The translations under genes and the position numbers were made by a program. 64,000 nucleotides of DNA, taken from Rhabdothermincola salaria. Lineage in GTDB: Bacteria; Actinomycetota; Acidimicrobiia; Acidimicrobiales; Acidimicrobilacustridaceae. Position 1 is the stretch's first letter; each line of letters begins with the position of its first letter. Shown one piece after another: positions 1-64,000 of this stretch. The stretch is taken from positions 372,001 to 436,000 of the forward strand of contig NZ_JAJQXW010000003.1 in NCBI RefSeq assembly GCF_021246445.1, read 5' to 3'. The notes below the pieces were generated by a model. The model had not been told where the DNA came from, did no database searches, and was given only the letters and a program-made list of their open reading frames with translations.

Positions 1-597
1 GGCGAACAGGTCGTCCTGGCGCCACATGACGCCCTTGGGCAGGCCGGTGGTGCCCCCGGTGTAGACGAGGTAGAGCTGGTCCGGGCTCCGACCCCAGGGG
101 GGCCGTGTGGGGGTCGGTGGCGGGGCGTCCGGCTCGACGGCCACCGCACCCACGATGTCGGCGTGGTCGGTGGCCCATTCGGGACAGGGGCCGTGGCCGT
201 CGTCCACCCAGATCCAACGCCGCACGCCGGGCACCCGGTCGAGCATCGAGGCGATGGTGTCGGTGAACTCGCCGTGGAAGACCACCGTGCCCACGTCGGC
301 GTTGTCCCACAGGTAGGCCAGCTCGGCCGGCCCGTAGCGGTAGTTGGTGTTGATCGGGGGCAGGCCCAACTTGAAGGCGGCGAACACCGCTTCGAGGTAG
401 GGCGGCGCCGAGTAGAGGTACTGGGCGAAGGTCTCGCCCTCCTCCACGCCCTCGGCGAGGAGCCAGGCGGCCAGCGCGTCGGCCCGCCGCTCGAATTCGG
501 CCCACGTGGAGCGCTCGTCGCCGTGGATCTGGGCGGGGGCGTCGGGGAGGGTGGCGGCCACCGTCTCCCACACGTCGGCGAAGTTCCAGGAGGTCAT
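1..597 (-). CDS. acyl-CoA synthetase (AMP-binding), C-terminus cut by window edge
   Basis: The reading frame starts at an ATG at 595-597 and runs off the left edge, leaving about 199 N-terminal residues. The protein begins MTSWNFADVWETVA and ends just after the adenylate-forming P-loop (YTGGTTGLPKG, about residues 175-186) and the MWRQDD segment. That P-loop plus MWR pattern is typical of the FadD19/FadD17-type ligases of actinomycete steroid and side-chain catabolism, and it is shared with the complete ligase at 13428-15077. The expected reaction is ATP-dependent activation of a carboxylic acid to its CoA thioester in the cytoplasm; the substrate cannot be read from the sequence. It is divergent from the small lipoprotein gene that starts at 719. 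Family assignment is firm; the subfamily is inference. Confidence 0.9.
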   Translation of the reverse strand, partial: MTSWNFADVWETVAATLPDAPAQIHGDERSTWAEFERRADALAAWLLAEGVEEGETFAQYLYSAPPYLEAVFAAFKLGLPPINTNYRYGPAELAYLWDNADVGTVVFHGEFTDTIASMLDRVPGVRRWIWVDDGHGPCPEWATDHADIVGAVAVEPDAPPPTPTRPPWGRSPDQLYLVYTGGTTGLPKGVMWRQDDLFA

Positions 598-718
598 CGG
601 CGACGATCGTAGACAATATCCAAGATCGACGGGACCGGACGGCCACCGGGAGCCGAGCCCCACCGCGAACGGCGCCGAACGATCGCACCCGGTTCTCCGC
701 CGGGCCGACAACGGGAAC

Positions 719-1021
719 ATGCCCACCATGCGTCGCGCCATCACTGCCACAGCCTTCTCCTTCGCGCTGGTGTTGGGGGTGGCCGCCTGCGGGGACGACG
801 ACGGCAGCGGCGGCACCGACACCACCTGCCCCCCGTTCGTCGAGGACGCCGGCAACGAACCGCTGGTCGACGGCGACAACCCGGGCATCCCCGGGGCCGA
901 GGGCGGTCCGGCCGAGGACCCCGACGACATCTCCGCCGCCGGCGGGGCACCCGAGGTCACCGTCACCACGGTCGACGGCGACGGCATCGGGGCGGCCGGG
1001 GCGATCGACCCCGGCTGCTGA
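719..1021 (+). CDS. small secreted lipoprotein of unknown function
   Basis: This 100-residue protein has a short basic start (MPTMRR), a hydrophobic stretch and a lipobox LGVAAC with the lipidated Cys at about position 24, so it should be a membrane-anchored exported lipoprotein. The mature part is acidic and rich in Gly, Pro and Asp and has two further Cys residues, one at the very C-terminus. I recognise no domain. The ATG at 719 is chosen because everything upstream in this frame lacks signal-peptide character; the ATG at 728 (MRRAIT) is an equally good alternative. Composition and position between two divergent neighbours support a real but family-less gene. Confidence 0.65.
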   Translation: MPTMRRAITATAFSFALVLGVAACGDDDGSGGTDTTCPPFVEDAGNEPLVDGDNPGIPGAEGGPAEDPDDISAAGGAPEVTVTTVDGDGIGAAGAIDPGC

Positions 1022-1133
1022 GCCTCCCGTCGAGGCCGGTCGGGTGCGGCCGCGCACCGAGCCGCCCCCTCGCCGAGAGCACGGACCCACCCGGAGATGG
1101 AACGTGCGTTCGGTCTGCCGGTACCCTGAGGCC

Positions 1134-1826
1134 GTGGTGCAGTGGCAGTCCTCGCTCTTCGCCGTCGGGCCGGTCGAGCTCGACCCCGCGGCCGCCACCG
1201 AGCGGATCGCGCTCGACGACCACTCGTGGATCGACGTCACCCGCGGGTACCTGCACGGTGCCGACGACCTCTGCGCCGAGCTGGTCGCCACCGTGGGCTG
1301 GAAACAGGGACGGCGCCGCATGTACGACCGCGAGGTCGACGATCCTCGGCTGTCGCACTGGTACCCGGCCGGGGACGCCGTGCCCGACGTGCTCGACGAG
1401 GTCGGCCAGGCGCTCGGTGTCCGCTACGGCCGATCCCTCGGACGCCCGGGACTCAACTTCTACCGCGACGGGCGCGACAGCGTCGCCTTCCACCGCGACC
1501 GCGAGCTGCGCCGGGTCGACGACGCCTTGGTGGCGGTGCTCACGCTCGGCGCTCGACGCTCCTTCCTCGTACGTCCTCGAGGCGGGGGGCGCTCCCTCGA
1601 CCTGGCCCCCTCGTCGGGCGACCTGCTCGTGATGGGCGGCCGGTGCCAGCTCGACTGGGAGCACGGCGTGCCCAAGGTGGCCCGGGCCGGCGCCCGCATC
1701 TCGGCCTCGTGGCGTTGGTCCGGACCGTCCCCGGCCCCACCGGCCACCCCTCGCCGACGCGGCTCCTCCCGCCCCGGCTCAGGAGCGGGTCACGAGGCCA
1801 CCGCCTCCTGGGACAGCACCACGTAG
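1134..1826 (+). CDS. AlkB-type 2-oxoglutarate/Fe(II) DNA dealkylase
   Basis: About 230 residues from a GTG at 1134 (a second GTG follows directly). The fold-defining sequence NFYRDGRDSVAFHRDRE gives the iron ligands H120 and D122; the distal His is in WEHGVPK (about 177), and the 2-oxoglutarate/substrate motif R-x-S-x-S-W-R lies at 188-194. This matches the ALKBH2/3-like arrangement (N-Y-x-D-G...H-x-D-x-E...R-x-N/S-x-S/T-x-R). Such enzymes oxidatively remove methyl groups from 1-methyladenine and 3-methylcytosine in DNA or RNA. The last ~30 residues are low-complexity Pro/Arg/Ser and overlap the 3' end of the convergent PaaX-type gene by 37 nt, so the true functional C-terminus is probably soon after residue 196. 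Confidence 0.88.
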   Translation: MVQWQSSLFAVGPVELDPAAATERIALDDHSWIDVTRGYLHGADDLCAELVATVGWKQGRRRMYDREVDDPRLSHWYPAGDAVPDVLDEVGQALGVRYGRSLGRPGLNFYRDGRDSVAFHRDRELRRVDDALVAVLTLGARRSFLVRPRGGGRSLDLAPSSGDLLVMGGRCQLDWEHGVPKVARAGARISASWRWSGPSPAPPATPRRRGSSRPGSGAGHEATASWDSTT

Positions 1827-2656
1827 TAGGCGTCGGCCGCCGCCGTCCACCGGGACTGGAGCTCCTGGAAGCGGGCCTGGGCCCGGGCCCCCGCCCAGTC
1901 GGGCGGCAGCAGCTCCGGCGGCAGGGCCGGATCGATGCTGAGCAGGTGGCGCCACTCGTGGGCGAGGCGGGTCCGCAGGGCGAACGCCTCGCGCTCGTCG
2001 GTCGGCTCGGCGTCGGCGAACTCGGCGAGGAAGCGCTCGTGGGCGGCGGCCGCCCCCTCGAGGTCCCATGCCCGGGCCACCACCTCGGAGGGGCTCTCGG
2101 AGGTCTCGGTGGGCACCGCGGTGAAGAACACGGCCTGGTCCTCGAGGTCGAGCTCCCCGAGCACGACGCGGGCACCCGCCTCGGCCCGCTGGTCGGCCGC
2201 CACCCACAGGCCCGGGCCGAGCGACCCGAAGCCCTCGAAGTCGAGGCCGGCGGCCAGACGCTCACGGGAACGCCGATCGGGTGGGGCGCCGGTGAGGCTG
2301 GCCAGGAGGAAGTGGCCATCCCAGGACCGGTCGGCCACCAGGGAGCGGCTGAGGCGGGACCAGGCCGACTCGAGGAGGCGGCGGCCGGCCGGCGACAGCG
2401 ACCAGCGCGTGTAGCGGCCGACGGACTCGCCCACCAGCCACCCGTCGCTGGCAGTGCGGTTCACGGCCTGGCGGGCGGCTCGCTCCTCCACCCCCAGCGC
2501 CTCCAGGCCACGCACGAGGGTGGACGTCCACACCGGCTCGTCGCGGGGCACCATGTACTGGCCCAGGATGCCCACCAACAGCGCGCGGGCGCTGGGCCCG
2601 CCGTCGGAACGACGGCGGGTGGCGGTGACCACGACGCCGGACCCGGACCCACTCAT
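1790..2656 (-). CDS. PaaX-family transcriptional repressor
   Basis: This 288-residue protein has an N-terminal winged helix (about residues 24-100, with ARALLVGILGQYM and the recognition region EERAARQAVNRTASDGWL). A PaaX-like central domain follows, with the marker (W)DGHFLLASL at about 115, and then an acidic C-terminal domain. PaaX proteins are acyl-CoA-responsive repressors; the best known binds phenylacetyl-CoA. Here the gene is isolated and divergent from a methyltransferase, 59 nt away. The nearest candidate targets are the acyl-CoA ligase and hydratase operons in the first 17 kb, but no operator could be identified, so the ligand and regulon are inference. Confidence 0.85.
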   Translation of the reverse strand: MSGSGSGVVVTATRRRSDGGPSARALLVGILGQYMVPRDEPVWTSTLVRGLEALGVEERAARQAVNRTASDGWLVGESVGRYTRWSLSPAGRRLLESAWSRLSRSLVADRSWDGHFLLASLTGAPPDRRSRERLAAGLDFEGFGSLGPGLWVAADQRAEAGARVVLGELDLEDQAVFFTAVPTETSESPSEVVARAWDLEGAAAAHERFLAEFADAEPTDEREAFALRTRLAHEWRHLLSIDPALPPELLPPDWAGARAQARFQELQSRWTAAADAYYVVLSQEAVAS

Positions 2657-2715
2657 GGCTCGTGATCGTAGAGCCCGCCGCCCGGGGAGCGATCCCGGTC
2701 GGCGAGACTGGGGCC

Positions 2716-3348
2716 ATGGCCGACGACGACACCCCCGACCGCACCGCCGGCGACGGTGGTCGCCCTCGCTCGGCGGAGTGGTCCCAGTGGCGTCGCCGGG
2801 TCGACCTCGACGACTACGACGCCCGCTGGCAGCGCATGGCCGCGGCGGGCCAGAACCCCCACGGCGAAGCCGATCTCGTCATGGGCTTCGAACCGTCGAG
2901 CGCCCTCGACGCCGGCTGCGGCACCGGGCGGGTGGCCGTGGAGCTGGCCCGGCGAGGCGTCGACGCCGCCGGGGTGGACCTCGACCCCGACCTGCTGGCG
3001 CGGGCTCGGGCCAAGGCCCCGGACCTGCTCTGGGCCCACGCCGACCTGGCCGAGCTCGACCTCGGCCGCCGCTTCGACGTGGTGGTGGCCGCCGGCAACG
3101 TGGTGGGCTTCGTCGTCGCCGAGCACCGCCCTGCCGCGGTGGCCGCCTGCGCCGCCCACCTCGAACCAGGCGGCCGCCTCGTCGCCGGGTTCCAGCTGCG
3201 GGCGGGCTGGCCGACCCTCGACGAGTACGACCGCTGGTGTGCCGCGGCGGGCCTCGCCCTCGAGGCCCGTTACGCCACGTGGGATCGACAGCCGCTCGGC
3301 CCGGCACCCGACTACGCCGTGTCGGTCCACCGCAGGGCATCGGACTGA
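2716..3348 (+). CDS. class I SAM-dependent methyltransferase
   Basis: About 210 residues from the ATG at 2716; an upstream in-frame start at 2662 would run through the PaaX promoter region and is less likely. Motif I is ALDAGCGTGRVAVEL (about 62-76), followed by the acidic end of strand 2 (GVDLD) and motif IV-like FDVVVAAGNVVGF. The fold is a small class I SAM methyltransferase without an extra recognition domain, so the substrate (small molecule most likely) is unknown. The last 37 nt overlap the convergent enoyl-CoA hydratase gene. Confidence 0.85.
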   Translation: MADDDTPDRTAGDGGRPRSAEWSQWRRRVDLDDYDARWQRMAAAGQNPHGEADLVMGFEPSSALDAGCGTGRVAVELARRGVDAAGVDLDPDLLARARAKAPDLLWAHADLAELDLGRRFDVVVAAGNVVGFVVAEHRPAAVAACAAHLEPGGRLVAGFQLRAGWPTLDEYDRWCAAAGLALEARYATWDRQPLGPAPDYAVSVHRRASD

Positions 3349-4418
3349 GCGGCGGCGAACTCCTCGCGGTCCACCACGGCGTCGACCAACTCCCACGCCC
3401 GGGCCACCTCGGCGCCGATCGTCTGCCCGGTGAGGGCCAGGTGAGCGGTGCGCTGGCGGCCGATGCGGCGGGGGATGCTGGCCGTGCCGCCGGCGCCCGG
3501 GACCAGGCCCATGGACACCTCGGGGAGGCGGAAGGTGGCGTCGTCGCGGGCCACCACCCGACGGGCGAACGCCGCCCACTCGCAGCCCGCCCCCACGGCT
3601 GCGCCGTGCACGTGGACCACCAGCCGTTCGCCGCACCGGGTCAGGTCGAGCGCCGGGGATCGGGTGGTGCGAACGAGGTGGGCGGTGACCGGGTCGGGCG
3701 CCGATCCGAACTCGTCGAGGTCGCCGCCGGCGCAGAACGAGGGGCCTCGACCCCACAGGTGCACCTCGGCGACGGTGGGGTCGGTCAGGGCGACGGCCAG
3801 GGCCTCGTGCACACCGTCGCGGAGCCCGGCGCTCACTGCGTTGCGACGTGCGGCCCGGTCGAGGTGCACGTCGAGACGGCGGCCGGACCGAGCCACCTGC
3901 ACCGACGCCTCGGCGGCGGCGCCGCCACCGGGAGCAGGACGCGACCGGAGCCAGCCCTGGTGGTCGGGCCCGGCCTGCAGCATCGAGTAGACCCACGACT
4001 CGGCCACCACGGCCTCGGCCACGGACAGGTGGATGCCCGCTCGCAGCAGCTGCACCAGCGCCACCGCGGCCGCCGGCGAGGCGGCCACGCCGGCGGCGAG
4101 AGCGTCGACCTCGGCCCTCGGGTCGTCGGCCAGCACCGCCGAGCGAGGGACGCCCCCCGGGGGGTCGAAGTCCGCCCGGGCCACGACCACGTCGAAGCGG
4201 TCGAGGATGTGCGCCGGCGGGGAGGCCCCTTCGACCACCCCGACCACCACGGCCGGGGCGCCGATCACCGCCATGGCGGCGGCGTGGGTGGCGTCGTCGT
4301 CCGTGGCCGCCACCGCCACCATCGGCCGTCCGAACGGCACGCCCAGCGTCTCGCCCAGGCCGGGGGCCAGCAGGGCGGCGGCCTCGGTCGCGTCGAGCAG
4401 TGCGGTGCGATCAGCCAT
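3312..4418 (-). CDS. enoyl-CoA hydratase/isomerase with N-terminal extension
   Basis: The protein has 368 residues from the ATG at 4418, which overlaps the amidohydrolase stop by 8 nt; an upstream start at 4433 is possible. The crotonase domain occupies about residues 165-350, with the oxyanion-hole segments SFCAGGDLDEFG and GAAVGAGCEWAAF and the catalytic-acid region PEVSMGLVPGAGGT. It probably hydrates or isomerises an enoyl-CoA in the cytoplasm. The first ~160 residues (VAVAATDDDATHAAAMAVIGAP and on) are not part of the usual ~260-residue enzyme and look like a small alpha/beta domain of unknown role. It is the last gene of the minus-strand operon that starts with the zinc-ribbon gene. Confidence 0.85.
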   Translation of the reverse strand: MADRTALLDATEAAALLAPGLGETLGVPFGRPMVAVAATDDDATHAAAMAVIGAPAVVVGVVEGASPPAHILDRFDVVVARADFDPPGGVPRSAVLADDPRAEVDALAAGVAASPAAAVALVQLLRAGIHLSVAEAVVAESWVYSMLQAGPDHQGWLRSRPAPGGGAAAEASVQVARSGRRLDVHLDRAARRNAVSAGLRDGVHEALAVALTDPTVAEVHLWGRGPSFCAGGDLDEFGSAPDPVTAHLVRTTRSPALDLTRCGERLVVHVHGAAVGAGCEWAAFARRVVARDDATFRLPEVSMGLVPGAGGTASIPRRIGRQRTAHLALTGQTIGAEVARAWELVDAVVDREEFAAAQSDALRWTDTA

Positions 4419-5862
4419 GCACGATGTTCCCATCGATGACGGTGGCTCTCACCAACCCCTCGGTCGGGCCGCCGTCCACCTCCCGTCGGGGGACGCCGAG
4501 CACGCAGAGGTCGGCGGGGGCGCCGACCTCCAGCCGACGGATGGGGCCGTCGGGCGCGAGGGGGTCGCGCAGGAAGCCGTCGAGGGCGACGACGGGGGCG
4601 ACCGCCTCGGCCGATCCGAGCGGGGCCCCGGTCCGGGTACGCCGGTCACGAGCCGCCCGCAGGGCGGCCCAGGGGTCGACCGACGCCACCGGGGCGTCGC
4701 TGCCGAGGGCGACGACGACCCCGGCCGCCCGCAACGAGGCGTGGCGGTACAGCGCCGAGCGGTCGGCGGGGTCCACCTCGGCGAGATAGTGGTCGCCTCG
4801 CTCGTGGACGAACGCCGGTTGGGTGACCACCACCACGCGGTGGGCGGACAGCGCGGGGTCGAGCTCCGGCGGGAGCACCGAGGCGTGCTCGAGGCGATCG
4901 CCGGGGAGGGCGCCGGCGGCGAGCAGGGCCGACACGGTCACCACGCACTCGGCCCGGGTGACGCAGTGGACGGCCACCCGGCGGTGCTGGCGGTGGGCGG
5001 CGGCGATCGCCTCGACCATGGCGTCGGGGTCGAGGCCGGCGTGCTCGTCGGCGACCAGCTTGACCGGCCCGAGGCGAGCCCAGGGGTCGAGCCCGCGCCC
5101 GTCCGCGCGGCCCAGCAGCACCACCCGTTGGGGGAGGCAGCCGGTCGCGACGGCCTCGCGGAGCACGCCGACGGCCGCGTCGTCGAGCACCGGGGTGGTG
5201 TCGGTGACCCCGGTGACGCCGAGGGCGGCCAGCCGGGACCCGACCGGGCCCAGGTCCGGCGGGATTCGCCCCACCCGCCGACCCAGCCAGTCGTCGAGGC
5301 GGTGCAGCCACCCCGTGGCCGCCCGGTCCGCGGCCCGCTCCACCCCCGGTGTCGGGTCGGTGCCGGCCAGTCCCTCGGGATCGAGGCCCACGGCCCGCAG
5401 CCCGGGCGTCGACAGCACCCACGACAGCCCGCTGCGGTGCTGCACCCGCACTCTGGCGCCGGGCGCCACCGCATCGAGTCGCGCCCGGTCGAGCGGTCCG
5501 TGGCGGTGCTCGTCGTACCCGCCGGCGCGCACCCACCCCGGCGAGGAGGAAGCACCGGCGCCGGCGGCCGCGGCGGCTGCGGCTGCGGCTGCGGCTGCGG
5601 CCAGGGCGGCGTCGGCCTCGTCGGGGGTGGCGGCGTGGTCGAGGTCGACCGAGGCCATGCGGGCGGCGAGGGCCAGCAGGTGGAGGTGGTGGTCGTGCAG
5701 CCCGGGGAGCACCGCACCGCCGGCGGCGTCGAGCACCTCGGCACCGGCCCGGTCGATGTCGGCGTCGGGTCCGATGGCCACGATCCGACCGGCTTCCGTG
5801 CGCAGCGACCAGCCCGGCCTCCCCTCGACCTCGGCGCCGACGACCACCAGCGGTGTGGTCAT
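4411..5862 (-). CDS. amidohydrolase family (YtcJ/Amidohydro_3-like)
   Basis: A 483-residue metal-dependent hydrolase from the ATG at 5862, which overlaps the preceding CoA-transferase stop as ATGA. Visible hallmarks are the N-terminal beta-sandwich strand pattern, the HxH-type metal site GLHDHHLHL at about 55, VAVHCVTRAE and RLEHASVL in the barrel, and the metal-binding Asp in LGSDAPVASVDPW near 400. The C-terminal sandwich ends VRATVIDGNIVHG. An unusual alanine run of 13 lies at about residues 90-104, encoded by a GCN tract near 5570-5600. Exact substrate is unknown; cyclic amide or ester hydrolysis is typical of the family. Its place between a CoA-transferase and a crotonase suggests a ring-opening or deacylation step in a catabolic route. 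Confidence 0.85.
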   Translation of the reverse strand: MTTPLVVVGAEVEGRPGWSLRTEAGRIVAIGPDADIDRAGAEVLDAAGGAVLPGLHDHHLHLLALAARMASVDLDHAATPDEADAALAAAAAAAAAAAAAGAGASSSPGWVRAGGYDEHRHGPLDRARLDAVAPGARVRVQHRSGLSWVLSTPGLRAVGLDPEGLAGTDPTPGVERAADRAATGWLHRLDDWLGRRVGRIPPDLGPVGSRLAALGVTGVTDTTPVLDDAAVGVLREAVATGCLPQRVVLLGRADGRGLDPWARLGPVKLVADEHAGLDPDAMVEAIAAAHRQHRRVAVHCVTRAECVVTVSALLAAGALPGDRLEHASVLPPELDPALSAHRVVVVTQPAFVHERGDHYLAEVDPADRSALYRHASLRAAGVVVALGSDAPVASVDPWAALRAARDRRTRTGAPLGSAEAVAPVVALDGFLRDPLAPDGPIRRLEVGAPADLCVLGVPRREVDGGPTEGLVRATVIDGNIVHG

Positions 5863-7016
5863 CCGGCGTCCTCGCGATCGCGTCCGGGCGTCGATGCCGC
5901 GGCGCGGGCGACCTCGCGCAGGGCCACGTCGACGACCGCTCCCCCGCCCGCGGCCCACGACGACGCCGCGGCGGCGGCGGCCACCAGCCCGGCGAGGGGG
6001 TCGGCCACCGCGTCGCCGACGAAGGTCGGCACCCCATCGGCGTCGCGCCGCACCAGCCCACCGGCCGCCGCCGCGTCGTCGCCGAAGCCCACCCGGTTGC
6101 GCCAGGGTCCGGTGCGGCCGTAGGCCGTGATCGACACCCACACCCGCCCCGGCCCGCCCGCCACGACCGCCGCGGGCTCGATGCCCATCTGCTCGAGGGC
6201 TCGGGGACGCGAGCCCTCGATGACCACGTCGGCGGCGGTCAGCAGGTCGGCCAGCGCCCGGCGCCCCTCGGTGCTCGCCAGCGGCAGGGCGAGGTGGCGC
6301 TTGTCCCCGTTGAGGTGATCGAAGAACGCGGGCGAGCCGCGGCGGGCGCCGTCCGGACGGGTGGTGGACTCCACCTTCACCACCTCCATCCCGAGCGCGG
6401 CCAGCAGCCGCCCGCACAACGGTCCGGCCCACAGCGACGACAGGTCGACCACCCGCGCCGGGGTCGCCTCCCCCCGGCTGCGGTCCGCCCCCGGACCGAC
6501 ACGGGTGGCCACGTGGGTGCGGCTGGGGTCGAGCATCCCCCGGTCGACCAGCTGGGCATCGCCCACGTGCCGACCGGCGTCGTCGTCGGGGACGGCGGCC
6601 ACGGCCAGGCCGACCAGCTGGCCCTGCTCGACGACGTCGAGGGTCGGTCGCCGGCGTACGGCCTCCCCCACGGCTCGCCAGAGCGCCGGTGAGCGGACCG
6701 GTCCGTCGGGGTCGATCCCCAGCCAGGCCGGCAGCAGGTGGACGTCGTCGTGGCGCGCCAGGTTGGCCGCCACCCAACCGTCGGCCGTGGCCATGATCCG
6801 GCACGATCCGCCGGGCGACACCGGACCGGCCGGCCGGTGCCCGAGCAGGGTGGCCCGTTCGAGCAGCACGGCCCCCGCCTGGTCCGGGTCGAACGGCGCC
6901 GCCCGACCGAGCCGGCGAGCGGTGGCGGCCAGCTCGGCCAGCGCCCGGCGGGCGACGGCCTCGGCCGGGGCAAGGCCGGGCCAGCCGTCAGGAGGTGAGG
7001 TCGGCGAGAACCTCAC
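5859..7016 (-). CDS. class III CoA-transferase (CaiB/BaiF) with unusual domain order
   Basis: The frame ends at 5859 and has no ATG after the upstream ligase stop. The first usable start is a GTG at 7014-7016, inside the 3' end of the ligase gene, giving about 385 residues. The middle of the protein carries the typical N-terminal signature of the family (RVVDLSSLWAGPLCGRLLAALG...VVKVES, then FDHLNGDKRHLALPL) at about 205-270. It is preceded, not followed, by a segment resembling a C-terminal part of the family (GSCRIMATADGWVAANLARHDD). I recall similar actinomycete proteins with this order, so it may be a stable subfamily. It should move CoA between acyl groups in the cytoplasm. Confidence is lower for the exact start. 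Confidence 0.8.
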   Translation of the reverse strand: MRFSPTSPPDGWPGLAPAEAVARRALAELAATARRLGRAAPFDPDQAGAVLLERATLLGHRPAGPVSPGGSCRIMATADGWVAANLARHDDVHLLPAWLGIDPDGPVRSPALWRAVGEAVRRRPTLDVVEQGQLVGLAVAAVPDDDAGRHVGDAQLVDRGMLDPSRTHVATRVGPGADRSRGEATPARVVDLSSLWAGPLCGRLLAALGMEVVKVESTTRPDGARRGSPAFFDHLNGDKRHLALPLASTEGRRALADLLTAADVVIEGSRPRALEQMGIEPAAVVAGGPGRVWVSITAYGRTGPWRNRVGFGDDAAAAGGLVRRDADGVPTFVGDAVADPLAGLVAAAAAASSWAAGGGAVVDVALREVARAAASTPGRDREDAG

Positions 7017-8475
7017 GGCGCAGCAGCTTCCCGGTGGGGGTGCGCGGGAGCTCGTCGCGGAAGACGACGAGCTCGGGGGTCTTGGAGCCCCGCAGGTGCA
7101 CCCGGGCGTAGGCCTGCACGGCGTCGACGTCGAGGCTGGCACCGGAGCGGACCACGACGACCGCGGCGATGCGCTGACCCCACTCGTCGTCGGGCACGCC
7201 CACCACGACGACGTCGTCGATGGCGTCGTGGCCGGCGAGCACGTCCTCGATCTCGGCCGGGGCGATGTTCTCGCCTCCCCGGATGATCGTGTCGTCCGCC
7301 CGTCCCTCGATGAACAGGAAGCCGTCCGGGTCGACCCACCCGCGGTCCTTGGTGGGGAACCACCCTTCGTCGTCGAGCACGCTGCCCCCGGCGTACTCGC
7401 CCGAGACCTGCTCGCCGCGCAGGAACACCAGGCCGGCTTCGCCGGCGGGCAGCACCTGGCCGAGCTCGTCGCGGACCTCGACCTCGATGCCGGGCAGCAG
7501 CTTGCCGACCGAGCCCAGCCGGGTGCGGGCGACGGGGTCACCGGCACGCGCCGCGGCGTGGTCGTCGGGGCCCAGCAGGGCGATGGTGGAGGAGGTCTCG
7601 GTGAGCCCGTAGGCGTTGACGAACCCGGTGCCCTCGAACGCCTCGAGGGCCTGTTCGAGCACCGGCAGCGGCATGCGGCTGCCGCCGTAGGACAACGTGG
7701 CCAGCGAGGGCACGTCGGCCGGGGCGCCCTCGAGGTGGTGCACCACCCGGGCCAACATGGTGGGCACGACCATGGCCTGGGTGATGCCCTGGTCGCGCAC
7801 GGTGTCGAGCCACACCTGGGGGTCGAACGCCCCCAGGTAGACGATGCGTCGTCCGGCGTAGAGGTTCGACAGCAGGTTCGCCAAGCCGGCGATGTGGTAG
7901 GGCGGCACCGACACCAGCGCGGCCTGGTGCTCCTCGGCGGCGGCGAACTCGACCGTGCCCAGGACGTACGCGGTGAGGTGGCGGTGCCGCAGCAGGGCGG
8001 CCTTGGGCGCACCCGACGTGCCCGAGGTGTAGAGCACGACGGCCACGTCCTCGGGGTCGACGAACCCGGGCAGCTCGACCTGCGCATCGGGGTCGTCGCC
8101 ACCGGCGCCCGCCACCAGCTCTCGCCGGTCGATGGTGCGCGCCGGGTCGGCGCCGACCACGGGCAGCACCTCGGCCACCAGCAACGCGCCCGGGTGGGCC
8201 CGCACCAGCGGCTCGAGCTGTTCGGCCCCCAACCGGTAGTTGAGCGGGATGAACGGCACGCCGGCCAGGGACGCCCCGAACAAGGCGACCGGGAACGATG
8301 CGTCGTTGGTGCCGCAGTACACCACCGAGTCGGCCCCCTCGGCGGCGACCCGCCGGGCGAAGCGGGTCGCGGTGTCGGCCAGCGCGTCGAAGGTCAGGGA
8401 CACGTCACCGTCGGCGACCGCGTCGCGGCCGACCAACGTCGAACCGGCCATCTCCAACAACAACCCCAGGTTCAC
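6988..8475 (-). CDS. acyl-CoA synthetase (class I adenylate-forming)
   Basis: A complete 495-residue ligase. The P-loop is YTSGTSGAPKAALLRH at about 155-170; A5 is NAYGLTETSS; A7/A8 hinge is KDRGWVDPDGFLFIEGRADD with IIRGGENIAPAEIED; the C-terminal catalytic Lys is in RTPTGKLLRREV. It lacks the YTGGTTG...MWR signature of the FadD19-like ligases at both sides, so it belongs to another branch. It lies 13 nt after the zinc-ribbon gene and its 3' end overlaps the likely start of the CoA-transferase, implying one mRNA. It probably feeds an acyl-CoA into the pathway encoded by the downstream CoA-transferase, amidohydrolase and hydratase. Confidence 0.92.
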   Translation of the reverse strand: MNLGLLLEMAGSTLVGRDAVADGDVSLTFDALADTATRFARRVAAEGADSVVYCGTNDASFPVALFGASLAGVPFIPLNYRLGAEQLEPLVRAHPGALLVAEVLPVVGADPARTIDRRELVAGAGGDDPDAQVELPGFVDPEDVAVVLYTSGTSGAPKAALLRHRHLTAYVLGTVEFAAAEEHQAALVSVPPYHIAGLANLLSNLYAGRRIVYLGAFDPQVWLDTVRDQGITQAMVVPTMLARVVHHLEGAPADVPSLATLSYGGSRMPLPVLEQALEAFEGTGFVNAYGLTETSSTIALLGPDDHAAARAGDPVARTRLGSVGKLLPGIEVEVRDELGQVLPAGEAGLVFLRGEQVSGEYAGGSVLDDEGWFPTKDRGWVDPDGFLFIEGRADDTIIRGGENIAPAEIEDVLAGHDAIDDVVVVGVPDDEWGQRIAAVVVVRSGASLDVDAVQAYARVHLRGSKTPELVVFRDELPRTPTGKLLRREVLADLTS

Positions 8476-8488
8476 GGCGAGGCCCCGA

Positions 8489-8794
8489 TCAGTCCGACGA
8501 CGGCAGCGGCTTGGCGCCCTTCACCGGCATCGGGCGGCCGGCGCACGCCAGGGCTCCTTCGCCGGCCTTGGAGCACAGCACCTCGAGCCCCGACTCCTCG
8601 TCGCTGTAGCGCTTGCCGACCAACGTGGGGTCGCCGCCCGGATCGGCATGGCCGCCGCCGGGACGCTCGTCGCCCGGGTCCCCCACGGCCACGCCACCAC
8701 AGGTCACCTCGACCGGAGCCGACGGCGGACGCACCACCACGAGCTCGGTCGCACATGTCGGGCACGCCAACCGCTGTCCTGCCTTGATCTCCAT
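8489..8794 (-). CDS. small zinc-ribbon-like protein
   Basis: A 101-residue protein starting MEIKAGQRLACPTCATELVVV. Cysteines occur as CPTC (about 11-14), CGG (about 32) and later CSKAGEGALACAG, so one or two metal sites are likely; the middle is a Gly/Asp/Pro-rich linker. I recognise it only as the kind of small CxxC protein that often accompanies acyl-CoA ligase genes in actinomycetes; a biochemical role is not known to me. It is the first gene of the minus-strand operon and is divergent from the SDR gene, with 182 nt between them that must hold both promoters. Confidence 0.75.
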   Translation of the reverse strand: MEIKAGQRLACPTCATELVVVRPPSAPVEVTCGGVAVGDPGDERPGGGHADPGGDPTLVGKRYSDEESGLEVLCSKAGEGALACAGRPMPVKGAKPLPSSD

Positions 8795-8976
8795 GCTCTC
8801 CTGATCCTTCGTCGTGAGGCCCTGTGCACAGTACCGTCGGCCCGCCCCCCTCTCTGCCCTCGCCGCCGGCACCGCGGTCCGGGCGATCGTCGTCGGGCAC
8901 GCGCCCGGGCCCGGCCGACCTACGATCCAGCAGCCCGGTGAGCACCGGGACCAGAGGCACGAGGGGGCTCTTCCAC

Positions 8977-9744
8977 ATGGGTGACGGTCTGCGGCGGTTC
9001 GAGGACAAGGTGGCACTGATCACCGGCGCCGGCTCCGGCATCGGGCGAGCCACCGCCGCCCGCCTCGCCGCCGAGGGGGCCAAGGTGCTGGCCCTCGACA
9101 TCAGCGAGGCCGGCCTGGTGGGCACGGCCGAGCTGGTGAGCGCCGAGGGGGGCGGCACCATCGAGACCCTCGTCACCGACGTGAGCGACCCCGACGCCTG
9201 CCGCTCCGCGGTGCAGACCGCAGTCGACACCTTCGGCCGCCTCGACGTGCTCGGCAACGTGGCCGGCATCGCCCGGGGCGAGCACGTCACCGACACGACG
9301 GTCGAGGGCTACCGCAAGATGTTCGGGGTGAACACCGACGGCCCGTTCTTCATGAGCCAGGCCGCCATCCCCCACCTGATCGAATCCGACGGCAACATCG
9401 TCAACATCGCCTCCAACGCCGGGCTCATGGGTGGCGCCTACACGGTCGTGTACTGCATGACCAAGGGCGCGGTGGTGCAGCTCACCCGGGCGCTGGCCAT
9501 GGAGCTGGCCAAGACCAAGGTCCGGGTCAACGCCATCGCACCGGGCGGCATCGAGTCCAGCCTCACCAAGGGCTACGAGATGCCTCCCGACGTCGACTTC
9601 GACCTCGTGCAGCGCTACATGGGCTTTCGGGGCATGGGCAGCCCCGACGACATCGCCGTGCTCTTCGCCCTGGTGGCCTCCGACGAGGGCCGCAACATCC
9701 ACGGCGCCATCTTGTCGAGCGACCTCGGCATCACCACCGGCTGA
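8977..9744 (+). CDS. SDR-family NAD(P)-dependent oxidoreductase
   Basis: 255 residues from the ATG at 8977, which has a purine-rich GAGGGGG stretch upstream; longer in-frame starts run through non-coding sequence. The classical SDR pattern is complete: TGAGSGIG cofactor loop, the acidic LALDIS turn that favours NAD(H), NVAG, the catalytic Ser in NIASNAG and YCMTK as the Tyr-xxx-Lys pair, then [17 protein letters not shown]. It probably oxidises or reduces a hydroxyacyl- or ketoacyl-type substrate. It is the first gene of the plus-strand carboxylase operon, ending 4 nt before the carboxyltransferase start. Confidence 0.93.
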
Positions 9745-9748
9745 CACG

Positions 9749-11374
9749 GTGACCACCCGGCCCGCGGCCCCACGGCTCACCACCTCGGTGGACGCCGGCG
9801 CCGAGGGCGCGGCGCGCAACCGGGCCGCGCTCGACGCCGCCGTGCAGCAGCTGCGCGAGCGCACGGCCGCGGCCCGCCGCGGTGGTTCCGACGCGGCCCG
9901 GGCCCGCCACGTCGACCGGGGCAAGCTCCTCCCCCGCGACCGGGTCGAAGGGCTGCTCGACCCCGGCACGCCGTTCCTCGAGCTGTCGCCGCTGGCCGCC
10001 CACGACCTCTACGACGGCGACGCACCCGGTGCGGGCATCATCACCGGCGTCGGGCGCGTCGAGGGGCGCCTCTGCGTGGTGGTGGCCAACGACGCCACCG
10101 TCAAGGGAGGCACGTACTACCCCATGACGGTGAAGAAGCACCTCCGGGCCCAGGAGGTGGCGGCCCAGAACCGGTTGCCGTGCCTCTACCTGGTCGACTC
10201 CGGGGGCGCCTTCCTGCCCGCCCAGGACGAGGTCTTCCCCGACCGCGACCACTTCGGGCGGATCTTCTACAACCAGGCCACCATGTCGGCCGCGGGCATC
10301 GCCCAGATCGCCGCCGTCATGGGTTCGTGCACCGCCGGTGGCGCCTACGTGCCGGCCATGGCCGACGAGACGGTGATCGTGCGCGAGCAGGGCACGATCT
10401 TCCTCGGTGGCCCACCCCTCGTGAAGGCGGCCACCGGCGAGGTGGTGAGCGCCGAGGAGCTGGGGGGCGGGGAGCTGCACGCGGCCACGTCCGGCGTGGC
10501 CGACCACCTGGCCGAGAACGACCGCGACGCGCTGCGCCTCGTGCGCCAGATCGTGGCCACGCTCCCACCCACCTCGACGCCGCCGTGGGCGTTGCAGCCC
10601 CCCGAGGAGCCCGCCGTCGACCCCGGCGACCTCCACGCCCTCGTGCCCACCGACCCCCGCCAGCCCTACGACGCCCGTGAGATCGTCGCCCGCCTCGTCG
10701 ACGGGTCCCGCTTCGCCGAGTTCAAGGCGGCCTACGGCACCACGCTGGTCACCGGGTTCGCCCACGTCTGGGGCCACCCGATCGGCATCGTGGCCAACAA
10801 CGGCGTGCTCTTCGGCGAGTCGGCCCTGAAGGGAGCCCACTTCATCGAGCTGTGCGACCAGCGCCGCATCCCGCTGCTCTTCCTGCAGAACATCACCGGG
10901 TTCATGGTGGGTCGCGACTACGAGGCCTCGGGGATCGCCAAGCACGGCGCCAAGATGGTCAACGCGGTGGCGTGCGCCCGGGTGCCCAAGCTCACCGTGG
11001 TCGTGGGCGGATCGTTCGGGGCCGGCAACTACTCCATGTGCGGTCGGGCCTACTCGCCCCGGTTCCTCTGGATGTGGCCCAACGCCCGCATCTCGGTCAT
11101 GGGCGGCGAACAGGCCGCCGCCGTGCTGGCCACCGTGCGGCGCGACCAGATGGAGGGGCGCGGCGAGACCTGGTCGGCCGACGACGAGGAGGCGTTCAAG
11201 GCGCCCATCCGGTCCCAGTACGAGACCCAGGGCGACGCCTACTACTCCACCGCCCGGTTGTGGGACGACGGGATCCTCGAGCCCGGCGACACCCGCACGG
11301 CGGTCGGGCTGGCTCTGGCCGCCTGCGGGGCCGCTCCCCTCGACGACGTCGGCTACGGCGTCTTCCGGATGTGA
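9749..11374 (+). CDS. acyl-CoA carboxylase carboxyltransferase subunit, methylcrotonyl-CoA type
   Basis: 541 residues from a GTG. Two crotonase-like carboxyltransferase halves are visible: the N half with [34 protein letters not shown] and the oxyanion loop CTAGGAYVP, and the C half with [32 protein letters not shown] and [15 protein letters not shown]. The NITGFMVG and FIELC features favour methylcrotonyl-CoA (or geranyl-CoA) carboxylase over acetyl/propionyl-CoA carboxylase, as in mycobacterial AccD1. It transfers CO2 from carboxybiotin to the acyl-CoA. The stop overlaps the GTG start of the biotin carboxylase gene (GTGA), so the two subunits should be made together. Confidence 0.93.
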
Positions 11375-13428
11375 CGGCGGTGTTCGAGCGGGTCCTCGTC
11401 GCCAACCGGGGCGAGATCGCGGTGCGCATCACCCGCACGCTGCACCGCCTGGGCATCGAGGCGGTGGCCGTGCACAGCGAGGCCGACGCCGGCGCCCTCC
11501 ACGTGCGCGTCGCCGACCGGGCCGTGCCCATCGGACCGGCACCGGCCCGCGACAGCTACCTCGCCGTCGACCGCATCATCGACGCCGCCCTCGCCAGCGG
11601 CGCCGAGGCCGTGCACCCGGGCTACGGCTTCTTGTCGGAGAACCCCGCCCTGGCCGAGGCCTGCGTGGCCGCCGGGTTGGTCATCGTGGGCCCGCCGGCC
11701 GCCGCCATCGCCGCCATGGGCGACAAGGTCCGGGCCAAGGCGCTGGTGGCCGCGGCCGGGGTGGCGGTGGTGCCCGGCAGCGTCGAGCGCGACCTCGACG
11801 ACGACGCCCTGGCCGCCGAGGCCCACCGCATCGGCTTCCCGGTGCTGGTGAAGCCGTCGGCCGGGGGCGGGGGCAAGGGGATGCGGGTGGTGGCCGGGGC
11901 CGACGAGGTGGCCGACCAGATCGCCGCCGCCCGTCGGGAGGCCCGGGCCGCGTTCGGCGACGACACGCTGCTGGTCGAGCGCTTCCTCGCCACCCCGCGC
12001 CACCTCGAGATCCAGGTGCTGGCCGACACCCACGGCCAGGTGGTGCACCTCGGCGAGCGCGAGTGCAGCCTGCAACGCCGCCACCAGAAGATCGTGGAGG
12101 AGGCCCCCTCCCCCCTCGTCGACGACCGTGCCCGGGCCGCCATGGGCGCGGCCGCGGTGGCCGCAGCGAGGGCCTGCGGCTACACCGGCGCCGGGACGGT
12201 CGAGTTCATCGTGTCGGCCGACCGACCCGACGAGTTCTTCTTCATGGAGATGAACACCCGCCTCCAGGTCGAGCACCCGGTCACCGAGGCCGTGCTCGGC
12301 CTCGACCTCGTCGAGTGGCAGCTGCGGGTGGCCGCCGGTGAGCCCCTCGCGCCGGGCCTGGGCGAGCTGGTGCCACGCGGCCACGCCATCGAGGCACGCG
12401 TCTACGCCGAGGACCCCTCCGCCGGGTTCCTGCCCACCGGGGGCACGGTGCTGGCGCTGCACGAACCGACCGACCACCCGGGCGTCCGGGTCGACTCCGG
12501 GCTCGCCGTGGGCACCGTCGTGGGGTCCGACTACGACCCCATGGTGGCCAAGGTCGTCGCCCACGGCACCGACCGCGACGACGCCCGGCGTCGCCTCGAC
12601 GCCGCCCTGGCCGACACCGCGGTGCTGGGGCTCACCACCAACGTGGGGTTCCTGCGAGACCTGCTGGCCCACCCCGACGTGGTCGCCGGCCGCCTCGACA
12701 CCGGGCTGGTCGACCGTCTCGCCACCGGGCAGGGCGACGGGGACTCCTCGACCCAGGCACCGAGCTGGGTGGTGGCGCTGGTCGCCCTGTGGTGGCTCAC
12801 CGGCGGCACCGACCCCCACCACCCCTGGGACCGTCGCGACGGCTGGACCGTGGCCGGCGGACGCACCACCACCATCACCGTCGAGACCGGGGGCACCACC
12901 CACGAGGTGGCGGTCGGGCCGGGGGCCGGCGCCGACCGTTCGGTCGCCGTCGGGGACGGGCCGTCCATGGCCGTCTCCCTCTCACCCCTCGCACGCTCGG
13001 CCGACGATCCCGAGGGTGCCTCGGTGGTGGTCGACGGTCGACGCCGCACCGTGCGTCGCGCCGTGGCCCCCGACGGCACCTGGTGGCTGGCCCACGGCGG
13101 TCGCACCTGGGCGGCACGGGTCGAGGAGCCGTGGGAGGCCCACCCGGGCGACCGCCACCTCGGCCACCAGGGACCTGTGCTCGCCCCCATGCCCGGCACC
13201 GTGACCGAGGTGCTGGTAGCGGCGGGTGACCAGGTGCACCACGGCGAGGCGCTGGCCGTGGTCGAGGCCATGAAGATGGAGTTCACCCTGCGCGCCCCGT
13301 TCGACGGGGTCGTCAGTGCGGTACACGCCTCGGCCGGCCACCGCGTCGCCCTCGGCGACGCGGTGGTCACCGTCGACGACCAGGCGGACGACGACGCCAC
13401 CGACGGCGACGAGCCGAGGCCGCGCTAG
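11371..13428 (+). CDS. biotin carboxylase / biotin carrier fusion subunit, methylcrotonyl-CoA carboxylase type
   Basis: 685 residues from a GTG overlapping the carboxyltransferase stop. Order of domains: biotin carboxylase N-domain ([10 protein letters not shown] at about 12), ATP-grasp with the glycine loop [24 protein letters not shown] and [15 protein letters not shown], biotin carboxylase C-domain, a linker, and a C-terminal biotinyl domain with VEAMKMEF, where the biotinylated Lys is about residue 635. This is the alpha-subunit layout of AccA1/MccA. With the preceding gene it should form a methylcrotonyl-CoA carboxylase-like complex in the cytoplasm. Its TAG stop shares the last G with the GTG start of the next ligase. 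Confidence 0.94.
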
Positions 13429-15077
13429 TGGAGTTCAACCTGGCCGATGTGATCCGGGCGGTGGCCGACGCCGTCCCCGACCGCGACGGCATCGTCCACG
13501 GCGACCGCCGCGCGTCCTACCGCCACTTCCGGACCCGGGTCGACCAGGTCGCCAACCTCCTCCACGCCCACGGCCTGGGCTGCCACCACGACCGGGCCGG
13601 GCTGGCCAACCACGAGTCGGGCCAGGACCACCTGGCCCTCTACCTGCACAACAGCATCGAGTTCCTCGAGGTCAACGTGGGGGCCTACGCCGCCCGGGTG
13701 GCGCCGTTCAACGTCAACTACCGCTACGTCGACGACGAGCTGGTGCCGTTGCTCGCCGACCAGCGGGCCCGGGCGGTCGCCTACCACGAGACCTACGCGC
13801 CGGTGATCGACCGCATCCGCCACCGCCTCCCCGACCTCGACCTGCTGCTGCAGGTGGCGGACGGCTCCGGCCACGGGCTCGTCGAGGGGGCCCTCTGGTA
13901 CCACGAGGCCGTCGCCGACCAGCCCACCGTCCCGCCCCCGGTCGAGACCAGCCCCGACGACCTCTACGTGCTCTGCACCGGCGGCACCACCGGCACCCCC
14001 AAGGGCGTCCTGTGGCGCCAGGCCGACATCTACGCCGCTGCCCTCGGCGGCACGAGCGTCCGGACCCGCCGCGAGTTCACCTCGCTCGACGAGATCGCCG
14101 AGGAGGCCGTGGCCCGCGGTGGGCGGCGCAACATGCCCACGGCACCGTTCATGCACGGGGCCGCCCAGTGGACGGCTCTCACCACGCTCGCCCAGGGCAG
14201 CACCCTGGTGGTGCCCACCAACGTGGTGTCGCTGGACCCGGTCGACGTGTGGAGCACTGTGGAACGCGAGGGCGTCACGCTGCTGCAGATCGTCGGCGAC
14301 GCCTTCGCCCGCCCCCTGCTCGACGAGCTCGACCGGGCCCGGCACGACGTCTCGTCGCTGCGGGTGCTCACCAACGGCGGGGCCATCCTCAGCCGCGACA
14401 GCAAGGCCCGGTTCCTCGCCCACCGTCCGGGGTTGTTGATCGCCGACGGCCTGGGGTCGTCGGAAGCCGGCCCCATCGCCAGCAACGTGGCCGAGGGCGA
14501 CGCCGCAGCCACGACGGTGTTCGACCTCGGACCCAACGGCCACATCCTGGCGCCCGACCTCGACGGCGAGATCGGCGCCCCCGATCCCACCGTGGGGTGG
14601 CTGGCCAGCAGCGGCCGGATCCCGCTCGGCTACCTCGACGACCCCGAGCGCACGGCCCGCACCTTCCCCGTGGCCGACGGCACCCGGTATGCGGTGGCCG
14701 GCGACCGGGCCCGGTTCCGCCCCGACGGGCTGGTGGAGCTGCTCGGGCGCGACTCGGTCACCATCAACTCCGGCGGCGAGAAGATCTTCGCCGAAGAGGT
14801 CGAGCAGGCCCTGCTCGGCCACCCGGCGGTCCACGACGCCGTGGTCTGCGGGCGCCCGTCCACCCGCTGGGGCAGCGAGGTCGTGGCCGTCGTCGCCCTC
14901 CGTCCCGGCGCCGCCGCCACCGTCGAGGAGCTGCGCGAGGCCGCCGGCGCCCACCTGGCCCGCTACAAGCTGCCCAAGGACATCGTGTTCCGCGACCGCA
15001 TCGAGCGGAGCCCGGCCGGCAAGGCCGACTACGCATGGGCCCGCGCCCAGGCCGGAGACGAGCACCCGACGAGCTGA
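13428..15077 (+). CDS. FadD19-like acyl-CoA synthetase
   Basis: 549 residues from a GTG that shares one base with the upstream stop. The FadD19-like signatures are NVNYRYVDDEL, CTGGTTGTPKGVLWRQADIY, PTAPFMHGAAQW, GLGSSEAGP, SVTINSGGEKIFAEEVE and, near the C-terminus, the catalytic Lys in RSPAGKADYAWA. In mycobacteria this family activates branched or steroid side-chain carboxylates. Here it sits fourth in an operon with a methylcrotonyl-CoA-type carboxylase, so a branched short-chain or isoprenoid acid is a reasonable substrate guess. It resembles the partial ligase at the left edge. Confidence 0.93.
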   Translation: MEFNLADVIRAVADAVPDRDGIVHGDRRASYRHFRTRVDQVANLLHAHGLGCHHDRAGLANHESGQDHLALYLHNSIEFLEVNVGAYAARVAPFNVNYRYVDDELVPLLADQRARAVAYHETYAPVIDRIRHRLPDLDLLLQVADGSGHGLVEGALWYHEAVADQPTVPPPVETSPDDLYVLCTGGTTGTPKGVLWRQADIYAAALGGTSVRTRREFTSLDEIAEEAVARGGRRNMPTAPFMHGAAQWTALTTLAQGSTLVVPTNVVSLDPVDVWSTVEREGVTLLQIVGDAFARPLLDELDRARHDVSSLRVLTNGGAILSRDSKARFLAHRPGLLIADGLGSSEAGPIASNVAEGDAAATTVFDLGPNGHILAPDLDGEIGAPDPTVGWLASSGRIPLGYLDDPERTARTFPVADGTRYAVAGDRARFRPDGLVELLGRDSVTINSGGEKIFAEEVEQALLGHPAVHDAVVCGRPSTRWGSEVVAVVALRPGAAATVEELREAAGAHLARYKLPKDIVFRDRIERSPAGKADYAWARAQAGDEHPTS

Positions 15078-15164
15078 CGCCTGCTGGCCGGAGCCCCCGG
15101 GCGGGCTGTCGGACGACTGCGGGGCCATGGGGCACCATGGGGCGCACCCCGACCAGGAGGCACC

Positions 15165-17135
15165 GTGTCCGACGCCGCCCTGTGGACCCCCTCACCCGAT
15201 CGGATCGCCCGGAGCCGGATGGAGGCCTTCCGGGTCGACGCCGAGACCGCCACCGGTCGGGCCCTGCCCGACCAGCCGTCGCTGCACCGCTGGTCGGTCA
15301 CCGCCCCCGAGGAGTTCTGGCCGCTGGTGTGGGATCGATGCGGGGTGGTGGGCGAGCGCGGTGAACGGGTCGTGGCGCCCGGAGCGTCGTTCCCGGCCAC
15401 CCGCTTCTTCCCCGACGCCCGGCTGAGCGTGGTCGAGAACCTGCTCGCCCGGCGAGGCGCGGACGCCGCGGTGGTCGCGGTCGACGAGACCGGCCGACGG
15501 GTCGAGAGGAGCTGGGACGAGCTGGCGACGCGCGCGGCCGTGGTGGCAGGCGGTCTGCGCGCCCTCGGCGTCGAGGCCGGCGACCGTGTGGTGGCGTGGT
15601 TGCCCAACGGCCTCGAGGCCATCGAGACCATGCTCGGAGCGGCGTCGATCGGGGCGGTCTTCGCGTCGGCGTCGCCGGACTTCGGGGTCGGCGGCGTCCT
15701 CGACCGCTTCGCCCAGATCGAGCCCGTCGTGCTGGTGGCTGCCGACCACTACCACTACGGGGGCAGGCCCTTCGACTGCCTCGAACGCCTGGAGGCCATC
15801 CGGGCCGGGCTCCCCACCCTGCGGGCCACCGTGGTGGTGAGCGACGACGCCGACGACCTCCCGGCCGGCGTGATCCGCTGGCGTGACCTGGGTGCCGGCG
15901 ACGCGCCGGTGGCACCGGAGCGCTTCGCCTTCGACCACCCCTGGTACGTCATGTTCTCTTCGGGCACGACCGGGGTGCCCAAGTGCATCGTGCACCGCAC
16001 CGGCGGGGTGCTGCTCCAGCACGTCAAGGAGCATCAGCTGCACTGCGACCTGCGCGCCGGCGACCGCCTGCTCTACTTCACGACGACCGGCTGGATGATG
16101 TGGAACTGGCAGGTCGGCAGCCTGGCCTCCGGCGTCACGCCAGTGTGCTTCGACGGCTCGCCGTTCCATCCGTCGCCCACGGCGCTGTTCGACCTCGTCG
16201 ATGCGGAAGGCGTGACCCTGCTCGGCGTGTCGGCCAAGTACATCGATGCCCTGCGCACGCAGGGCGTGCGACCGGCCGACACCCACGGGCTGTCGAGCCT
16301 GCGCACGGTGTGCTCCACCGGGTCTCCGCTCTCGCCCGAGGGGTTCGCCCACGTGTACGGCGCGGTGAAGGCCGACGTGCACCTGGCGTCCATCGCCGGA
16401 GGCACCGACCTGCTGGGCTGCTTCCTGGCCGGCGACCCCACCTCCCCGGTGTACGCCGGCGAGCTGCAACGCCCCGCGCTCGGGATGGCGGTCGACGCCT
16501 ACGACGAGCACGGCAGATCGCTCGCCGACCGGCCCGGGGTGCCCGGCGAGCTGGTGTGCACCGCGCCCTTCCCGTCGGTCCCGCTCGGCTTCTGGGCCGA
16601 CGGCACCGACGCGGCACCCGACCCCGCCACCCCGGGCCCCCGCTTCCGGGCCGCCTACTTCGAGGGGTTCGACGGGGTGTGGACCCACGGGGACTTCGCC
16701 TCGTGGACCGAGCACGGCGGCATGGTGATCCACGGGCGCAGCGATGCCACCTTGAACCCCGGCGGGGTGCGCATCGGCACCGCCGAGATCTACCGGGCGG
16801 TCGAGGGGGCCGAGGGGGTGGTGGAGGCCTTGGTGTTCGGCCAGCAGGTCGGCGACGACATGCGCATCGTGCTGCTGGTGCGGCTGCACCCGGGCCTGGT
16901 CCTCGACGACGACCTGCGGACGGATCTGCGGGCTCGCATCCGCCGGGCCTGCACCCCGCGCCACGTGCCGGCGGTCGTGGCCCAGGTCGACGACCTGCCC
17001 CGCACCCGCTCCGACAAGCTGGTGGAGCTGGCCGTCGCCGACGCCGTCAACGGCCGCCCGGTGCGCAACACCGAGGCGCTGGCCAACCCCGAGGCCATCG
17101 ACGCCATCGTCGCCCTCCCCGAGCTGCGCCGCTGA
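15165..17135 (+). CDS. aacS: acetoacetyl-CoA synthetase
   Basis: 656 residues from a GTG with a strong AGGAGG ribosome site 5 nt upstream. Full-length similarity in layout to acetoacetate-CoA ligases: N-terminal FHRWSV-like region, P-loop FSSGTTGVPKCIVH, the TTTGWMMWNW signature, SPLSPEGF, IAGGTDLLGCF, HGRSDATLNPGGVRIGTAEIYR and a C-terminal Lys in TRSDKLVE. The last motif is SDK rather than the common SGK, but the Lys is kept. It activates acetoacetate, the end product of leucine breakdown, to acetoacetyl-CoA. That agrees well with the methylcrotonyl-CoA carboxylase-type genes just upstream. Last gene of the plus-strand operon. Confidence 0.93.
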   Translation: MSDAALWTPSPDRIARSRMEAFRVDAETATGRALPDQPSLHRWSVTAPEEFWPLVWDRCGVVGERGERVVAPGASFPATRFFPDARLSVVENLLARRGADAAVVAVDETGRRVERSWDELATRAAVVAGGLRALGVEAGDRVVAWLPNGLEAIETMLGAASIGAVFASASPDFGVGGVLDRFAQIEPVVLVAADHYHYGGRPFDCLERLEAIRAGLPTLRATVVVSDDADDLPAGVIRWRDLGAGDAPVAPERFAFDHPWYVMFSSGTTGVPKCIVHRTGGVLLQHVKEHQLHCDLRAGDRLLYFTTTGWMMWNWQVGSLASGVTPVCFDGSPFHPSPTALFDLVDAEGVTLLGVSAKYIDALRTQGVRPADTHGLSSLRTVCSTGSPLSPEGFAHVYGAVKADVHLASIAGGTDLLGCFLAGDPTSPVYAGELQRPALGMAVDAYDEHGRSLADRPGVPGELVCTAPFPSVPLGFWADGTDAAPDPATPGPRFRAAYFEGFDGVWTHGDFASWTEHGGMVIHGRSDATLNPGGVRIGTAEIYRAVEGAEGVVEALVFGQQVGDDMRIVLLVRLHPGLVLDDDLRTDLRARIRRACTPRHVPAVVAQVDDLPRTRSDKLVELAVADAVNGRPVRNTEALANPEAIDAIVALPELRR

Positions 17136-17190
17136 CCCCGGGCCCTGGCGACTGGTGCCCGTCGCGCAACGTGTCGCCGCGTTCGGTCAC

Positions 17191-17272
17191 CTCGTTCCCT
17201 CGTTCCCTCGTTCCGTCGCTCAGGGCCGGGGCTCAGAGCTCCGGGCTCCGGGCTCCGGGCTCCGGGCTCCGG
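17191..17272 (+). repeat. short tandem repeats between convergent genes
   Basis: Two simple arrays fill the 147-nt gap between the convergent aacS and enoyl-CoA hydratase genes. CTCGTTCC is present three times in a row (17191-17214), and GCTCCGG five times in a row (about 17238-17272). No coding pattern fits them. They are likely replication-slippage products and may vary in copy number between strains. Confidence 0.8.
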
Positions 17273-17282
17273 GCCTCTCCGC

Positions 17283-18041
17283 TCAGCCCTTCGAGGAGAT
17301 CTTGGCCTTGAGCCGGGCCAGGAGCTCGGTGAAGGCGGGCTGGCCCATCGACTCGAACTGGGGCTCGAGCTCGACCGCCACCGCTTCGGCACCCGAGTCG
17401 ACGGCCCCCAACGAGGCGATGGTGGCCTTGGTGCGCCGCACCAGGTCGGGTGGCGCGGCGGCGGCTCCGGCCGCCACGGCTCGGGCGGCGTCGAGCAGCT
17501 CGCCGTCGGCGACGCACGACCAGGCCAGACCGATCTCGGCGGCCCGAGCGCCGTCGACGACCTGACCGAACACCACCAGGGCCATGGCCGTCTGGTGGTC
17601 GGTGATGCGACGGAGGCGCCAGGTGTGCCCCCCGCCGGGGTGGATGCCGATCTGCATGAAGCGGGTGTCGAAGCGGGCCGAGGCGCCGGCCACGATGACG
17701 TCGCAGGCCAGCGCCATGTTCATGCCCGCCCCCACCGCCGGGCCGTTGACGGCGGCCACCGTGGGCAGCGGCGAGTCGGCCACGCGGAGGAACCCCGCGT
17801 AGATGGCCTCGAGCTCCTCCGGGCTCGACGCGCCGGACAGGTCGTCGAGGTCCGCCCCCGCGCAGAACGCCTTGCCGGCCCCCGTGACCACCAGCGCCCC
17901 CACGTCGTCACGCGCCTCCAGGTCGTCCATGGCCGCGGCCAGCTCCGCGTTGAGGGCGTGGGAGACCACGTTGCGCCGGTCGGGGTCGTTGAGCGTGAGG
18001 AGCGCGACCCGGTCGGCCACCTCCAGCCTGAGCAGAGCCAT
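17283..18041 (-). CDS. enoyl-CoA hydratase/isomerase
   Basis: 252 residues, the usual length, from the ATG at 18041; the longer upstream extension would read into repeat DNA. Oxyanion-hole segments are KAFCAGADLDDL and GPAVGAGMNMALACD, and the second active-site region is FMQIGIHPGGGHTWRLRRI. The position where classical hydratases keep the second catalytic Glu reads HPGGGHTW, so isomerase or another crotonase activity is possible. It stands alone, convergent to the acetoacetyl-CoA synthetase operon, with a repeat-filled region upstream. Confidence 0.9.
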   Translation of the reverse strand: MALLRLEVADRVALLTLNDPDRRNVVSHALNAELAAAMDDLEARDDVGALVVTGAGKAFCAGADLDDLSGASSPEELEAIYAGFLRVADSPLPTVAAVNGPAVGAGMNMALACDVIVAGASARFDTRFMQIGIHPGGGHTWRLRRITDHQTAMALVVFGQVVDGARAAEIGLAWSCVADGELLDAARAVAAGAAAAPPDLVRRTKATIASLGAVDSGAEAVAVELEPQFESMGQPAFTELLARLKAKISSKG

Positions 18042-18050
18042 GCCGCGAGT

Positions 18051-18547
18051 ATGGCGCCCTCCTCGCGAGCTCGTCGGGACGCGGTGTGGGCGGGTCGCTG
18101 CGCTCCCGTCGCCCACCTGACGGAAAGGATCAGCCAACTCCCGACAGCCGACACCGCGCAGCAAGGAGGCTCAGACCGGCCACGCGCTTCGCCGAAGGCG
18201 GCGGAGGGAGGCTTGCCGACCGGAGCAAGACGTCATGGCGCCCTCCTCGCGAGCTCGTCGGGACGCGGTGTGGGCGGGTCGCTGGCGCTCCCATCGCCCA
18301 CCGGACTGAGCTTCTCAGCCGACTCGCAAGAGCCGAAGGAGCGCCAGCGACGAAGGCTCAGCACGCGTACGCGCTTCGCCGAAGGCGGCGGAGGGAGGCT
18401 TGCCGACCGGAGCAAGATGTCGCGGCACGCAACAGCCGACGCCGCGCAGCAAGGAGGCTCAGCCAGGCCACGCGTTTCGGCGAAGCCGGCTCGGCGAGGC
18501 TTGCCGAGCTGAGCGAAGCATCACGGCTTGCCGACCGGAGCAAGACG
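18051..18547. repeat. degenerate ~185-bp intergenic repeat, about 2.5 copies
   Basis: Three sub-blocks recur. Block A (starting ATGGCGCCCTCCTCGCGAGC) is at 18051-18100 and again at 18235-18284. Block C (ACAGCCGAC...GCAGCAAGGAGG) is at 18144-18174 and 18432-18461, with a diverged version near 18327. Block B (GCGCTTCGCCGAAGGCGG through CCGACCGGAGCAAG) is at 18184-18233 and 18371-18420. A third, diverged B is at 18472-18547, and its last piece touches the stop codon of the TetR gene. Each B block contains CTTGC-8 nt-GCAAG, able to form a small hairpin. No start/stop/codon pattern supports a gene here. It looks like an amplified non-coding element. Confidence 0.8.
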
Positions 18548-19144
18548 TCATGAGACCGCGCGCAGGCCGGCGAGGACGAACGCCGTGGTGGTGCGCACGA
18601 AGGTGGGGGTGAGCGGCTTGTCGCGTAGGTAGGCCCGGTGGTGCAGGGGGCCGGCGAGGAGGCTCCAGGCCACCTCGGCCGAGGGCGGCTCGCTCAGCTC
18701 GCCCCGGTCGCGTGCCCGGGCGAGGATGTCGCCGATGAGTGCCAGGCGGGGCGTGGCGAACTTGGCCTCGATGGCGGCCCGCAGGTCGTCGTCGTGGCGC
18801 AGCTCGGTGGACAGGGCCCCGGCGAGATCGTCGCGTCGCACCGACATGGACTTGGCCATGCGGGCGACCAGGGCGGTGACGTCGCCCTCGAGCGACCCGG
18901 TGTCGATGTCGACCGGTTCGGGGTGCAACGAGGCCAGCGCGGCGGCGACGAGCTCTTCCTTGGTGGCCCACCGCCGATAGAGCGTGGCCGACGAGACGCC
19001 CGCCCGGGCGATGACCGCGGCGACCGTGAAGCTCCCGTACCCCGACTCGGCCAGCTCGTCGATCGCCGCCGACAGGATGGCCCGGTCGGCCTCGACGCTG
19101 CGCTGGCGCCCAGGGCGGGCCTTGACCTCGACGCTGGAGCTCAT
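18548..19144 (-). CDS. TetR-family regulator
   Basis: 198 residues from the ATG at 19144. The N-terminal TetR helix-turn-helix is clear (DRAILSAAIDELAESGYGSFTVAAVIARAGVSSATLYRRWATKEEL, given here in part as SSATLYRRW). The C-terminal ligand domain includes LAGPLHHRAYL. Its start overlaps the MFS stop as ATGA, so it is co-transcribed behind the efflux gene and probably represses it; a 6+6-bp inverted repeat at 20911-20926 in the shared promoter region is the likely operator. The ligand is presumably a substrate of the pump. Confidence 0.92.
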   Translation of the reverse strand: MSSSVEVKARPGRQRSVEADRAILSAAIDELAESGYGSFTVAAVIARAGVSSATLYRRWATKEELVAAALASLHPEPVDIDTGSLEGDVTALVARMAKSMSVRRDDLAGALSTELRHDDDLRAAIEAKFATPRLALIGDILARARDRGELSEPPSAEVAWSLLAGPLHHRAYLRDKPLTPTFVRTTTAFVLAGLRAVS

Positions 19145-20865
19145 CGTCCCGAGTCTGCCCCGGAATCGGCTCGGCCTCGCGACGGCGGCGACGGCGGCGG
19201 GGGGTCGCCGTCGTCGAAGTGGGGGTCGGCGTCGGCCCCGATGAGGCCGTGGTCGACGGCGGCGTCGTGTTCGAGGACCCCTTCCGCCTCGGCCCAGGTG
19301 AGCGAGGCCAGCCCGTCGAGCGGGCCCTCCTCGTCCTCGCGTGCGTCCCGGGCCCGGGCCGGCAGGAAGGCGAAGACCACGGCGGCCGCCACCAGGATGA
19401 CCACACCGCCGACCCGCATGGCGAGGTGGGCGCCGTCGACGTAGGCGGCCGCGGCGACGTCCACGACCTGGGCACCGACGTCGGCGGGGAGCTGGGGGGC
19501 GACCTGGGTGAGCGCACCGCCGACCGAGTCGACGGCGGTGCCGAGGGCCGGTTCGCCGACACCGATGTCGGTGAGACCGCTCTCGACGGCTGGGCGGTAC
19601 ACGCCGGCCAGGATCGAGCCCAGCACGGCGACGCCCAGGGCCCCGCCCATCTGGCGGGTGGTGTCGTTCATGGCCGAGCCGATCCCGGCCTTGGCCGGAG
19701 GCAGCGAGCCCATGATCGACTCCGTGGCCGGGGCCATGGTGAGCGCCATGCCGAAGGCGAGGATGATCATGCCGGTGATGACCCGGGGGTAGCCGTCGGT
19801 GACGGGGATGGTGGACAGCGTGAACACGCCCACGGCCACGAGGCAGAGTCCGCCGCCGACGACGAGCTTGGTGCCGATCTTCTCGACGAGCCGAGGGGCG
19901 AGGGGCGCCGTGCACAGCATCACGACCGACATGGGCAGCATGCGCAGACCGGCCTCCAACGCCTCGTACCCGAGCACGATCTGGAGGTACTGCGTCATCA
20001 CGAACATCTGCCCGAACATGGCGAAGAACACGAGGGTGATGGCCATGTTGGCGGCGGTGAAGCGGGGGTTGGCGAAGAAGCGCATGTCGAGCATGGGCTC
20101 GTCGACGTGGAGCTCCCAGGCGATGAAGGCGGCGAGCATGGTCAGACCGATGCCGAACGCAGCCACCACCAACGGGTCGGCCCAGCCCTTGACCGGCGTC
20201 TCGATGACGCCGAAGAGCAGGGCCACCAGGGCGGCGATCGAGAGCACCGCGCCCACAGGGTCGAGCCGGGTCTTGTTCGGCGCCTTGGAGGTGGGCAGCA
20301 GGAACTTCCCGGCGATGAGCATGGTGATGATGATGGGGACGTTGACGAGGAACACCGAACCCCACCCGAACCATCGCAGCAGGAGGCCGCCCAGGACGGG
20401 CCCGAGGGCGCCGCTGGCGCCGGCGACCGCGGCCCACACCCCGATGGCTCGCCCCCGCTCCTTGGCGTCGCGGAAGATGTTGGTGAGCAGCGAGAGCGTG
20501 GAGGGCATGATCATCGCCCCGCCGACGCCCATGAACGCCCGGGCGAGGATCAGCTGGGTGGGCGAATCGGCCATCGACGCCCACAGCGACGTGACGCCGA
20601 AGATGGCCAGGCCGATCTGGAGCATGCCCTTGCGGCCGAAGCGGTCGCCGAGTGCGCCGGCGGTGAGCAGCAGGCCGGCGAACACGATGACGTAGCCGTC
20701 GATGATCCACTGCAGCTCGCTGGTCGAGGCATCGAGGTCCCTCACCAGGCTGGGGATGGCGACGTTGAGGATCGTGTTGTCCAACGTGATCACCAGCAGG
20801 CTGCCGGCGAGCACGGCCAGGGCCCACCACCGCCGATCGTGCATCTCTGCGACGTCCACATCCAC
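19141..20865 (-). CDS. MFS drug/metabolite efflux transporter, DHA2 (EmrB/QacA) type
   Basis: 574 residues with 14 predicted membrane helices, the DHA2 number. Helix 1 carries the family motif LDNTILNVAIPSL; motif A is GALGDRFGRKGML; motif C-like GASGALGPVLGG follows in helix 5. The acidic C-terminal tail (after about 520) is cytoplasmic. It should export toxic or signalling compounds by proton antiport at the cell membrane. It is co-transcribed with the TetR gene and divergent from the P450-cupin pair, which suggests a joint detoxification or secondary metabolite function. Confidence 0.92.
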   Translation of the reverse strand: MDVDVAEMHDRRWWALAVLAGSLLVITLDNTILNVAIPSLVRDLDASTSELQWIIDGYVIVFAGLLLTAGALGDRFGRKGMLQIGLAIFGVTSLWASMADSPTQLILARAFMGVGGAMIMPSTLSLLTNIFRDAKERGRAIGVWAAVAGASGALGPVLGGLLLRWFGWGSVFLVNVPIIITMLIAGKFLLPTSKAPNKTRLDPVGAVLSIAALVALLFGVIETPVKGWADPLVVAAFGIGLTMLAAFIAWELHVDEPMLDMRFFANPRFTAANMAITLVFFAMFGQMFVMTQYLQIVLGYEALEAGLRMLPMSVVMLCTAPLAPRLVEKIGTKLVVGGGLCLVAVGVFTLSTIPVTDGYPRVITGMIILAFGMALTMAPATESIMGSLPPAKAGIGSAMNDTTRQMGGALGVAVLGSILAGVYRPAVESGLTDIGVGEPALGTAVDSVGGALTQVAPQLPADVGAQVVDVAAAAYVDGAHLAMRVGGVVILVAAAVVFAFLPARARDAREDEEGPLDGLASLTWAEAEGVLEHDAAVDHGLIGADADPHFDDGDPPPPSPPSRGRADSGADSGR

Positions 20866-20910
20866 TCCCGTCTCGCTGACCGCAGCACCCTAGCGAAAGA
20901 CGATCGTTCC

Positions 20911-20926
20911 GAAACACCTCTGTTTC
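20911..20926. promoter_or_regulatory. inverted repeat, candidate TetR operator
   Basis: The perfect inverted repeat GAAACA-CCTC-TGTTTC lies in the 154-nt gap between the divergent MFS and P450 genes, with a CGATCG palindrome just beside it (20901-20906). It is the only clear symmetric element in the gap and could let the TetR protein control both directions. Binding is inference. Confidence 0.55.
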
Positions 20927-21019
20927 CAATTGTGACCGACGACACCCGACGACGACCACTACCATCGGCTCGCACACGCGCCGGTCCCCCGGCCGGCGCC
21001 GGCCTCCTGGGGGAGACAC

Positions 21020-22210
21020 GTGGTGGAACGCCTGAAGATCGACCTGCTGGCACCGGAGCTCTACGCCGGCGACCCGTACCCGACCTATGCGTGGATGCGG
21101 GCCAACGAACCCGTCTACTGGGACGACGTCAACGAGCTGTGGGGCATCGCCCGCTACGACGACATCGTGGCCATCGAGCGGAACAAGGCCGTCTTCATCA
21201 ACTCCGACCAGGAGAAGGGCGGCTACCGCCCGAACCTCCCCGCCGACGGCGCCATCATCGGCCTCGACGACCCGATGCACCTCAAGCGCCGCAACCTGGT
21301 CTCGCGACGCTTCACCCCGCGGGCGGCCGCCAACTGGGAGGACGACATCCGCGGCAAGGTCACCCGACTCCTCGATGCCGTCGAGGCCAAGGGGGGCAGC
21401 GCCGAGATCGTCAACGAGCTCGCCGCCCCGCTGCCGGCCATGATGATCGGCAAGCTCCTCGGCTTCGACGAGGAGCAGTGGCCCGAGCTCAAGCACTGGT
21501 CCGAGACCACCATCGCCATGGGCGGCGGACCCCGCTACTTCTCCGAGGTCGGCATGACCTCGGCCATGGAGTTCGCCGGCGCCACCGCCGAGCTCTACGA
21601 GGCCAAGAAGAGCTGCCCGGCCGACGACGTCCTCAGCCACTACACCACCGCCGAGATCGACGGCTGCCCCATGTCGCTCGAGGACGCCATCGCCGACTCG
21701 CTGCTGCTGCTCGACGGCGGCGCCGAGACCACCCGCACCGTCATCGCCCGCACCATCCTCAACCTCATCGAGCACCCCGAGGAGCTGGCCAAGCTCCGCG
21801 ACGGCGCCGACCTCACCATCGCCGTCGAGGAGTTCATCCGCTACGTCACCCCGGTGCACAACATGTGCCGGGTGGCCACCGAGGACACCGTGGTCAACGG
21901 GGTCACCATCCCCAAGGGCAACCAGGTCGTGCTCATGTACAGCTCCGGCAACCGCGACGAGGACCACTTCGACGACCCGGAGCGCCTCGACGTCACCCGG
22001 CACCCGAACAACCACATCGCCTTCGGGTTCGGCACCCACTTCTGCATGGGGGCCTCGCTGGCCCGCCTCGAGATCAAGGTCTTCTTCGAGGAGCTGTTGC
22101 GCCGCACCTCGGGTTGGCAGCTGGCCCCGGGCACGGCGCCCGTCGACATGCCCAACGCCTTCGTGCACGGCCTCGAGTCGGCCCAGGTCGAGTTCGAGTT
22201 CAGGAGCTGA
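21020..22210 (+). CDS. cytochrome P450
   Basis: 396 residues from a GTG (a second GTG follows). Helix-I oxygen-activation motif LLDGGAETTRT, ExxR in EEFIR, and the heme loop FGFGTHFCMGASLAR with the axial Cys at about 342 are all present. Size and soluble N-terminus are those of a bacterial class I P450, which needs a ferredoxin and reductase; neither is encoded nearby. It is followed by a cupin gene 2 nt downstream and is divergent from an efflux operon. Substrate is unknown; steroid or terpenoid oxidation is common for such enzymes in related bacteria. Confidence 0.95.
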   Translation: MVERLKIDLLAPELYAGDPYPTYAWMRANEPVYWDDVNELWGIARYDDIVAIERNKAVFINSDQEKGGYRPNLPADGAIIGLDDPMHLKRRNLVSRRFTPRAAANWEDDIRGKVTRLLDAVEAKGGSAEIVNELAAPLPAMMIGKLLGFDEEQWPELKHWSETTIAMGGGPRYFSEVGMTSAMEFAGATAELYEAKKSCPADDVLSHYTTAEIDGCPMSLEDAIADSLLLLDGGAETTRTVIARTILNLIEHPEELAKLRDGADLTIAVEEFIRYVTPVHNMCRVATEDTVVNGVTIPKGNQVVLMYSSGNRDEDHFDDPERLDVTRHPNNHIAFGFGTHFCMGASLARLEIKVFFEELLRRTSGWQLAPGTAPVDMPNAFVHGLESAQVEFEFRS

Positions 22211-22212
22211 AC

Positions 22213-22740
22213 GTGACCGAGCCCGTCCAGGACCCCACCACCGTCGAGCTGCCCATCGAGGGCAAGGAGCCGATCTTTCGCCACATGGACGACCCCGAGG
22301 TGCCGTGGCAGCTGGTGCGAGCCCAGCGCAACGCCGACGGCACCGAGGCCTACGTCCGCGAGAAGTGGTTCTCGTTCAGCCCCGATCCCCAGTACCTGTC
22401 GCTCTACGCCGAGTACGACCCGGGGATGATGGTGCGCCGCCACGGCCACTACAGCCCCCACATCGTCTTCGTCATCGACGGAGGCCTCTGGTTCGACGAC
22501 CGGTGGTGCCCGGCCGGCACCCACGTGGAGCTGCCGTTCGGCGCCGCGTTCGGCCCGGTGCGCGCCGGCGACGACGGCGCCAAGCTCTTCGAGGTGATGA
22601 TGGGCGACCCCCGCTCCTGGGGCGACCAGCCCGAGGTCTACGAGGCCGCCCTGGCCGAGCAGGGCGTCACGCCCCTGCCCGACCCCCCCATCGACTTCCC
22701 CGACTGGCTGGCCGACCTGCGCACCCACTGGAACGCGTGA
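22213..22740 (+). CDS. cupin-domain protein
   Basis: 175 residues from a GTG 2 nt after the P450 stop. A single cupin barrel is visible: MMVRRHGHYSPHIVFVIDGG is motif 1 (two His in H-x5-H spacing) and ELPFGAAFGPVRAGDDGAKLFEVMMG is motif 2. The metal ligand set is partly atypical, so it may bind a small molecule or metal rather than act as a dioxygenase. Very tight coupling to the P450 suggests action on the same substrate or product. Confidence 0.85.
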   Translation: MTEPVQDPTTVELPIEGKEPIFRHMDDPEVPWQLVRAQRNADGTEAYVREKWFSFSPDPQYLSLYAEYDPGMMVRRHGHYSPHIVFVIDGGLWFDDRWCPAGTHVELPFGAAFGPVRAGDDGAKLFEVMMGDPRSWGDQPEVYEAALAEQGVTPLPDPPIDFPDWLADLRTHWNA

Positions 22741-23000
22741 CGCTCGGCGTGACGTCGATCTGACGAGTCGCCGTCGAGAACGGGGCCCCACCTGTCGGAG
22801 CTCCGGCTCGGCCCGCATCCCAGGGGCCACGGGGCCGAGCGGGACGGTCAGGCGGCTCGGACGAGTTGCGCGAAGCGACATTGCCGCAGCCGAGATCGCG
22901 GCACCAGGCGCGGTGGCCAGCATCGAGACGACGAGGCACGCCACCCTCGTTCACTGAGGCGGACCAGGCGGTCCGTCGGATCTCCGCGCTCGTCCCACCA
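22741..23000. other. intergenic region without recognisable gene
   Basis: This gap holds no convincing reading frame. A short minus-strand frame (22848-23054) has Arg/Ser-rich shadow composition and crosses the operator of the next gene. It marks the change from core-like genes to the accessory stretch 22.7-25.9 kb. Confidence 0.5.
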
Positions 23001-23029
23001 TGAACTACACATTATGTGTAGTTTATAGT
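23001..23029 (+). promoter_or_regulatory. promoter with 21-bp TetR operator (O1)
   Basis: A perfect 21-bp palindrome, left arm AACTACACAT, centre T, right arm its exact complement, occupies 23003-23023. It is followed directly by a good -10 hexamer TATAGT (23024-23029), and TGAACT at 23001-23006 could serve as a weak -35 with a 17-nt spacer. The operator therefore fills the -35/-10 spacer, a classical place for TetR repression. A near copy lies upstream of the TetR gene at 24345-24365. Confidence 0.75.
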
Positions 23030-23056
23030 CCGTCCACGACGAGCAAGGAGACATCG

Positions 23057-23656
23057 ATGAAGCTCACGCTGAACAAGTGGCAAGGACGGACAGCTGCGAC
23101 GGCAGCCTTCGCGCTGGCCCTGGCAGTGCCGATCGGGTGCAGCAGCGACAGCAGCGACGAGGCGGAGCCCGCTCAGCCAGTCGCTGCCGACGAGACGAAC
23201 GCCGACGTCGGTCCGACCACGGTCGAAGTCACCCTGGTCGACTACGGCTTCGAGGGCCTCCCCGACGAGGTCCCTGCCGGAACCAAGCTGACCGTGGTGA
23301 ACGCATCGGACATCGAGGTCCACGAACTGGTGGCGATCCTCCTTCCCGACGGCGAGGAGCGGTCGGCACAGGAGTTGCTCGCGCTCCCAGAGGACGAGCA
23401 GACGGCGCTCCTCGCGGGCCGAGCACCAGCGACGGTGTTGCTGGCCGAGCCCGGCGGTGCGCCGATGATCCCAGCCGTCGGCGACGGGACACTGATCGAG
23501 CCCGGCCGCTACCTCATCACCTGCTTCATCCCCGTCGGAGCCGATCCTGCGGAGTTCATGGCAGCTGCCGCCGAGAGCCAGGGCGGACCGCCGCAGGTCG
23601 ACGGGGGGCCGCCTCACGTCACCCAAGGCATGTACGCCGAGCTACGAGTCACCTGA
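23057..23656 (+). CDS. exported lipoprotein with cupredoxin-like domain
   Basis: 199 residues from the ATG at 23057, preceded by AAGGAG; the longer frame from 23000 would start inside the operator. The signal peptide ends in a lipobox-like VPIGC (Cys about 28). The mature part, after an acidic linker, has strands typical of a cupredoxin fold (VEVTLVDYGFEGLPDEVPAGTK..., NASDIEVHELVAILLP, GRYLITCFIPVG). One His in EVHELV and one Cys in ITCFIP are in positions used for copper in related domains, but the full ligand set is not evident. It is probably an envelope protein, expression controlled by the TetR regulator encoded convergently 47 nt downstream. Confidence 0.8.
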   Translation: MKLTLNKWQGRTAATAAFALALAVPIGCSSDSSDEAEPAQPVAADETNADVGPTTVEVTLVDYGFEGLPDEVPAGTKLTVVNASDIEVHELVAILLPDGEERSAQELLALPEDEQTALLAGRAPATVLLAEPGGAPMIPAVGDGTLIEPGRYLITCFIPVGADPAEFMAAAAESQGGPPQVDGGPPHVTQGMYAELRVT

Positions 23657-23703
23657 GCCCCGGGCCATCTGCGGGTCGGCGCGACGCGCAGATGGCCGAC
23701 CGC

Positions 23704-24321
23704 TCATCCACCAGCGCCGTTGAGCAGTGTCCGGCTGAGGAGCACGGTGAGAAGTTCGCGGTACTGCTCGACGCTCCAGTTTCGCTGAGCGGTCAAGCGC
23801 TGGAGCGTCTCGGGGAACATGAACGACCAGACCAGGTCGGCCCCCGTCTCGATCGTCCAGGGCTCTGCCAACCGGTCTTCACGCGCCAGACGCCCCACGA
23901 GCTCACGGCATCCCTCGTGCCAGACCCGGGATGCGTGCTCCAGGAGCGCCGCCACCTCGGGATCTGAGTCCGCCGCGCCGAGGAGGGCACTGTCGATACG
24001 ACTGATCTTGAAGTGGTACCGCGCCAGGTGAGCGCTGAACTCCGCGATCGTCGTCTCGCTGTCCGGGGCCTCCAGGACGGGGGCGAGGGACCCCTCCAGA
24101 TCCAGCTGCTCGTCGACGTGGCGGTGGAGGGCCAGGAGCAGCTCGCCCCGCGTGGGGAAGTGGAGGTACAGGGCGCGGCGGGTGATGCCGGCCCGCTCAG
24201 CGACCGCCGCCATGGTCACCCGTCGGGGGCCTTCTTCCTCGAGCAGGCGCCACGTCGCATCGAGTGCTGCGGCTCGTGTCCGACGGCTGCGCACGTTGAG
24301 CGGTTCCTCGATGTGACCCAT
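23704..24321 (-). CDS. TetR-family regulator
   Basis: 205 residues from the ATG at 24321. The helix-turn-helix is at about 16-60 (AALDATWRLLEEEGPRRVTM and RAGITRRALYLHFPTRGEL). The ligand domain ends with a C-terminal helix (LLTVLLSRTLLNGAGG). The gene points towards the lipoprotein gene, and both have the same 21-bp operator in their promoters, so self-repression plus control of the lipoprotein is the simple model. No enzyme gene lies in this two-gene unit, so the inducer is unknown. Confidence 0.9.
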   Translation of the reverse strand: MGHIEEPLNVRSRRTRAAALDATWRLLEEEGPRRVTMAAVAERAGITRRALYLHFPTRGELLLALHRHVDEQLDLEGSLAPVLEAPDSETTIAEFSAHLARYHFKISRIDSALLGAADSDPEVAALLEHASRVWHEGCRELVGRLAREDRLAEPWTIETGADLVWSFMFPETLQRLTAQRNWSVEQYRELLTVLLSRTLLNGAGG

Positions 24322-24344
24322 TGCCGAATCAGTCCCTGCCTACC

Positions 24345-24365
24345 AACTACACATCAAGTGTAATT
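24345..24365 (-). promoter_or_regulatory. second TetR operator (O2), autoregulatory
   Basis: This 21-bp site has a left half identical to O1 (AACTACACAT, 10 of 10) and a right half matching in 8 of 10 positions. It lies 24 nt upstream of the TetR start codon. Having both sites in opposite orientation to convergent genes and nothing similar elsewhere in the window makes specific binding by this TetR protein likely. Confidence 0.7.
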
Positions 24366-24434
24366 ATTGCGATGATCGGACGATAGCGCCGGGCCGAACC
24401 GCGCCGCGCCGTCGTCTCGATCGAGCGAGAGAGG

Positions 24435-24740
24435 TCAGCTCGCTGCCGGGTCGTCGGCGTGCCAGCGTGCCATGTGGTCTGCGTGGGTCTCGAGGTAGGC
24501 CCCTGGCTGGTAGTGGGTGTCGTAGAAGCCTGTGTCGAGGTGAACCGCCTGCACGAAGCCCGACAGCACCATCGTCGTGAACGTGTTCGGGAACCTGCCG
24601 TACGTGTCGTAGACGTACTGGGCGACGTCGGTGAGCGCATCGACGAACTCATCGGAATGCGGCGTGACACCTTCCTCGACGGCCGTCGCGGCTCGCCATG
24701 GACCGGGGGCTCCTGGGTCATAGGCGCCATCGGGACCGAA
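24435..24740 (-). pseudogene. C-terminal remnant of a protein gene
   Basis: On the minus strand an open frame of about 102 codons ends with TGA at 24435-24437. It reads FGPDGAYDPGAPGPW ... RFPNTFTTMVLSGFVQ ... TGFYDTHYQPGAYLETHADHMARWHADDPAAS. The composition is that of a real folded protein with many Tyr, His and aromatic residues and few Arg-runs, unlike shadow frames. There is no start codon before an internal ATG near 24572, and an in-frame stop (TAG) at 24741-24743 cuts the 5' side. I do not recognise the family. It is best explained as the 3' end of a gene whose front was lost when the accessory DNA was inserted. Confidence 0.55.
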
Positions 24741-24743
24741 CTA

Positions 24744-25010
24744 GGCACGGGGCGCCCCACTCCCATCGCAGGGGTGGGCCATCGGAGCGGGCCTGACCGC
24801 CACCACCGCCGAGGAGGGGCCTCGTCCAGTGATGGTCGCGATGCCCCTCGGCGACGGAACGCCCGAACTTCAGAGCTGCGAGCTGTCCAGCGAAGAGCTC
24901 GTCGCCCTCGGTGCTGACGTCCACACGGTCGACGATGCCGGCCAGCGCGCGGCTGGCGAACAAGTGCGGTAGTCCTCAGACCGCCGCACTCCCGGCGTTG
25001 CGGGGCACCC
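24744..25010. other. gene-poor stretch with ambiguous short frames
   Basis: Two opposite frames are weakly plausible: a plus frame from the ATG at 24832 (about 46 codons to 24972) and a minus frame 24718-24963 (start MFASRALAGIVDRVDV). Neither has a ribosome site or a family I know, so I call no gene. Degraded remains of the same lost gene as the downstream fragment are possible. Confidence 0.4.
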
Positions 25011-25046
25011 TCGACAGTCCCGGTCGGTGGTTATACTAATTGGTAT
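25011..25046 (+). promoter_or_regulatory. leaderless promoter and operator of the toxin-antitoxin pair
   Basis: TCGACA (25011-25016) and TATACT (25032-25037) resemble -35 and -10 boxes with a short 15-nt spacer. The imperfect palindrome ATACTAATTGGTAT (25033-25046) runs from the -10 box into the ATG at 25045. The start codon lies only 7 nt after the -10 box, so the transcript should be leaderless. The palindrome is a natural binding site for the AbrB-type antitoxin. Low local GC stands out from the surroundings. Confidence 0.6.
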
Positions 25047-25275
25047 GACTCACCGGGTGGGCCCCAAAGGCCAAGTCGTGATTCCCAAGGAGCTGCGTGA
25101 CGAGATGGGGATCGAACCTGGCGACGAGGTGAGCTTCTGGCGCCACGATGACCACGTCGCCCTCCGCCGCGCGGGTCGTCCGGCGAACCTGCGGGGTCGC
25201 TTCCTCGCCTCGGAACTGACCAACGAGTTGGAACGAGAACGTCGTGCCGATCGGGATCGTGAGGCCGTCCGGTGA
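25045..25275 (+). CDS. AbrB/MazE-type antitoxin
   Basis: 76 residues from the ATG at 25045. The swapped-hairpin AbrB domain is complete (RVGPKGQVVIPKELRDEMGIEPGDEVSFW), followed by a charged, helical tail (ELTNELERERRADRDREAVR) of the kind that wraps the toxin. The stop overlaps the VapC GTG start by 4 nt (GTGA). It should neutralise the PIN ribonuclease encoded next and repress the shared promoter. Confidence 0.92.
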   Translation: MTHRVGPKGQVVIPKELRDEMGIEPGDEVSFWRHDDHVALRRAGRPANLRGRFLASELTNELERERRADRDREAVR

Positions 25276-25661
25276 GCGTCGTCCTGGACTCGTGGGCGGT
25301 GCTGAGGCTGCTCGAGGACGACGGACCAGCTGCTCGAACGGTCGAGGAGCTCCTGGAACGTGACCGGCCCGTGATCTCGTGGATCAACCTCGGCGAGGTG
25401 TTCTACGTGCTTCGTCGGCTCCACGGCGACGATGCCGCTCGAAGCACGGTCCGTGACGTGCGTGACGCAGTGGAGGCGCGCCTACCCGACGAGCGCCTCG
25501 TACTCGACGCCGCTCGCATCAAGTCTGAGGTTGCGATGTCCTACGCCGATGCCTTCGCGGCAGCCCAGGCCGTGGCTCTCGACGCCGAGCTCTGGACCGG
25601 CGATCCAGAGCTTCTCGTGAAGGACTGCGCATGGCGGTGGCGAGACCTGCGAACGACGTAG
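25272..25661 (+). CDS. vapC: VapC-type PIN-domain toxin
   Basis: 129 residues, a normal VapC length. The four acidic residues of the PIN active site are in place: D6 (VVLDSW), E42 (NLGEVFY), D93 (YADAFAAA) and D111 (TGDPEL). VapC toxins cut tRNA or rRNA at specific sites when the antitoxin is lost. It is translated from a GTG overlapping the antitoxin stop. With the broken gene fragment upstream this pair looks like acquired accessory DNA. Confidence 0.92.
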   Translation: MSVVLDSWAVLRLLEDDGPAARTVEELLERDRPVISWINLGEVFYVLRRLHGDDAARSTVRDVRDAVEARLPDERLVLDAARIKSEVAMSYADAFAAAQAVALDAELWTGDPELLVKDCAWRWRDLRTT

Positions 25662-25894
25662 GTGTCGCCGCCGAGCCGGCGATCGGAGACGCCTCACTCG
25701 GCGGAGCGAAGCCGGATCGGAGCTGCGCCTCACCGCAGACTCCGCCCCGTCGGTCTGAGGCCACGACCTCGCAGCCGCCCCTGCCCACGGGTCGGCAGAG
25801 CGCGTCTCTCGACCGCCGGCGCGCCACGACTCTTGGTCGCTGATCAGCGCTGGCGACCGCCGACACCACGTCTGGACGGGCGCAGAGTAGGAGC

Positions 25895-26551
25895 TCACCC
25901 CTCCCAGAGGGGTTCGGGGACCTCGAAGCCGACCGGTTGGCCCCACTGGTTGCGGAACGACACCTCGTGGGCCGGTTGGCGGGCGGCCACGCCCCACCTC
26001 CCGGTGGGGTAGCCGAAGGACACACAACAGCCCATGTGCCAGCCCTCCTCGGCCGGCACGCCGAGGATCTCCTTGGTCTCGGCATCGTGGAACGCCAACG
26101 CCTGGGTGAGCGACGTGCCCACCCCCTCGGCGCGGGCCGCCAGCTGGGCGCTCCACACCGCGGGGTACAGCGAGCTGCCGCTCGGGTCGCCCTGGGCGAA
26201 GGCGAACAGGTAGAGCGGCACGTCCTCGAAGTGGTCGGCCAGCCACTGCGCCGAGCGCTGCACGGCCAGGAACGACTTGGACTCGTCGAGGTCGGGGTCG
26301 GCGTGGGCGGCGGCGACGCGATCGGCGTAGAAGTTGGACCACAGCCAGCTCATGGCCTGGCGGTAGATGGGCCCCAGCTTCGCCTTCACGTCGGCGTCGT
26401 CGACGAGGAGGAACCGCCAGTTCTGGGTGTTGCCGCCGCTGGGGGCCCGGATGGCGGCGTCGAGGATCTTCTCCTGCACCTCCGTCGGGATGGGGTCGGG
26501 ACGCACCCGGCGCATGGCCCGGGTGGTGTACAGGGCCTCGTAGACGTCCAC
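25895..26551 (-). CDS. nitroreductase-family FMN oxidoreductase
   Basis: 218 residues. The FMN-binding pattern is typical: TTRAMRRVRPDPIP at the N-terminus, RAPSGGNTQNWRFLLVDD, a central insertion with many aromatic residues (YRQAMSWLWSNFYADR), SLTQALAFHDAET and the C-terminal GYPTGRWGVAAR. It should be an NAD(P)H-dependent flavoprotein dimer; natural substrates of this branch are usually not known. It follows the SCO6745-like gene with a 1-nt gap, so the two are one transcription unit. Confidence 0.92.
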   Translation of the reverse strand: MDVYEALYTTRAMRRVRPDPIPTEVQEKILDAAIRAPSGGNTQNWRFLLVDDADVKAKLGPIYRQAMSWLWSNFYADRVAAAHADPDLDESKSFLAVQRSAQWLADHFEDVPLYLFAFAQGDPSGSSLYPAVWSAQLAARAEGVGTSLTQALAFHDAETKEILGVPAEEGWHMGCCVSFGYPTGRWGVAARQPAHEVSFRNQWGQPVGFEVPEPLWEG

Positions 26552-26552
26552 C

Positions 26553-27305
26553 TCAGCCCTCCTTGCTCTTCAGCCAGGCGCTGTGCAGGCCGGTGACCAG
26601 CTCGACCAGCTCGGCCCGCTCGGTGTCGTCGAGGACCGACAGCACGCGGCCCATGGCCACGTCGGTGCCCGTCTCGGCCACCTTCCAGCGTTCGGCGGCG
26701 ACGGCGCCGTCGGGCAACGAGTCGGGGTCCCACCCGAAGATCGGGGCCATGCCCGGGGCGTTGACTGCCACCGCCTCGATGGGCGACAGCCCGGCGGCGA
26801 GGACGGCCCCACCGTGGAGGCCACCTCGCAGCTCCCGCAGGGCGTTGAGCAGGTGCTGGGCCCGGGCCCTGGGTCGGTCGGCACCCGGCACGGCCAGGGT
26901 GCGCCAGCCGGCGAAGAGCGGGGCGCCGGCGGGGCTGGTCTCGGCCACCACCTTCCCGGCGAGCACACCGAGGCGGTCGAGGCCGTCGACGTCGGGGAGG
27001 TTGGTGTCGCCGTAGGTGTGGCACACGTCGGCCCAGGCGGCCGCTCCGTCGGCGGGGGACATCACGGCCCGACCCGCCTCCCACTGGGTGGCCACGTGGC
27101 CGGGGTTCCAGTACAGGAAGGCGGAGGCGACCACGTCGGCGCTGGTGTCGCCGAGCGCGCCACCCCGACCGAGGACGTAGAAGTCGATGCCGGAGAAGCC
27201 CAGTTCGGCGCCCTTGGCGTAGGTGGCGCCGTCGAGCATGAAGGCGCCGCCGAGGTCGCCGACGGGCCGGGCGATGGCGCGCGCTGCGTCTTCGGGTGTG
27301 GTCAC
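26553..27305 (-). CDS. SCO6745-like helical protein
   Basis: About 250 residues from the GTG at 27305 (VTTPEDAARAIARPV); the longer frame would start in the intergenic gap. Recognisable stretches are LGGAFMLDGATYAKGAELGFSGIDFYVLGRGGALGD, FLYWNPGHV and LHGGAVLAAGLSPIEAV. These match what I recall of the SCO6745 family, found widely in actinomycetes, with no settled function. It is mostly helical, with no signal peptide or membrane segment. Paired with a nitroreductase, it might take part in a redox or detoxification step, but that is a guess. Confidence 0.8.
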   Translation of the reverse strand: MTTPEDAARAIARPVGDLGGAFMLDGATYAKGAELGFSGIDFYVLGRGGALGDTSADVVASAFLYWNPGHVATQWEAGRAVMSPADGAAAWADVCHTYGDTNLPDVDGLDRLGVLAGKVVAETSPAGAPLFAGWRTLAVPGADRPRARAQHLLNALRELRGGLHGGAVLAAGLSPIEAVAVNAPGMAPIFGWDPDSLPDGAVAAERWKVAETGTDVAMGRVLSVLDDTERAELVELVTGLHSAWLKSKEG

Positions 27306-27425
27306 GATGTCCCCCTGGATGGCGAGTCGGCCCCACACCACTGCGGCGCGAGGCGGTCGAGCCGCACCCTACCGTCCGCCACTCGCCCCGGTGCCGGCCG
27401 GGTGGGGCGCTCCGGGAGGCTGACC

Positions 27426-29840
27426 TCAGACCAGGTCGCGGCGACGCAACCAGGCCAAGGAGGCCCAGCCCCAGATCGGGGGCAGGTAGGCCGTGAAGGC
27501 CCGATAGGTGAAGGTGGCGGCCACGGCGGCATCGTCGGGAATCCCGGCGGAGGTGAGCCCGGCGATCAGACCGGCCTCGATGACGCCCATGCCGCCAGGG
27601 ACGGGGGCGATGCCGCCGAGCAGCGACGCGATGGTGTTGATGACCACCAGCTGCAACAACGGCAGGTGGTAGCCGTAGGCGCCGAGTGCGGCCCACAGGG
27701 CGAGGGCGAAGAGCAGCTGGGCGGCCAGGTTGCCGCCGAAGAGCAGCACCGCCCGGCGCGGCTCGGCGATCACCCCGCGGATGTTCTCCTTGGCCGCCTG
27801 CCACTGCGGGGCCAGCTTCTGCACGACGTAGCGTCGCAGGCGCGGCACCGAGACGAGGATGCCGAGCACCACGCCGATGCCGATGATGGCGTAGAGCACC
27901 GTGCCCAGGTCGATGCCCCCGCCGGAGCCCCCCGCGTCGTCGCCGCCCACGTCGCTGCTGAACGCCGTCGCGCTGAACACGAGCGCCACGATGAAGAGGG
28001 TGGTCTGGGTGAGGAACTGGGAGATGGACGTGAGGGCGGCCGACGACACGGCCACCGCCACCCCCATGCCCCGCTTCTGCAGGTAGCGGGTGAACAGCGC
28101 CAGGTTGGCCATGGTGCCGCCGACGAGCCCGGTGAACTTGTTGGCCAGCTGCAGCATCGTGGTCTGGCGCAGGGGGAGCTCCTGCTGGGACACCGACCCG
28201 ACGAGGGCCAGCCCGGTGCCCAGCGCGGGCATCTGGGCGATGATCGCCACGGCCACCACCCACCCGATGGAGGCGGTGGTGAAGGTGGACCACACGTCGC
28301 CCAGGTCGGCGAGCTGACCGATGAGCATGTAGGCGCCGATGACCGTGCCCACCGCGAGGACGATGTCGGTGGGGCTGACCCGGCGCAGCTCCTCGGGCTC
28401 GGGCACGTCGATGCCGAGCAGCTCGGCGCCCCGGCGACGCAGGTCGGCGCAGCGGGACTTGGTCTCGGCCCGCGTCTCCCGGTCGGGTCCGGCGAGGGCG
28501 GCGGGCGTGACGGTGGGCAGGATCGCAGCCAGGTGCTCGTCGCCCAGGGCCCGACGGGCCGAGGCGAGGGCCCGGTCGACACCCGCGACGCCGCTGGTCG
28601 CGACCAGCAGGCCGACGTCGTCGAGGTCCTGGCGTGCCGTGGGAGCATCGGCCGAGCCGCGGTCGACCCCGACGAGCGTGACGTCCCCGTCGTCGGCGAC
28701 CATCACCGCCGAGCCGTCGAGGTGACCGTGGGCGATGCCGGCGCGGTGGAGGGCACCCAGGGCGGCCCAGGACCGGTCGAGCACGGTGTCGTCGACGTCG
28801 GGCGACTCGCCGAGCGACCGTCCTTCGGGTCGGGTGAGCACGAGGACGGCGTCGTCGCGCGCCCCGCCCGTGCCGGCCGTGACGAGGGCGGGCACCGGCA
28901 CACCCCGGCTGGCGGCCAGGAGCAGCACGAAACCCTGGTGCTCCACCTGCCCGGCCCGCGTGGGTGAGACCCGGGCCCCGGGATCGCGGTACCAGATCGT
29001 GCGCCAGATCTTGGAGAAGAGCCGGGCATCGGTCTCGTCGCGACCGATCACCGAGACCGTCAACGGGCTCCCGTCGACGGCGGTGGCCGTGAACCGGGTC
29101 TGCCCCCAGACCTCCCGGGGCACGGCCAGGAGCTCACGGACCCTGACCCCTCGCGACTCGAGGGCGTTGCGGACCTGGTCGACGTTGGGAGACCCGGCGG
29201 GCGAGCCCAGGATCAAGTTGACCACGGCGGCCAGGCCGGCGGCCAGGGCGACACCGCCGATGACGTCGACGACCTTGGCGTCGCCACTGGCCAGGGCACC
29301 GACCGACGCCACCCACACGACGGCGAGCAGGAGCCGCCGCAGGGGCCGGGTCACGTGGGGTTCGGCGACGACGACCACGCCCACGGCGAGCGCCAGGCGC
29401 ACCGCCGGATAGGGGGCGTCGCCGATGGGCTGACGGTCGCCGGGATCGAGCCCATCGGCGAGCCAGAGGCCCATCGCGAGCGTGGCGCCGACCACCATCG
29501 CGAGCGCGGCGGCGAAGCGCCACCGCCGACGACCGATGGCCGTGCCCACGGCCACCAGGACGACCCCCACCGTGCCCCACCGGTACAAGTTGGACAGCAG
29601 CGGGCGGGCGACGTCGGGGATGACATCGATCAGGTCGGACACCCAGCCACCGAGGGGCAGGCGGTCGTCGGCCGACAGCGACACGAGGAAGAGCAGGAAC
29701 GACCAGCCGAGCAGCCGGGTGAGGTCGCTGGGGCGGCGGCGCACCTCACCGACGGGGACCACGTTGAACACCCCGGCGAACGTCCGACCCGACCGGTGCC
29801 GGCCCGACGCCGCGACGGAGGGTGGGGCGGCGGTGCTCAC
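27426..29840 (-). CDS. membrane flippase-like (UPF0104/LPG synthase TM) protein with degenerate kinase domain
   Basis: 804 residues from the GTG at 29840. Order: five or so N-terminal membrane helices (about 30-225), a cytosolic part (230-470) shaped like a RIO/aminoglycoside-type kinase (ALHRAGIAHGHLDGSAVMVADDGDVTLVGVDRG), and a C-terminal block of about eight membrane helices (480-800) of the lysylphosphatidylglycerol synthase/AglD family, with ANKFTGLVGGTMANL and GGIAPVPGGMGVIEAGL. In the kinase part the catalytic loop reads HGHLDGSAV rather than HxDxxxxN, so catalysis is doubtful. It likely moves or modifies a lipid-linked molecule in the cell membrane. Divergent from the SulP gene. Confidence 0.85.
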   Translation of the reverse strand: MSTAAPPSVAASGRHRSGRTFAGVFNVVPVGEVRRRPSDLTRLLGWSFLLFLVSLSADDRLPLGGWVSDLIDVIPDVARPLLSNLYRWGTVGVVLVAVGTAIGRRRWRFAAALAMVVGATLAMGLWLADGLDPGDRQPIGDAPYPAVRLALAVGVVVVAEPHVTRPLRRLLLAVVWVASVGALASGDAKVVDVIGGVALAAGLAAVVNLILGSPAGSPNVDQVRNALESRGVRVRELLAVPREVWGQTRFTATAVDGSPLTVSVIGRDETDARLFSKIWRTIWYRDPGARVSPTRAGQVEHQGFVLLLAASRGVPVPALVTAGTGGARDDAVLVLTRPEGRSLGESPDVDDTVLDRSWAALGALHRAGIAHGHLDGSAVMVADDGDVTLVGVDRGSADAPTARQDLDDVGLLVATSGVAGVDRALASARRALGDEHLAAILPTVTPAALAGPDRETRAETKSRCADLRRRGAELLGIDVPEPEELRRVSPTDIVLAVGTVIGAYMLIGQLADLGDVWSTFTTASIGWVVAVAIIAQMPALGTGLALVGSVSQQELPLRQTTMLQLANKFTGLVGGTMANLALFTRYLQKRGMGVAVAVSSAALTSISQFLTQTTLFIVALVFSATAFSSDVGGDDAGGSGGGIDLGTVLYAIIGIGVVLGILVSVPRLRRYVVQKLAPQWQAAKENIRGVIAEPRRAVLLFGGNLAAQLLFALALWAALGAYGYHLPLLQLVVINTIASLLGGIAPVPGGMGVIEAGLIAGLTSAGIPDDAAVAATFTYRAFTAYLPPIWGWASLAWLRRRDLV

Positions 29841-29913
29841 GGCGAGACGATACGTGACGCCGATCGGCGCCGGAGGACCGTGGCCGGCGAGGTGAGACTG
29901 GTAGACCGAGGTC

Positions 29914-31641
29914 GTGGCCGCCTCTCCCCTGCGCCGATGGCTTCCCGGCCTCACCGTCGCGGCGCGGTACCGCAGAGCCTGGCTCCGCTCGGACCTGCTC
30001 GCCGGGTTGGTGCTCACCGCACTGCTCATCCCCGCAGGCATGGGATACGCGGTCGCCGCCGGCCTGCCCCCCGAGACCGGGCTGTACGCCACCATCGTCC
30101 CGCTGCTGGCCTACGCCGTCTTCGGACCGTCACGGATCCTGGTGCTCGGACCGGACTCGTCGTTGGCTCCCCTCATCGCCGCCGCGATCGTGCCCCTCGC
30201 CGCCGCCGACGCCGACCGGGCCGTGGCGCTCGCCGGGCTCCTCGCCATCATGATGGGCGGCCTGTTGGTGCTCGGCGGCGTGCTCCGCCTGGGCTTCGTC
30301 ACCGATCTGCTCTCGAAACCCATCCGGCTCGGCTACCTCAACGGCATCGCCCTCGTCGTGGTGGTGGGCCAGATCCCGAAGCTGCTGGGGTTCTCGATCG
30401 ACGGCGACTCCTTCCTCGGGGACCTCCGGGAGCTCGCGCAGGGCGTGGCCGACGGTCTCGTCGACCCCACCGCGGTGGGCATCGGGGTGGCCTGTCTGGT
30501 CACCATCCTCGGGCTGCGGCTGGTCGACCGACGCGTGCCCGGCGTCCTCGTGGCCGTCGTGGGCGCGATCGTGGCGGTCGTCGCGTTCGGATGGAAGGAC
30601 GACGTCGCGGTCGTGGGAGCCCTGCCCGAGGGCCTGCCCACCCCGGCCCTGTCCGGCATCACGTGGAGCGACGTGGCCTCGCTGGCCGGGCCGGCGCTGG
30701 GCATCGCCCTGATCGCCTTCGCCGACACCGGGGTGCTGTCGCGCACGTTCGCCGAACGGCGGGGGGAGCACGTCGCCGGCAACGACGAGATGCGGGGGGT
30801 GGGCCTCGCCAACGTGGCGGGTGGACTGCTCGGGGGCTTCCCCGTGTCGGCATCTTCGTCGCGGACCCCCGTGGCCGACCAGGCCGGCGCCCACACCCAG
30901 CTCACCGGGATCACCGGAGCGGTGCTCATCGTGGCGTTCATCCTGGTCGCCCCCGGCCTCACCGGCTACCTCCCGTCCGCCGCCCTGGCCGCCGTGGTGA
31001 TCGTGGCCGCCAGCGCGCTGGTCGACGTGCGCTCGGTGGTGCGCCTGCTGCGTGTCGACCCGGCCGAGGGCCTGCTCTCCGTGGCGGCCTTCCTCGGTGT
31101 CGCCGTCATCGGCGTCCTCGAAGGCATCGTGGTGGCGGTGGTGCTGTCCTTCGTGGCCTTCGTGAACCAGGCCTGGCGTCCCTACCGGGCCGAGCTCGGG
31201 CGCATCCCCGAGGTGCGGGGCTACCACGACCTCGGTCGGCACCCGGAGGGCGAGCGCCTCCCGGGCATCGTGATCGTGCGTTTCGATGCACCGCTCTTCT
31301 TCGCCAACGGCGGCATGTTCGGCGACTACGTCCGTTCCGTGGTGGCCGACGCCGGGCACGAGGTCGAGACGGTGATCCTCGCCGCCGAGCCCATCACCGA
31401 CATCGACGCCACCGCGGTCGACGAGCTGGTCGATCTCGACGACCACCTGGCCGCGAGGGGGATCACGCTGATCCTCGCCGAGATGAAGGGCCCGGTGAAG
31501 GACCACCTCCGTCGCTACGGCTTGGGCGATCGCTTCGACCCGGACCGCTTCGCCCCCACGGTCGGCAGCGCCGTCGACGCCATCCTCGGCGCCGAGCGCG
31601 ACGACATCGGGAACCCGTCCGATCGAGACGACGGGAGCTGA
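29914..31641 (+). CDS. SulP-family anion transporter with STAS domain
   Basis: 575 residues from a GTG. The N-terminal ~420 residues hold the membrane core with the SulP markers DLLAGLVLTALLIPAGMGYA, ETGLYATIVPLLAYAVFG and SRTFAERRGEHVAGNDEMRGVGLAN followed by GGFPVSASSSRT. A cytosolic STAS domain follows (about 450-560: IVIVRFDAPLFFANGGMF, DIDATAVDEL). Such proteins import sulfate, bicarbonate or other anions. No partner genes for sulfate assimilation are near, so the anion is open. Ends just before a strong hairpin shared with the convergent surface-protein operon. Confidence 0.93.
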   Translation: MAASPLRRWLPGLTVAARYRRAWLRSDLLAGLVLTALLIPAGMGYAVAAGLPPETGLYATIVPLLAYAVFGPSRILVLGPDSSLAPLIAAAIVPLAAADADRAVALAGLLAIMMGGLLVLGGVLRLGFVTDLLSKPIRLGYLNGIALVVVVGQIPKLLGFSIDGDSFLGDLRELAQGVADGLVDPTAVGIGVACLVTILGLRLVDRRVPGVLVAVVGAIVAVVAFGWKDDVAVVGALPEGLPTPALSGITWSDVASLAGPALGIALIAFADTGVLSRTFAERRGEHVAGNDEMRGVGLANVAGGLLGGFPVSASSSRTPVADQAGAHTQLTGITGAVLIVAFILVAPGLTGYLPSAALAAVVIVAASALVDVRSVVRLLRVDPAEGLLSVAAFLGVAVIGVLEGIVVAVVLSFVAFVNQAWRPYRAELGRIPEVRGYHDLGRHPEGERLPGIVIVRFDAPLFFANGGMFGDYVRSVVADAGHEVETVILAAEPITDIDATAVDELVDLDDHLAARGITLILAEMKGPVKDHLRRYGLGDRFDPDRFAPTVGSAVDAILGAERDDIGNPSDRDDGS

Positions 31642-31676
31642 TCGACCCAGGGGCCCATCGGCGGGCCAAAAGACGA

Positions 31677-31702
31677 CAGGAGGGGCCCGAAGGCCCCTCC
31701 TG
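31677..31702 (-). terminator. rho-independent terminator with TTCG loop
   Basis: A perfect 11-bp stem (CAGGAGGGGCC and its complement) closes a TTCG tetraloop on the minus strand and is followed there by TCGTCTTTT. It ends the minus-strand transcription from the first surface protein gene or from the orphan leader at 31745-31835. It may also stop SulP transcripts on the plus strand, where the loop reads CGAA. Confidence 0.85.
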
Positions 31703-31744
31703 CGATCCGGCTGACCGATCGTGGAGCGACGCCTGGACTCGTCA

Positions 31745-31835
31745 CTCCGTCGGTCCCCGGGACCGGTTGGCGTCGTCGTGCGACGCCGTTGGATGGATCA
31801 TCGCCGCACCCCGCCGTCGCGATACGCCCGCCCCG
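31745..31835 (-). ncRNA. degenerate fourth copy of the surface-protein leader (L4)
   Basis: Read on the minus strand this gap contains GTATCGCGAC, identical over 10 bases to the box before leader L2. GGCGATGATCCATCC follows, matching leader L3 in 13 of 15 positions, and then a hairpin GGCGTCG/CGACGCC. The second half of the conserved core (CCGGGYGG...GAAACCGGCC) is missing. No gene follows; only the terminator at 31677-31702. It may be a relic of a lost fourth surface gene or the start of a ~130-nt small RNA. Confidence 0.45.
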
Positions 31836-31931
31836 GAAAAATCCCGGCGAGGCGCGGCGGGCGCGAGGACGACCGGAGGGCGCACCCGGCCCTCCGGTCG
31901 TGCTCGGTCGACGTCGGTCAGCTCAAGCGGA

Positions 31932-32834
31932 TCAGGCGTTGCGGCGACGGGCCAGCATGACCAGCAGCAGGCCACCGGCCAGCACCGAGCCGCCGGCGAC
32001 GAGGAGCCGCCCGCTCTCGGAACCGGTGTAGGGCAGGGCGCCGGTCGGGGTGACCGACTGGGTCGTGCCCAGCACCTCGGCCGCCTGCTGGTTGGCGGCG
32101 GTGGTCGGCGCGGACGATTCCGGGGTCGAGATGATGGTCGTGCCGAGCACGCTGCTGGTGGTGGTGGTGTCCTCGGTCGTCGTCGTCGGGGCCTCGGTCG
32201 TGGTGGGCTGCACCTCGGTCGTGGTGGTCGTCGGGGCCGTCGTGGTGGTGGTCGGGGCCGTCGTGGTGGTCGTCGGGGCCGTCGTGGTGGTCGTCGGGGC
32301 CGTCGTGGTGGTCGTCGGGGCCGTCGTGGTGGTCGTCGGGGCCGTCGTGGTGGTCGTCGGGGCCGTCGTGGTGGTCGTGGTGCCGGTGCCGACGCACACG
32401 TGGCTCAGCACGAACATGTTCGGCGCCTCACCCGTGTAGGTGGCCGACGAGCCCGACGCGACGAGGTCGCCGAGGGCGTAGCCATCGGGGACAGCCACGA
32501 AGACGTTGTCCTGCTGCGACCCGTTCGGGATGATCTGGGCGCCCGAGAACGCCATCACGGTGCCATCGAGGTTCAAGGTGATGGTGTCGAACGCCGCCGA
32601 GTCGTTGTTCGGCGTGAAGACGAAGTGCCAGTAGTCCTCGACCGTGCCCGGGCAGTCGCTCTCGGCACCGGCGGTGTCGTTGTGCAGCGGGATGCCGTGA
32701 GTGTCGGCGCCGGCCACCGTGGGGGTGGTGGAGGAGGTGAAGGCGAAGATCCCGAAGGTGATGAGGGCCATCGCCGCGACGATGGCGACGATGCGGGTGA
32801 TCGGGTTCTCCACAGAGAGGGGGGTGCGAATCAT
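31932..32834 (-). CDS. LPXTG-like cell-surface protein with Thr-rich stalk (paralogue 1)
   Basis: 300 residues with AGGAG 6 nt before the ATG. Order: signal peptide (about 1-42), a compact domain of about 110 residues (IPLHNDTAGAESDCPGTVED ... MFVLSHVCVG, two Cys that may pair), and a stalk of seven TTTTTAP units. Two VLGTT motifs follow, then LPYTG at about 267, a membrane helix and a RRR tail. This is a sortase-type anchoring signal. The compact domain, near-identical in paralogue 2, is not one I recognise. The repeat DNA unit is 21 nt and almost perfectly kept, suggesting recent slippage growth. No sortase gene is in the window. Confidence 0.88.
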   Translation of the reverse strand: MIRTPLSVENPITRIVAIVAAMALITFGIFAFTSSTTPTVAGADTHGIPLHNDTAGAESDCPGTVEDYWHFVFTPNNDSAAFDTITLNLDGTVMAFSGAQIIPNGSQQDNVFVAVPDGYALGDLVASGSSATYTGEAPNMFVLSHVCVGTGTTTTTTAPTTTTTAPTTTTTAPTTTTTAPTTTTTAPTTTTTAPTTTTTAPTTTTTEVQPTTTEAPTTTTEDTTTTSSVLGTTIISTPESSAPTTAANQQAAEVLGTTQSVTPTGALPYTGSESGRLLVAGGSVLAGGLLLVMLARRRNA

Positions 32835-32880
32835 TCCAGGCTCCTGTCGGATCCGACATGTGCGGATCGTGTACGTCGAC

Positions 32881-33009
32881 GGGGCCGGTTTCGCTCTGAC
32901 TCCTCGCCCGGCCTAAGCGACCAGTTGCACCGGGCGGATCGATGTCTCCCCGACCGCCACGGTGAGTGGCGGTCACAGGGGCAATCGCCACCCAGCGACG
33001 TCGGGATAC
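32881..33009 (-). ncRNA. structured 5' leader L1 of surface-protein gene 1
   Basis: On the minus strand, a GTATCC box (33004-33009) is followed about 50 nt later by a hairpin with a 9-bp stem (GACCGCCAC/GTGGCGGTC). Next come GGGGAGAC, GATC and the helix CGCCCGG ... CCGGGCG, then GAGGAGTCAGAGCGAAACCGGCCCC in two parts ending at 32881. The ATG is 170 nt after the box. GGCCGG of the helix can pair instead with the distal CCGGCC, so two exclusive folds are possible. The same layout is seen in L2 and L3. Confidence 0.6.
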
Positions 33010-33034
33010 GGCCTGAACCACAAAAGGAACGGAA

Positions 33035-33065
33035 ATGGGCCGTCCGGACTAGCCGGACGGCCCAT
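33035..33065 (-). terminator. hairpin terminator of surface-protein gene 2
   Basis: A perfect 13-bp stem (ATGGGCCGTCCGG and complement) with a 5-nt loop lies 54 nt after the stop of paralogue 2. On the minus strand it is followed by the T-rich run TTTCCGTTCCTTTTG. It separates paralogue 2 from the promoter of paralogue 1. Confidence 0.85.
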
Positions 33066-33118
33066 CTCGTGGATCGACCCCCCTCAGATGTGGCAGGGGT
33101 CACTGCGGTTCGTGTCGA

Positions 33119-33871
33119 TCAGGCCAAGCGACGACGGGCGAGCACCACCAGGGCGGTGCCGCCCAGGAGCACGGCCGCACCGACCGTGAGGAGCCATCCG
33201 TCGGACAGACCGGTGTAGGGCAGCTGGCCCGCCGCCGCCTGGGTCGTGCCCAACACCTCGGCGGCCTGGACCGCACCCGTGGTGGGCGAGCCCGCCGTGG
33301 TCGGGGCGCTCTCGGTGGTGGGGGTGCTGACCGTGGTGGTCCCCAGCACGCTCGTCGTGGTCGTCGCCTCGGTCGTGGTGGTGGTGGTCGTCGCCTCGGT
33401 CGTCGTGGTCGTCGACTCCGTCGTGGTGGTCGTGGTGCCGGTGCCGACGCACACGTGGCTCAGCACGAACATGTTCGGCGCCTCACCCGTGTAGGTGGCC
33501 GACGAGCCCGACGCGACGAGGTCGCCGAGGGCGTAGCCATCGGGGACAGCCACGAAGACGTTGTCCTGCTGCGACCCGTTCGGGATGATCTGGGCGCCCG
33601 AGAACACCACGGTGTCCCCGTCGAGGTTCAAGGTGATGGTGTCGAACGCCGCCGAGTCGTCGTTCGGCGTGAAGACGAAGTGCCAGTAGTCCTCGACCGT
33701 GCCCGGGCAGTCGCTCTCGGCACCGGCGGTGTCATTGTGCAACGGGATCGAGCTGCCCGCTCCAGCCGCGGCCGGCGAGACGCCGAGCGCGAGCACGCCG
33801 AGGACGAGCGCGAGAGCCGCACCGAGCGTGGCGAACATCCGCGCCGTTGGCCGAAGGTGATCGTGTGCCAT
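33119..33871 (-). CDS. LPXTG-like cell-surface protein with Thr-rich stalk (paralogue 2)
   Basis: 250 residues from the ATG at 33871, with AGGAG just upstream. Signal peptide ends near SPAAAGA; the compact domain (IPLHNDTAG ... VLSHVCVG) is almost the same as in paralogue 1, including a 180-bp stretch with identical DNA. The stalk is shorter and irregular (TTTTTES, TTTTEA units), followed by SVLGTT and EVLGTTQ, LPYTG at about 217, a membrane helix and RRRLA. It is probably covalently linked to the cell wall or held in the membrane as a surface display protein. It has its own leader and terminator, so it is separately transcribed. Confidence 0.88.
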   Translation of the reverse strand: MAHDHLRPTARMFATLGAALALVLGVLALGVSPAAAGAGSSIPLHNDTAGAESDCPGTVEDYWHFVFTPNDDSAAFDTITLNLDGDTVVFSGAQIIPNGSQQDNVFVAVPDGYALGDLVASGSSATYTGEAPNMFVLSHVCVGTGTTTTTTESTTTTTEATTTTTTTEATTTTSVLGTTTVSTPTTESAPTTAGSPTTGAVQAAEVLGTTQAAAGQLPYTGLSDGWLLTVGAAVLLGGTALVVLARRRLA

Positions 33872-33918
33872 GAGGAAGCTCCTGTGGGAGTCCGGCACGA
33901 AGACCGGACGGTAGCGAA

Positions 33919-34050
33919 GGGGCCGGTTTCGCTCTGACTCCCCGCCCGGCCAGAAGCGACCAGTCACACCCGGGCGGATCCACGTCTCCCCGTCCACCGC
34001 CAGATCGGGGTGGATGCGGTTGTCATCGCCACGCTGGGCGGTCGCGATAC
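33919..34050 (-). ncRNA. structured 5' leader L2 of surface-protein gene 2
   Basis: Minus strand: GTATCGCGAC box (ending 34050), a hairpin TCCACC/GGTGGA, CGGGGAGAC, GATC, the helix CCGCCCGG ... CCGGGCGG, then GGGGAGTCAGAGCGAAACC and GGCCCC. Start codon 175 nt after the box. Core sequence almost the same as L1; the distal helix alternative GGCCGG/CCGGCC is also kept. Confidence 0.6.
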
Positions 34051-34143
34051 CCCCTCGGGAAGAAAGCCGGCCAACGGTCTCGCGTCGTGTCCATCCGACC
34101 ACAAGGCGTGACCACTGCGCCGGGGGAGGGCTCCGACGCGCCT

Positions 34144-34174
34144 CGTCGGCGGAAGACCAGGTCTTCCGCCGACG
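34144..34174 (-). terminator. hairpin terminator of surface-protein gene 3
   Basis: A perfect 14-bp stem (CGTCGGCGGAAGAC and complement) with a CAG/CTG loop lies 13 nt after the stop of paralogue 3. No T-tract follows on the minus strand, so termination may be partial or factor-assisted. Confidence 0.7.
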
Positions 34175-34186
34175 GGGGCAGTGCGC

Positions 34187-34996
34187 TCAGGTGAGCAGCC
34201 GGCGCCGGGCCAACAGCACCAGGAAGGTGCCGCCCAGCAGGACGGCGGCGGCCCCCGCAGCCAGCCATCCGGTCTCGTCGCCGGTGTAGGGCAGGGCCTC
34301 GACGGCCGGGGCCTGGGTCGCTCCCAGCACCTCGGCGCCCGCGGTGGGCGCCACCGGGGTGGTGGATCCGGGAAGGGTGGTGGTCCCGAGGACGCTGCTC
34401 GTGGTCGTCGGCTCCACCGTCGTGGTCGTCGGCTCCACCGTCGTGGTGGTCGGCTCCACCGTCGTGGTCGTCGGCTCCACCGTCGTGGTCGTCGGCTCCA
34501 CCGTCGTGGTGGTGGCGAAGGTGCCGTAGCAGGCGACGATGTTGCTGATCTGCTTGCCGTTCGCGGTGGTCAGGCCAGTGCCGCCGGTCGCCCCGGTGGC
34601 GGGGTCGTAGAGGTAGATCTGCGAGGCCCCCGTCCCGCTCTTGACGAACACGATGTTCATCGGCTGGGTGGACGACCAGTCGAAGCTCGGCGGCTCGGCG
34701 TTGTCCATGGCGGATACGGTGAACGGGCCGACCGTCGTGTCGCGAGGTGGGTCGACCTTCACCTGGGTCCAGTCGGGGACCTCGGCGAGGTAGCCCTCGG
34801 CGACGAGGATGGCCCCGAGGCTGGCGCACGTCTGGGCGCTGGTGTCCTCGACGGGAACGACGATCGGGTAGCCGACCTGGGCGCCGGCCGACGTCGTCAG
34901 GGCGACGCCACCGAACACGATGAGGGCCATGGCGGCGAAGATCGCCACCGAGCGGGCGGCGAGGCCGCCTCGATGGAGGGTGATCGTGCGGGTCAT
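34187..34996 (-). CDS. LPXTG-like cell-surface protein with Thr-rich stalk (paralogue 3)
   Basis: 269 residues from the ATG at 34996 with GGAGAGGAGG upstream. Signal peptide through about residue 40 (TTSAGAQ). The ectodomain (about 42-160) differs from paralogues 1 and 2 but also has two Cys (TCASLG, VACYG) and a GxSxxP-like NIVFVKSGTGASQIYLYD stretch. The stalk is five TTTTVEP units, then SSVLGTT, EVLGATQ, LPYTG at about 235, a membrane helix and RRRLLT. It shares leader structure and C-terminal layout with its neighbours, so the three form one family with exchangeable heads. Confidence 0.86.
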   Translation of the reverse strand: MTRTITLHRGGLAARSVAIFAAMALIVFGGVALTTSAGAQVGYPIVVPVEDTSAQTCASLGAILVAEGYLAEVPDWTQVKVDPPRDTTVGPFTVSAMDNAEPPSFDWSSTQPMNIVFVKSGTGASQIYLYDPATGATGGTGLTTANGKQISNIVACYGTFATTTTVEPTTTTVEPTTTTVEPTTTTVEPTTTTVEPTTTSSVLGTTTLPGSTTPVAPTAGAEVLGATQAPAVEALPYTGDETGWLAAGAAAVLLGGTFLVLLARRRLLT

Positions 34997-35043
34997 GACC
35001 GCCTCCTCTCCCCTCCGACCGGTGGCCGGAGGTCCGATGGAAA

Positions 35044-35178
35044 GGGGCCGGTTTCGCCAGTGGCTCCCCACCCGGCCGCACGGCGGCCAAGGGATTTCCG
35101 GGTGGATCATCGCCTCCCCGGCGACCACTCTCTGTGGTCTCCACTTGAAACATCGTCCGAAGGGGTGCGCCAGGATAC
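35044..35178 (-). ncRNA. structured 5' leader L3 of surface-protein gene 3
   Basis: Minus strand: GTATCC box (35173-35178), a hairpin GACCAC/GTGGTC, GCCGGGGAGGC, GATGATC, the helix CCACCCGG ... CCGGGTGG, then GGGGAGCCACTGGCGAAACC and GGCCCC. Compared with L2 a G-C pair has become A-T on both sides of the helix, which is a compensatory change. Start codon is 177 nt after the box. The loop here is a longer hairpin (GGCCGC...GCGGCC). Confidence 0.6.
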
Positions 35179-35262
35179 GGGCGGCGGCCACTGACCGTAG
35201 CGACATGTGGCACACCAGCCGGGCAGCCGGCGAGGGCGGCGGCGGTCGGCCATGCTGGCCCC

Positions 35263-35982
35263 ATGGCCGACTTCATCCCCACCCGCATCGAGATCCCCGG
35301 ACCCGACGGCACCGTGCCGGCGCTGACCGTCGAACCATCGGGAGAGGTTCGCGGAGGTGTGGTGGTGATCCAGGAGGCGTTCGGACTGACCGGGCACATC
35401 GCCCAGGTGGCGGCGGACCTGGCCGAGGCCGGCTACCGGGCGGTGGCCCCGGCGCTGTTCCACCGGTCGGGGTCGCCGGTCTTCGGCTACGACGACCTGG
35501 CCGAGCTCGGTCCCGTGATCGGCGCGATGACCGGCGACGGCATCGCCGCCGACGTCGACGCCGCCATCAGCGAGCTCGCACGGGGCGGGGTCGAGCCGGG
35601 TCGCACCGCGATCATCGGCTTCTGCATGGGCGGCTCCGTCGCCTTCGCCACCGCCGCCCGGCGACCGCTCGGCGCCGCCGTCACCTACTACGGCGGGGGC
35701 ATCGCCGAAGGTCGCTTCGGCCTGCCCTCCCTGCTCGAGATGGCCCCCGACCTCGAGACCCCGTGGCTCGGGCTCTACGGCGATCTCGATGCGCACATCC
35801 CGGTCGCCGAGGTCGAGCAGCTCCGCCACGCGGCGCAGGGCGCGGATGTGCCCACCGAGGTGGTGCGCTACCCCGACGCCGACCACGGCTTCCACTGCCG
35901 GGACCGCAGCTCGTTCCACCCGGCGTCGTCCGCCGACGCCTGGCGGCGCACCCTCGATCTCCTGACCCGACAGCTCGGCTGA
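35263..35982 (+). CDS. dienelactone hydrolase family protein
   Basis: 239 residues. The alpha/beta hydrolase triad of this family is evident: the nucleophile Cys in IIGFCMGGS (about 126), Asp in GDLDAHIP (about 173) and His in PDADHGFHC (about 207); the conserved Glu is in VIQEAFG (about 37). These enzymes open dienelactone rings or hydrolyse similar small esters in the cytoplasm. It stands alone after the surface-protein cluster, with no aromatic ring-cleavage genes near it. Confidence 0.92.
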   Translation: MADFIPTRIEIPGPDGTVPALTVEPSGEVRGGVVVIQEAFGLTGHIAQVAADLAEAGYRAVAPALFHRSGSPVFGYDDLAELGPVIGAMTGDGIAADVDAAISELARGGVEPGRTAIIGFCMGGSVAFATAARRPLGAAVTYYGGGIAEGRFGLPSLLEMAPDLETPWLGLYGDLDAHIPVAEVEQLRHAAQGADVPTEVVRYPDADHGFHCRDRSSFHPASSADAWRRTLDLLTRQLG

Positions 35983-36097
35983 GGCGGCGCCTCCGCACCG
36001 CGCCCAGCTCGATCCTCGGGGACCGACGCCGTCTATCGTCGGCGGGGAGAGGGACCGGGGGCGGTCGCGCCGCGACCACCCACAGGGGGAGGATCCG

Positions 36098-37651
36098 TTG
36101 GACGATCACCGTAGGCGTCGACTCCCGAGCCCGGCGCGCCATCGAGGGCCTGTCCTGGTGGTCACCCTGTGCCTGGCCGCGCTGGCCCTCGGCGCCTGTT
36201 CCGGCGACGACGAGGGCACCAGCGGCACCACTGCCGGCGAGGAGACCTCCGAGCCGACCACGACCCTGGTGGCCCCTGCCGACGTCAGCGTCGCCGGCCC
36301 CATCACCGGAGGGGCGCGCAGGGTGCCGTACAACCCGATGCCGCTCGGGCTCGCCGACGAGTACGGCTACACCGAGGAGGAGTACTTCGTCAGCGGTGAC
36401 GCCGCCTCCTACGTCCCGGCGGGCGAACTGGCCCCCGACGGGCAGTGGACCGTCACGGAGGGAGAGTCCGCCCCCTACGAGACCCGCATCCTGGTGCGGC
36501 GCCCGATCGACCCCGAGGACTTCAACGGCACCGTCGTCGTCGAGTGGCTCAACGTGAGCGCCGGGCGCGACTCCGATCCCGTCTTCGGCTACCTCCACCC
36601 CTACCTCCTGCGCGAGGGGTATGCGTATGTGGGCGTCTCGGCCCAGGCCACGGGCATCGAGGGGGGCGGCGCGCGCCTCGAGGTCCCCGGCGTCCCGCCC
36701 GACGCGCTGGCGCCCCTCAGGGAGTGGGACCCGGAGCGCTACGGGTCGCTCACCCATCCGGGCGACGCCTGGTCGTACGGCATCTACACCGACGTGGCCG
36801 AGATGGTCCGGGCCCCTGGCGAACCGAACCCCCTCGAGGGGCTCGCCGTCGACCACGTGCTGGCCGTGGGCGAGTCGCAGTCCGCCGCCCGCCTGGCCTC
36901 CTACGTCAACGCCGTCCAGCCGGTCGAGGACGCCTTCGACGGGATCTTCGTGCACAGCCGGGGAGCCGGCGGGGCGGACCTGGGCGAGGACCCGGCCGCG
37001 GCCGCCCCGTCGCCCCTGCGGCTGCGCACGGACCTCGATGTGCCGGTCATGCAGTTCGAGGCTGAGACCGACCTGATGTTCCTGCGCTTCCGGGAGGCCC
37101 GCCAACCCGACGCCGAGCAGCTGTTGACCTGGGAGGTGGCCGGCACCGCTCACGCGGATGCCGACACGCTCGTCTACGGCACCGAGTCCGGACAGGCCTG
37201 GAACAGCGGTGGCGGCCTCGATTCCGAGGCGCTGTGCGGCACGATCAACGACGGTCCCCACGGGGCCGTGCTCCGGGCCGCCATGCACGCGTTCCGGGCC
37301 TGGGTCGTCGACGGCACCCGGCCGCCGTCGTCACCCCGGATCGAGATCGCCGACGACCAGATCGTGCGCGACGACCTGGGCAACGCGCGCGGCGGCATCC
37401 GCACGCCGGCCGTCGACGTGCCCGTGTCGGCCCTGAGCGGCGAAGGGAACCCGTCGAGCGTGTTCTGCAGCCTCTTCGGCCAGAGCGCCCCCTTCAGCGA
37501 CGAGCAGCTGCGCTCGCTCTACGGCGACCATGCCACCTACGTGGAGCGGTTCACCGCGGCGGCCGACGAGGCGCTCGAGGCGGGCTTCCTCCTCGAACCC
37601 GAGCGCGACGAGATGGTGGCCGAAGCCGAAGCCCGCGACGTCGCCCGCTGA
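36098..37651 (+). CDS. secreted lipoprotein alpha/beta hydrolase (Abhydrolase_10-like)
   Basis: 517 residues from a TTG at 36098 with GGGGGAGGA 4 nt upstream. A signal peptide ends in the lipobox LGAC (Cys about 33), followed by a Thr-rich linker. The large hydrolase domain has WLNVSAGRDSDPVFGY, the nucleophile elbow AVGESQSAARL (Ser in G-E-S-Q-S) and the His region EVAGTAHADAD near 350. This matches the poorly known alpha/beta-hydrolase-domain family often found in catabolic actinobacteria. It should act outside the membrane; the substrate is unknown. Confidence 0.88.
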   Translation: MDDHRRRRLPSPARHRGPVLVVTLCLAALALGACSGDDEGTSGTTAGEETSEPTTTLVAPADVSVAGPITGGARRVPYNPMPLGLADEYGYTEEEYFVSGDAASYVPAGELAPDGQWTVTEGESAPYETRILVRRPIDPEDFNGTVVVEWLNVSAGRDSDPVFGYLHPYLLREGYAYVGVSAQATGIEGGGARLEVPGVPPDALAPLREWDPERYGSLTHPGDAWSYGIYTDVAEMVRAPGEPNPLEGLAVDHVLAVGESQSAARLASYVNAVQPVEDAFDGIFVHSRGAGGADLGEDPAAAAPSPLRLRTDLDVPVMQFEAETDLMFLRFREARQPDAEQLLTWEVAGTAHADADTLVYGTESGQAWNSGGGLDSEALCGTINDGPHGAVLRAAMHAFRAWVVDGTRPPSSPRIEIADDQIVRDDLGNARGGIRTPAVDVPVSALSGEGNPSSVFCSLFGQSAPFSDEQLRSLYGDHATYVERFTAAADEALEAGFLLEPERDEMVAEAEARDVAR

Positions 37652-37810
37652 AGGAGCCCTCGATGGGCGCGTCGACCCGGGTCCCGGCTCCGTGCACCTG
37701 CTAGACAGGAAAGCAACGGTTCAACCGGGGGGCTGGCGTGACCGTCCGCACCGCGCACCGTCGGGTCGCAGTCTCGCCGGGGTTCGTCGGTCGGCAAAGG
37801 GGATGGGGCG

Positions 37811-39124
37811 ATGTCGAGGTCGAATCGGCAGGCACGCAGACGGTGGGGACTCGTGGCCTCGGCCGTCCTCGTGGCCCCGATCGTGCTGGCGGGGTGCGGT
37901 AGCGACGACGGCGGCCCGCCTCTGCTGACCTGGTACACGAACCCCGACAACGGGGGCCAGGCCACGTTGGCGGCGGAGTGCACCGAGTCGTCCGGTGGCG
38001 CCTATCGCATCCAGACCCAGGTCCTGCCCAACGATGCCGACTCCCAGCGAGAGCAGCTCGTGCGCCGTCTGGCCGCCGGCGACTCCTCGGTGGACCTCAT
38101 GAGCCTCGATCCGCCCTTCGTCGCCGAGTTCGCCAACGCCGGCTACCTCCTCCCCGTCACCGACCCGGCCGACGTCGACGAGCTCACCGAGGGGGTGCTC
38201 GAGGGGCCTCTGCTCACCGCCTACTGGGACGACGAGCTGGTGGCCACCCCGTTCTGGGCCAACACCCAGCTGCTCTGGTACCGCCAGTCGGTGGCCGACG
38301 CCGCCGGCGTCGACCCCACCGCCGAGGGCTTCACGTGGGCCGAGATGATCGACGCCGCCGAGGCCGAGGGCAAGCGCATCGGGGTGCAGGGCAACCGCTA
38401 CGAGGGCTACATGGTCTGGGTCAACGCCCTCATCAGCTCGGCCGGGGGCCAGATCATCGAGGACGCGGAGCTCGGCGCCGAGGCCACCCCGACGGTGGCC
38501 TCGCCGGCGGGCGACGCCGCGGCCGAGGTGGTGGGGGGCCTGGCCCGCTCGTCGGCGGCGCCCTCGGACCTCACCACCGCCGGCGAGGAGGAAGCCCGGT
38601 CCCTCTTCCAGAGCGACGACGGCTCCTTCATGGTGAACTGGCCCTACGTCTACCAAGCGGCGCGCGAGGGCGTGGAGGGTGGTGCGGTCGACCAGGACGT
38701 CTTCGACGACATCGCCTGGGCCCGCTACCCGCGCGTCGACGCCGACGAGGCCAGCCGGCCACCGCTGGGCGGCATCAACCTGGCCATCGGCGACTTCACC
38801 GACCACCCCGACCTGGCCCTCGACGCGGTGAAGTGCATCACGTCGGTGGAGAACAACGCTCAGTACATGGTCGAGGCCGGCAACCCCGCGGCTCGCTCCG
38901 GCGCCTACGACGATCCCGAGGTGCGCGAGGCCTTCCCCATGGCCGACCTGATCCGCGAGTCGATCAACGACGCCGGTCCCCGCCCGATCACCCCCTACTA
39001 CGGCGACGTGTCCACCTCGGTGCAACGCACCTGGCATCCGGCCTCGTCGGTGCAGGCCCCGGGCACGCCCGAGGACACCGACAGCTACATGTCCGAAGTC
39101 CTCGCCGGGGAGCGCCTGCTGTGA
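37811..39124 (+). CDS. sugar ABC transporter substrate-binding lipoprotein (LpqY-like)
   Basis: 437 residues with a signal peptide and lipobox LAGC (Cys about 29). The mature protein has the two-lobed MalE-type fold: LLTWYTNPDNGGQ at the N-terminus, DLMSLDPPFVAEFANAGYLLPV, TPFWANTQLLWYR, GGINLAIGDF and C-terminal TPYYGDVSTSVQ. It captures a sugar, by analogy with mycobacterial LpqY a trehalose-like disaccharide, at the outer face of the membrane and delivers it to the two permeases encoded next. The permease gene starts 70 nt downstream. Confidence 0.92.
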   Translation: MSRSNRQARRRWGLVASAVLVAPIVLAGCGSDDGGPPLLTWYTNPDNGGQATLAAECTESSGGAYRIQTQVLPNDADSQREQLVRRLAAGDSSVDLMSLDPPFVAEFANAGYLLPVTDPADVDELTEGVLEGPLLTAYWDDELVATPFWANTQLLWYRQSVADAAGVDPTAEGFTWAEMIDAAEAEGKRIGVQGNRYEGYMVWVNALISSAGGQIIEDAELGAEATPTVASPAGDAAAEVVGGLARSSAAPSDLTTAGEEEARSLFQSDDGSFMVNWPYVYQAAREGVEGGAVDQDVFDDIAWARYPRVDADEASRPPLGGINLAIGDFTDHPDLALDAVKCITSVENNAQYMVEAGNPAARSGAYDDPEVREAFPMADLIRESINDAGPRPITPYYGDVSTSVQRTWHPASSVQAPGTPEDTDSYMSEVLAGERLL

Positions 39125-39194
39125 GCGCGCCTCACCGCGACGACGCCGTCTCGGCGAGCACGCTGCCCCCGGAACCCCTGCGGAGGTCCCTGCC

Positions 39195-40142
39195 ATGACG
39201 GTCACCGAGACCCCGGCCGGCCCCGACGAGCCGGCCACCGAGCCCGACGGCAAGGCGCCGGTCTCGGACCGGCTGCGCCACGAGCGCAAGCTGGGCTTCC
39301 GCCTGTCGGCACCGGCGTTCATCGTGATGATCCTGGTGACGGCGTATCCCCTCGGCTACGCGTTGGTCCTGTCGCTGTACAGCTACCGGCTCACCGACCC
39401 CGACGGCCGCGAGTTCATCGGCCTGCAGAACTACATGACCGTGCTCACCGACCCCATCTGGTGGAGCTCGGTGAGCACCACCGCCATCATCACCGTGGTC
39501 AGCGTGGCCATCGAGCTGGTGCTCGGCTTCGCCTTCGCATGGGTCATGTACCGCATCATCAAGGGCCGCTCGTTCGTCCGCACCGCCATCCTGGTGCCCT
39601 ACGGCATCATCACCGTGGTCTCGGCGTTCATCTGGCGCTACGCCTTCCAGCTCGACTCCGGCTTCGTGAACTCCTGGTTCGGCCTGGGCGACTTCAACTG
39701 GTTCGGCGAACGCTGGTCGTCGTTGTTCGTGATCACGTTCTCCGAGATCTGGAAGACCACCCCGTTCATCTCGCTGCTGCTGCTCGCCGGGCTGGTGCAG
39801 GTGCCCGAGGAGCTGCAGGAAGCCGCCAAGGTCGACGGCGCCACCCCCTGGCAGCGCCTCTGGAAGGTGGTGCTGCCCAACATGAAGGCGGCGATCATGG
39901 TGGCGGTGCTGTTCCGCACGCTCGACGCGTGGCGGATCTTCGACAACCCGTTCATCATGACCGCCGGGGCCAACGACACCGAGACGCTGTCGTTCCTCGC
40001 CTACCGCCAGAACGTGACACTGGTGAACCTCGGAGCGGGCTCGGCCGTCTCGGTGCTGCTCTTCCTCACCGTGGTGCTGATCGCCTTCATCTTCATCAAG
40101 GGGTTCAAGACCGACCTGTCGCAGGTGAGGGGGGACGACTGA
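39195..40142 (+). CDS. sugar ABC transporter permease (SugA/MalF-like)
   Basis: 315 residues from an ATG preceded by GGAGGT. Six membrane helices; the EAA loop that contacts the ATPase is EELQEAAKVDGATPWQRLWKVVLP at about 215 (written here as EAAKVDGATPWQRLWKVVLP). N-terminal cytosolic tail of about 35 residues is acidic and Pro-rich. It forms the membrane channel with the next gene product. The stop TGA overlaps the ATG of the next gene by one base. Confidence 0.94.
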   Translation: MTVTETPAGPDEPATEPDGKAPVSDRLRHERKLGFRLSAPAFIVMILVTAYPLGYALVLSLYSYRLTDPDGREFIGLQNYMTVLTDPIWWSSVSTTAIITVVSVAIELVLGFAFAWVMYRIIKGRSFVRTAILVPYGIITVVSAFIWRYAFQLDSGFVNSWFGLGDFNWFGERWSSLFVITFSEIWKTTPFISLLLLAGLVQVPEELQEAAKVDGATPWQRLWKVVLPNMKAAIMVAVLFRTLDAWRIFDNPFIMTAGANDTETLSFLAYRQNVTLVNLGAGSAVSVLLFLTVVLIAFIFIKGFKTDLSQVRGDD

Positions 40143-40972
40143 TGGGCACCAAGGCCAGCAACTGGTGGACCTTCTGGGGCGTGTTGATCCTCGCCTGGGC
40201 CGCCTTCCCCCTCGTCTGGATGGCGTCGCTGGCCTTCAAGAGCCCGGCCACCTTCCGCGACGGCGACTCCGGGTTCTTCCCGAGCGAGTGGACGTGGGAG
40301 AACTTCCAGACCGTCTTCGAGGACGAGCTGTTCACCTCGGCGCTGCGCAACTCCGCCGGCATCGCCGTGATCGCCACCCTGCTGTCGGTGATCGTGGCCA
40401 TGTTCGCGGCCTATGCCATCGCCCGCCTCGAGTTCCGCGGCAAGAAGCTGCTGCTGTCGATGGCGCTCGGCATCGCCATGTTCCCGCAGGCCGCCCTCGT
40501 CGGCCCGCTGTTCAACATGTGGCGAGGGCTGGGCATCTACGACACCTGGATCGGGCTGATCATCCCCTACCTCACGTTCGCTCTCCCCCTGTCCATCTGG
40601 ACGATGTCGGCGTTCTTCCGCCAGATCCCCTGGGAGATGGAACAGGCCGCCCAGGTCGACGGGGCCACTGCGTGGCAGGCGTTCCGCAAGGTCATCGTCC
40701 CGCTGGCCGCCCCCGGCGTGTTCACCACCGGCATCCTCACCTTCTTCTTCTGCTGGAACGAGTTCCTCCTGGCCGCGTCGCTCACGTCGACGGACCGGGC
40801 CCGCACCGTGCCGGCCGCCCTCTCGTTCTTCACCGGGGCCTCGCAGTTCCAGTCCCCCGTCACCGCGGTGATGGCCGCGTCCGTCGTCGTCACCATCCCG
40901 GTCGTCGTTCTCGTGCTGCTGTTCCAGCGGCGCATCGTGGCCGGTCTCACCGCCGGCGCCGTCAAGGGCTGA
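40142..40972 (+). CDS. sugar ABC transporter permease (SugB/MalG-like)
   Basis: 276 residues, six helices, EAA loop EMEQAAQVDGATAWQAFRKV at about 175. The start ATG overlaps the upstream stop (TGATG), so coupled translation is expected. It pairs with the SugA-like permease to form the translocation pore, driven by the ATPase encoded 15 nt downstream. Confidence 0.94.
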   Translation: MGTKASNWWTFWGVLILAWAAFPLVWMASLAFKSPATFRDGDSGFFPSEWTWENFQTVFEDELFTSALRNSAGIAVIATLLSVIVAMFAAYAIARLEFRGKKLLLSMALGIAMFPQAALVGPLFNMWRGLGIYDTWIGLIIPYLTFALPLSIWTMSAFFRQIPWEMEQAAQVDGATAWQAFRKVIVPLAAPGVFTTGILTFFFCWNEFLLAASLTSTDRARTVPAALSFFTGASQFQSPVTAVMAASVVVTIPVVVLVLLFQRRIVAGLTAGAVKG

Positions 40973-40987
40973 CAAAGGAGCGCACCC

Positions 40988-42166
<1,179 letters not shown>

Positions 42167-42227
42167 CCCGCCGCCGACCCGCGCACGGGGTCGGCGAGGC
42201 GTCGGCGATCGGCCGGGAGGTGGCTGC

Positions 42228-43550
42228 GTGGCGACACTCGATCTGCGGCTCCGGGAACCGTCGCCGGAGCTGTTGTCGCTGCCCTGGCGGGAACCCCTCG
42301 CCGACTGGGACGTCACGGCCGTCGCCTTCCGCGACATCCCGGTGGGCCCCAGCCGCCACCTGGTGCGCTTCGTCGAGGCCGACGGCCGTCTGTGGGCCCT
42401 GAAGGACCTCCCCCGACGGGTCGCCCTGCACGAGTACGAGGCGTTGCGGGTGATCGAGGCCCGGGAGCTGGCCGCGGTGAGGGCGGCCGGGGTCGCCCTG
42501 CAGCCGAGCGAGGAGGGCGCCGTCCTCGTCACCCGCTACCTCGAACGCTCCTGGCAGTACCGACGGCTGTTGACCCGCCTGCCGTGGACGATGACCGCCC
42601 ACCGGGCTCGCCTGTTCGCCGCCATGACCGCCCTGCTCGTCGATCTGCACCGCAACGGCATCTACTGGGGCGACTGCTCGCTGGCCAACACCTTGTTCAT
42701 GCGCGACGGCCAGGCCATCCAGGCCTGGATGGTCGATGCCGAGACCGCCGAGTTCCACCCCTCGCTCACCGACGGGCAGCGACGCCTCGACCTCGACATC
42801 ATGATCGAGAACGTCGCCGGCGGCCTGCTCGACGTCACGGCCCGACGCGGTGAGCCGTCCGAGGCCGCGGCCCAGGTGATCGAGGAGGCCAACGGGCTGG
42901 CCGAGCGTTACGGGCAGCTCTGGGGCCTCCTGCACGACGAGCCGGTCGTGGCCCTGGGCGATGCCGACGGCATCGGGTCTCGGCTGCGGCGGCTCAACGA
43001 CGCCGGGTTCGCGGTCGACGAGCTCCGGCTGGAGTCGGCGGAGGGGGACGAGAGCGACCGCGAGACGGTGCGGGTGACGGCCAAGGTGGCCGCCCGACGG
43101 TTCCACTCGGAGCGGCTGCAGGCCCTCACCGGGCTGCTGGTGGGCGAGGGCCAGGCCACCATCTTGTTGAACGACCTCGACGACCACCGACGGCGCATGC
43201 AGGACGACCTCGGCCATCCGGTGCCCGAGCCCACCGCCGCCCGCAGCTGGCTCCTGCACGTGCTCACCCCCGGTGTCGAGTCGGCCCATGCCGCGGTCGG
43301 TCACCGAGGTGACCCCACCCAGGCCTACTGCGACCTGCTCGAGGTCCGGTGGCTGCTGAGCGAACGCGAGGGCCACGACGTGGGGGACGAGCCCGCCCTG
43401 CGGGCCCTCGCCGAGCGCACCACGCCCGGTGGCGCCGCCGCCAACCTGGCCTTCGTGGACGCCCCCACCAGCGAGGTGCCGGCGCTCACCCCCGAGATGC
43501 TCGGCACCTCCGGCTCACCCGACGACGAGACCGCCCAGGAGATGGGCTGA
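42228..43550 (+). CDS. DUF4032-domain, kinase-like protein
   Basis: 440 residues from a GTG. The N-terminal half looks like a small-molecule or protein kinase fold: LWALKDLPRRVALHEYEALR supplies a Lys and Glu, NGIYWGDCSLANTLF is the catalytic loop (D-C-S-L-A-N), and MVDAETAEF is the metal-binding segment. The second half (about 260-400) contains the DUF4032 region with HRRRMQDDLGHPVPEPTAARSWLLHVLTP. It lies 61 nt after the sugar ABC ATPase on the same strand; phosphorylation of the imported sugar or of a transporter part is possible, but this is inference. Confidence 0.85.
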   Translation: MATLDLRLREPSPELLSLPWREPLADWDVTAVAFRDIPVGPSRHLVRFVEADGRLWALKDLPRRVALHEYEALRVIEARELAAVRAAGVALQPSEEGAVLVTRYLERSWQYRRLLTRLPWTMTAHRARLFAAMTALLVDLHRNGIYWGDCSLANTLFMRDGQAIQAWMVDAETAEFHPSLTDGQRRLDLDIMIENVAGGLLDVTARRGEPSEAAAQVIEEANGLAERYGQLWGLLHDEPVVALGDADGIGSRLRRLNDAGFAVDELRLESAEGDESDRETVRVTAKVAARRFHSERLQALTGLLVGEGQATILLNDLDDHRRRMQDDLGHPVPEPTAARSWLLHVLTPGVESAHAAVGHRGDPTQAYCDLLEVRWLLSEREGHDVGDEPALRALAERTTPGGAAANLAFVDAPTSEVPALTPEMLGTSGSPDDETAQEMG

Positions 43551-43556
43551 ACCCGC

Positions 43557-44828
43557 TCAGGGGAGCAGGTCGAGCGGTCCGGGGTCGTTGGGGTCGAGGC
43601 CCCGGTCGGGTCCGTCCGGGTCGCGGCGGCCGTCCGTGTCGTCCGGCCGGCCCGGATCGTCCGGCCCGTCGGAGAGGGCGGCGGCGGCCAGGGCGGTGGT
43701 GACCGGGACGGCCAGAACCAGGCCGATGCTGCCCACCAGGGTGCGCACGATCTCGATCGCCACCAGCTCGCTGGTGAGCGCCCGGTCCCAGGGCCGTGCC
43801 CCCTGCATGAACACCAACAGCAGCGGCAACGAGGCGCCGGCGTAGGCCAGCACGAGCGTGTTGACGACCGAGGCGATGTGGTCACGGCCGACCGTGACCG
43901 CGGCCCGGTACAGCTCGAGCCGGGAGAGGCCGGGGTTCACCCGGCGCAGCTCGACCACGGTGGCCACCTGGGTGACGGTCACGTCGTCGAGCACGCCGAG
44001 CGCGCCGATGACGATGCCGGCCACCAGCAGGGCCCGCAGGTCCACCAGCCCGGCGGTGACCCGCAGGGTCTGGGCGTCGTCGCCGAAGAGGCCCGTGAAT
44101 CCGGCTGCCCCCACGAAGACCTGGGCCAGCAGGGCGGTGACCACGAGGCTCACGAGCGTGCCGACGAGAGCGACGGTGGTGGAGGGCCGGAACCCGTGGG
44201 CCAGGTAGAGCACGAGGAAGGCGATGACGAAGGTGGCGGCCAGGGCCACGGGCAGCGCCGGGTTCCCCCGCAGCAGCGAGGGCAGGAGGAAGACCACGAT
44301 GACGGCCAGCCCCACGAAGATCCCCGCCAGGGCGCGCAGGCCCTTCCACCGGCCCAGGGCCACGACGACCACGACGAAGAGGATGGTCAGCAACAGCAGC
44401 GGCATGGTGCGCTGCTGGTCGACGTAGCTGTACTGGAACTCGGGCGGGGCCATGGGGTTGCGGGCCAGCACCACGTCGTCGCCGACCTCCAGCTGGGGCT
44501 TGGAGAAGTCGCTGGCCTGGATGCGGAACTCGGCGCTGGTCCCGCTGGTCTCGCCGGAGGTGACGTCGACCGTCACGATCTGGCAGTCCTCGGTGGCCCC
44601 GGCCACCTCGATGCTCACGCAGTCCTCGGTGGCCACGTCGGTGACGGTGGCGTCGACGTACTGCAGGGTCACGCCGCCCGGGTTCAGCTCGGGAGCCTCA
44701 CCTCTCGGCCACCACACGGCCACGCCGACCAGGCCCACCATCAGCACGGCGACCACGGCGACGGTGAGGCCTCGGCGCAGGCGCGCCTCGTCGGGGCCGT
44801 CGTGGAGGTGACCGTGCGCCCCGGACAT
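43557..44828 (-). CDS. YibE/F-like multi-pass membrane protein
   Basis: 423 residues. One N-terminal helix (about 20-42) anchors an extracytoplasmic domain of about 110 residues with VATEDCVSIEVAGATEDCQIV (two Cys). The YibE/F block of about seven helices follows (RTMPLLLLTILFVVVVV, LRGNPALPVALAATFVIAF, GALGVLDDVTVTQ). The C-terminal tail is acidic (DDPGRPDDTDGRRD) and probably cytosolic. The family is common in Actinobacteria and Firmicutes; no function is established. Convergent with the DUF4032 gene, with only 6 nt between stops. Confidence 0.87.
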   Translation of the reverse strand: MSGAHGHLHDGPDEARLRRGLTVAVVAVLMVGLVGVAVWWPRGEAPELNPGGVTLQYVDATVTDVATEDCVSIEVAGATEDCQIVTVDVTSGETSGTSAEFRIQASDFSKPQLEVGDDVVLARNPMAPPEFQYSYVDQQRTMPLLLLTILFVVVVVALGRWKGLRALAGIFVGLAVIVVFLLPSLLRGNPALPVALAATFVIAFLVLYLAHGFRPSTTVALVGTLVSLVVTALLAQVFVGAAGFTGLFGDDAQTLRVTAGLVDLRALLVAGIVIGALGVLDDVTVTQVATVVELRRVNPGLSRLELYRAAVTVGRDHIASVVNTLVLAYAGASLPLLLVFMQGARPWDRALTSELVAIEIVRTLVGSIGLVLAVPVTTALAAAALSDGPDDPGRPDDTDGRRDPDGPDRGLDPNDPGPLDLLP

Positions 44829-44947
44829 GGGCCCCGAGTCTGGCGCGTCGGTCGCCCGTCGCCGGGTCGGTTGCCCCGGGAACGATCGGCGCGGCTCACC
44901 AGGCGCAGCTGCGGGAACCAGCGCGGTCCGCGTAGCGTCGAACCACC

Positions 44948-45826
44948 ATGCGACGGCCTCTGTTGATCACCCTCGCCCTCATGAGCTTGCTGGCGGCCAC
45001 CGCCTGCGGCGACGGCAGCAGCAACAACAACAGCGGCAGCAGCAGCGCCGCCGATCCCGCTCCCGGTGCGCCCGCCGACGAGGTGATCGGCAGCACCTAC
45101 CTGGGCGAGTCGATCGAGGTCGACGGAGCACCGGTCGCCGTGCCGGGCGGCGGCACGTTCGAGATCACCTTCGCCGGACCCGACGGACCCGCCGCCGGCA
45201 CGGTGCGCGCCCACGCGGTCTGCAACCACTTCGGCGGCCACTACACGCTCGACGGCGACCAGCTCGCCGTGGAGGGTTGGGGCACGACGGAGATGGCCTG
45301 CGAACCACCCGCGGAGGAGTTCGACAGCCTGGTGAAGGAGCTGTTGACCGACGCCCGCCTCAGCCTCGACGGCGACACCCTCACCGTCGAGGCCGACAGT
45401 GAGGGCCGGACGCTGCGGGCGGTCCTCACCGACGCCGAGGTGCTCGACCCGTCGGCGCCGGTGGAGGGCACGACGTGGCTGCTCGAGGGCATCCTCGACG
45501 ACGAGATGGCCACCGCTGTCCCCATCGACACCGGCCCGGTGACGATGACGCTCGAGGGCGGCTTCCTCAGCGTCGACACCGGCTGCAACGGCGTCGGCGG
45601 CGACTACGTGCTCGAGGACGACACCCTCACGGTGACCGTGGGCCCCTCCACCGAGATGTGGTGCGGCGGGGCGGTCGACGAACTCGAGGGCCGACTGCGA
45701 GAGCTGTTCTCCCAGCCGCTCGAGGTGCGCACCGAGCGTCGCCGCGACGCCGGCACGCTCCTCAGCCTGCTCGACGCCACCGGGCAGGGCGCCCTGTTCG
45801 GCGCCGAGCACACCGCCGAGGGGTGA
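44948..45826 (+). CDS. lipoprotein with two META (HslJ-like) domains
   Basis: 292 residues. Lipobox LAATAC (Cys about 20), then an Asn/Ser/Gly linker and two META domains (about 45-160 and 170-290). Each has the characteristic Cys/Asn-Gly core: AVCNHFGGHYTLDG in the first and TGCNGVGGDYVLED in the second, plus a second Cys (EMACEPP, EMWCGG) that probably makes a disulfide. META/HslJ proteins are linked to stress tolerance at the envelope. Stands alone; its stop lies in the terminator hairpin shared with surE. Confidence 0.87.
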   Translation: MRRPLLITLALMSLLAATACGDGSSNNNSGSSSAADPAPGAPADEVIGSTYLGESIEVDGAPVAVPGGGTFEITFAGPDGPAAGTVRAHAVCNHFGGHYTLDGDQLAVEGWGTTEMACEPPAEEFDSLVKELLTDARLSLDGDTLTVEADSEGRTLRAVLTDAEVLDPSAPVEGTTWLLEGILDDEMATAVPIDTGPVTMTLEGGFLSVDTGCNGVGGDYVLEDDTLTVTVGPSTEMWCGGAVDELEGRLRELFSQPLEVRTERRRDAGTLLSLLDATGQGALFGAEHTAEG

Positions 45827-45845
45827 CGGCCGAGCCGTCACCCCT
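45819..45845. terminator. bidirectional hairpin between convergent genes
   Basis: A perfect 12-bp stem (AGGGGTGACGGC and complement) with a 3-nt loop sits over the stop codon of the META gene and 30 nt from the surE stop. No long T-run follows on either side. It is well placed to end both transcripts. Confidence 0.65.
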
Positions 45846-45874
45846 GCCGCGGGCGGCGCGGTCGGTGGGCCGGG

Positions 45875-46750
45875 TCAGATGTCGGCCGGGACCTGGGTGA
45901 GCGAGGGGTAGCCGGCGCGCACGGCGGCGATGTCGTCGGCGGGGTCCGGGGTCAGGTCGCACAGCGAGACGAAGACGCTCTCGCCCTCGGGCAGCTCGGG
46001 CACGACCTCGGCGCGGGGCACCTCCTGGAGGGGGCCCATCTCCTCGGGCGGACAGGTGGGGATGTTCACGCTGGTGACCGTGTCGGTCTGGAACTCGCCG
46101 CCGATGAGCGCCTCGCAGTTCTCCTCGATCCAGTCGGCGGCGAAGTCGGCGCCCCAGCCGAACTGGGCGTCGTCGAGCTCGAGCCCGGCGCTCATGGCCA
46201 GGGCCGGCACGTCGCGGCGGATGGCGGTGCGGCCCACGCCCACGGTGCCCGACAACGAGGCCAGCGGCCCGAAGTTGTGGCCGGGGTTGATGCCCGAGAC
46301 GACGAGGTCCGGCTCGAGGCCGAGGTCGTCGAGGGCGACGAGGACGGCGTCGGCCGGGAAGCCGTCGACGGCGTAGCCCTCGTTGCCCCCGGGGGTGGTG
46401 GCCTCTTCGTAGGTCGCCCCGCCCTCCGTGGTCCGATCCGAGCTGCCGCTCTTCTCGTCGGCGGGGGCGACGACGGTGAGCTCGAAGTCCTCGTTCTGCG
46501 AGAGGCGGTCGATCATCACGTCGATGGCCGGGTTGACCATGCCGTCGTCGTTGACCAGCAGGATCTGCAGCGGACCGGTCTCGGCGGTGACGCACCCGGT
46601 GTCGGCGGCGACCGTGGTCGAGGTGGTCTCGGCCGCCTCGGTGGTGTCGGGGCTGGCGCTGTCGCCGTCGTCGCTGCTGCACGCACCGAAGGACAGGGCC
46701 GCCAGCAACGCGACGGGGACGGGGGCGAACACTCGGGTGGCGCGACGCAC
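45875..46750 (-). CDS. surE: exported SurE-type 5'/3'-nucleotidase lipoprotein
   Basis: 291 residues from a GTG at 46748-46750, chosen because GGAGGT lies 5 nt upstream; a longer frame to 46846 is unlikely. A signal peptide ends in a lipobox FGAC (Cys about 22), then a Thr/Ser/Glu linker. SurE hallmarks follow: ILLVNDDGM (metal-binding Asp pair), SGSSDR, YAVDGFPADAVLVAL, DLVVSGINPGHNFG and SGTVGVGRTA. SurE enzymes dephosphorylate nucleoside monophosphates and polyphosphate and are usually cytosolic and ~250 residues; a lipid-anchored extracellular form is unusual and may scavenge phosphate from nucleotides outside the cell. Confidence 0.88.
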   Translation of the reverse strand: MRRATRVFAPVPVALLAALSFGACSSDDGDSASPDTTEAAETTSTTVAADTGCVTAETGPLQILLVNDDGMVNPAIDVMIDRLSQNEDFELTVVAPADEKSGSSDRTTEGGATYEEATTPGGNEGYAVDGFPADAVLVALDDLGLEPDLVVSGINPGHNFGPLASLSGTVGVGRTAIRRDVPALAMSAGLELDDAQFGWGADFAADWIEENCEALIGGEFQTDTVTSVNIPTCPPEEMGPLQEVPRAEVVPELPEGESVFVSLCDLTPDPADDIAAVRAGYPSLTQVPADI

Positions 46751-46871
46751 GAAGGACCTCCATGGGGAACGGACGCCGGAGAGTCTCAGGGGCGCAGTCC
46801 TCGGCGTCCAACGCCCTTCGGGGCCGGTCCGATGCCCAGCGGGCATCGGACGCGTCCTAGGCTCCGGGCTC

Positions 46872-47744
46872 GTGAACCTCCAGCAGCTGCGCTACGTGGT
46901 GGCCACGGCCGAGCTCGGCACCATGACCAGCGCCGCCGCCGCCTGCCACGTGGGCCAACCGGCCCTGACCCGGGCGGTGCGGGCCCTCGAACGCGAGCTG
47001 GGCCTCACCATGTTCGTGCGGCGGGGCCGCAGCGTGGAGCTCACCGCGGAGGGCGAGGAGGTCGTGGCCATCGCCCGCAGGGTGCTCGGAGAGGTGGACG
47101 CCCTCGAGCGGCTGAGCCGTCGCGGAGGGCGGGGGCAGGGGCTCAAGCTGGCCGCCACCCCCACGATCCAGGCCGACCTGGGTTCGGGCCTCATCCGTGA
47201 CTACTGGCGCGACCACCCCGAGCACCCGGTGCGCTTCGTGCACTGCGAGAGCCGCCTGGCGGTGGCCGAGGCGGTGCGCAGCGGTCGAGCCGACGTGGGC
47301 GTCGCCGACCTGCCGATCCCCGACGACGGCCTCGAAACGGTGCCGTTCGAGTGGCGCGACGTGGTGCTGCTGGGCCCGCCCGGCACCGGGCTCCCCGACC
47401 CGTTCCCCGTCGCCCGGCTGGCCGAGGTCCGCCTCATCACCACCAGTCGGGGCGGGCATCGACGAGCAGAGTTCGACGGGCTGTTCGCCGAGCTGGGGGT
47501 CACCCCCGACGTCGCCTTCGAGAGCGACGAGCGGGCCTCGTGGATCCCCGCCGTGCTCGCCGGCGTCGGGTGCTGCCTCTGGTACCGATCTCAAGGCGAG
47601 TCGGCCAGCCTCCAGGGGATCGAGGTCGTGGCGCTCGAGCCCGCCCTCGGGCGGGCCATCGGCGTGGTCCACCGACGCGGACCGCTCGCCACCCCGGTCG
47701 CCGCCCTGGTCGACGCCGCCCGCCGCCGCGCCGACGCCCGCTGA
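46872..47744 (+). CDS. LysR-family regulator
   Basis: 290 residues from a GTG. The N-terminal winged helix is standard (NLQQLRYVVATAELGTMTSAAAACHVGQPALTRAVRALE, quoted here only as GQPALTRAVRALE), followed by the two-lobed effector domain (LKLAATPTIQADL, ADVGVADLPIPDDGLETVPF). It is divergent from the surE gene, with 121 nt between the starts, the usual arrangement for a LysR protein and its target, so surE may be regulated by it. The effector is unknown. Confidence 0.92.
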   Translation: MNLQQLRYVVATAELGTMTSAAAACHVGQPALTRAVRALERELGLTMFVRRGRSVELTAEGEEVVAIARRVLGEVDALERLSRRGGRGQGLKLAATPTIQADLGSGLIRDYWRDHPEHPVRFVHCESRLAVAEAVRSGRADVGVADLPIPDDGLETVPFEWRDVVLLGPPGTGLPDPFPVARLAEVRLITTSRGGHRRAEFDGLFAELGVTPDVAFESDERASWIPAVLAGVGCCLWYRSQGESASLQGIEVVALEPALGRAIGVVHRRGPLATPVAALVDAARRRADAR

Positions 47745-47891
47745 CACAGCCCCACCGTCGGCCGACGAAAGCGACGACGACCCGACGACCGCCCGACACG
47801 GCGCCGAGGCCGGCGCCGAACCGACCGCTACCGTGATGGCGCGCCCCGGCCCGGACGGCGGTCGTCCGCGATCCACGAGCGCACCTGGATC

Positions 47892-50114
47892 ATGGCCTCC
47901 CCCACCCCCCAGACGCTCGAACAGACCGAGCCCCGAGATCCACCGGGTCCCGTTCGCGACCGGCTCCTGGATGTCGTGCGCTCGATCGCGGTCGTCCGCG
48001 TCGTGCTCTGGCACACCTGGTCGTGGGCGTGGCTCAGCTGGATCCCGGCCATGCCCGCGATGTTCTTCGGGTCGGGCGCCCTCCTCGAGGCCTCGCTCGA
48101 GAAGCGAGGGTGGTGGGCCACGGTCCGTCGGCGGACGCGGCGCCTCTTGGTGCCCTTCTGGGTCTACGCCGCCGCGTGCTGGGCCCTGATGCTGGCGGTG
48201 GGTTGGCGACCGGACCCGGCCGACGCCGTCGGGTGGTTCGTCCCCCTCGTCGATCCCGTCGGCAGCGACGCCACCCCTGGCCTGTGGATCACGCTCTGGT
48301 ACGTGCGGGCCTACCTCTGGTTCGTGCTGGCCGCCGGGGTCCTCTCCTGGCTCCTCCGCCGCATCGGTCCCGCCGTCATCGCCCTGGCCGCTGCGGGCAC
48401 CTTCGCCCTGTGGCGGTGGCAGGAGTCCGGTGCCGAGGTCCCCCTCGAGCTCGGCGACGCCGTCACCTACGCCGCCTTCGTCCTGGCCGGCATGTGGTAC
48501 TGGCAGGGTGGTCGCCTGTCGCGGCCGGCCAGCGCTGTGCTGGCGGGCCTCGCCGCCGTCGCCGCCCTCTGGTGGTGGCAGCGGCTGGGGCCGGTCGACG
48601 GGGTCGTCAACCGGTCGTACCCGCTCATGGTGCTGGCGGGCACCGCCGGAATCGGTCTCGTGCTGCTCTTCCGCGCCCAGCTGGCCGGGGTGTCCGGCCT
48701 GACCGGTCGGGCCGTCGACCTCATCGGACGCCGGGCGCTCACCATCTACCTGTGGCAGGGGTTCGGCCTGGTGGCGGCCGAATGGTTGGTCGAGCCCCTC
48801 GAGGTACCGGCCGCGCTCGGGGCGGTGCTGGCGATCGCTGTGGTGGCGGCGGTGATCGTCGCAGCCGTGATCATCGTCGGTCCGATCGAGGACCTCGCCG
48901 CCGGCCGGAGCCAGGTGCGGACCTGGGATCGGACGGCGGCGCTGGCCGTGCCCGGCGTCGGACTGCTGCTCGGATCGCTGCTGGTGCCGATCGACCGGTC
49001 GGCTCCCGTTGACGGTCCCCTGTCGGGTCAGGCGGTGGTGGCCCGGGCCGGACTCGTCGAGGACTCGACCGGCGGTCCCGACGGTGGCTCGCTCTGGGAG
49101 GCCGGGATGACGGTCGCCGACGTCGTGAGCACCTGGGCCGTGCACCACACGGACGTGATCGACGACGTGGGCCTCACCCGCATCGAGGGGGCCTACGCCG
49201 CACCGGGGGGCCGGACGGTCGAGTTCGCCTGGGGCGCGGACGAGCCCGTGCGGTCCAGCTCGCTCGACGAACCCGGTACCCCTCTCGTCGATGCCGACGA
49301 CCCGATGGCCTGGTACTCGATCACCAAGGCCGCCACCACCACCTGGCTGCTCCGTTCCGTCGAAGCGGGCGTGGTGGCGCTCGACGAACCCATCGCCACC
49401 TGGGCGCCCGAGATCCCCAACGCCGACCGGATCACCCTCGAGCACCTGGCCCGTCACACCTCGGGCATCCCCAGCGAGCTCGACACCGACTTCTTCACCG
49501 CCGACCCGCAAGCCGACCTGGCGGCCTACACGGGACAACCGGAGCTCCTCTTCGAACCGGGCGAGGGGTTCGCCTACTCCCGCATCGGCTACCACGTGCT
49601 CGGTCTGGTGCTCGAGCGCGCCAACGCCACGACCTGGCGAACGGCCATGGAGGAGTTGGCCCGCGCCTCGGGGACCCGCCTGGAATTCGACGAAGACACC
49701 GATCCCGTCGACGGGGTCACGGACCCGGACGGCCACGGCTACCGCGGGATGCTCTGGGCCAGCGGCGGGCTCATGTCCACCGTGAGCGACGGTGCCCGGT
49801 TCTTCCAGTGGATGTTCACCGATGGCCTCAGCCGGGAGTCCCGGGAGCTGATGACGAGCTTCTCGTCCGATCCCGACTGGTGGTACTACGGGCTCGGCCT
49901 CATGCCGTTGTGCCCGTGCGAGTTCGAGGACGACAGGCTGCAGGCCAGCCGCTACGGGGTGGACGGCCCCGACGGCAGCATCGCCATCGACGGGGACACG
50001 GGCGCCACCGTGATGCTGCGCCCCGACTCCTGGTTCGACACGGCGGGCCCCGTCACCGAGCTGTACGAGCTCCAGCAGGGCATCCTCGACGCCCTCGCGG
50101 CCTCGGCGACCTGA
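47892..50114 (+). CDS. membrane acyltransferase fused to a beta-lactamase/PBP-like serine hydrolase
   Basis: 740 residues. The N-terminal ~370 residues form about ten membrane helices in an acyltransferase-3-like pattern (VRSIAVVRVVLWHTWSW with the catalytic-type His at about 41, RRTRRLLVPFWVYA, GRRALTIYLWQGF). The C-terminal half (about 395-740) is exported and resembles class C beta-lactamase/D-Ala-D-Ala carboxypeptidase: nucleophile SITK in MAWYSITKAATTTW (about 475), YSRIGYHVLG in the place of YxN and the HTSGIPSEL segment. The usual third motif (KTG/HTG) is not obvious. It may acylate or deacylate a wall or surface glycan. Confidence 0.87.
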   Translation: MASPTPQTLEQTEPRDPPGPVRDRLLDVVRSIAVVRVVLWHTWSWAWLSWIPAMPAMFFGSGALLEASLEKRGWWATVRRRTRRLLVPFWVYAAACWALMLAVGWRPDPADAVGWFVPLVDPVGSDATPGLWITLWYVRAYLWFVLAAGVLSWLLRRIGPAVIALAAAGTFALWRWQESGAEVPLELGDAVTYAAFVLAGMWYWQGGRLSRPASAVLAGLAAVAALWWWQRLGPVDGVVNRSYPLMVLAGTAGIGLVLLFRAQLAGVSGLTGRAVDLIGRRALTIYLWQGFGLVAAEWLVEPLEVPAALGAVLAIAVVAAVIVAAVIIVGPIEDLAAGRSQVRTWDRTAALAVPGVGLLLGSLLVPIDRSAPVDGPLSGQAVVARAGLVEDSTGGPDGGSLWEAGMTVADVVSTWAVHHTDVIDDVGLTRIEGAYAAPGGRTVEFAWGADEPVRSSSLDEPGTPLVDADDPMAWYSITKAATTTWLLRSVEAGVVALDEPIATWAPEIPNADRITLEHLARHTSGIPSELDTDFFTADPQADLAAYTGQPELLFEPGEGFAYSRIGYHVLGLVLERANATTWRTAMEELARASGTRLEFDEDTDPVDGVTDPDGHGYRGMLWASGGLMSTVSDGARFFQWMFTDGLSRESRELMTSFSSDPDWWYYGLGLMPLCPCEFEDDRLQASRYGVDGPDGSIAIDGDTGATVMLRPDSWFDTAGPVTELYELQQGILDALAASAT

Positions 50115-50172
50115 CCGTTGCCCAGCACCGCCGGGGTGCCGCCGGGTCGGCGGGCCCTGGTCGGTGCCCGAC

Positions 50173-51009
50173 TCACCGCGGGAGGAGCCGATGCAACCGT
50201 CCACGGACGCGGCTCGTCTGGTGGCGGGACACCACCCGTAGCGTCGCTCGACGGGCCGTGAGCCGCATCCGGGCGCCCTCCACCCCTCCCGGCCCGAAGC
50301 GCCGCACCATCTCGAGGGCGGCGCGCTGGTGGTCGCCGGGCGCCTGCCGAAAGGTCGTGTGGGTGTTGGCGTCGTGGTAGCGCTTCCGGGTGCTGGTGGT
50401 CGGCACCGACACCCAACCGGAGCGCAGGCCCACCGCCAGGGTCCAGGTCATGTCGACCCCCGGGTAGTCCCCGTACGGCTCCATGCCGATCCCGGCGGCC
50501 AGCACCTCACGGCGACGGAAGAGGCCACGGAACGGCTGCCACGCCTGCTGGGCGAGCGCCAGGTCGAGCACCTCCACCCCCTCGAGGAGGCCCGACCGAA
50601 TCGGCGGCGGCTGCCACGTGGTGGCCGTCGCACCGTCGGCCCTGACCCCGAGGACCCGTCCGAAGGCCAGCCACGCCGTCGGGTTCTCGGCCAGGCCGGC
50701 CCGGAGCGCGGGCACCCAGGACGCATCGAAGTCGTCGTCGTGCGGGAGCCAGGAGCAGAGATCGCCCGTGGCTCGTTCGACCAGGTCCTGGTAATGCTCG
50801 AACCAGGTCAACTCCTCGGCGCGCGCCAGGACCGTCACCCGGTCGTCGTCCGCCAGTCTGGCCGAGAGCACCTCGGCGGCGTCGTCCTCGACCGTTGCGT
50901 CCGAGATCAGCACCTCGGTCACCTCGGCGGGGAGTCGACGCACGTTGGCCTCGACGTTGTCGACCCACCGTCTCGACCGGTGAAGGGGGACCGCAACGGT
51001 GACGGTCAC
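50173..51009 (-). CDS. GT2-family glycosyltransferase
   Basis: 278 residues from the GTG at 51009, overlapping the preceding stop as GTGA. GT-A start VTVTVAVPLHRSRRWVDNV, the nucleotide-sugar-binding DxD in SWLPHDDDFD (about 95), and the acceptor-side PFRGLFRRREVLAAG and YPGVDMTWTLA. C-terminal ~60 residues are basic. It probably adds a sugar to an envelope glycan or lipid at the inner membrane face. Third gene of the unit ThrE-like exporter, FAD oxidoreductase, GT2. Confidence 0.85.
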   Translation of the reverse strand: MTVTVAVPLHRSRRWVDNVEANVRRLPAEVTEVLISDATVEDDAAEVLSARLADDDRVTVLARAEELTWFEHYQDLVERATGDLCSWLPHDDDFDASWVPALRAGLAENPTAWLAFGRVLGVRADGATATTWQPPPIRSGLLEGVEVLDLALAQQAWQPFRGLFRRREVLAAGIGMEPYGDYPGVDMTWTLAVGLRSGWVSVPTTSTRKRYHDANTHTTFRQAPGDHQRAALEMVRRFGPGGVEGARMRLTARRATLRVVSRHQTSRVRGRLHRLLPR

Positions 51010-52259
51010 GACCTCACCTGCGGCGAACCAGGGCCGAGGAGGGAGGCCACCTGGTGGGCGAAGAGCGGTGCCGTGGTGAACTTGCCGGTGTCGACGGACA
51101 CGTACCCATCGTGGTCGTGCACGCCGATGGCGTCGCGTCGGTGCAGCTCCGACGACGGTTGGTCGATGTCGCGCTCGCCCCACGCCACGATGACCCCAGC
51201 GGCCACCGCGTCGACACGCAGCGCGGCCAGGGCCGGCACGTGCCGGGCCAGTCCGGCCACCGTGCGCCGGGCGAGATCGACCTGGCTCCCCGCAGGGTCC
51301 TCACCGTGGATCGCCGGCAACCACGACGAGGGTGGCTCGAGGTCGTCCGACCATCCCGCGAGGCATTCCGGATACCAGGAGGCGTACACCCGGCCGTCTT
51401 GTCTTCGCACGACGTCGCCGAAGGGTCCGAGCACCAGCGTCGCGCTCGGAAGCGCGGGAACCGATGGGGGGAGCACGCCCTGCACCGCGTACTTCAGCCG
51501 GTAGGAACAGGGCCGGTCGGCCGCGATGCCCATCGACGCATCGATGGCGAGACGCCCGCCCCAGAGGCAGTTGACCACGGCATCGGCCTCCCATCGCCGC
51601 GAACCACCGTCCGTCGTGGTCCCACGGACCGCGAAGCCCGCGGGACCCGAGGTGACCTCCCGGACCTCGACGCCCCCACACACCTCGACGCCCGCGGGGG
51701 CGAGCGCACCGACGAGGTGGCCGCGCAGGACGTGAGGATCGACCGCCCGTTCCTCGGTGGCGAAGGCGGCGACGACCCGGTTGCCGAACCCCCGGGCCTC
51801 GAGGTCGGTCACGGCGAGCGTCGGCGCGAGAGCGGTCGAGCCCAGATACGTGGGTGTGCCGTCGCCCCCGGCGAGGAGATCGGCCACGCGATCGTCGACC
51901 CAGGCGTAGTGCTCGGCCAGCCGGTCGGGGGCCACCATCGTGTCCTCGAGCACGCCGTACACGAAAGGCTCGGAGCGCACCGCGGCCCACTCGACCGGCG
52001 AGGCTGACCACGAGTCGATGAGCGACGAGAAGCGAACGGCCGCCGTGGCCATGAGGTCCGCGGTGGCCCGCCCGGCGTCGTTGGCGTAGACGTGGCCGAG
52101 GTGGATCTTGCCCTCCCCGCGCAGGCTCGTCGCCGACCACGGCGCCCACGTGCGGTCGAGGATCGCCACCTGCCACCCCCGTCGAGCGAGGGCCAACGAC
52201 ACGCAGGTCCCCTGGATCCCACCCCCCAGCACGACGGCCCGCCGCGACGGCGAGAACAT
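51006..52259 (-). CDS. FAD-dependent oxidoreductase (DAO family)
   Basis: 417 residues from the ATG at 52259; a GTG at 52271 is an alternative that would overlap the upstream stop. Dinucleotide-binding GGGIQGTCVSLALARRGW at the N-terminus with acidic end of strand 2 (AILDRT), RGEGKIHLGHVYANDAG and C-terminal GYVSVDTGKFTTAPLFAHQVA, which closes the FAD site. D-amino acid oxidase-like members oxidise amines, amino acids or 2-hydroxy acids. The neighbourhood of a glycosyltransferase suggests it modifies a sugar or a building block of a glycan, but the substrate is open. Confidence 0.86.
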   Translation of the reverse strand: MFSPSRRAVVLGGGIQGTCVSLALARRGWQVAILDRTWAPWSATSLRGEGKIHLGHVYANDAGRATADLMATAAVRFSSLIDSWSASPVEWAAVRSEPFVYGVLEDTMVAPDRLAEHYAWVDDRVADLLAGGDGTPTYLGSTALAPTLAVTDLEARGFGNRVVAAFATEERAVDPHVLRGHLVGALAPAGVEVCGGVEVREVTSGPAGFAVRGTTTDGGSRRWEADAVVNCLWGGRLAIDASMGIAADRPCSYRLKYAVQGVLPPSVPALPSATLVLGPFGDVVRRQDGRVYASWYPECLAGWSDDLEPPSSWLPAIHGEDPAGSQVDLARRTVAGLARHVPALAALRVDAVAAGVIVAWGERDIDQPSSELHRRDAIGVHDHDGYVSVDTGKFTTAPLFAHQVASLLGPGSPQVRS

Positions 52260-52263
52260 GGCG

Positions 52264-54168
52264 CTATCCACGGTCCTTCGCGTCGCCAGGGTGATGGACA
52301 CGTGCCGCCCGACCCAGCCGGGTCTCGCGCAGCGCCCGCACCCGATCGGCCCACGCCGGCCGGTTGAGCGCGGGGATCCGGCTGCCGAGCGCCAGGCCCA
52401 GCAGCACGCCGAGCGAGACACCCACCATGGTGGCCACGGTGGTGACCATGGCGCTGATCCCCTCGATCTGGTCGTCACCGAAGATGCGGGTGATCCCCTC
52501 GAGCCCGAGGGCTCCCGGCACCAGCAGCCAGAAGCCCGGCAGGAACGACACGAGCATGGCCGGGCCGTCCTCCTGTCGGGCCGCCAGCATGGCGATGGGG
52601 GTCATGGCCACGGCCCCGAAGAACGCCGAGAGGGTGCCCCCGAAGAAGAGCCCACCGATCACCTGACCGGCGTAGGCCACGTAGAGCACCAGCAGGATCC
52701 AGCGCAGCGACTCGGTGCGGGCGCCGTAGAAGACGTACACCCCGAACCCGAACACGGCCACGCCCAGCCAGGCGGCGGCCACGCCCAGCGGGTTGGTGGG
52801 CGTCTCGCCGATGACCGAGGCGGGGAACCCGACCAGCTGGGCACCGGCGACGATCCCGAGGGCCAACAGCACGAGCTGCATCAACCCCGACGCCAGGCGA
52901 CCGGCACCCGAGATCACGTGGCCGCTCGACAGCTCGAGCACGCCGGTGGTGAGCAGCCCACCGGGCAGGAAGGTGACCAGGGGGGCCACGAGCGGGGCGA
53001 ACACCGACAGGTCGGACCACACCCGACCGAGCGCCAGCACGACCACCGTCACCGTGAAGGCGGCGAGCAGGGGCCAGAAGGCCTGGTAGTTGCGGATCTC
53101 GCGGCTCGTGGTGCGGGCCAGGGCGATCTGCAGGGCGCCGACGCCCACCCCCAGGACGGCGCCGAGCAGCAGGTCGGCCCAGCTGCCCCGCAGCAACAAG
53201 ACGAGGCCGACCGTGAAGATGGTGGCCCCGAGCAGCCGCACCGGGGGGCTGAACCGCGGCGGCAGCGTGCGGGCCCGGGCGATGGCCGCCAGACCCTCGA
53301 GCGGGGTGACCTCGCCGCGCTCGGCCCGGCGCACCAGGCGGAACAGCTCGTCGCTCTGGTCCATGGTGAGCTTCGACGTGCCCGCCGTGCGCACCTCGGT
53401 CTGGACGTCGGTCCCGTGGGGCACGGAGAGGATGAGGGCCGTGGGCAGCACGACGGCGCCCAGGCCGAAGATGCCGTTCACCTCGGCGATGTCCTCGAGC
53501 GTCTGGGCGGTGTTGGCGCTCGACTCCCCGGCGTCGATGAGGGCCTGGCCCATCTCGAGCAGGAAGTGCAGGGCCTGCAGCTCCTCGGGGCTGCCGGGCA
53601 CCGCCACCGGCGCGTCGACGACGGGCCCGCTCGCCTCGGACTCGGCTGCGGGACGCGCCTGCGGCTCCTCGGCGGTGCGCCGCGGCCGCGCCGGGGCCGG
53701 CGCCGGCGCCCGTCGCAGCGCCATCCACACCAGCACGGCCACGGCCACGAGGACCGCCCCGGCGAAGACCACGGAACCCACCGGGATCGTGGACGTCTGC
53801 ACGGCTGGACGAGTGGCCGGGCGGGGTTCGAGCGTGGTGGTGGGCTCGGGCTCGGTCGTGTCGGTCGGCGTCGTGGTCGCCGTGGTCGCCGTGCTCTCCG
53901 GCGACTCGGTGGTGGAGGTGGTCTCCGACGTCGTCGAGGTCGTCGCCTCGGTCGTGGAGGTGGTGGACGTCGGGGAGGTCGTGTCCGACCTGGCCGTGGT
54001 CGTCGAGGTCGTCTCGACGACCGCGACCGGGTCCACGGCCGTCGTGGGTTCCTGGGCGGCGACCGACGTCGCCGTGCCGAGCGCGGCCACCGCGAAGAGG
54101 GCGGCGAGGAGGACCCCCCTCGTCCACGGCGATCGTCGTCCGGATCCGGTCGTCGGGAGAAGGTGCAT
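52264..54168 (-). CDS. ThrE-like threonine/serine exporter with Thr/Ser-rich N-terminal ectodomain
   Basis: 634 residues. Signal peptide (about 1-38), a Thr/Ser/Glu/Pro-rich extended segment (about 40-125), a helix (about 130-150) and a basic Ala/Pro linker. From about 190 comes the ThrE family: the soluble N-domain (FLLEMGQALIDAGESSANTAQTLEDIAEVNG) and then two blocks of five helices each. Corynebacterial ThrE exports threonine and serine; it has a shorter N-terminus, so the stalk is an addition. It ends 4 nt before the FAD oxidoreductase start, making a three-gene unit. Confidence 0.87.
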   Translation of the reverse strand: MHLLPTTGSGRRSPWTRGVLLAALFAVAALGTATSVAAQEPTTAVDPVAVVETTSTTTARSDTTSPTSTTSTTEATTSTTSETTSTTESPESTATTATTTPTDTTEPEPTTTLEPRPATRPAVQTSTIPVGSVVFAGAVLVAVAVLVWMALRRAPAPAPARPRRTAEEPQARPAAESEASGPVVDAPVAVPGSPEELQALHFLLEMGQALIDAGESSANTAQTLEDIAEVNGIFGLGAVVLPTALILSVPHGTDVQTEVRTAGTSKLTMDQSDELFRLVRRAERGEVTPLEGLAAIARARTLPPRFSPPVRLLGATIFTVGLVLLLRGSWADLLLGAVLGVGVGALQIALARTTSREIRNYQAFWPLLAAFTVTVVVLALGRVWSDLSVFAPLVAPLVTFLPGGLLTTGVLELSSGHVISGAGRLASGLMQLVLLALGIVAGAQLVGFPASVIGETPTNPLGVAAAWLGVAVFGFGVYVFYGARTESLRWILLVLYVAYAGQVIGGLFFGGTLSAFFGAVAMTPIAMLAARQEDGPAMLVSFLPGFWLLVPGALGLEGITRIFGDDQIEGISAMVTTVATMVGVSLGVLLGLALGSRIPALNRPAWADRVRALRETRLGRAARVHHPGDAKDRG

Positions 54169-54225
54169 GACCCGAGCGACCTTAGAGGGGTGCGAGGCCT
54201 CGCCGCCCTCGGGTCCCGGTCGTCC

Positions 54226-54702
54226 TCAGGTGAGCACGGACTCGATGCGCTCGAGGGTGGCGGCCATGTTCTTGCGGGTCTGGTCGGCCAGGCGGCGCAC
54301 GAACGGCCGGCTGACCGGCGACTCCTGGCGGATGTCCCAGCTCTCGCGCACCAGGGTGCCGCCGTCGACCGGTTCGAGCTCGTAGCGCCAGATGCGCCCG
54401 GCCACGTGCTGTCCGATGCGGCCCGGACCACGCGTCTGCCAGGCGATGCGACGGTCGGGCTCGAACTCCACGACCTCCGAGACCATGGAGTACGGGATGC
54501 CCATCTTCATGGACATGCCGAACGTGGCGCCGAGGGCCAGCTGCTGCGACCCGGTCTTGGCGTCACGCACCGTTCCCGAGCCGTCGATCTCGTGGTGGCG
54601 GCTCGGGTCGGCCAGCAGGGCGAAGATGGCGCCGGCATCGGCGGGGATGACCCGCTCGACGCTCACCACGTCGTCGGATCCGGTCTGGTCGGTGTCGCTC
54701 AT
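54226..54702 (-). CDS. SRPBCC-family (START/polyketide-cyclase-like) protein
   Basis: 158 residues. The helix-grip pattern is clear: VSVERVIPADAGAIFALLADPSRHHEIDGS at the N-terminus, VVEFEPDRRIAWQTRG and YELEPVDGGTLVRESWDI, ending with a long C-terminal helix (RPFVRRLADQTRKNMAATLERIESVL). These proteins bind a hydrophobic ligand in a central cavity. No specific function is indicated. It is the gene after the enoyl-CoA hydratase, with a hairpin between. Confidence 0.9.
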   Translation of the reverse strand: MSDTDQTGSDDVVSVERVIPADAGAIFALLADPSRHHEIDGSGTVRDAKTGSQQLALGATFGMSMKMGIPYSMVSEVVEFEPDRRIAWQTRGPGRIGQHVAGRIWRYELEPVDGGTLVRESWDIRQESPVSRPFVRRLADQTRKNMAATLERIESVLT

Positions 54703-54755
54703 GGGCGCACGCTACCCACGCGCCCCGACCGCGCCTCGGTTCGAGGCATCGATGC

Positions 54756-54780
54756 CCGATCGGGGACGGCCCCCGATCGG
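54756..54780 (-). terminator. hairpin after the enoyl-CoA hydratase gene
   Basis: A perfect 10-bp stem (CCGATCGGGG and complement) with a 5-nt loop, 20 nt past the stop of the minus-strand enoyl-CoA hydratase. No T-run follows, so it may be a factor-dependent or weak terminator. Confidence 0.6.
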
Positions 54781-54799
54781 ACACCGTGGCCTCGGCCGT

Positions 54800-55630
54800 T
54801 CAGCTGCGGGTGCTGGTGCGGTAGTCGCCGAACTTGGCGTCGCGCTCGCTGAGAGCCGTCGTGAGGCCCTTCTCCTGGCTGGCGGCCACGAAGTCGGCCA
54901 TGGCCTGGGTGTGGGTGCCGAGCGCGCAGAGCTCGGTCCCGGCTCGGATGCCGGACCGCAGACCCATGTGCTCCATCTGGCGGTGCACGACGCGCTTGTT
55001 GAGCTGCACCACCTCGGGCGGCAGGGCGGCGATGCGCTCGGCCATCTTGATGGCCTCGGCGTCGAGCTCGTCGGCCGGGAAGGCCCGGTTGGCCCACCCC
55101 TCGGCCACCGCCTCGATCCCCGTGACGGAGTCGCCGGTGACCATCATCTCCATGGCCCGCCGCATGCCCAGGAACCAGGGGTGGAAGTGCATGTCCGGCA
55201 CCCCGAAGCGCACGGCCGGGTAGCCCATCTGGGCGTCCTCGGCGATGTAGACGAGGTCGCAGCAGGTGGCCAGCTCGCTGCCGCCGGCCAGGCAGAAGCC
55301 GTGCACCTGGGCGATGACCGGTTTGGCCAGGTCCCAGATGCCCATCCAGCCCTCGGTGACGTGCCGGGGCCACTGCCCGTCGCCCCCCGGTGTGTAGAAC
55401 GGGTATTCGTGGCCCTCGTTGCCGTCGCCGAGGTCGTAGCCGGCCGAGAACGACGGGCCCGCCCCCCGCACGATCTGCACGTGCACGTCGTCGTCCTGGT
55501 CGCCGGCCTGCAGGGCCTCGAGGATCGCTCCTCGCAACGGGTGGTTGAGCGCGTTGCGCTTCTCCGGCCGGTTCATGGTGATGCGCCGCACATGAGGCGC
55601 GGGCTCGTCGACGATGACCCACTCGGTCAT
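54800..55630 (-). CDS. enoyl-CoA hydratase/isomerase
   Basis: 276 residues. N-terminal HVRRITMNRPEKRNALNHPL is typical, oxyanion-hole residues are in PSFSAGYDLGDG and HGFCLAGGSELATCCDLVY, and the active-site acid region is RFGVPDMHFHPWFLG, where the common GLPP pattern is replaced by an aromatic/His-rich stretch. The usual insertion EGHEYPFYTPGGDGQWPRH near 75-95 is longer than in simple hydratases and resembles 2-ketocyclohexane-type crotonases. Cytosolic. Alone between an SRPBCC gene and a SnoaL gene. Confidence 0.9.
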   Translation of the reverse strand: MTEWVIVDEPAPHVRRITMNRPEKRNALNHPLRGAILEALQAGDQDDDVHVQIVRGAGPSFSAGYDLGDGNEGHEYPFYTPGGDGQWPRHVTEGWMGIWDLAKPVIAQVHGFCLAGGSELATCCDLVYIAEDAQMGYPAVRFGVPDMHFHPWFLGMRRAMEMMVTGDSVTGIEAVAEGWANRAFPADELDAEAIKMAERIAALPPEVVQLNKRVVHRQMEHMGLRSGIRAGTELCALGTHTQAMADFVAASQEKGLTTALSERDAKFGDYRTSTRS

Positions 55631-55742
55631 GGATGTCCCCCCTGGGTTGTGGAACGCGCCGCGTCGGCGCGCGTGGTCGACGCATCTTGCCAGGGCGCCG
55701 ACGCACCCGGCTCCGGCGGCCCCGGAGCGGGCTACTTCGCCG

Positions 55743-56663
55743 CTACTTGGGGATCACGCCGCCGGCGGCGAGCCAGCGAGAGATCACGTCCTGGGCCTCG
55801 GCCGGCGAGTACACGTCCTCCTCGTAGCTCCACTTGCCGTTGCCGGCGTAGTGCAGGATCGTGTTCACGTCGAAGCCGTAGTAGCCGTCGTCGCCCTCCG
55901 GCGCCGGCAAGATGTTGGGGATGAGCGCGCTCACCCGGTTGCCGTCGACCGTGAAGTAGCTGACCGGGAACTCCATGGTGGGGAAGGGCTGCATCACGCC
56001 GTTGATCCAGTCGCGGATCTCCTGCTGGCCCTTGAAGTAGCCGTAGTGGTGCTCGCGGTACTCGGCGTCGTCGGTGAACTGGTCGGCCCACTGGTTCCAG
56101 TCGCCCGTGGCCACCGCGATCGATCCCCGCTCGCGGTACTTGGCGAACTCGGCCTCGATCTCGTCGCGGGGGAACGCCGGCTCCGGCACGGGCGGTGACC
56201 ACCCGTCGATCCCCTGCAGCGAACGGTCCTGCGGGGTCGATCGGCGACCACCCGCCTTGAGCCACTCGCCGAACACCCGGCCGGCGTCCTCGGGGTTGTA
56301 GTAGTCGCCCTCGAAGCTGAACTTCCCGTCGCCGGCGTACTCGAGGAACGTGGTGTTGGGGAAGCCGAAGCGCTGGCCGGTGCCCGTCGGGTCCGGCAGG
56401 TTGTTCCAGATGTAGAAGCTGATGCGGTTGCCGTCGATGGCGTACCACTCGATCCACAGCGTCATGGACGGGTAGTCGGCCATGCAGTCGACGATCCACC
56501 GCTCGATCTCGGCCCGACCGTGGAACACCCCGAGGTTGTGCTCCTCGTAGAGCGCGTCCTCGGTGAACAGCTGGGCCCAGGCCGGCCAGTCGTGCGTCTC
56601 GACGCCACGACGCCGGAACTCGGCGAACGCCGCCTCGATCTCTTCGCGCGGATACTCGGTCAT
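55743..56663 (-). CDS. tandem SnoaL-like double-domain protein
   Basis: 306 residues from the ATG at 56663. Two SnoaL/NTF2-like domains in a row: the first about 1-135 (EIEAAFAEFRRRGVETHDWPAWAQLFTEDALYEEHNLGVFHG), the second about 160-306 (EIEAEFAKYRERGSIAVATGDWNQWADQFTDDAEYREHHYGYFKG); only short excerpts are needed, WAQLFTEDA and WADQFTDDA being the matching cores. The two halves are alike enough to come from duplication. Such domains usually dimerise, so this may be a built-in dimer. Members isomerise or hydrate polyketide- or steroid-like compounds; the substrate is unknown. Confidence 0.88.
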   Translation of the reverse strand: MTEYPREEIEAAFAEFRRRGVETHDWPAWAQLFTEDALYEEHNLGVFHGRAEIERWIVDCMADYPSMTLWIEWYAIDGNRISFYIWNNLPDPTGTGQRFGFPNTTFLEYAGDGKFSFEGDYYNPEDAGRVFGEWLKAGGRRSTPQDRSLQGIDGWSPPVPEPAFPRDEIEAEFAKYRERGSIAVATGDWNQWADQFTDDAEYREHHYGYFKGQQEIRDWINGVMQPFPTMEFPVSYFTVDGNRVSALIPNILPAPEGDDGYYGFDVNTILHYAGNGKWSYEEDVYSPAEAQDVISRWLAAGGVIPK

Positions 56664-56898
56664 CTCGGTTCCCCCGAACTCGTACGGGCCCGTCGAGCGG
56701 ACGGCATCGAGCCGCGCCCCATCGGACCTCCCCCAAGGGGGCCAACCTACCGGCCCGACGGCGGGGGCGCTCGGGCGGGAGGGCGCGGGCCGCCTCAGGG
56801 AAGCTCGGCGACGACGTCGAGCGCGGCGGCGGGCGGGAACGGCAACGCCGACGATTCCCCCGTTGGCCGACACCGACCCGAACGGCGACGCCCCGGGG

Positions 56899-58188
56899 TC
56901 AGGCAGTCGCGGTGCGATGGCGGCCCAGGGCCTCGAGGCGGGCGATGAGGTCGTCGGTGCGGGTCTCGGCGGCGATGGACTCGGCCAGGCGGCGGGCGGC
57001 GTACCGGTAGGTGTCGTCGGCGAGCACCCGCTCGACCGCGGCGGCGATGCGGGGGGCGCCGGCCCGGGGTGGGAGGCGGACCCCGGCGCCGGCGTGCACC
57101 ACTCGGGCCGCCGTGTCGTTCTGGTCGCGGCCCATCGGCAGGCACACCAACGGCACGCCCGCGGCCAACGCCTTCATCGTGGTGCCGTGACCGCAGTGGC
57201 TGATGGCCAGGGCGGCGTCGCGCAGCAGCGGCCCGTGGGGGGTGGAGGGCACCACCGCCACGTTGGGTGCCGCCGGCACCTCGTCGGCCTCGACGGCCCC
57301 GCCCAGGGTGACCACGCCCCGCACGGGCAGACGGGAGAGCGCCTCCACCACCCTTCGCAGCTGGGCGGCCTGGTCCTGGAACGTGGTGCTGAACCCCACC
57401 AGCACCAGGGGGTCGTCGGGATCGCCGACGAGCGGCGACGTCCACTCCCCGGCCGGGTCGGGCTCGTCGAGGACGGGGCCCACATAGGTGACCTCCTCAC
57501 CCAACGTCGGCGCGGCGAAGTCGAAGGTCGGGCTGGTCAGCACGTAGATCCCGTCGGCGCCGAGCACCTGGTCCCACAGCGAGGCGAGCGGGGTGAGCCC
57601 GTGCTGGGCCCGGACCGCGTTGAACGCACTGCGATCCTTCTGGAAGATCCGGTTCGTCATCAACCGCATGAGGTCATCGCGCCGCCGGCCGGCGAAGGTG
57701 CGGGCCGGGGCGAAACCGGGGCCGATGGTGGGACACCCCGGCGTGGGCAGCATCCAGATGTTGGGCACCAGCACGGCGACCGGCCGTCCCGCCCCCTGGG
57801 CGCCGGCCATGGCCCCGAGGATCAACGAGTCGACCAGCACCACGTCGGGGTCCACGACGTCGACCACCGCCCTGGTGTCCGCCGCGAAGGCCGCCGCCGG
57901 GCCGGTCATGAACCGGTCGCGGACGTTGCGGAGCATGGCGATGGGGCTGGACACCTCCCAGTCGCGCAGGACCTCGTCGCGCGGGTCGTGCGTGCGGCGG
58001 TGCGGTGCGGTCGTCCACGGGGAGAACCCGGCCCCGACGGCCTGGGCCCGGTCGCAGACGGTCGGGTCGGCCAGCACGTGCACGCGGTGGCCCCGTTCCA
58101 GGAGGCGTCGGGCCACCGCCAGCTGGGGAGCCACGTTGCCGCCACCGTCCCAGGTGGCCAACAGGTAGGAGCGGGTCGGTTCCGTCAT
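56899..58188 (-). CDS. UGT/MGT-like glycosyltransferase (GT1)
   Basis: 429 residues from the ATG at 58188, overlapping the TetR stop as ATGA. N-terminal Rossmann domain starts YLLATWDGGGNVAPQLAVARRLLERGH; the C-terminal nucleotide-sugar domain has VLVGFSTTFQDQ, VAVVPSTPHGPLLRDAALAISHCGHGTTMKALAAGVPLVCLPMGRDQNDTAARV, of which SHCGHGTTMKAL and MGRDQNDTA are the diagnostic parts. These enzymes glycosylate hydrophobic acceptors such as macrolides, flavonoids or sterols, often for detoxification. Co-transcribed with its TetR regulator. Confidence 0.92.
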   Translation of the reverse strand: MTEPTRSYLLATWDGGGNVAPQLAVARRLLERGHRVHVLADPTVCDRAQAVGAGFSPWTTAPHRRTHDPRDEVLRDWEVSSPIAMLRNVRDRFMTGPAAAFAADTRAVVDVVDPDVVLVDSLILGAMAGAQGAGRPVAVLVPNIWMLPTPGCPTIGPGFAPARTFAGRRRDDLMRLMTNRIFQKDRSAFNAVRAQHGLTPLASLWDQVLGADGIYVLTSPTFDFAAPTLGEEVTYVGPVLDEPDPAGEWTSPLVGDPDDPLVLVGFSTTFQDQAAQLRRVVEALSRLPVRGVVTLGGAVEADEVPAAPNVAVVPSTPHGPLLRDAALAISHCGHGTTMKALAAGVPLVCLPMGRDQNDTAARVVHAGAGVRLPPRAGAPRIAAAVERVLADDTYRYAARRLAESIAAETRTDDLIARLEALGRHRTATA

Positions 58189-58820
58189 CGGGGGTTCCCT
58201 TCGGGCCGAGGGGGCAGCGTGAGCAGGACGCCTTCGACGAGGCGACGCATCACGGCCTCGGTGTCGCTCCGGGACTGGTCCAGGTCCCGCCGCAGCAACT
58301 TCCAGACCATGAGGTCGGTGGCCCCGTAGAGGGCGAGCAGCGCCTGGGTCCGGGCCTTGGACCCACGACGGGGCAGGTGGTCGGCGAAGCCGCGCTCGAG
58401 CCCGGCCATGTGGGCCTCGCGGCCCTGGGCGAGGAAGTAGTCGACGGCATCGATGCGCCCTTCCATGGCCGCCAGGCGCACGTTGGCGTCCCCCATGCGC
58501 TCGTAGCGGTCCACGGTGACGGACACGATGCCGGCCACGTCGCCGGGCTCGGGCACCGCCGCGGCGGCGTCCTCGAAGGGCCGACGCCAGTCGATCACCT
58601 CGACGAAGAGGTCGTCCTTGGACCCGAACTGGCGATGCACGGTCTGACGGGACACACCGGCGGCCTCGGCGATGTGCTCGAGGCCGACCTCGTCGTAGGG
58701 CTCGGCCAACCAGAGCCGGTAGGCGGCGTCCAGGATGGCCAGGCGGGTTCGATCCACCTTGTCGCGACGGGCTGTCATCCGATACGGACGGGTGACACCC
58801 CCGAGCCCCTCCTCTTTCAT
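58185..58820 (-). CDS. TetR-family regulator
   Basis: 211 residues from the ATG at 58820; MTARRDK at 58778 is an alternative start that still keeps the whole DNA-binding domain. Helix-turn-helix: ILDAAYRLWLAEPYDEVGLEHIAEAAGVSRQTVHRQFGSKDDL (diagnostic core SRQTVHRQFGSK). It overlaps the glycosyltransferase start by 4 nt and so controls its own operon. An inverted repeat TGTCGC-14 nt-GCGACA at 58830-58855 lies just before the start codon. Confidence 0.92.
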   Translation of the reverse strand: MKEEGLGGVTRPYRMTARRDKVDRTRLAILDAAYRLWLAEPYDEVGLEHIAEAAGVSRQTVHRQFGSKDDLFVEVIDWRRPFEDAAAAVPEPGDVAGIVSVTVDRYERMGDANVRLAAMEGRIDAVDYFLAQGREAHMAGLERGFADHLPRRGSKARTQALLALYGATDLMVWKLLRRDLDQSRSDTEAVMRRLVEGVLLTLPPRPEGNPR

Positions 58821-58829
58821 GCAACGGAG

Positions 58830-58855
58830 TGTCGCACGAAGTTGGCGAGGCGACA
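58830..58855. promoter_or_regulatory. candidate operator of the TetR-glycosyltransferase operon
   Basis: TGTCGC and its exact complement GCGACA are 14 nt apart, 10 nt upstream of the TetR start. Total span of 26 bp is normal for a TetR dimer site. Only the symmetry and location support it. Confidence 0.4.
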
Positions 58856-58978
58856 AGGGGCCCGTCGACGCGCGACCGCGTGGCCCCGAGGGCGCGTCGG
58901 ACCCAGGGTCCGTCGTGAGGTGATCGTGGTCGTCGAGGTCCGCGGTCTGGCGGCTCGTCCGCCGGGGTCGGGGTCGGA

Positions 58979-60634
58979 TCAGACCTCGACGACCACCGGG
59001 ACGATCATGGGCTGGCGCTTGGTGCGGTTCTTGACGAACCGACCAGCGGTGCGGCGCACCACGGCCTGGAGGGCTTCGATGTCGATGGCCGACCCCTCGT
59101 TGGTGGCGTGGTCGAGGGCGTCGGCCACCGCGGCCGAGCACTCCTCCACCAGGGGACCGGTGTCGCTCTCGCTGATCCAGCCGCGCGACAGCACCTCGGG
59201 GCCGGTGACGATCTCACGCTCGTTCACGTCGACCGTCACGAAGATCATGACGATGCCCTCCTCGGCGAGGACCTGCCGGTCGCGCAGCACACCGTGGCCG
59301 ATGTCGCCCACGCCGGCCCCGTCGACGTAGAGGTAGCCCGACGGCACGCGATTGCCCTTGGTCACGCCGTCGTCGGTGACGATGAGCTGGTCGCCGTCCT
59401 CGCACACGTTGATGCGGTCCTCGGGGACGCCCATCTGAGCGGCGAGGCGGGCGTGGCTGACCAGGTGGTGGTATTCGCCGTGCACGGGCGTGAACCACGC
59501 CGGCTGGGTGATCGACAGGACGGTCTTGAGCTCTTCCTGCTTGGCATGGCCGGTGGCGTGCACGTCCTCGATGCCCGAGTGCACCACGTCGACGCCGATG
59601 CGGAACAACGCGTCGATCACCTTGGTGACGTTCATCTCGTTGCCGGGGATGGGGTGCGACGACAGCACGACGGTGTCGTCGGCGGTGAGGTCGAGCCACT
59701 TGCTCTCGTTGGCCGCCATGCGGGCCAGCGCCGACATGGGCTCGCCCTGCGAGCCGGTGGAGATCACGCACACCTCGCCCGGAGGGCGCTTGTCGATCTC
59801 CTTGATGTCGACCAGCTTGTTCTCGGGGATGCTCAGCACGCCGAGCTCGCGAGCCAGCTTCACGTTCTTCTTCATCGACAGCCCGAGCGTGGCCACCACC
59901 CGTCCCTGGGCGATGGCGGCGTCCGCGATCTGCTGCACGCGGTGGATGTGGCTGGCGAAGCAGGCGGTGATGATGCGGCGTCCGGCGTGGGCGGCGAACA
60001 CCTCGCGCAGGACCTTGCCGACCGACGTCTCCGACCGCGAGTGGCCGTGCTGGTCGGCGTTGGTGGAGTCGGCCAGCAGCAGACGGATGCCCTCGAACTT
60101 GGCGATGGCACCCATGGTGGCCAGGTCGGTGAGGCGACCGTCGACCGGGTTGAGGTCGATCTTGAAGTCACCGGTGTGCAGGATCGTGCCCTGCGGCGTG
60201 TGGAACGCGGTGGCGAAGCCGTTGGGCACCGAGTGGGTGACGGGGATGAACTCGCAGTCGAAGGGCCCGAACTTCTTGCGGTCGCCGTCCTCGACCGGGA
60301 TGAACGAGGTGCGGTCGAGCAGGCCGGCCTCCTCGATGCGGTTGCGGGCCAACCCGAGGGCGAGGGGCGAACCGATGATCGGGAACGAGCAGTCCCGCAA
60401 CAGGAACGACAGGCCACCGGTGTGGTCCTCGTGGCCGTGGGTGACGATGCAGCCCTCGATCCGATCCTTGTTCTGGCGCAGGTAGGTGAAGTCGGGGAGC
60501 ACCAGGTCGATGCCGAGCATGTCGGCGTCGGGGAACATGAGCCCGCAGTCGAGCAACATGATGCGGTCCTCGACCTCGAAGGCGGCGCAGTTGCGGCCGA
60601 TCTCGCCGAGCCCTCCGAGGAAGGTGATGGTCAC
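58979..60634 (-). CDS. rnj: ribonuclease J
   Basis: 551 residues from a GTG, normal length. Metallo-beta-lactamase core: FLGGLGEIGRNC at the N-terminus, LLDCGLMFPD, zinc site THGHEDHTGG (H66-x-H68-x-D70-H71), LHTGDFKID, then the beta-CASP part with LLLADSTNAD, ACFASHIHRVQQ, STGSQGEPMSAL and the distal His sites SSHPIPGNE and HATGHAKQEEL. RNase J is a 5'-3' exo- and endoribonuclease for rRNA maturation and mRNA decay. It stands alone; no dapA or FtsK/tepA gene, the usual actinobacterial neighbours, is in view. Confidence 0.96.
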   Translation of the reverse strand: MTITFLGGLGEIGRNCAAFEVEDRIMLLDCGLMFPDADMLGIDLVLPDFTYLRQNKDRIEGCIVTHGHEDHTGGLSFLLRDCSFPIIGSPLALGLARNRIEEAGLLDRTSFIPVEDGDRKKFGPFDCEFIPVTHSVPNGFATAFHTPQGTILHTGDFKIDLNPVDGRLTDLATMGAIAKFEGIRLLLADSTNADQHGHSRSETSVGKVLREVFAAHAGRRIITACFASHIHRVQQIADAAIAQGRVVATLGLSMKKNVKLARELGVLSIPENKLVDIKEIDKRPPGEVCVISTGSQGEPMSALARMAANESKWLDLTADDTVVLSSHPIPGNEMNVTKVIDALFRIGVDVVHSGIEDVHATGHAKQEELKTVLSITQPAWFTPVHGEYHHLVSHARLAAQMGVPEDRINVCEDGDQLIVTDDGVTKGNRVPSGYLYVDGAGVGDIGHGVLRDRQVLAEEGIVMIFVTVDVNEREIVTGPEVLSRGWISESDTGPLVEECSAAVADALDHATNEGSAIDIEALQAVVRRTAGRFVKNRTKRQPMIVPVVVEV

Positions 60635-60825
60635 GGGGGAAGCGATGGGAGTTCTCCTGGAGAAGACGCCGGGGGACGTCGGACGGTGGCGGGGGGCGGG
60701 GTCAGCCCGTCAGCGCAGGCCGACGCATTGGCGAGCTGCCGGCGCGAAGCGGCGGCGTGCGGTCGGCTGGTTCGCCGCTCACTGATCCCACATGTGCCCG
60801 CGAGGGTACCGCCCGGGGCGCGCCG

Positions 60826-61995
60826 CTAGCGGGAGCGGGGGAATCCGAGCCCGAACATGGCGATGAGGTCGCGCTGCAGCTCGTTGGTGCCGCCCCCGAA
60901 GGTGAGGATGATGGCCCCGCGGACCATGGCCTCGAGCCGTCCGGCCAGCACCGACTCCGGGGAGCCCTCGGCCAGGTAGGAGGTGGGGCCGATGACCTCC
61001 ATCAAGAGGCGGTAGACCTCGAGGTAGAACTCGGTGCCGAAGACCTTCACCGTCGACGCGTCGGCCGGGTGCAGCGACTCGTGGGCCGCCGCCCACGCCA
61101 CCTTCCAGTTGGCCAGGCGCAGGAACTCGAGGCGGGCGTGCACCCGGGCCAGGTTGAGCTGCACCCACTCCTGGTCGATCACGCGACGGCCGTCGGCCAG
61201 CGTGGTCTCCTGGGCCCAGCGGCGCACGTCGGTGAGGCTGCGCTCGGGGCTGCCGCTGGCGCACAGCGTGACCCGTTCGTGGTTGAGCTGGTTGGTGATG
61301 AGCCCCCAGCCGCCGTTCTCCTCGCCCACCAGGTACTTGGCCGGCACCCGCACGTCGTCGAAGAACGTGGCGTTGATGTCGTGCGACGCCATCAGGGTGA
61401 GCGGTTGCAGGGTGATGCCCGGGGTGTCGAGCGGCACGATGATGACCGAGATGCCCTTGTGCTTCTTGGCCTCGGGGTCGGTGCGCACGGCCAGCCACAC
61501 GTAGTCGGAGCCACCGGCCAGCGAGGTCCACATCTTCTGGCCGTTGATGACGTACTCGTCGCCGTCGCGCACGGCCCGGGTCTGCAGCGACGCGAGGTCG
61601 GTGCCGGCCTCGGGCTCGGAGTAGCCGATCGCGAAGTGGATGTCGCCGGCCAGGATCCGGGGCAGGAAGAAGTCCTTCTGCCACTCGGTGCCGTAGTTCA
61701 TGATGGTCGGACCGACGGTGTTGAGCGTGAGCGTCGGCACCGGCGCGCCGGCGCGCATCGACTCGTCGAAGAAGATGAAGTGGTCGATCGGGTCGCGCTC
61801 CTGGCCGCCGTACTCCTTGGGCCAGCTCAGGCCGGCCCACCCGTCGGCGCACATCTGCTTCCAGACCCGCTTGGCCGTCTCACCGACGCTGTCGGACCGG
61901 ACCTGGCGCGCCGTCTCTTCGTCGAGGACGTCGTCGTAGTAGGCGCGCAGCTCGGAACGGAACGCCTCTTGCTCGGGTGTGTAGCCGATGTCCAT
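60826..61995 (-). CDS. acyl-CoA dehydrogenase
   Basis: 389 residues. N-terminal helical domain (YTPEQEAFRSELRAYYDDVL), FAD/substrate loop IGYSEPEAGTDLASLQTRA, strand domain NGQKMWTSLAGGSDYVWLAVRTD and C-terminal helices (EVYRLLMEVIGPTSYLAEGSP, FGGGTNELQRDLIAMFGLG). The catalytic Glu position of straight-chain enzymes is not evident, as in many FadE-type heteromeric subunits; a partner gene is not next to it. It oxidises an acyl-CoA to the 2-enoyl-CoA and passes electrons to ETF. Confidence 0.94.
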   Translation of the reverse strand: MDIGYTPEQEAFRSELRAYYDDVLDEETARQVRSDSVGETAKRVWKQMCADGWAGLSWPKEYGGQERDPIDHFIFFDESMRAGAPVPTLTLNTVGPTIMNYGTEWQKDFFLPRILAGDIHFAIGYSEPEAGTDLASLQTRAVRDGDEYVINGQKMWTSLAGGSDYVWLAVRTDPEAKKHKGISVIIVPLDTPGITLQPLTLMASHDINATFFDDVRVPAKYLVGEENGGWGLITNQLNHERVTLCASGSPERSLTDVRRWAQETTLADGRRVIDQEWVQLNLARVHARLEFLRLANWKVAWAAAHESLHPADASTVKVFGTEFYLEVYRLLMEVIGPTSYLAEGSPESVLAGRLEAMVRGAIILTFGGGTNELQRDLIAMFGLGFPRSR

Positions 61996-62110
61996 GTGCT
62001 CCCCCTCGAACTGGCTGCGGCCGGCCGGCTCGGGCGACCGCGGTGGTCGTCAGCATCGCACGCGGTCCGCGGCCGGCGCCTCACCGGCGGGGACCGTCAC
62101 CAGCGCCAGC

Positions 62111-62144
62111 GGCCACCAACGGCCACCAACGGCCACCAACGGCC
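62111..62144. repeat. GGCCACCAAC tandem repeat
   Basis: The 10-nt unit GGCCACCAAC is repeated three times, plus a partial fourth (GGCC), and runs straight into the left arm of the palindrome at 62144. It lies between the acyl-CoA dehydrogenase start and the hydrolase stop. Confidence 0.85.
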
Positions 62145-62193
62145 TTCTTGCATGGAATCGTCGCTGCCGGCAGCGACGATTCCATGCAAGAAG
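62144..62193. repeat. 50-bp perfect palindrome, probable terminator
   Basis: The arm CTTCTTGCATGGAATCGTCGC plus TGCC (25 nt in all, 62144-62168) is followed at once by its exact complement (62169-62193), with no spacer. It lies 25 nt after the stop of the minus-strand hydrolase and 150 nt before the acyl-CoA dehydrogenase start. As RNA it forms a very stable hairpin and may end hydrolase transcription. The lack of any mismatch over 25 pairs is unusual and suggests selection or recent origin. Confidence 0.85.
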
Positions 62194-62218
62194 CACCTCC
62201 GCGCGGTCCCGCTGTCGG

Positions 62219-63775
62219 CTAGCCGGTGAAGGCCGGGGTGACGACTCCCACCGCGACGGGCGCGGGGACCGTGGCCTCACCGCCGCCGTCATCCGACGGC
62301 CAGGGGCCGATGTCGGGGTCGGTGGACGCGGCGAGCGTGGCCGTGTCGCACCGGGCGCCCTCGGCGCGGCTCGGGGTGGCGACGTCGTCGAGGTAGTCCG
62401 AGGCGATGCGCTCCAGACAAGCGTCGCCGGTGAACAGCGCCACGTGCGTGGCCCCGTTCCAGGTGACGAGGACGCCGGAGTCGAGGTTGGTGCTGAGCGA
62501 CCGGGCCCAGACGTAGGAGGTGGCCGGGTCCCAGCGGGAGGCGATGACCAGGATCGGCGGCGCACCCGGGGCGTCGACCGGGCGGTCGCGGGGCTCGACG
62601 GGCACGTTCATCATCGCCGAGAAGCGGTTCTCCCGGATCAGCCCGGGCCCCATGACCGGGGCGGGCCCGGAGACGGCGTCGATCTCGGCGGGGTCGCCCG
62701 GCATGATCCCGCTCGCTCGGGAGATCGGCCAGTAGGCGGGGATGGTCACGGAGTCGACCGAGACGAAGGCGGCCTCCTCCAGGTCGCCGGCCTCGAGGCC
62801 GGCGAGCAGCTGACCCAGCTGCGGCCAACCCTCGTTCTGGAACAACTTGCCGAAGATGAGGGTCGAGACCCGTGCGCCGTCCACGGGCGGCCCCACCGGC
62901 GGGCCGTCAGGGTCCGGACGGTAGGGGGTCGGGTCGTCGGCGAAGCGCTGGACCAACCGGGCCGTGCGCTCCCCCACATCGGTGCCGTCGTTGAAGGCGC
63001 AGTTGCGGTCCGCCTCGCAGAGCTCGGCCCAGTGCTCGAAGGCCTCCTCGGAGCCGAGCGCGTTGTTGAGGTTGAGCTCCTCGGGGGTGTCGGAGGGGTC
63101 GAGCGGACCGTCCAGGATGAACTTGTCCACGCGGTCCGGGAACAGGTCGGCGTAGACCGCACCCAGGAAGGTGCCGTAGGACGCGCCGTAGAAGGAGATG
63201 CGCTCCTCGCCCAGCGCCTGGCGGATGAGCTCCATGTCCTGGGCCACCGCCACCGTGCCGACGTGGTCGAACAGATCGGGATCGCCGGTGCGGCACGACG
63301 CCTCGAACGCGGCGGCGGCATCGGTCCATGCCTGGCGCTCCTCGGAGGTGCGCGGCGGCGACGCCAGGGTCTCGACCGCCATGGCGGCATCTTGCGAGCA
63401 GGGCAGCGGCGTGGAGTCGCCGGTGCCGCGTGGGTCGAAGCCGATCTGGTCGTAGCGCTCCTGGGCCAATGGGAGGCGCAGGCCCAGACCGCCGGCTCCC
63501 GGGCCCCCGGGGTTGAGCAGCAGCACGCCTCGCCGGTTGTCGGGGTCGGTGGCGGGGATCCGGCTCACCGCGATCTCGATGGTGGGGCCGGTCGGGTCGG
63601 CGTGGTCGAGGGGGACCTCGAGCAGACCGCACTCGACATCGAAGCCACACGGGCTCCAGTCGATCGGCGGAGCCGCTTGTGCGGCCGCCGTCTCGGTGTC
63701 CGGCGTCGGGGCGATCGTGACGCCGGCGACGAGCGTGGCGACGAGGAGTGGGAAGGCGACGACCCGGCGGAGCAT
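62219..63775 (-). CDS. secreted tripeptidyl-aminopeptidase-like alpha/beta hydrolase
   Basis: 518 residues with a signal peptide (VAFPLLVATLVAGVTIA). The mature N-terminus IDWSPCGFDVECGLLEVPLDHADP is the hallmark start of the secreted tripeptidyl aminopeptidase/Slp family. The oxyanion motif is LNPGGPGAGG, the nucleophile elbow ISFYGASYGTFLGAVYADLFP (Ser about 196), and the C-terminal TAP-like part has PPILVIASRWDPATSY with the catalytic Asp and GATHVALFTGDACLE with the His. It should cleave N-terminal tripeptides or small esters outside the cell. Confidence 0.93.
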   Translation of the reverse strand: MLRRVVAFPLLVATLVAGVTIAPTPDTETAAAQAAPPIDWSPCGFDVECGLLEVPLDHADPTGPTIEIAVSRIPATDPDNRRGVLLLNPGGPGAGGLGLRLPLAQERYDQIGFDPRGTGDSTPLPCSQDAAMAVETLASPPRTSEERQAWTDAAAAFEASCRTGDPDLFDHVGTVAVAQDMELIRQALGEERISFYGASYGTFLGAVYADLFPDRVDKFILDGPLDPSDTPEELNLNNALGSEEAFEHWAELCEADRNCAFNDGTDVGERTARLVQRFADDPTPYRPDPDGPPVGPPVDGARVSTLIFGKLFQNEGWPQLGQLLAGLEAGDLEEAAFVSVDSVTIPAYWPISRASGIMPGDPAEIDAVSGPAPVMGPGLIRENRFSAMMNVPVEPRDRPVDAPGAPPILVIASRWDPATSYVWARSLSTNLDSGVLVTWNGATHVALFTGDACLERIASDYLDDVATPSRAEGARCDTATLAASTDPDIGPWPSDDGGGEATVPAPVAVGVVTPAFTG

Positions 63776-63811
63776 CGCCCGACCCTAGTGACCGGGTGAG
63801 CTCCGACGCGC

Positions 63812-64000
63812 CTACGAGGGCCGTGCGGGCAGGCCGAGCACGTCGGCCTTGGCCGCGGTGTACTCGTCGTCGCTCAGGGCACCGCGGCCGTGGAGCTCGG
63901 CCAGACGCTCCAACGAGTCGACCGAGGCCGTACCGGTACCGGCCGCAGCGGCGTTCGTGCCCCGACGCGCCCACCAGTCCGACACCGACGACCATCCCGA
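63812..64000 (-). CDS. SHOCT-domain protein, N-terminus cut by window edge
   Basis: The last 62 codons of a minus-strand gene run off the right edge. The visible part is a linker (GWSSVSDWWARRGTNAAAA) followed by a C-terminal SHOCT domain, LERLAELHGRGALSDDEYTAAKADVL, ending LPARPS. Its core is the short helix pair LAELHGRGALSDDEY. SHOCT domains are short C-terminal modules that help oligomerise membrane or DNA-associated proteins. Nothing can be said of the N-terminal part. Confidence 0.85.
   Translation of the reverse strand, partial: SGWSSVSDWWARRGTNAAAAGTGTASVDSLERLAELHGRGALSDDEYTAAKADVLGLPARPS

Follow-up and report, generated by a model that had tools for sequence, protein, structure and literature searches.

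According to a survey of TetR-family regulators in streptomycetes (Ahn et al. 2012, PMC3511530), 67% of the regulator genes are divergent to their neighbour and 67 of 372 (18%) are neither divergent nor co-transcribed; for this third group, the target cannot be read from the order of the genes. The regulator gene described here belongs to that class, and the gene that it faces encodes a lipoprotein with features of cupredoxins. The number of residues between the Cys and His ligands of cupredoxins is given in PMC4059628 as 2-4 for blue and red cupredoxins, 6 for AcoP and 7-8 for green nitrite reductases.

The window, that is the whole 64-kb stretch of DNA that was analysed (G000:C3:372001-436000), belongs to a genome of 3,908,307 bases in 7 contigs. 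The lipoprotein gene (23057-23656, + strand, 199 aa) and the TetR-family gene (23704-24321, - strand, 205 aa) lie tail to tail with a stop-to-stop gap of 47 bp, their coordinates and strands confirming the convergent arrangement proposed in an earlier sequence-only reading. The gap is spanned by an inverted repeat with 25-nt arms (23654-23706), which enters both ORF ends by a few bases. The predicted hairpin has a folding energy of -38.4 kcal/mol on the + strand (z -4.79, equalled by 0 of 200 shuffles) and of -35.7 kcal/mol on the - strand (z -2.75, equalled by 3 of 200). A terminator scan that requires a T-run made no call at this place; the hairpin is probably a two-way terminator common to both genes.

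Within the order or closer, 15 of 99 genomes have a relative of the lipoprotein at E 1e-3 or better; across the class, 31 of 395 have one at E 1e-20. Both counts include the genome of the window. The residue expected to carry the lipid anchor, Cys28 of the lipobox, is invariant in all 15 aligned family members; the lipobox itself reads VPIGC, with an atypical Pro at -3, most relatives having LAAC- or LAGC-like motifs. His89, Cys156, His187 and Met192 are likewise invariant in 15 of 15 members and follow the order of type-1 copper ligands, with a spacing of Cys-x30-His-x4-Met in the window protein. The C...H-x4-M arrangement was found in 38 of 39 lipoprotein-family loci (32 through a pattern search, the other 6 on visual inspection), a set in which one locus (L038) is broken off with its match split between two pieces and two others (L035 and L036) look like copies. 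A profile of the family matched 6kol, a blue copper protein, with E 7.7e-4 and auracyanin A with E 0.021. In the 6kol alignment, His89 and Cys156 are paired with His and Cys, including the C-x-x-P context, and a separate, negative-scoring piece aligns PPHxxxGM with PAHxxxGM of 6kol. We take the aligned residues of 6kol to be its copper-binding ones.

These profile matches and the four invariant residues support the cupredoxin-like character proposed for the protein by the sequence-only reading, and copper binding is, on this sequence evidence, a fairly likely property of the lipoprotein. It is nevertheless called cupredoxin-like here and is not filed as a member of the cupredoxins, because its Cys-His spacing of 30 residues, in a family where the 32 pattern-matched loci range from 11 to 31, lies beyond the 2-8 given for type-1 cupredoxins in PMC4059628. 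The same discrepancy favours a non-copper alternative, in which the H/C/H/M set has been kept for structure or for another metal, for example. That alternative would also fit the results of the model searches, as the window protein has no match in Pfam or NCBIfam and 14 of the 15 family members have none to Copper-bind (PF00127). A single-sequence AlphaFold2 prediction, with a pLDDT of 35, was too poor to show whether the protein has the Greek-key beta-sandwich of cupredoxins. However, the strict conservation of the four residues in 15 of 15 members, their alignment with the H, the C-x-x-P and, in the negative-scoring piece, the P-x-H-x-x-x-G-M of 6kol, and the one member that does match Copper-bind (E 3.4e-4; another matches Cupredoxin_1, PF13473, with a best E of 0.13) make it the less likely reading, though one with a real chance of being right. 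If copper binding is the correct reading, the family would widen the known range of Cys-His loop lengths several-fold relative to that given in PMC4059628 and would provide natural variants for how loop length sets the properties of the site, a question for which chimeras have been built (PMC7480511). Next to the metal, the lengthened loop could perhaps form a lid that adjusts or an arm for docking. Our literature search found no report on an auracyanin with such loops.

Two matching sites accompany the gene pair. O1 (AACTACACATTATGTGTAGTT, 23003-23023), a putative operator at the lipoprotein promoter, is a 10-1-10 palindrome without a mismatch, as the earlier reading had stated, whereas O2 (AACTACACATCAAGTGTAATT, 24345-24365), 23 bp ahead of the TetR start codon, is less symmetric and departs from O1 at 2 arm positions. 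Both the agreement of 18 in 20 arm positions and the place of O2 before the regulator gene, which that reading had also claimed, stood up to direct comparison. When the 75 bp around O1 were shuffled 20,000 times with dinucleotides kept, a perfect odd palindrome with 10-nucleotide arms arose once. The window holds two such palindromes, O1 and one starting at 34149, whereas 40 shuffled versions of it had 0.375 on average. The second one, at 34149-34169, reads GCGGAAGACCAGGTCTTCCGC. Because it equals O1 in size, the argument that O1 is improbable on its own was toned down: as a bare palindrome O1 is only mildly unusual, and the strong signal is the pairing of O1 with O2. When the whole genome was scanned with AACTACACATNATGTGTAGTT, only O1 and O2 were found at up to 3 mismatches, and the reversed control gave no place; a looser 14-base pattern at up to 2 mismatches retrieved O1, O2 and one further place, compared to one place for its control. 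The genome scan that the sequence-only reading had suggested thus did not bring up many unrelated O1-like sites.

The regulator matches the TetR_N helix-turn-helix model (PF00440) with 55.6 bits for a cut-off of 24, and its C-terminal part, the putative ligand domain, gives 15.3 bits with TetR_C_6, below the cut-off of 27. No NCBIfam equivalog scored above its cut-off with this protein. The best solved structures by profile are Mce3R, NalD and TtgR (E 4.9e-16 to 4e-14). According to the PF00440 match and the alignment, its recognition region is ITRRALYLHF.

To compare operators, relatives of the regulator were gathered by protein similarity alone, with the operator ignored. The named genomes contributed 37 TetR loci, three of which (L047-L049) match across most of the protein, and a sample of the phylum had matches at E 1e-24 or better in 16 of 396 genomes, that of the window included. 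Seven usable near relatives with 38-46% identity (L047-L049 and L138-L141), among them proteins of Nocardioides and two of Actinomadura, the others being from genomes of the same phylum as the window, were set against 12 distant TetRs with 33-36% identity from the order-level and phylum searches, one of which (L150) has a stop within its match. The comparison omits the other 34 loci of the named genomes, which mostly match in the DNA-binding part only and which had no site at up to 5 mismatches when scanned, as well as L142, where a contig end cuts the gene and which would be an eighth near relative, and a second match in G246, for which the flanks were not included.

An O1-like site with 3-4 mismatches was found within 150 bp upstream of tetR in 6 of the 7 near relatives, and at each of these six loci none of 200 shuffles was as good. 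The seventh, L140, had nothing better than 11 mismatches in that interval, where 117 of 200 shuffles were as good. None of the 12 distant TetRs had a site below 7 mismatches in the same interval (range 7-10). The comparison loci, 681,493 bases in total, contain 13 sites with up to 5 mismatches. All of these belong to the seven near relatives, and 11 are no more than 100 bp from the tetR start. The other two stand in tandem in L140, at a distance of 1.25 kb on the upstream side of tetR and directly 5' of a DUF427-type gene heading a run of genes, with PNPOx last, that leads into tetR. As the sites were scored by their likeness to O1, the consensus of the relatives is biased towards O1. The recognition helix divides the two groups in the same way, with an RR pair in 7 of 7 near relatives and RQ in 12 of 12 distant TetRs. 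Upstream of several RQ regulators (L143, L147, L152 and L153) there are palindromes of the type TTTACAC-N-GTGTAAA or of the long form TTACACCGTGTCAATTGACACGGTGTAA. A code relating the RR or RQ helix to the type of operator is therefore a possibility.

Since the sites track the near subfamily and its RR helix and are absent from the distant TetRs, recognition of O1 and O2 by the regulator of the window is likely. The claim of a TetR gene with two matching operators thus held, as the genome has none beyond these two when 3 mismatches are allowed and the link between subfamily and operator recurs in the phylum. A degenerate form of the operator was searched at up to 1 mismatch in 396 genomes of the phylum and was found at 4 places in 3 genomes, hardly more than the 3 places in 3 genomes of the reversed control, so that only the locations of the sites are informative; in two of the three genomes (G000 and G465) the site adjoins this type of TetR. 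The degenerate pattern missed the operators of G139 and G213, and the operators must therefore drift. Literature matches to the letters of the operator looked, among those listed, unrelated by title. AACTnCACAnnnTGTGnAGTT is offered as a testable operator for a TetR subfamily whose member in the window matches no NCBIfam equivalog above its cut-off and, among solved structures, only distant ones. More generally, where gene order gives no hint, the target of a convergent TetR may be suggested by comparing operators between genomes.

The association of the operator with the lipoprotein has a narrower distribution. At the 39 lipoprotein-family loci, some with short flanks, no O1-like site was found, the best place having 6 mismatches, and in five lipoprotein-bearing genomes a scan that allowed 3 mismatches found none. 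A paralogue with 54% identity in the same genome has no O1-like site at its locus (L030, G000:C5:241500-254500); a gene near it resembles, by its start, that of an ECF sigma factor (positions 6019-6624 and 7269-8900 of L030 for this neighbourhood). Within the order or closer (98 genomes), no TetR match at E 1e-15 or better exceeded 37% identity among the matches listed (up to 31 candidates per genome). A conserved TetR-lipoprotein pairing was rejected on the grounds of these two results, the lack of a close TetR in the order and of an O1-like site at the lipoprotein loci. Among the 39 loci, for some of which (L161-L183) the flank of at most about 1.5 kb covers close neighbours only, a TetR gene lies directly beside the lipoprotein gene in only two other genomes, in tandem in G042 and divergently in G005, where the pair stands at two places of one contig, apparently as copies. 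These neighbouring TetRs are of different types and have no O1-like site, and their adjacency is too weak to be counted as support. Because the loci of the relatives lack the operator, the argument for control of the lipoprotein gene comes from O1 itself, in this genome. It is fair, as had been suggested, to call the lipoprotein an unusual target: the operator is found at none of the 39 family loci, and a literature search for TetR regulators linked to cupredoxins or blue copper proteins listed no paper describing such a pair by title or by the start of the abstract, which does not imply its absence from print.

At the lipoprotein promoter, the hexamer TATAGT (23024-23029, + strand), a 5 of 6 match to the -10 consensus, begins directly after O1. 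The best -35 at a 17-bp spacer is TGAACT (23001-23006, + strand), which matches at 3 of 6 positions and shares four bases with O1. The -10 is putative, as a scan for sigma-70-type promoters from 22800 to 24600 passed none. The sequence-only reading had put O1 exactly between the two hexamers; O1 does abut TATAGT, but the weak -35 overlaps O1 and the scan made no call, so that O1 lies between the hexamers only approximately.

This placement bears on the mode of control. From the sites and their recurrence, we regard repression of both genes by TetR bound at O1 and O2 as quite probable. An improbable alternative is that it binds both sites as an activator or mixed regulator of the lipoprotein gene, or that it mainly autoregulates, O1 being a weak secondary site. 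The poor -35 around O1 would suit an activator, as activated promoters often have a poor -35, and nothing like O1 was found at the other lipoprotein loci examined; however, O1 abuts the -10 and overlaps the position of the -35, which is a repressing place, and it is more symmetric than O2.

Most likely, then, the regulator is an autorepressing TetR that would free both genes when it binds a small molecule. A TetR dimer would occupy O1 and O2; at O1 it would cover the stretch directly upstream of the -10 and silence the surface-anchored lipoprotein, and at O2 it would limit its own gene. The C-terminal domain would take up an inducer, probably an organic compound rather than a metal, whose uptake would release both genes until fresh TetR resets the repression. 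Outside the membrane, the lipoprotein could act in electron transfer or in holding copper. An organic inducer is proposed because of the genes that adjoin the near TetR relatives, namely MFS transporters (L048, L049), alpha/beta hydrolases (L138, L047), PNPOx (L141, L140), DUF427 (L140) and DUF6069 (L139); these neighbours point to an organic small molecule, and the metal or redox stress that had been put forward as a signal is less well supported. The pair probably forms a small, chemically triggered on/off unit, since it has one rare putative operator that is also found beside the genes of TetR relatives.

The unit is part of a genome-specific interval of ~3.1 kb (22741-25894) between a cupin and a nitroreductase gene. 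In a genome of the same genus (G001), the protein matches of these two flanking genes are 138 bp apart, and the DNA match breaks off at window position 22735 and starts again at 25904, the two edges being separated by 143 bp in G001. Both flanking genes were found on one contig in 22 of the 37 genomes of a family sample; the gap between them is below 300 bp in 20, 1.1 kb in G019 and 3.2 kb in the genome of the window, while in the other 15 genomes one or both matches are missing or lie on different contigs. Because the same two genes adjoin in 20 related genomes, the simplest reading is a derived insert that brought the lipoprotein and TetR genes together with a possible gene remnant and a VapBC-like pair. 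The possible remnant (24435-24740, - strand), found by eye in the frames upstream of tetR, is an open stretch of 101 residues with an unclear start, and its frame reads ...YDTYGRFPNTFTTMVLSGFVQAVHLDTGFYDT... The VapBC-like pair (25045-25661, + strand), outside the regulatory unit, consists of a MazE/AbrB-type antitoxin gene (25045-25275, PF04014, 6.8e-11) and a PIN gene (25272-25661, PF01850, 7e-12). PADLOC gave no match for four insert proteins, and no relative was found in the viral contigs searched. The corresponding gap in G019 (contig C164) measures ~1.1 kb, and the spot between the two genes may for this reason take insertions repeatedly. Base composition was given no weight as a sign of foreign origin, as the insert genes have 66-69% G+C and the window 72%, compared to 68% for a P450 gene outside the insert and 73% for the spacer at 25662-25894.

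That O1 is merely a leftover operator of another TetR target, such as an efflux pump, beside which the lipoprotein gene landed and came under incidental control, would agree with the place of the unit in the derived insert of ~3.1 kb, which also has the possible remnant and the VapBC pair, and with the other genes that adjoin the TetR relatives, but it is very improbable for a perfect palindrome that is better kept than O2 and lies directly at the likely -10, as a decaying site would be expected to drift. We thus retain repression of both genes through O1 and O2, and suggest more tentatively, at odds somewhat below even, that the lipoprotein represents an exported, auracyanin-derived copper family with a Cys-His loop of 11-31 residues, one member of which was captured by a small-molecule-sensing TetR. 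If this capture is true, the locus would provide a chemically induced copper redox lipoprotein.

Compared to local repressors of the TetR/TetA type, the unit is alike in its TetR_N domain, in its proposed working as a one-component switch and in having a palindromic putative operator at the regulator's own gene and at its neighbour, but its genes are convergent and not divergent, its two separate operators are 1.3 kb apart and its target is a cupredoxin-like lipoprotein. The TetR subfamily of L047-L049 and L138-L141 shares with it 38-46% identity, the RR recognition helix and AACTnCACAnnnTGTGnAGTT-like operators; it differs in having 2-3 sites at up to 5 mismatches in 5 of 7 loci, where the window has one site per promoter, and in its neighbours, the transporter, hydrolase, PNPOx, DUF427 and DUF6069 genes named above. 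Mce3R, NalD and TtgR align with the regulator in the N-terminal helix-turn-helix, and NalD and TtgR also in much of the C-terminal domain, in a distant match made on the protein profile alone. As for the lipoprotein, the auracyanin-type blue copper proteins 6kol and 2aan are among the closest known proteins, and 6kol has the residue order and context H...C-x-x-P...P-x-H-x-x-x-G-M of the family with four residues from Cys to His, to which the family adds 7-27 more. Similarly, the green cupredoxin AcoP is, according to PMC4059628, a single-domain protein with classical ligands and a lengthened Cys-to-Met loop, as in the lipoprotein, but has six residues from Cys to His where the lipoprotein family has 11-31.

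Follow-up and report, generated by a model that had tools for sequence, protein, structure and literature searches.

The LPXTG genes and their leaders

The minus strand of the window (the whole 64-kb stretch of DNA analysed here) carries, from position 35178 to 31932, three genes for sortase-anchored (LPYTG) proteins, each preceded by a leader of about 180 nt; genes and leaders are called A, B and C below. Gene A (34187..34996) encodes a protein of 269 aa with a signal peptide, a Thr-rich stalk and the sortase-anchored LPYTG end (PF00746, E 4e-4; TIGR01167). Gene B (33119..33871) encodes an LPYTG surface protein of 250 aa (TIGR01167, E 8e-4; PF00746 just under the cut-off), and gene C (31932..32834) one of 300 aa with Thr-rich repeats (PF00746, E 5.5e-4; TIGR01167). 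The ectodomains of proteins B and C are near-identical, and that of protein A differs. A terminator-like inverted repeat is found on the minus strand 3' of gene A (GTCGGCGGAAGACCTGGTCTTCCGCCGAC, 34145..34173), where it would separate transcription units, and another, with TTTCC after it, 3' of gene B (ATGGGCCGTCCGGCTAGTCCGGACGGCCCAT, 33035..33065). Given these repeats, each of the three genes is probably a separate transcription unit. A Guanidine-III match at 34114-34170, which overlaps the repeat after gene A, was taken as chance (18.4 bits against a cut-off of 36, E 0.72).

The initial annotation had described one and the same order of elements ahead of the three genes, and all of these elements were found on the minus strand. 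The GTATCSYGRC box is common to the three leaders and reads GTATCCTGGC in leader A (35169..35178), GTATCGCGAC in leader B (34041..34050) and GTATCCCGAC in leader C (33000..33009); in leader A it probably represents the -10 region of a promoter. The distance from the box to the start codon was given as 170-177 nt, perhaps with another anchor; with the G of GTATC and the A of the ATG as end points it is 182 (A), 179 (B) and 175 nt (C). The first GGGGAG is at 35119, 33991 and 32951 in leaders A, B and C, respectively, and a second copy follows in leaders A and B, whereas its counterpart in leader C is GAGGAG. GATC, the helix and GCGAAACCGGCCCC are present in all three leaders. The element described as a variable hairpin is, in leaders A and C, a palindrome resembling a BldD box.

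Family, fold and ligand pocket of the leader RNA

Searched with cmscan, the three leaders matched the Rfam models of c-di-GMP-II riboswitches. The aptamer of leader A lies at 35036..35126 (RF03169, 52.4 bits, E 7.3e-9), that of leader B at 33913..33998 (RF01786, 40.5 bits, E 1e-6; RF03169, 38.7 bits) and that of leader C at 32874..32958 (RF01786, 46.1 bits, E 2.6e-8; RF03169, 42.9 bits), all on the minus strand. The curated cut-offs are 53.5 bits for RF01786 and 40 bits for RF03169, the model named c-di-GMP-II-GAG. The RF01786 scores of the three leaders (46.1, 42.1 and 40.5 bits, E 9e-9 to 4e-7) all fall under the first cut-off, which is a detection threshold and not a property of the RNA, and the structural and pocket features of the family are present. 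The second cut-off is passed by leaders A and C; leader B stays below both, so that only A and C are reported when the curated cut-offs are applied. In the whole genome there are only four c-di-GMP-II matches at E < 0.01, three of them being the leaders of the window.

With c-di-GMP-II RNAs (RF01786; 3Q3Z) the leaders share P1, P2, P3, the pseudoknot, the conserved GA, UGG and ACCG letters and the U37/A69/A70/G73 pocket, and they differ in being G+C-rich and in scoring below the Rfam cut-off. The twin GGGGAG, GATC and GAAACCGG fall within the conserved c-di-GMP-II core in the Rfam alignments; what had been noted as a two-fold look is that of an ordinary core of this family, the Rfam consensuses having GGAG and GGAG/GAGC at these places. 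We read leaders A, B and C as c-di-GMP-II riboswitches in the 5' leaders of LPXTG surface-protein genes, with a probability of roughly 0.85. A structured, conserved and probably riboswitch-type leader common to the three genes, as first proposed, was borne out, and c-di-GMP, among the families named there for comparison, matched in all three leaders. In Paraclostridium and its relatives, surface-anchor genes follow tandem riboswitches of the same family (PMC9481103), with two or three aptamers per gene; in the window, in contrast, each of the three genes has one.

Three copies alone prove little, but 40 relatives support the fold. When 40 aligned U37 aptamers were compared with the c-di-GMP-II structure including the pseudoknot, 93.5% of the pairs were standard (98.4% in the pseudoknot), and 15 of the 21 pairs had two-sided changes. 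The covariation score of these aptamers was 0.381, as against 0.137 in shuffles (0 of 500 reached the observed value) and at most 0.073 when the structure was slid, an excess of compensatory changes that supports the structure. The compensatory change reported earlier for the helix is real: CCACC/GGGUGG in leader A, the copy then called L3, corresponds to CCGCC/GGGCGG in leaders B and C. The alternative pairing of GGCCGG with CCGGCC, on which two exclusive folds had been based, is possible in all three leaders; however, of 65 non-redundant relatives sharing the U37/A69 pocket only 8 have GGCCGG at that position, therefore it is not a conserved switch and the scheme of two folds was rejected.

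The ligand contacts listed for 3Q3Z in a review are A13, A14, U37, G39, U60, A61, C68, A69, A70, C71, C72, G73 and A74 (PMC7288161); we mapped position numbers ourselves from the 3Q3Z sequence. The pocket letters U37, A69, A70 and G73 are found in all three window leaders, and U37 and A69 in 40 of the 40 aligned aptamers, a set defined by U37. Position 68 is C in 3Q3Z and A in the window leaders, where it pairs with U39; in leader A, C39 stands opposite A68, a mismatch adjoining the pocket at a place where U-A is found in 39 of the 40 aligned sequences. Ligand binding may be weaker in leader A than in leaders B and C. On the grounds of the canonical U37/A69/A70/G73 pocket, c-di-GMP is the predicted ligand, and the window RNAs are canonical c-di-GMP-II riboswitches whatever their Rfam label.

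Under a rival reading the leaders belong to the GAG variant and would sense another signalling molecule; in its favour, leaders A and C exceed the RF03169 cut-off, RF03169 gives leader A its best Rfam score and all three leaders are under the RF01786 cut-off. This variant has the same fold and occurs in the same bacterial class, also before surface genes. C37 and G69 are, however, the letters of the RF03169 consensus, and the name GAG appears to stand for G69 A70 G73 of that consensus; in the window leaders both defining letters are absent and U37 and A69 are found instead, whereas true C37/G69 copies occur in relatives and are clearly separable. The higher RF03169 score also fits a shared G+C-rich sequence. 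On these pocket letters we rejected the GAG variant for the window leaders and consider it improbable. An entirely new class of cis-regulatory RNA, as the initial annotation had it, could be upheld by leader B scoring below the Rfam cut-offs, but c-di-GMP-II models match all three leaders (E 7e-9, 3e-8 and 1e-6), and the RF01786 and RF03169 matches are full-length, with the pseudoknot, P1-P3 and the ligand-contact letters in place; we thus give a new class practically no weight. The near-identical ectodomains of proteins B and C would suit leaders that are functionless duplicated DNA, carried along with paralogous genes. Such a reading is refuted by the strong covariation among 40 diverse sequences, and the leader was kept before gene A in spite of its different ectodomain, which leaves this explanation hardly credible. 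Canonical c-di-GMP-II riboswitches therefore remain our reading of the three leaders.

Among 135 aptamers of the class Acidimicrobiia we distinguished three main pockets, U37/AAG (48), C37/GAG (at least 43) and U37/ACG (30), with U37 accompanied by A69 and C37 by G69 in all rows except a few for which the motif search got position 37 wrong. The U37/A69 and C37/G69 combinations thus tell the canonical from the GAG type here. The Rfam label c-di-GMP-II-GAG is being applied to RNAs with a canonical pocket, which matters for studies of what the true GAG variant binds. The ligand of that variant is not known to have been settled in the literature. The fourth aptamer of the same genome, on another contig (C2:580918-581001, 34.3 bits), has C at position 70 (U37/A69/C70), and in four genomes of one family a MoaA-like gene follows an aptamer of the ACG type. 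GAG-type and AAG-type aptamers occur together in several genomes of the class (e.g. G048, G131 and G146). At least 14 GGDEF matches were found in the genome of the window. In one family of the class (f32, e.g. L178, L197 and L009), nine genomes with GAG-type riboswitches are without a canonical GGDEF match and have only a REC-GGDDF-like protein, and their BldD homologue, where found, is without the c-di-GMP signature. Canonical GGDEF is missing from 9 of 23 genomes with the GAG type and from 0 of 48 with a U37 aptamer, the nine belonging to one clade and hence not being independent. These genomes give a starting point for finding the ligand of GAG-type RNAs. The idea that one divergent REC-GGDDF protein supplies all GAG riboswitches with a special ligand was rejected, since some families encode this protein but no riboswitch, and it is missing from several GAG genomes.

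Matches to c-di-GMP-II were found in 74 of 247 Acidimicrobiia genomes, mostly before genes for secreted or surface proteins, in a sample drawn mainly from this one class and made up of non-independent relatives. According to a crude script, 91 of the 135 genes that follow an aptamer start with a hydrophobic, signal-peptide-like segment, and many of the closed frames have an LPxTG end. No relatives of protein C turned up in named genomes, and searching with an aptamer DNA pattern was more productive. Two proteins similar to B and C are encoded by an uncultured actinobacterium (CAMFLJ010000048.1), each with this leader. The related aptamer is also present in Dactylosporangium and in a Frankiaceae MAG. 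These observations would connect sortase-anchored surface proteins with c-di-GMP throughout a class of Actinomycetota that has been little studied.

Expression platform

Binding of c-di-GMP would stabilise the fold of P1-P3 and the pseudoknot. The Shine-Dalgarno sequence of leader A, GAGGAG (35003..35008), lies in a region with which the P1 3' strand GCCCCUUUCC can pair (duplex of -18.2 kcal/mol). For AGGAG of leader C (32841..32845) and AGGAG of leader B (33879..33883), all on the minus strand, the corresponding duplexes have -10.9 and -5.7 kcal/mol, so that the pairing is strong in leader A, moderate in C and hardly present in B. In leaders A and C the P1 3' strand would more likely switch to the Shine-Dalgarno region than to the GGCCGG:CCGGCC fold, and the predicted effect of c-di-GMP there is release of the ribosome site, making a translational ON switch. 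Leader B has no evident platform of this kind.

In the class as a whole, starts are mostly 15-60 nt downstream of the aptamer (gene starts were picked by script), which speaks for translational control. The P1 3' strand of GAG-type leaders fits its own Shine-Dalgarno region better than those of other leaders (permutation p 0.0002), so that an ON switch is predicted for them, whereas AAG-type leaders as a group showed no fit above chance (permutation p 0.70); our permutation values, like our Fisher values, ignore phylogeny. We thus rejected one common anti-Shine-Dalgarno platform in AAG-type leaders, and in the window the ON mechanism depends on leaders A and C individually. In about ten AAG-type leaders a hairpin ACCGGCCC...GGGCCGGU is found downstream of the aptamer instead, with U-rich sequence next to it in some. 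The platform thus varies, and the sign of regulation in the window, ON for leaders A and C, is inferred from their pairing potential.

The palindrome upstream of the aptamers and the BldD homologue

Each leader also contains a site resembling a BldD box, one mismatch or less from the relaxed class consensus CCACNCWGNGTGG: CCACAGAGAGTGG in leader A (35125..35137), CCGCCCAGCGTGG in leader B (34029..34041; one mismatch) and CCACTCACCGTGG in leader C (32957..32969; one mismatch), all on the minus strand. These are the only three such sites in the window, one per leader; about three would be expected, so that there is no overall excess and the placement alone is striking. The published Streptomyces box is TNAC(N)5GTNA (PMC4151990), and the window sites, at one mismatch from the relaxed consensus, do not fit this strict form. 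Upstream of c-di-GMP-II aptamers the palindrome is enriched, CCAC-N5-GTGG being found 39 times in 120 non-redundant stretches of 150 nt, compared to 0.74 in shuffles. The form [CT]CAC-N5-GTG[AG] is present in 31 of 49 GAG, 18 of 52 AAG and 7 of 30 ACG leaders. Leaders have 3.9 boxes per kb, compared with 0.45 for the remaining non-coding DNA at these loci and 0.12 for reading frames; overlapping loci entered the count more than once. As the riboswitch class is already known, this enrichment in Acidimicrobiia just upstream of the aptamers, and with it a probable BldD site often in the same leaders, is the new element of the finding.

The genome encodes one BldD homologue, similar to 2EWT and 4OAZ, with an HTH_3 domain (PF01381) and a BldD-like_C domain (PF21179, E 2e-21); it scores 152 of 250 bits with the NCBIfam BldD equivalog model, under the cut-off. 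Its sequence RQDFNGRVLTIRKDD, RQD-X8-RKDD, fits the published c-di-GMP signature of BldD, RXD-X8-RXXD (PMC4151990). A perfect box CCACGCTGAGTGG is located about 80 nt upstream of the start of the bldD homologue, and boxes of similar form precede bldD in many of the class genomes looked at. The homologue is present in 156 of 247 genomes of the class, and a bldD orthologue in Acidimicrobium has been noted before (PMC4255298). The HTH domain, the signature and a palindromic site of the same spacing are shared with Streptomyces BldD (PMC4151990), whereas the outer letters preferred here are CC/GG.

We consider it an even bet that the palindrome is a DNA site bound by BldD. It might instead be an RNA element, either a 5' stabiliser or a part of the riboswitch, for the copies in leaders A and C can form a perfect hairpin immediately 5' of P1. 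However, equally foldable mirror palindromes are rare (2 of 135 leaders, versus 56 with the box form), NCWGN is preferred in the centre although a loop would not need such letters, the distance from box to aptamer is variable, and bldD itself is preceded by the same site, here and in further genomes. An RNA hairpin is, in our view, rather unlikely.

If the palindrome is a BldD site, a BldD-like regulator that itself binds c-di-GMP would probably sit on it in the promoter-proximal part of the leader. Two receptors for c-di-GMP would then act one after the other on the surface-protein genes, first BldD-(c-di-GMP) on DNA at the promoter and then the c-di-GMP-II riboswitch on the mRNA. We put forward such a two-receptor leader for Acidimicrobiia only tentatively. 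Should BldD repress as in Streptomyces and need about micromolar c-di-GMP, and should the ON riboswitch need far less, the arrangement could work as a band-pass, in which only intermediate levels of c-di-GMP allow the surface protein to be made. In the literature searched, mostly papers available without subscription, we found neither BldD and a riboswitch on one leader nor a riboswitch at BldD targets. The leaders offer testable cases in which DNA-binding and RNA receptors for one messenger may act on one gene. Outside the class, an exact BldD box TTACGCAGAGTGA was observed upstream of the riboswitch in the Frankiaceae MAG (L206).
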